Part shown: positions 1 through 8,546 of the stretch, in pieces
Numbering within the stretch: position 1 is the first letter of the stretch
Layout of the letters: each line of letters begins with the position of its first letter
NCBI GenBank assembly: GCA_025453925.1
Contig: JALOPK010000168.1
Span: 1-8,546, forward strand
Source of the DNA: Candidatus Eiseniibacteriota bacterium
Lineage (GTDB): Bacteria > JAFGKV01
Length of the DNA: 8,546 nt
Reading direction: 5' to 3'
Position numbers and translations under genes: made by a program
The notes under the pieces: generated by a model
Told to the model about the DNA's origin: nothing
Seen by the model: only the letters and a program-made list of their open reading frames with translations
Database searches by the model: none

Positions 1-1104
1 TGCGCCGCTGGTGTCGAAGTAGGCGGTCGTTCCCCGGTAGATGTCGTAGTCGGTCGCCAGAGTCACCGCTGGCCAGACCATCCGTGCCGTACCGGCGCTC
101 ACCAGCTCGATGGAGAGTACCATGGCCTGGAGTATCTCGTCTTCGTTGTTGATTCCGGGTGTCGGCGTCGTGTCTGGCACGAATGCGCCTGTCCCGTTGG
201 GGATGCGCGCCATGGATACGTTGGTCACCTGCGCGACGAAGCTCGTGCTGTCCACAATGCTCAGGTCGGTATTGGAGAGCACGATCGCCTCCCCGGAGGC
301 CGACAGCTTGAACGCGGCGTGGAGGCCCTCCTGGGTCAGGTCCTCGTCGGCCCAGACCATCAGGTAGCCGTCCACCCCGATGGTGGTTCCATCTGGAATC
401 TGCCACTTCGTCGGCTCCGCGAAGTCGTCCGACATGTACAGACCTCCCAGATCGATGGGTTGGTTTGTCGTGTTGTACAGCTCGATCCAGTCATCCGTCT
501 CGCCGGCCGGATCCTGGAGCGTGTCATTGTCGGCCACGAATTCGTTGATCACCACGGCGCCGGGATCGATCACATTCCCGCCCCCACCGCCATTGGTCGC
601 GTTGAACGTCGGCGTTCCCTGGACAAAGGGGCCTGTCCCGTTGGGAACGCGTGCCATGGTGAGGTTGGTGGTCTGCGGGCCGAAGGTCACTGAATCCAGC
701 AGGGCCAGCGTCACGTCGGAGAACCAGATCTGTTCGCCGGAGGCCGAAAGCTTGAAGCCAGCATGAAGGCCTTCCTGCTCCAGGTCCTGGTCGGCCCAGA
801 CGATGAGAAACCCCTCGGCCTCGATGGTCGTCCCCGTCGGGAACTGCCACAAGCCGGGATTCGCGGGGGTATCAGTGAGGTACATTCCGTCGAGACTGAC
901 CGCCTCGCTCGTGTTGTTGTACATCTCGATCCAGTCTTCCGCCTCCCCGGCGGGGTCGAGAATCACCGTGTTGCTGGCGGCAAACTCATTGATCACCACG
1001 TCACCGGGCTCGATCAACGCCCCGCCTCGCGCGGCCCGGGAGCTCGCAGGCATCGCTACGGTGAGAAGGAGGAGCAGCTCCAGGAACAGCGGCGAGTGTC
1101 TCAT
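1..1104 (-). CDS. Secreted protein with two lamin-tail domains, 3' end outside window
   Basis: I translated this frame by hand; 368 codons are present and the gene runs open off the window edge. ATG at 1104 follows GGAGGT (1114-1109) at 4 nt; an in-frame ATG at 1116 exists but would include the Shine-Dalgarno. Residues 1-25 form a Sec signal peptide (MRH, then a Leu-rich core, then small residues). Two lamin-tail domains follow, about residues 34-171 and 182-320. Each has the entry motif VVINEF, the DWIE-(M/L)-YN strand, FKLSASGE, and the closing MAR(V/I)PNGTG signature; a Gly-rich linker separates them. From about 325 a fibronectin-like segment begins (MVWPAV, YDIYRGTTAYF). In bacteria such domains occur on exported proteins, often with CotH kinase or sorting modules, which would lie beyond the edge. 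The exact role is unknown. It lies downstream of the Cthe_2159-type gene, 374 nt away. Confidence 0.88.
   Translation of the reverse strand, partial: MRHSPLFLELLLLLTVAMPASSRAARGGALIEPGDVVINEFAASNTVILDPAGEAEDWIEMYNNTSEAVSLDGMYLTDTPANPGLWQFPTGTTIEAEGFLIVWADQDLEQEGLHAGFKLSASGEQIWFSDVTLALLDSVTFGPQTTNLTMARVPNGTGPFVQGTPTFNATNGGGGGNVIDPGAVVINEFVADNDTLQDPAGETDDWIELYNTTNQPIDLGGLYMSDDFAEPTKWQIPDGTTIGVDGYLMVWADEDLTQEGLHAAFKLSASGEAIVLSNTDLSIVDSTSFVAQVTNVSMARIPNGTGAFVPDTTPTPGINNEDEILQAMVLSIELVSAGTARMVWPAVTLATDYDIYRGTTAYFDTSGA
145..1005 (-). repeat. Tandem duplication of the lamin-tail domain coding unit
   Basis: The units at 592-1005 (domain 1) and 145-561 (domain 2) encode closely similar domains, and similarity is visible in the DNA. 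For example, CCGGAGGCCGA(C/A)AGCTTGAA appears in both (near 294 and 738), and GTCGGCCCAGAC appears in both (near 347 and 790). The domains line up along their whole length with only small gaps, which points to an internal duplication within this gene. Confidence 0.8.
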
Positions 1105-1478
1105 GTGAACCTCCATGAACAAAGCACTGAGTGCGCTCCGCACCAGGGACAGTCTGGATCAGAATTCACCCGGCAGTGAATCGATGAGCAGTGAGGGCGG
1201 TGTCCGCGCGCCGGCGTCCTCGGCACGATCTCACGGAAAGGTTGAGAATCGATGCCGGGACGTCTGCCAGACAAGACACGGATCGGCCCGTTTGGTGCAG
1301 TCACGGGCAGCGCCGGAACCGGAACCTGTCTCGAAGGTCCCGATGGTCAGAACGGCCAGGGGTTTGGCCCGGGGTTATCCGCACGATGAGTGAACCCTTG
1401 TGTGTGGAGACCAGGGCGCCATTCCGAGCGAAACGGCCTAAGCGGGTGAGTAGTGCCCTCATGTTCGGCTCGACACCG
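1105..1478. other. Intergenic region between the two secreted-protein genes
   Basis: This 374-nt stretch separates the 808-aa gene from the lamin-tail gene. Apart from the Shine-Dalgarno at 1109-1114 and the hairpin beginning at 1475, I see no convincing gene, RNA or consensus promoter. Short open frames here on both strands have no Shine-Dalgarno and a random-looking composition. The gap is long for an operon, so the lamin-tail gene may have its own promoter that I could not recognise. Confidence 0.6.
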
Positions 1479-1493
1479 TCAGAAGTTGACGGT
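1475..1493 (-). terminator. Weak hairpin spanning the stop codon of the Cthe_2159-type gene
   Basis: Perfect 7-bp arms ACCGTCA / TGACGGT with a 5-nt loop include the TGA stop of the upstream gene (1479-1481). There is no U-tract on the minus strand, so it is not a standard intrinsic terminator. It could protect the mRNA end or be chance. Confidence 0.25.
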
Positions 1494-3905
1494 CTGCACC
1501 ATCGAGGTTGAGGTGAAGGTAGCCCGCAGGGTCCCTCCGGAGTAGGTGCCGCCGTTGTACAGGCCGTCCTGCACCGTGCCCGTGCAGGTGCCGCCGGTGT
1601 AGACTCGGTATGTGGTCCCGGCGGTGATGTCCGCGGACGAGAAGAGGATGCACGAGTAGTTCCGGGCGGGCGCGAATGTCACGAGGCTGGTGCCGGCCGT
1701 ATCCTCGACATGGAAGAGCGTGCCGCCCGAGAGGGCCTGGGTTCTGCGAAACAGCACGCAGCGTTGCGTCGACTGGCTGCTGGGCACTTCAACCATGTTG
1801 GAGTTGATCTGCGACACCACCGTGAGGCCGCCGTTCACCTTGAACGTGCCGTTGACATCCACGCCCACTTCGGGCTGAGCCCCGGGCCCGTGAACGAGGA
1901 TCGTCCCTCCGTTGAACGTGAGACTCCCATTGCTGTCGATGGCGTCACCGGCAGGGGCGTTCAGGTGGACCCAGCCGCCGTTGATGGTCAGGATGCTGCC
2001 GTCATTGAACTCGCCGTCAACGCCATAGGTTGCGTTCAGGCCATCGTCAGTGGAGTTGAGGTGAATCTCCCCCCCGTGAACATACAGGTTGGGGGATTCG
2101 ATGCCTTCCTTCGAGTTCACGATGTTGATCAGCCCGGCGTAGATGTCGATGCGGTACTCGGCCTTGAGCGCATCGTCTACCGACGAGAGGGTGAGATTCC
2201 CGTTGTTGACGATGATTGCGCTGTCGGCCTTGATGGACTTGGCCTCGAAGTACTCCCCGCCGCCGAGAGAGATGGACGATCCGGTGGTGGTCACCTGCAA
2301 CGTGGGCGAGGAGAGCGCGGTGCCGATGCTGATGTCGCTATCCGTGCTGATGCCTCGGCCGCCGGAGCCCGTGTGGTGGAGGGTCACCGTCCCCCCGCTC
2401 AGGGCTATGTCGCCGTTCGCGGTCAGACAGGGGCCATGGTAGGCGTCTGTCACGCCGGTCTCATTGGTGTAGGTACCCCCGCCGCCGCTGGAGGTGATGT
2501 TCAGGCTGCCGGACTGGATCAGGATATCGCCGTCGCAGGAGATGCCCCTGCCGGCCGGACCGACGGCGGTGACGGTGAGTTGACAGCCGTTCAGCAAGAC
2601 TTGGGTGTCGCCCTTGACCGCCGTGCAGTAGGAGGGATCGTAGCCGGAGCCGGATGCTTCAAGGACCATACAGCCCGACGTGTGAATCGTCACCGTCCCA
2701 CCCGTGAGCTGGATGTCCGGCGCGTTCAGACCCTTTGACTGGTCGCCTTCGATGGTGAAGTCGAGCTCGCCGCCCGCGATGACGATTCCACTGTCACACT
2801 TGAGCGCATCCTTGCCGTCGTCCTGGCTGAGCACCGTGAGAGTGCCCCCCGAGAACTCCACAGGTCCGTCGCCGGCGTCCACCCCGTCGCTGTCCGAGGT
2901 CACGTCGACTGACCCACCCTGCTGGAAGTAGCCCTCGTTGGTGTGGATGCCGTCCTTGACCGCGCCCTGGATGACGATCGTGCCACTCTGGACATCGATG
3001 TAGTCATCGCTCCCCAGTGCGTGCTGGTCTGTGCCGCGCCCGTGCACGGTCAGACTGCCGGTTCCGGTGAAGATCAGCTGCCCCTCACTGAAGAAGGCCG
3101 CTTTCTGGTCTTCGCCGGCGGGCGGACTCGCATACGTCACACCATCGGTCAGAGCGTTGCTGGTGCCGTCCACCAACTCCACCGTGATCTCCTCGTCGGC
3201 CTGGATGTTGATCGCGGGCCCGTTGAGGTTGGTGAGGGTCAGGCCGTCGAGGTGCAGGTTGAAAGGCTGGTCGGAATACACCTTGAACATGCCGTCCGAG
3301 CTGCTGCCTGCCAGGACGTAGTCGATGCCCTCCATACCGGCGGTAGACGTGACCGTTGCGTCTGCGCCCACCACCTGAACCGCCACTCCTGCGCTTTCCA
3401 GGGGGTTGTCCACTGTCACGCTCGTGCCGTTGTAAGTGAGGACAACTGTGTTGGCCGCATCGGCGGCCCGCACCCGATAGAACCCTGCCTCGCCTTCGAG
3501 CGGCAGGAGGACCGAGGTGGCTTCGGTGCTCAGGACGAAGCTCTCCGCTCCCCCGTACCCGTTGGAGCACTCGTAGACGTTGTAGCGGAAAGCGCCCGGC
3601 ACGGTCGACCAGCTGAGCAGCACCTGCCCCTCTGATATGCTGATGCCCACCACTGGCGCATCCAAGTCCCGGTCGGCATACTCACGTGGTTGGCCCGCCG
3701 CAGCGCCTGTGGCCCCGACGATCCGAGCCGTGTCTTCATCGTTTTCGCCCAGGGCGTTCGTCTGTGTCTGAAGTTCCTGCAGGTCCGAGAGCTGAATGGG
3801 CACCGTCGCCCCGCTGGAGAGATGCGCCTTCATTTCGTAGTCCTGACCGACTGCGCTCGAACAAAGCAAAAGCAGCGTGCCCACGTACGAGGCTTGGTGT
3901 CTCAT
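1479..3905 (-). CDS. Secreted carbohydrate-binding beta-helix protein, Cthe_2159 family
   Basis: 808 aa. ATG at 3905 is preceded by AAGGA (3917-3913) at 7 nt. Residues 1-21 are a Sec signal peptide; the Cys at 15 does not fit a lipobox. Residues 25-45 carry a short MKAHLSSGATVPIQLSDL strand motif of a kind common in exported proteins of the FCB group. Residues 83-150 look fibronectin-like (VLLSWSTVPGAFRYNVYEC). Residues about 160-700 are a long series of beta-helix rungs with the family hallmarks: Gly-Gly turns (GGTLTV, GGTVTI), D/N-rich loops (VKDGIHTNEG, SDSDGVDAGDG, DDGKDALKCD, DDGLNATYG), and ends typical of the family (SNMVEVPSSQSTQ, then YTGGTCTGTVQDGLYNGGTYSGGT). Cthe_2159 itself is a calcium-bound beta-helix that binds cellulose and pectin; a surface or extracellular polysaccharide-binding role here is inferred. 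It likely has its own promoter at 4033-4061. No catalytic residues are claimed. Confidence 0.88.
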   Translation of the reverse strand: MRHQASYVGTLLLLCSSAVGQDYEMKAHLSSGATVPIQLSDLQELQTQTNALGENDEDTARIVGATGAAAGQPREYADRDLDAPVVGISISEGQVLLSWSTVPGAFRYNVYECSNGYGGAESFVLSTEATSVLLPLEGEAGFYRVRAADAANTVVLTYNGTSVTVDNPLESAGVAVQVVGADATVTSTAGMEGIDYVLAGSSSDGMFKVYSDQPFNLHLDGLTLTNLNGPAINIQADEEITVELVDGTSNALTDGVTYASPPAGEDQKAAFFSEGQLIFTGTGSLTVHGRGTDQHALGSDDYIDVQSGTIVIQGAVKDGIHTNEGYFQQGGSVDVTSDSDGVDAGDGPVEFSGGTLTVLSQDDGKDALKCDSGIVIAGGELDFTIEGDQSKGLNAPDIQLTGGTVTIHTSGCMVLEASGSGYDPSYCTAVKGDTQVLLNGCQLTVTAVGPAGRGISCDGDILIQSGSLNITSSGGGGTYTNETGVTDAYHGPCLTANGDIALSGGTVTLHHTGSGGRGISTDSDISIGTALSSPTLQVTTTGSSISLGGGEYFEAKSIKADSAIIVNNGNLTLSSVDDALKAEYRIDIYAGLINIVNSKEGIESPNLYVHGGEIHLNSTDDGLNATYGVDGEFNDGSILTINGGWVHLNAPAGDAIDSNGSLTFNGGTILVHGPGAQPEVGVDVNGTFKVNGGLTVVSQINSNMVEVPSSQSTQRCVLFRRTQALSGGTLFHVEDTAGTSLVTFAPARNYSCILFSSADITAGTTYRVYTGGTCTGTVQDGLYNGGTYSGGTLRATFTSTSMVQTVNF

Positions 3906-4009
3906 TGCGCCATCCTTACTACTTCACCGGCAAGTCGGAACTGAGCCATCGGCTCTGGCTCTGTCCACACGCGCCAAGATCACACGGCTCTGAACTGGTG
4001 GCGGCACCG

Positions 4010-4033
4010 GACTTTGTCGGTACCGACTGAGTC
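4010..4033. promoter_or_regulatory. 24-bp interrupted palindrome, candidate operator
   Basis: The core GTCGGTACCGAC (4016-4027) is a perfect 12-bp palindrome. After a 2-nt mismatch on each side the symmetry resumes as GACT (4010-4013) and AGTC (4030-4033), giving 10 of 12 paired positions. It touches the last base of the proposed -10 and would cover +1 of the 808-aa gene, a usual place for a repressor. The regulator is unknown. Confidence 0.45.
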
Positions 4034-4061
4034 ATGTAGGGATTCGTGCCCGTTCTGTCAA
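4033..4061 (-). promoter_or_regulatory. Candidate sigma70-type promoter of the Cthe_2159-type gene
   Basis: On the minus strand a perfect -35 TTGACA (4061-4056) is followed after 17 nt by TACATG (4038-4033), a poor -10 that matches 3 of 6 positions. Transcription would start near 4026, leaving a leader of about 120 nt before ATG at 3905. A weak -10 with a strong -35 fits an activated or otherwise controlled promoter, but chance is possible. Confidence 0.4.
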
Positions 4062-4232
4062 CCAAGTACCCCGGTTCATGCATTGCCACGCGTGGGGAGC
4101 AGGCACGCTCCCCCGCGCGCACGGGAGGCGCATCCGGCCAGTGCTTCTGGCGCCGGGCGAATACGAATTGGACACAAGTGAAGGTTGGGGGGTTACTCAG
4201 CGTCGCTGCAGTCTCGGGACGGCTCGAGAGCC

Positions 4233-4246
4233 CGGGAGCCTTCCCG
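4233..4246 (-). terminator. Hairpin just after the ABC permease gene
   Basis: A perfect 5-bp stem CGGGA / TCCCG with a 4-nt loop lies 22 nt past the permease stop, followed by a second GGCTC/GAGCC symmetry (4220-4231). There is no U-run, so it is at best a Rho-type or mRNA-end structure. Confidence 0.25.
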
Positions 4247-4267
4247 TGTGCCTCCGCGCTCTCGCGA

Positions 4268-5005
4268 TCATGTGATCCACTTCTTCCGGACGTTCCGCAG
4301 GCTGATGAGAAAGAGCACAACGCAGAAGCCAGCCAGGAGCACTAAGTTGAGGCTGACTGGCCTTTGCGCAGTCCCATTGACCGACCCGTGCAAGACGTCG
4401 GCGCCGTAGGTCAACGGCAGAGCATACGACAGCGGGCGCAGGAAGACAGGAAGGTTCGCGATGGGGAAGAACAGCCCGCACAAGAACACCATGGGGAAAC
4501 GGAAGAAGTTCGAGAATGTCTGCGCTTCGAAGACCTCCCTCACCGATACAGCGATGAACAGGCCCAGGAATGTCGAACTGACGGCGATGAGCGCGACAGC
4601 GGCCGCAATCTGCCACCAGATCACTGAACTCAGGTCCACAAAGAACGCCGCCATGAGCATCGGGACGAAGGCGTTGGCCACACCCATCACAATTGCGCCG
4701 GCCGTCTTGGCCAGCATCAGCGCCTCCAGGGGGAGCGGCGCCAGGAGGAGACGCTCGAACGATCGCCCCTTCTTCTCGAACGTAACCGTCACCGCCAGCA
4801 TGGAGGTGGTACCGAAGAGAATCGAGAGCGCCACGACGCCGGGCAGGATCGCGCGGATATCGCCGAACCCGGAGCCCGACTTGATGAAGAACATCGATGT
4901 CCACGCCAGCGGGAAGATGATCCCCCAGCTCAAGTTGGGCGGCTTGAGATAGTACGTGCGCATGTCCTTTTTCAGGATGTTCCAGACTGCGATCCAGGTT
5001 TTCAC
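4268..5005 (-). CDS. ABC-2 type transporter permease
   Basis: 245 aa inner-membrane subunit, the usual length for an ABC-2 (DrrB/NodJ-like) permease. Hydrophobic segments lie at about residues 25-41, 52-75, 99-122, 129-155, 166-190 and 219-236. The cytoplasmic coupling-helix region is FEKKGRSFERLLLAPLPLEA (76-95), and the late family signature is FLCGLFFPIANLP followed by PLSYALPLTYGADVLHGSVN (191-210). The start is GTG at 5005, overlapping the ATPase stop as GTGA (4 nt). GGAGG (5016-5012) stands 6 nt upstream, so translation is probably coupled. It pairs with the upstream ATPase as an exporter. The substrate cannot be read from the sequence; the ArsR-led operon suggests a toxic or thiol-reactive compound, which is inference. 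Confidence 0.9.
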   Translation of the reverse strand: MKTWIAVWNILKKDMRTYYLKPPNLSWGIIFPLAWTSMFFIKSGSGFGDIRAILPGVVALSILFGTTSMLAVTVTFEKKGRSFERLLLAPLPLEALMLAKTAGAIVMGVANAFVPMLMAAFFVDLSSVIWWQIAAAVALIAVSSTFLGLFIAVSVREVFEAQTFSNFFRFPMVFLCGLFFPIANLPVFLRPLSYALPLTYGADVLHGSVNGTAQRPVSLNLVLLAGFCVVLFLISLRNVRKKWIT

Positions 5006-6015
5006 GTGACGCCTCCATCACGCTTACTTTGCTCCTTCTCCTTGCGCATTCGGTCCAGCGCGACACCCGTGATGCAGACAAATACCTCCTCCAGCGAGGG
5101 CCGGATCACGTTGGCTTCAGTCACGTCTACGCCGCGCTCCTCGAAGAAGCGGATCAGCGGCGCGAGCGGCAGTGTGTGCGCGGTATGCGCGCGAAGGGCA
5201 TCGCCGGTCACGGGCTCGAATTCGATCCCGGGGAACGTCTGGCGAAGCGGACCGAGCATTTCGGCCGGATCGCGGCCGAGCGCGAGTTGCACCACACGCC
5301 GGTCCTGCACATCCCTCACGAGATTGGCCAGCGAATCCACCCGGACCAGTCTCCCCTCGACGATGAAGGCGATCCGGCCACAGAGCCGTTCGGCCTCCTC
5401 GATGTAATGCGTCGTCAGGAAGATCGTGGTCCCACCCGCGTTCAGGTCGGCAATGACCCGGCGGATGTGACGTGCACTGGCCACATCGATGCCCGTAGTC
5501 GGCTCGTCAAGAAACAAGATGCGCGGCAAGTGAATGATCCCGGCCGCGATGGTGAGCCTGCGCTTCATGCCCTTGGAGTAGCCTCCGAAGCGACGACGCG
5601 CCGCGTCGGCCAGGCCGACCGTCTCCAGCAGTTCCCGCGCCCGTTTCTCGCGACTTCTCCGGGCCATCCCGTACAGCGCCCCGCAGAAACAGAGATTCTC
5701 GAAGCCGTCAAGCTCGGGCCAGAGGTTGCTTTCGTCCGGGACAACGCCCATGAGATGCTGGGCGGCCTTGGGATTGCGGGAGCAGTCGATTCCGGCAATA
5801 CGAATCACGCCCTGGTCGGGCCGGGCCAGGCCTGTGAGCATGTTGATGGTGGTCGTCTTACCGGCACCATTGGGGCCCAGAAACCCGAAGAACTCCCCTT
5901 CACCTACCTCGAAATCGATGCCCGCGACGGCCTCCACCTCCCCGAACCGTTTGGCCAGGCCTCGAACCTCGACGGCAGCTTCCGCGTGGCTTCGCGGCTC
6001 AGAGGTGCTCGGCAT
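5002..6015 (-). CDS. ABC transporter ATP-binding protein (DrrA-like exporter class)
   Basis: 337 aa, nucleotide-binding domain at about 15-230 followed by the C-terminal extension usual for DrrA/CcmA-like exporters. Visible motifs are Walker A GPNGAGKTT (47-55), signature YSKGMKRRL (146-154), Walker B ILFLDE (166-171), D-loop TTGID (173-177) and switch His203 (LTTHYIEEAE). The Q-loop position reads VVPDESNLWPEL, with Asp94 in place of the usual Gln. The C-terminal region ends with the family motif PSLEEVFVCITG (306-317). The ATG at 6015 is preceded by AAAGG at 4 nt, a modest Shine-Dalgarno, and the start overlaps the previous gene by 17 nt. It would energise export through the permease encoded next. 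All catalytic residues other than the Q-loop Gln are present. Confidence 0.93.
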   Translation of the reverse strand: MPSTSEPRSHAEAAVEVRGLAKRFGEVEAVAGIDFEVGEGEFFGFLGPNGAGKTTTINMLTGLARPDQGVIRIAGIDCSRNPKAAQHLMGVVPDESNLWPELDGFENLCFCGALYGMARRSREKRARELLETVGLADAARRRFGGYSKGMKRRLTIAAGIIHLPRILFLDEPTTGIDVASARHIRRVIADLNAGGTTIFLTTHYIEEAERLCGRIAFIVEGRLVRVDSLANLVRDVQDRRVVQLALGRDPAEMLGPLRQTFPGIEFEPVTGDALRAHTAHTLPLAPLIRFFEERGVDVTEANVIRPSLEEVFVCITGVALDRMRKEKEQSKRDGGVT

Positions 6016-6289
6016 CGGGCCTTTCCCTGGAGAGCCTGTAGGTCACCATCCCGTGTGGGCAGGTGATGTCGAAGTGGTCCTTGGTCTTCCAGTCCATTCT
6101 GTCGGTCAGTGCCAGCGCGAGTTTCATAGCAGCGATGGCTCCCATTGCCTGGAAGCAGATGCCTGTGCCTTCGGGGGTGCGCGGGCCGAGGGTGAAGACC
6201 TCGCCGCGCACGGTCTTGGCGAGTCCCGGGCAGATGCCTGACTCGGTCTTCACATCCACGGCCTCACAGCGAATGAGGTTGTATGTCAC
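5999..6289 (-). CDS. Small cysteine protein resembling the TIGR04076 family
   Basis: 96 aa, starting at GTG 6289. A purine-rich tract with two AGGAG-type sites (6301-6314) lies upstream, the nearer at 11 nt. The pattern is CPG (20-22), a G-x-x-F-x-LGPRTPEG turn (29-41), GIC (43-45), an Ala/Met helix (46-61), DW (66-67), then CPHGMVTYRLSR (77-88). This spacing of CP, C and CP with a terminal V-x-Y-x-L-x-R strand recalls TIGR04076, a family of unknown function; the assignment is from memory and not certain. Four Cys (8, 20, 45, 77) suggest metal or redox chemistry. It lies between the Cys-rich gene (44 nt away) and the ABC ATPase (17-nt overlap). It is soluble, with no signal peptide. Confidence 0.7.
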   Translation of the reverse strand: MTYNLIRCEAVDVKTESGICPGLAKTVRGEVFTLGPRTPEGTGICFQAMGAIAAMKLALALTDRMDWKTKDHFDITCPHGMVTYRLSRERPDAEHL

Positions 6290-6333
6290 GGTCCGGTCAC
6301 TCTCCTCTCCTCCTCACCCACGGAGGGCGGAGC

Positions 6334-6492
6334 TCACGGTTGTGCCCTATGGCTCGCCTTCCTCGTCACACACGGATAGCTCTTCGTGTCGCCGCGGCAC
6401 TTCTCGATCTGCCCGGGAGTGCACTCTTCATGCATGCTCCTCAGGTTCTCCGGCTTCTGGCAGTTCTGCGCCTTCTCGGTGCCGCAGCGCAT
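6334..6492 (-). CDS. 52-aa cysteine-rich protein
   Basis: The open frame extends further upstream, but ATG 6492 has an excellent Shine-Dalgarno, AAAGGAG (6506-6500), at 7 nt, so the real product is 52 aa. Five cysteines lie at 3, 11, 24, 32 and 41 in the pattern C-x7-C-x12-C-x7-C-x8-C, with the core KPENL (13-17) and CTPGQIEKCRGDTKSYPC (24-41). I recall similar small proteins with a C-(S/T)-P-x-Q-I-x-x-C-x-G-D-x-x-x-x-P-C core beside ArsR-type regulators in other bacteria, but know no assigned function. Metal binding or a redox-active role is plausible from the Cys content. It overlaps the ArsR gene by 52 nt in another frame and is probably expressed from the same mRNA. The Arg/Ala-rich tail (44-52) looks unstructured. 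Confidence 0.75.
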   Translation of the reverse strand: MRCGTEKAQNCQKPENLRSMHEECTPGQIEKCRGDTKSYPCVTRKASHRAQP

Positions 6493-6803
6493 TGTGGTGC
6501 TCCTTTCGGGTTCGCACCGGCTCCTTGCTTCGGGTCCAGCAATCGGCCTATTTCCTCTCGCCATGTGGCGAGGGTATCCTCGTTCAAACGGTAGTGGACG
6601 TAGTAGCCGCGCTTCTCGTCCACGACCAGGGCGGCGTCACGCATGACCCGAAGGTGCTGCGACACGGCGCCTTGTGTCACGCCGAGCCGGGCGGCCAGCG
6701 CGTTTACGCACAGTGGGCGCTCCTTGAGGAGCTGCACGATCCCCATGCGCGCGTCGGCCGAAAGGACCTTCATCACTCTCGACAGTTCTCTAGGATCCTT
6801 CAT
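6441..6803 (-). CDS. ArsR/SmtB-family winged-helix repressor
   Basis: 120 aa. ATG 6803 follows AAGG 9 nt upstream. Helix-turn-helix and wing: ERPLCVNALAARLGVTQGAV (28-47), SQHLRVMRDAALV (48-60) and the beta-wing EKRGYYVHYRL (63-73). Dimer helices flank it (about 5-25 and 75-90). In classic arsenic sensors the alpha3 motif is C-V-C-D-L; here it is L-C-V-N-A-L, so only Cys32 of that pair remains. The other Cys, 105, lies in an Arg-rich tail (DPKQ onward) that overlaps the next gene. The inducer is therefore not classical As(III) by sequence; a single Cys could sense oxidants, other metals or a thiol-reactive molecule. As first gene after an operator overlapping its own -10, it is expected to repress itself and the four genes downstream. 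Confidence 0.92.
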   Translation of the reverse strand: MKDPRELSRVMKVLSADARMGIVQLLKERPLCVNALAARLGVTQGAVSQHLRVMRDAALVVDEKRGYYVHYRLNEDTLATWREEIGRLLDPKQGAGANPKGAPQCAAAPRRRRTARSRRT

Positions 6804-6819
6804 AGTTTTGGCCCTTCGT

Positions 6820-6841
6820 TATTTTAGTCTCCGCTAATATA
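6820..6841. promoter_or_regulatory. ArsR-type operator
   Basis: Minus strand TATATTAG-(6 nt)-CTAAAATA: 7 of 8 positions in the arms are symmetric (6834-6841 and 6820-6827). An AT-rich palindrome of this size within the repressor's own promoter is typical of ArsR/SmtB operators. It overlaps the -10 and the expected +1, so bound repressor would block polymerase. Confidence 0.7.
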
Positions 6842-6867
6842 CTAACACGGAGGAGTCATCCTGTCAA
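6839..6867 (-). promoter_or_regulatory. Sigma70-type promoter of the arsR-ABC operon
   Basis: A perfect -35 TTGACA (6867-6862), a 17-nt spacer and -10 TAGTAT (6844-6839, 4 of 6 matches including the key T, A and final T). Transcription should begin near 6832, giving a leader of about 29 nt before ATG 6803. I found no second promoter between this point and the permease. Confidence 0.7.
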
Positions 6868-7195
6868 GCCCTGGCCGGTAGCGATCGAAGGGCGCCGTGC
6901 CTATCCCAGGCTCATCTCTCGGCTGCAAGAACCGCTTCCGTGGTCCTCCACGCCTCACCTCGGGGCCACATCACGCTATCGGGACTTGCGTCCACCACGG
7001 GCAGCATCGAGGGGCGGGCACGAGTCAGTGTAACATGCCTGACGGCGGGGTCGCCCATTAGAGGGCGGGTCAAGGGAAAAAACATCCCTCCCTGAGAAGA
7101 TCGCACTTTCCTCGCGCGACCTTCTCCACTCCCACAGGTAGGTTCGAGTCCCTCGTCGTTCATCGCACCCGTTACATCTCTCAGATGGGGTAGCA
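6868..7195. other. Intergenic region between operon promoter and IS flank
   Basis: I see no supported gene in these 328 nt. The minus-strand open frame from 7196 to 6912 lacks a Shine-Dalgarno and resembles no protein I know. Two small hairpins are present: CGCCC/GGGCG (7052-7067) and AGGGA/TCCCT with an A-rich loop (7073-7089). A tRNA T-arm-like box lies at 7141-7151. The right boundary of the insertion sequence could fall within this stretch. Confidence 0.5.
7141..7151 (+). other. tRNA T-arm-like box (GGTTCGAGTCC)
   Basis: GGTTCGAGTCC fits the tRNA T-loop consensus exactly. Only the two inner T-stem pairs and the outermost pair form; the middle two do not, and no matching acceptor, D or anticodon arm is found upstream. 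It is at most a tRNA fragment or decayed 3' end, and may be chance. Confidence 0.25.
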
Positions 7196-7251
7196 ATCAG
7201 CTTCTGCTGATCCGCACGGCCCTTGGTCCGTCTGGACCCCAGATGATCATC
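7196..7251. repeat. Cluster of three short inverted repeats
   Basis: In 56 nt there are ATCAGC/GCTGAT with a 4-nt loop (7196-7211), GGTCC/GGACC with a 4-nt loop (7225-7238) and the perfect palindrome GATGATCATC (7242-7251). They adjoin the structured RNA candidate and may be its 3' extension or end structures of the insertion sequence. Confidence 0.4.
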
Positions 7252-7257
7252 GGTTCC

Positions 7258-7433
7258 ATGCCGTGACCCAAGTGGTAGGTCAGATCTCCTGGTTGTGTCC
7301 CAACCCTAACGTGGCTCGCGGCATAGGCGAATCAGACTCGATAGACTCGCGCCTCCTTGTTCTGTCGGTGCAGCAGCTCCCAATCAGGGCTGGTGGTTCG
7401 GTCTCCAACCCCAGTGCCGGTTCACTGCTGCAC
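7258..7433 (-). ncRNA. Candidate bridge/seeker guide RNA of the IS110-family element
   Basis: On the minus strand, starting in the last codons of the transposase, the sequence can form in order three elements. First, a perfect 9-bp stem GTGCAGCAG/CTGCTGCAC (7433-7425 with 7376-7368) encloses an internal loop of 10 and 13 nt and a bulged 8-bp hairpin (CTGG-GGTT/AACC-A-CCAG, 7414-7390). Second, a 5-bp stem (7325-7329/7350-7354) has a 20-nt loop containing a 7-bp direct repeat. Third, a 6-bp stem ATGCCG/CGGCAT (7319-7324/7258-7263) closes over hairpins 7291-7305 and 7264-7282. IS110-family recombinases use an RNA from their non-coding end, with internal loops that pair to target and donor DNA; in the IS1111 branch it lies downstream of the gene, as here. 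Ends, guides and transcription are not demonstrated. Confidence 0.45.
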
Positions 7434-8456
7434 TGGAATACCCACAAACAATCGCTGTTCGTCGTATGGCACCTGGTCTCGCATCACGTAGTACGATGCT
7501 CGCGCCAGCTTGTTCGCCAACGCTTTCACCGCCACGATCTCGTTCCGCTCCCTCGCCTTCCGCTGCCAGAATCGCGTCGGCCCCTCATGATACCGCCGCG
7601 CGAAGTGCGCCGCCTCCACATATGCCCACGCCAGGTACTTGTTCCCGTTCTTCTCGTTCCCCTTGCCCTTCTTCTTCCCCGCGCTCCACCGTTCCGCCTT
7701 CACGCACCGGCAGTACGACGAGTAGTTCCGCACCCCCTTGAATCGTCCGATGTCTCCCACCTCCAGCATGATCGTCAGTCCCAGGATCTTCCCGATCCCC
7801 GGCACCGTCAGCAGCAGTCCGAACTCCTCCCGCAGGCGCACGTCCTTCAGTACCTCCCCCTCGATCTCTCGGATCTGCCCACTCAAGAACTGTATCACTG
7901 CCAGGCTCCGTTGCGCCGCACTCCGCAGATGCGGCGCCGGAAAGCTCACGGCCAACTCTTCCTCCGTGAGCCGTTTGATTCGATTCACCGACACCTTCAC
8001 CCCAAGGTTCCGCGCTACCATACCCTGCAGACTCAAGATCTGCGTCGTCCGCTGCCGTACGAACAGCAGCCTCCTCCGCAGCAAGTCCCGCGCCGGCCGC
8101 TCCTCCTTCGGGTAGATGTACCCCGTCGGCAGGATCCCCAACCGCAACATATGCGCCAACCAGAACGAATCCCATCGATCATCCCCATACTTCAATCCTT
8201 CGTACTGCTGGATCGCCGACGGATTCGCCAACCTCACCGGATACCCCTGTGCCTGCAGCCCATCCACCAACCAGTACCAGTTGAATGTAGACTCCACCGC
8301 CACCCCCACCATGCTCTCCTTGTACGGCGCCAGATACCGCTCGATCGCCTCCACCGAGTTCTCTACCTTCTTCCCCACCAGTCGCCTGTCCTCTTCATCA
8401 ATCACCCCCACATAGCTCGAGGTTGAATGCAGATCGATCCCTGCGTAGGTTCTCAC
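7422..8456 (-). CDS. IS110-family transposase (DEDD recombinase)
   Basis: 344 aa from GTG 8456, chosen because AAAGGAGGT (8470-8462) ends 5 nt upstream and the protein then begins MRTYAGIDLHST, as the family does; the longer ATG at 8531 adds 25 unrelated residues. The N-terminal RuvC-like domain (1-150) has Asp8 (GIDLH), Glu55 (VAVEST) and Asp93/Asp96 (DRWD). The C-terminal Transposase_20 domain (about 214-290) has LLLTVPGIGK (214-223), GDIGRFKGVRNYSSY (234-248), the WSAG segment with Ser258 as likely nucleophile, and KNGNKYLAWAYVEAA (269-283). A helical linker joins them. Full-length and undisturbed, so probably active or recent. It excises and inserts the element through RNA-guided recombination in studied relatives. 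Confidence 0.95.
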   Translation of the reverse strand: MRTYAGIDLHSTSSYVGVIDEEDRRLVGKKVENSVEAIERYLAPYKESMVGVAVESTFNWYWLVDGLQAQGYPVRLANPSAIQQYEGLKYGDDRWDSFWLAHMLRLGILPTGYIYPKEERPARDLLRRRLLFVRQRTTQILSLQGMVARNLGVKVSVNRIKRLTEEELAVSFPAPHLRSAAQRSLAVIQFLSGQIREIEGEVLKDVRLREEFGLLLTVPGIGKILGLTIMLEVGDIGRFKGVRNYSSYCRCVKAERWSAGKKKGKGNEKNGNKYLAWAYVEAAHFARRYHEGPTRFWQRKARERNEIVAVKALANKLARASYYVMRDQVPYDEQRLFVGIPVQQ

Positions 8457-8458
8457 CG

Positions 8459-8541
8459 GACACCTCCTTTGTGTACTCCTCGAGTACGATTGTGACAAAT
8501 CCACGATAGAACCCCTCGTCCTATCGCGCAAGGGAGGTGTC
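8459..8541 (-). promoter_or_regulatory. Transposase leader fold that buries the Shine-Dalgarno
   Basis: GACACCTCCCTT (minus strand 8541-8530) is complementary at 11 of 12 positions to AAAGGAGGTGTC (8470-8459), which contains the transposase Shine-Dalgarno. Between these arms lie two further perfect hairpins: CGATAG/CTATCG with an 11-nt loop (8504-8526) and GTACTC/GAGTAC with a 3-nt loop (8473-8487). The result is a closed stem over two hairpins, ending 3 nt before the GTG. Such a leader would keep translation low, above all in transcripts entering from outside. Confidence 0.55.
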
Positions 8542-8546
8542 TTCCC

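Follow-up and report, generated by a model that had tools for sequence, protein, structure and literature searches.

A probable bridge RNA gene in the right end of an IS1111-like element of the IS110 family

The closest described relatives of the locus reported here are the guide RNAs of IS110-family elements. In the IS1111 seekRNA group (ISEc11, ISPa11 and ISKpn4; PMC11187229), the guide RNA lies 3' of the transposase gene, as it does here. Published seekRNAs of this group measure 82–96 nt (154 nt in the long form of ISEc11), whereas the conserved RNA at this locus spans about 270–330 nt and contains an extra stem-loop, SL2. In the portions of the IS621 and IS110 bridge RNA papers drawn on here (PMC11208160, PMC11208158), the RNA occupies the left end of the element; here it occupies the right end. 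IS110 bridge RNAs were described as a single two-stem unit in the part of a further source used for comparison (PMC12045711), and multi-loop donor regions were noted for many IS1111 orthologues in the corresponding part of PMC11208160. The lineage described below is not covered by the sections of the literature compared here.

The window (the whole stretch of DNA analysed, 8,546 nt) contains what is very probably a bridge RNA (seekRNA) gene in the right end of an IS1111-like IS110-family element. An IS110-family transposase with a downstream guide RNA, as in IS1111-like members, had been predicted from the sequence, and both covariation and flank matching supported that assignment.

The transposase and its relatives

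7422 to 8456, minus strand: IS110-family DEDD/Ser transposase gene, with a GTG start at 8456 and an AGGAGG ribosome site directly upstream.

The transposase reads as intact and belongs to the IS110 family by the presence of both Pfam domains (PF01548, DEDD RuvC-like, and PF02371) together with the D, E, D, D and serine residues. It scored 190.7 bits (cut-off 140) against NF033542, the NCBIfam model named IS110 family RNA-guided transposase. Residues D10, E57, D95, D98 and S260 (numbered on the 346-residue query) were invariant in the transposase alignment and fell at the positions of the IS621/ISCro4 catalytic residues, those published for IS621 being D11, E60, D102, D105 and S241.

A scan of genome contigs recovered 80 transposase relatives, up to 65% identical in amino acid sequence, from Desulfobacterota, Gammaproteobacteria, Planctomycetota and other hosts. 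Culturable hosts of close relatives include Desulfocicer vacuolatum DSM 3385 (L048) and Desulfosarcina widdelii (L065). Annotated relatives included the ISGsu4 group. The suggestion that this is an RNA-programmed recombinase from an undescribed element needs correction, as the kind is already known from NCBIfam and the ISGsu4 group; the nearest relative of the individual element in the scanned collections stands at 65% amino-acid identity. Single-protein pattern searches of viral contigs gave no relatives, either for the transposase or for a distant clade. Three near-identical transposase copies were present in one genome (G065 C1:422453, 427847 and 2851610), two of them 5.4 kb apart. Judged from open reading frames alone, a putative ArsR-like regulator (6441–6803, minus strand) and a putative ABC transporter pair (4268–6015, minus strand) adjoin the element in the window.

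Structure and extent of the RNA

The RNA-encoding strand is the minus strand, and the following structural features were delimited on it.

7368 to 7433, minus strand: SL1, target-binding stem-loop, its 5' arm overlapping the last three transposase codons; covariation in 52 sequences.
7256 to 7329, minus strand: SL2, second stem-loop, with motifs like those of SL1 (TTGG..ACCA, short loop guides); covariation in 53 sequences.
7219 to 7241, minus strand: donor-domain hairpin TGGGGTCC..GGACCAAGGGC, aligned in relatives.
7163 to 7213, minus strand: distal conserved segment GGATCAGC..GCTGATTG..GTAACGGGTGCGA, from the alignment of relatives.

A perfect 9-bp stem pairs 7433–7425 with 7376–7368 and takes in the last three transposase codons (GTG CAG CAG), the stop TGA following at 7424–7422. 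A second stem, ATGCCG/CGGCAT, encloses 7258–7324. The 176-nt segment containing both folded at -70.1 kcal/mol, against an average of -58.5 for 200 dinucleotide shuffles, one of which was as stable (z=-2.75). Fold stability of a single sequence is modest evidence; covariation is decisive.

The region from stop codon to right end was aligned for the window and 62 relatives (58 from genome contigs and 4 from plasmids), several others being cut by contig ends. In SL1 (52 sequences), 87% of cells were paired, double-change cells numbered 169 versus 50 in shuffles, both sides had changed in 13 of 16 pairs, and the covariation score was 0.499 versus 0.202 shuffled. The corresponding values for SL2 (53 sequences) were 92% paired cells, 99 double-change cells versus 23, both-side changes in 11 of 15 pairs, and a score of 0.449 versus 0.175. 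Sliding the partner by one to three columns abolished the signal in both stem-loops, and RNAalifold recovered the outer helices of both unaided. Searches of the region against Rfam gave no match at gathering or permissive thresholds, and ARAGORN reported no tRNA or tmRNA.

The nested stems of the original prediction are therefore present, among them a first stem drawing on the last transposase codons, and alignment of related copies revealed strong compensatory change in both stem-loops. The proposed extent of 7258–7433 proved too short: conserved sequence extends past 7258 as far as 7163 or beyond, and the end of the element lies near 7051.

Guides, targets and element ends

Two loop segments of SL1 were assigned as target guides.

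7407 to 7416, minus strand: right-target guide (RTG, R1), CACTGGGGTT; match to the right flank z=11.7, 0/5000, with signal over about 6 nt.
7384 to 7393, minus strand: left-target guide (LTG, L1), CCAGCCCTGA; match to the left flank z=9.9, 0/5000, with per-position signal.

Across 55 relatives the SL1 5' loop matched the element's own right flank at a mean of 5.67 of 8 positions (3.96 permuted), and across 37 relatives the 3' loop matched the own left flank at a mean of 4.45 of 6 (2.76 permuted); registers were picked after inspection of the alignment, and permuted pairs were scored by the same rule. Swapped-flank controls gave z=0.4 and 1.2. When permutation was restricted to transposase clusters, z was 9.3 for the right guide and 7.1 for the left. 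By position, the guide footprint covered about 5–6 nt to the right of the core and 5 nt to the left. The top-strand guide, R1, lies 5' of the bottom-strand guide, L1, and in relatives the left-target guide is identical in sequence to the left flank plus the TGA core. Individual elements matched their own right flanks (GATCGTTGAC in L036, AGTTTGAGAC in L112 and TTACTGTAGT in L068) or left flanks (GTAAACTGA in L115 and CAAGCCTGA in L086). Both target halves are matched across relatives, and in the window the right half is matched in part: just GGGGT and wobbles of the right guide agree with the own right flank, the left flank lying past the contig end at 8546.

The expectation that the loops would correspond to insertion-flanking DNA was thus borne out, with some shift of the guides themselves. 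One guide had been placed at TGAACCGGCA (7424–7415), which is mostly a conserved, non-varying segment, the actual right-target guide occupying 7416–7407. The other, placed at 7389–7377, overlaps the left-target guide (7393–7384) in part, and the remainder falls outside it.

Many relatives were inserted in sites close to CAAGACC-TGA-CCCC. Nine host genomes contained 24 matches to uninterrupted single-TGA targets, versus 8 for the reversed pattern. Two inverted target copies flank a putative REP-associated tyrosine transposase-like (RAYT-like) gene in G060 (L428 567–1562, assigned by sequence reading), and two target copies form a palindrome in G063. IS621 and ISPa11 are known to target REP sequences. 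A literature search for the target string gave no match. In a sister clade (L128, L037, L130, L153 and L154), right flanks begin with a GTTAGGC-like sequence and the right guides, CGCCTAAC, match it; presumably this flank resembles the integron attC core.

The ends of the element and its donor domain contained the following features.

7242 to 7251, minus strand: right-donor guide (RDG), GATGATCATC; in relatives it is the complement of the sequence that begins the left end (RD-LE z=3.2, 5/5000).
7214 to 7218, minus strand: 51-nt deletion, placed approximately, in which the left-donor guide (..GATGGGTGAC..) is lost; the stretch is present in the G001 and G000:C109 copies.
7051 to 7073, minus strand: right end, with TTGACC (candidate -35 of a circle-junction promoter), the sub-terminal repeat GCCCTCT (7066–7060) and AATGGGCGA.
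7037 to 7050, minus strand: right flank, CCCCGCCGTCAGGC, its boundary set by comparison of relatives.
8459 to 8541, minus strand: left end, incomplete, with inverted repeat GACACCTCCCTTG / CAAAGGAGGTGTC; terminal TGATAATCAT-like bases lie beyond the contig end (8546).

Near-identical and related copies defined the left end as TGATAATCAT plus a sub-terminal repeat and the right end as the inverse repeat plus ATGGGTGAC. The sub-terminal repeats, about 7–9 bp, averaged 7.3 bp within an element versus 3.4 bp permuted (0/1000) and read AGAGGGC/GCCCTCT in the G001 copies. Terminal extensions outside the repeats were about 11 and 9 nt, core included. Stop codon and right end are separated by about 370 nt in the window and mostly by 370–510 nt in relatives. 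L044 and L045 have a tandemly repeated right end (TTTAATGGGTGAC twice, 19 bp apart). The left-end inverted repeat at 8459–8541 could cover the ribosome site of the transposase. With the ends joined through one core, TTGA(C) and GATAAT stood 17 nt apart in 18 of the 41 relatives whose left end was recognised, making TTGAC and GATAAT, about 17 nt apart at the joined ends, a candidate promoter.

The left-donor guide tracked the right element end across relatives (z=8.3), with GAC, GTC and GCC classes. For the right-donor guide (z=3.2), the low variation of the left end keeps the evidence modest, and shared ancestry contributes to both values because permutations ran over all relatives, not within clusters. 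Matching of guides to element ends thus appears in relatives. The donor guides lie outside the originally proposed extent of 7258–7433: the right one is at 7251–7242, and the left one is deleted from the window copy. The deletion may be an assembly error. Because it removes the left-donor guide, the window copy is probably impaired unless RNA is supplied in trans by another copy.

Hairpins at the end of a gene, accompanied by inverted repeats, might serve as a terminator or as transposase DNA sites alone, with no guide function; this would leave the matches of the loops to the element's own flanks and ends unexplained, and we consider it most improbable. In sequence comparisons, RNA structure and the matching of target and donor extend across relatives, as a bridge RNA would predict.

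Two copies in G001, a genus-mate, have both ends, SL2 and the donor domain, lack the transposase and SL1, and occupy cognate target sites. They measure about 430 bp (L018 1990–2418, and L019), and their sites read gaagatc followed by TGATAATCAT.. and tcaaggtt followed by TGATAATCAT.. These copies look like MITE-like, non-autonomous elements, and their two ends and cognate sites suggest mobilisation in trans. A search of the own genome and two relatives had also raised 7047–7358 as a dispersed chromosomal repeat foreign to the transposase, with 7359–7433 as the only element portion. That stretch does occur without a transposase in the two G001 copies, and partially in G000:C109 and G002. Most of the 80 transposase relatives rule the candidate out: 7047–7358 follows the transposase in dozens of them, in many phyla, and its G001 copies bear both element ends in cognate target sites, so that an unrelated repeat is scarcely credible.

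Two loop segments were delimited within SL2.

7302 to 7311, minus strand: SL2 5' loop segment R2, CGTTAGGGTT, weak core-proximal match to the right flank.
7281 to 7289, minus strand: SL2 3' loop segment L2, GGAGATCTG, core-proximal match to the left flank (z=4.3 overall, 3.0 within clusters).

The SL2 loops tracked the target just in the 2–3 nt beside the core, at left positions 3–4 (z=6.1 and 3.2) and right positions 3–5 (z=2.0–3.7). One reading, to which we give somewhat less than an even chance, makes SL2 a further, partial target-reading loop (e.g., a handshake guide, or one that checks the target halves flanking the integrated element), giving three guide modules instead of two. SL2 shares the grammar of SL1 (TTGG..CCA and loop motifs), its signal is confined to core-proximal positions, and the L2 match to the left flank is joined by an R2 match to the right flank (z=2.3 overall, 2.7 within clusters). 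Two modules of this kind also occur in a distant clade (31–33% identity; Alteromonas, Vibrio and Manganitrophus), and in L128 their left guides are almost the same. However, where relatives had the usual CCC flank, R2 matched no better than permuted pairs (z=-0.6), SL1 has been retargeted while SL2 often stayed unchanged (L035, L036 and L068), and part of the signal could come from shared ancestry and the shared core.

Alternatively, SL2 may be a structural scaffold alone, its likeness to SL1 stemming from an ancient duplication and shared protein contacts, a reading at slightly less than even odds. The SL2 stem is the best-kept helix, and the loop is near GGGGTTGG in several elements whose targets differ; yet core-proximal loop bases still track the left flank within transposase clusters. 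A three-module bridge RNA, in which SL2 joins the target and donor loops and also reads the target beside the core, perhaps as a handshake or flank-checking guide, is offered as a tentative model with the balance against it. The extra stem-loop raises a concrete question: the job of a third loop in an RNA-guided recombinase.

Proposed mechanism and comparison with described systems

In the scheme we propose, transcription, protein binding, a circular form and strand exchange are steps that we infer. The RNA would be transcribed on the minus strand from a promoter that probably arises when both ends join in the circular form, with transcription crossing the end of the transposase gene and continuing into the right end. 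SL1 would bind the target, its 5' loop pairing with the right half on the top strand and its 3' loop with the left half on the bottom strand, with the TGA core between them. The distal domain would bind the joined element ends through the right-donor and left-donor guides. The transposase would then exchange strands, leaving the element between the target halves with a core at each end. Dozens of elements, every one having a target, an RNA and ends of its own, provide a natural-variation test of the guide assignment, and their differing natural targets on a kept scaffold are useful when choosing programmable recombinases.

Further features shared with the IS1111 group (PMC11187229) were the top-strand guide preceding the bottom-strand guide; sub-terminal inverted repeats in the 7–17 bp range of that group (the window's left repeat lies beyond the contig); a short left end and a long right end, with a long non-coding region downstream of tnp; and a candidate circle-junction promoter. 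Terminal extensions are 7 and 3 bp in that group and about 11 and 9 nt here, core counted, and the element is for that reason called IS1111-like, not a strict IS1111 member.

Target and donor loops, left and right guides sharing a core, and a DEDD plus serine recombinase were common to this lineage (the window copy lacking the left-donor guide) and the IS621/IS110 bridge RNA systems as presented in the portions compared (PMC11208160, PMC11208158). Unlike those systems, the donor guides here sit in a larger multi-hairpin domain and the guide order is reversed. SL2 and the transposase-less copies in cognate sites go beyond the text of the published descriptions compared, figures aside.

The ISGsu4 group, annotated in Paraburkholderia plasmids, shares the RNA layout and is about 47% identical in amino acid sequence, with other targets (e.g., GTCAACGATC on the right in L036). 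The tigRNAs of TIGR-Tas, in the part of PMC12045711 considered, likewise have a loop with paired spacers, which a Nop-like domain reads; they differ in being 36-nt RNAs encoded in arrays, without recombination.
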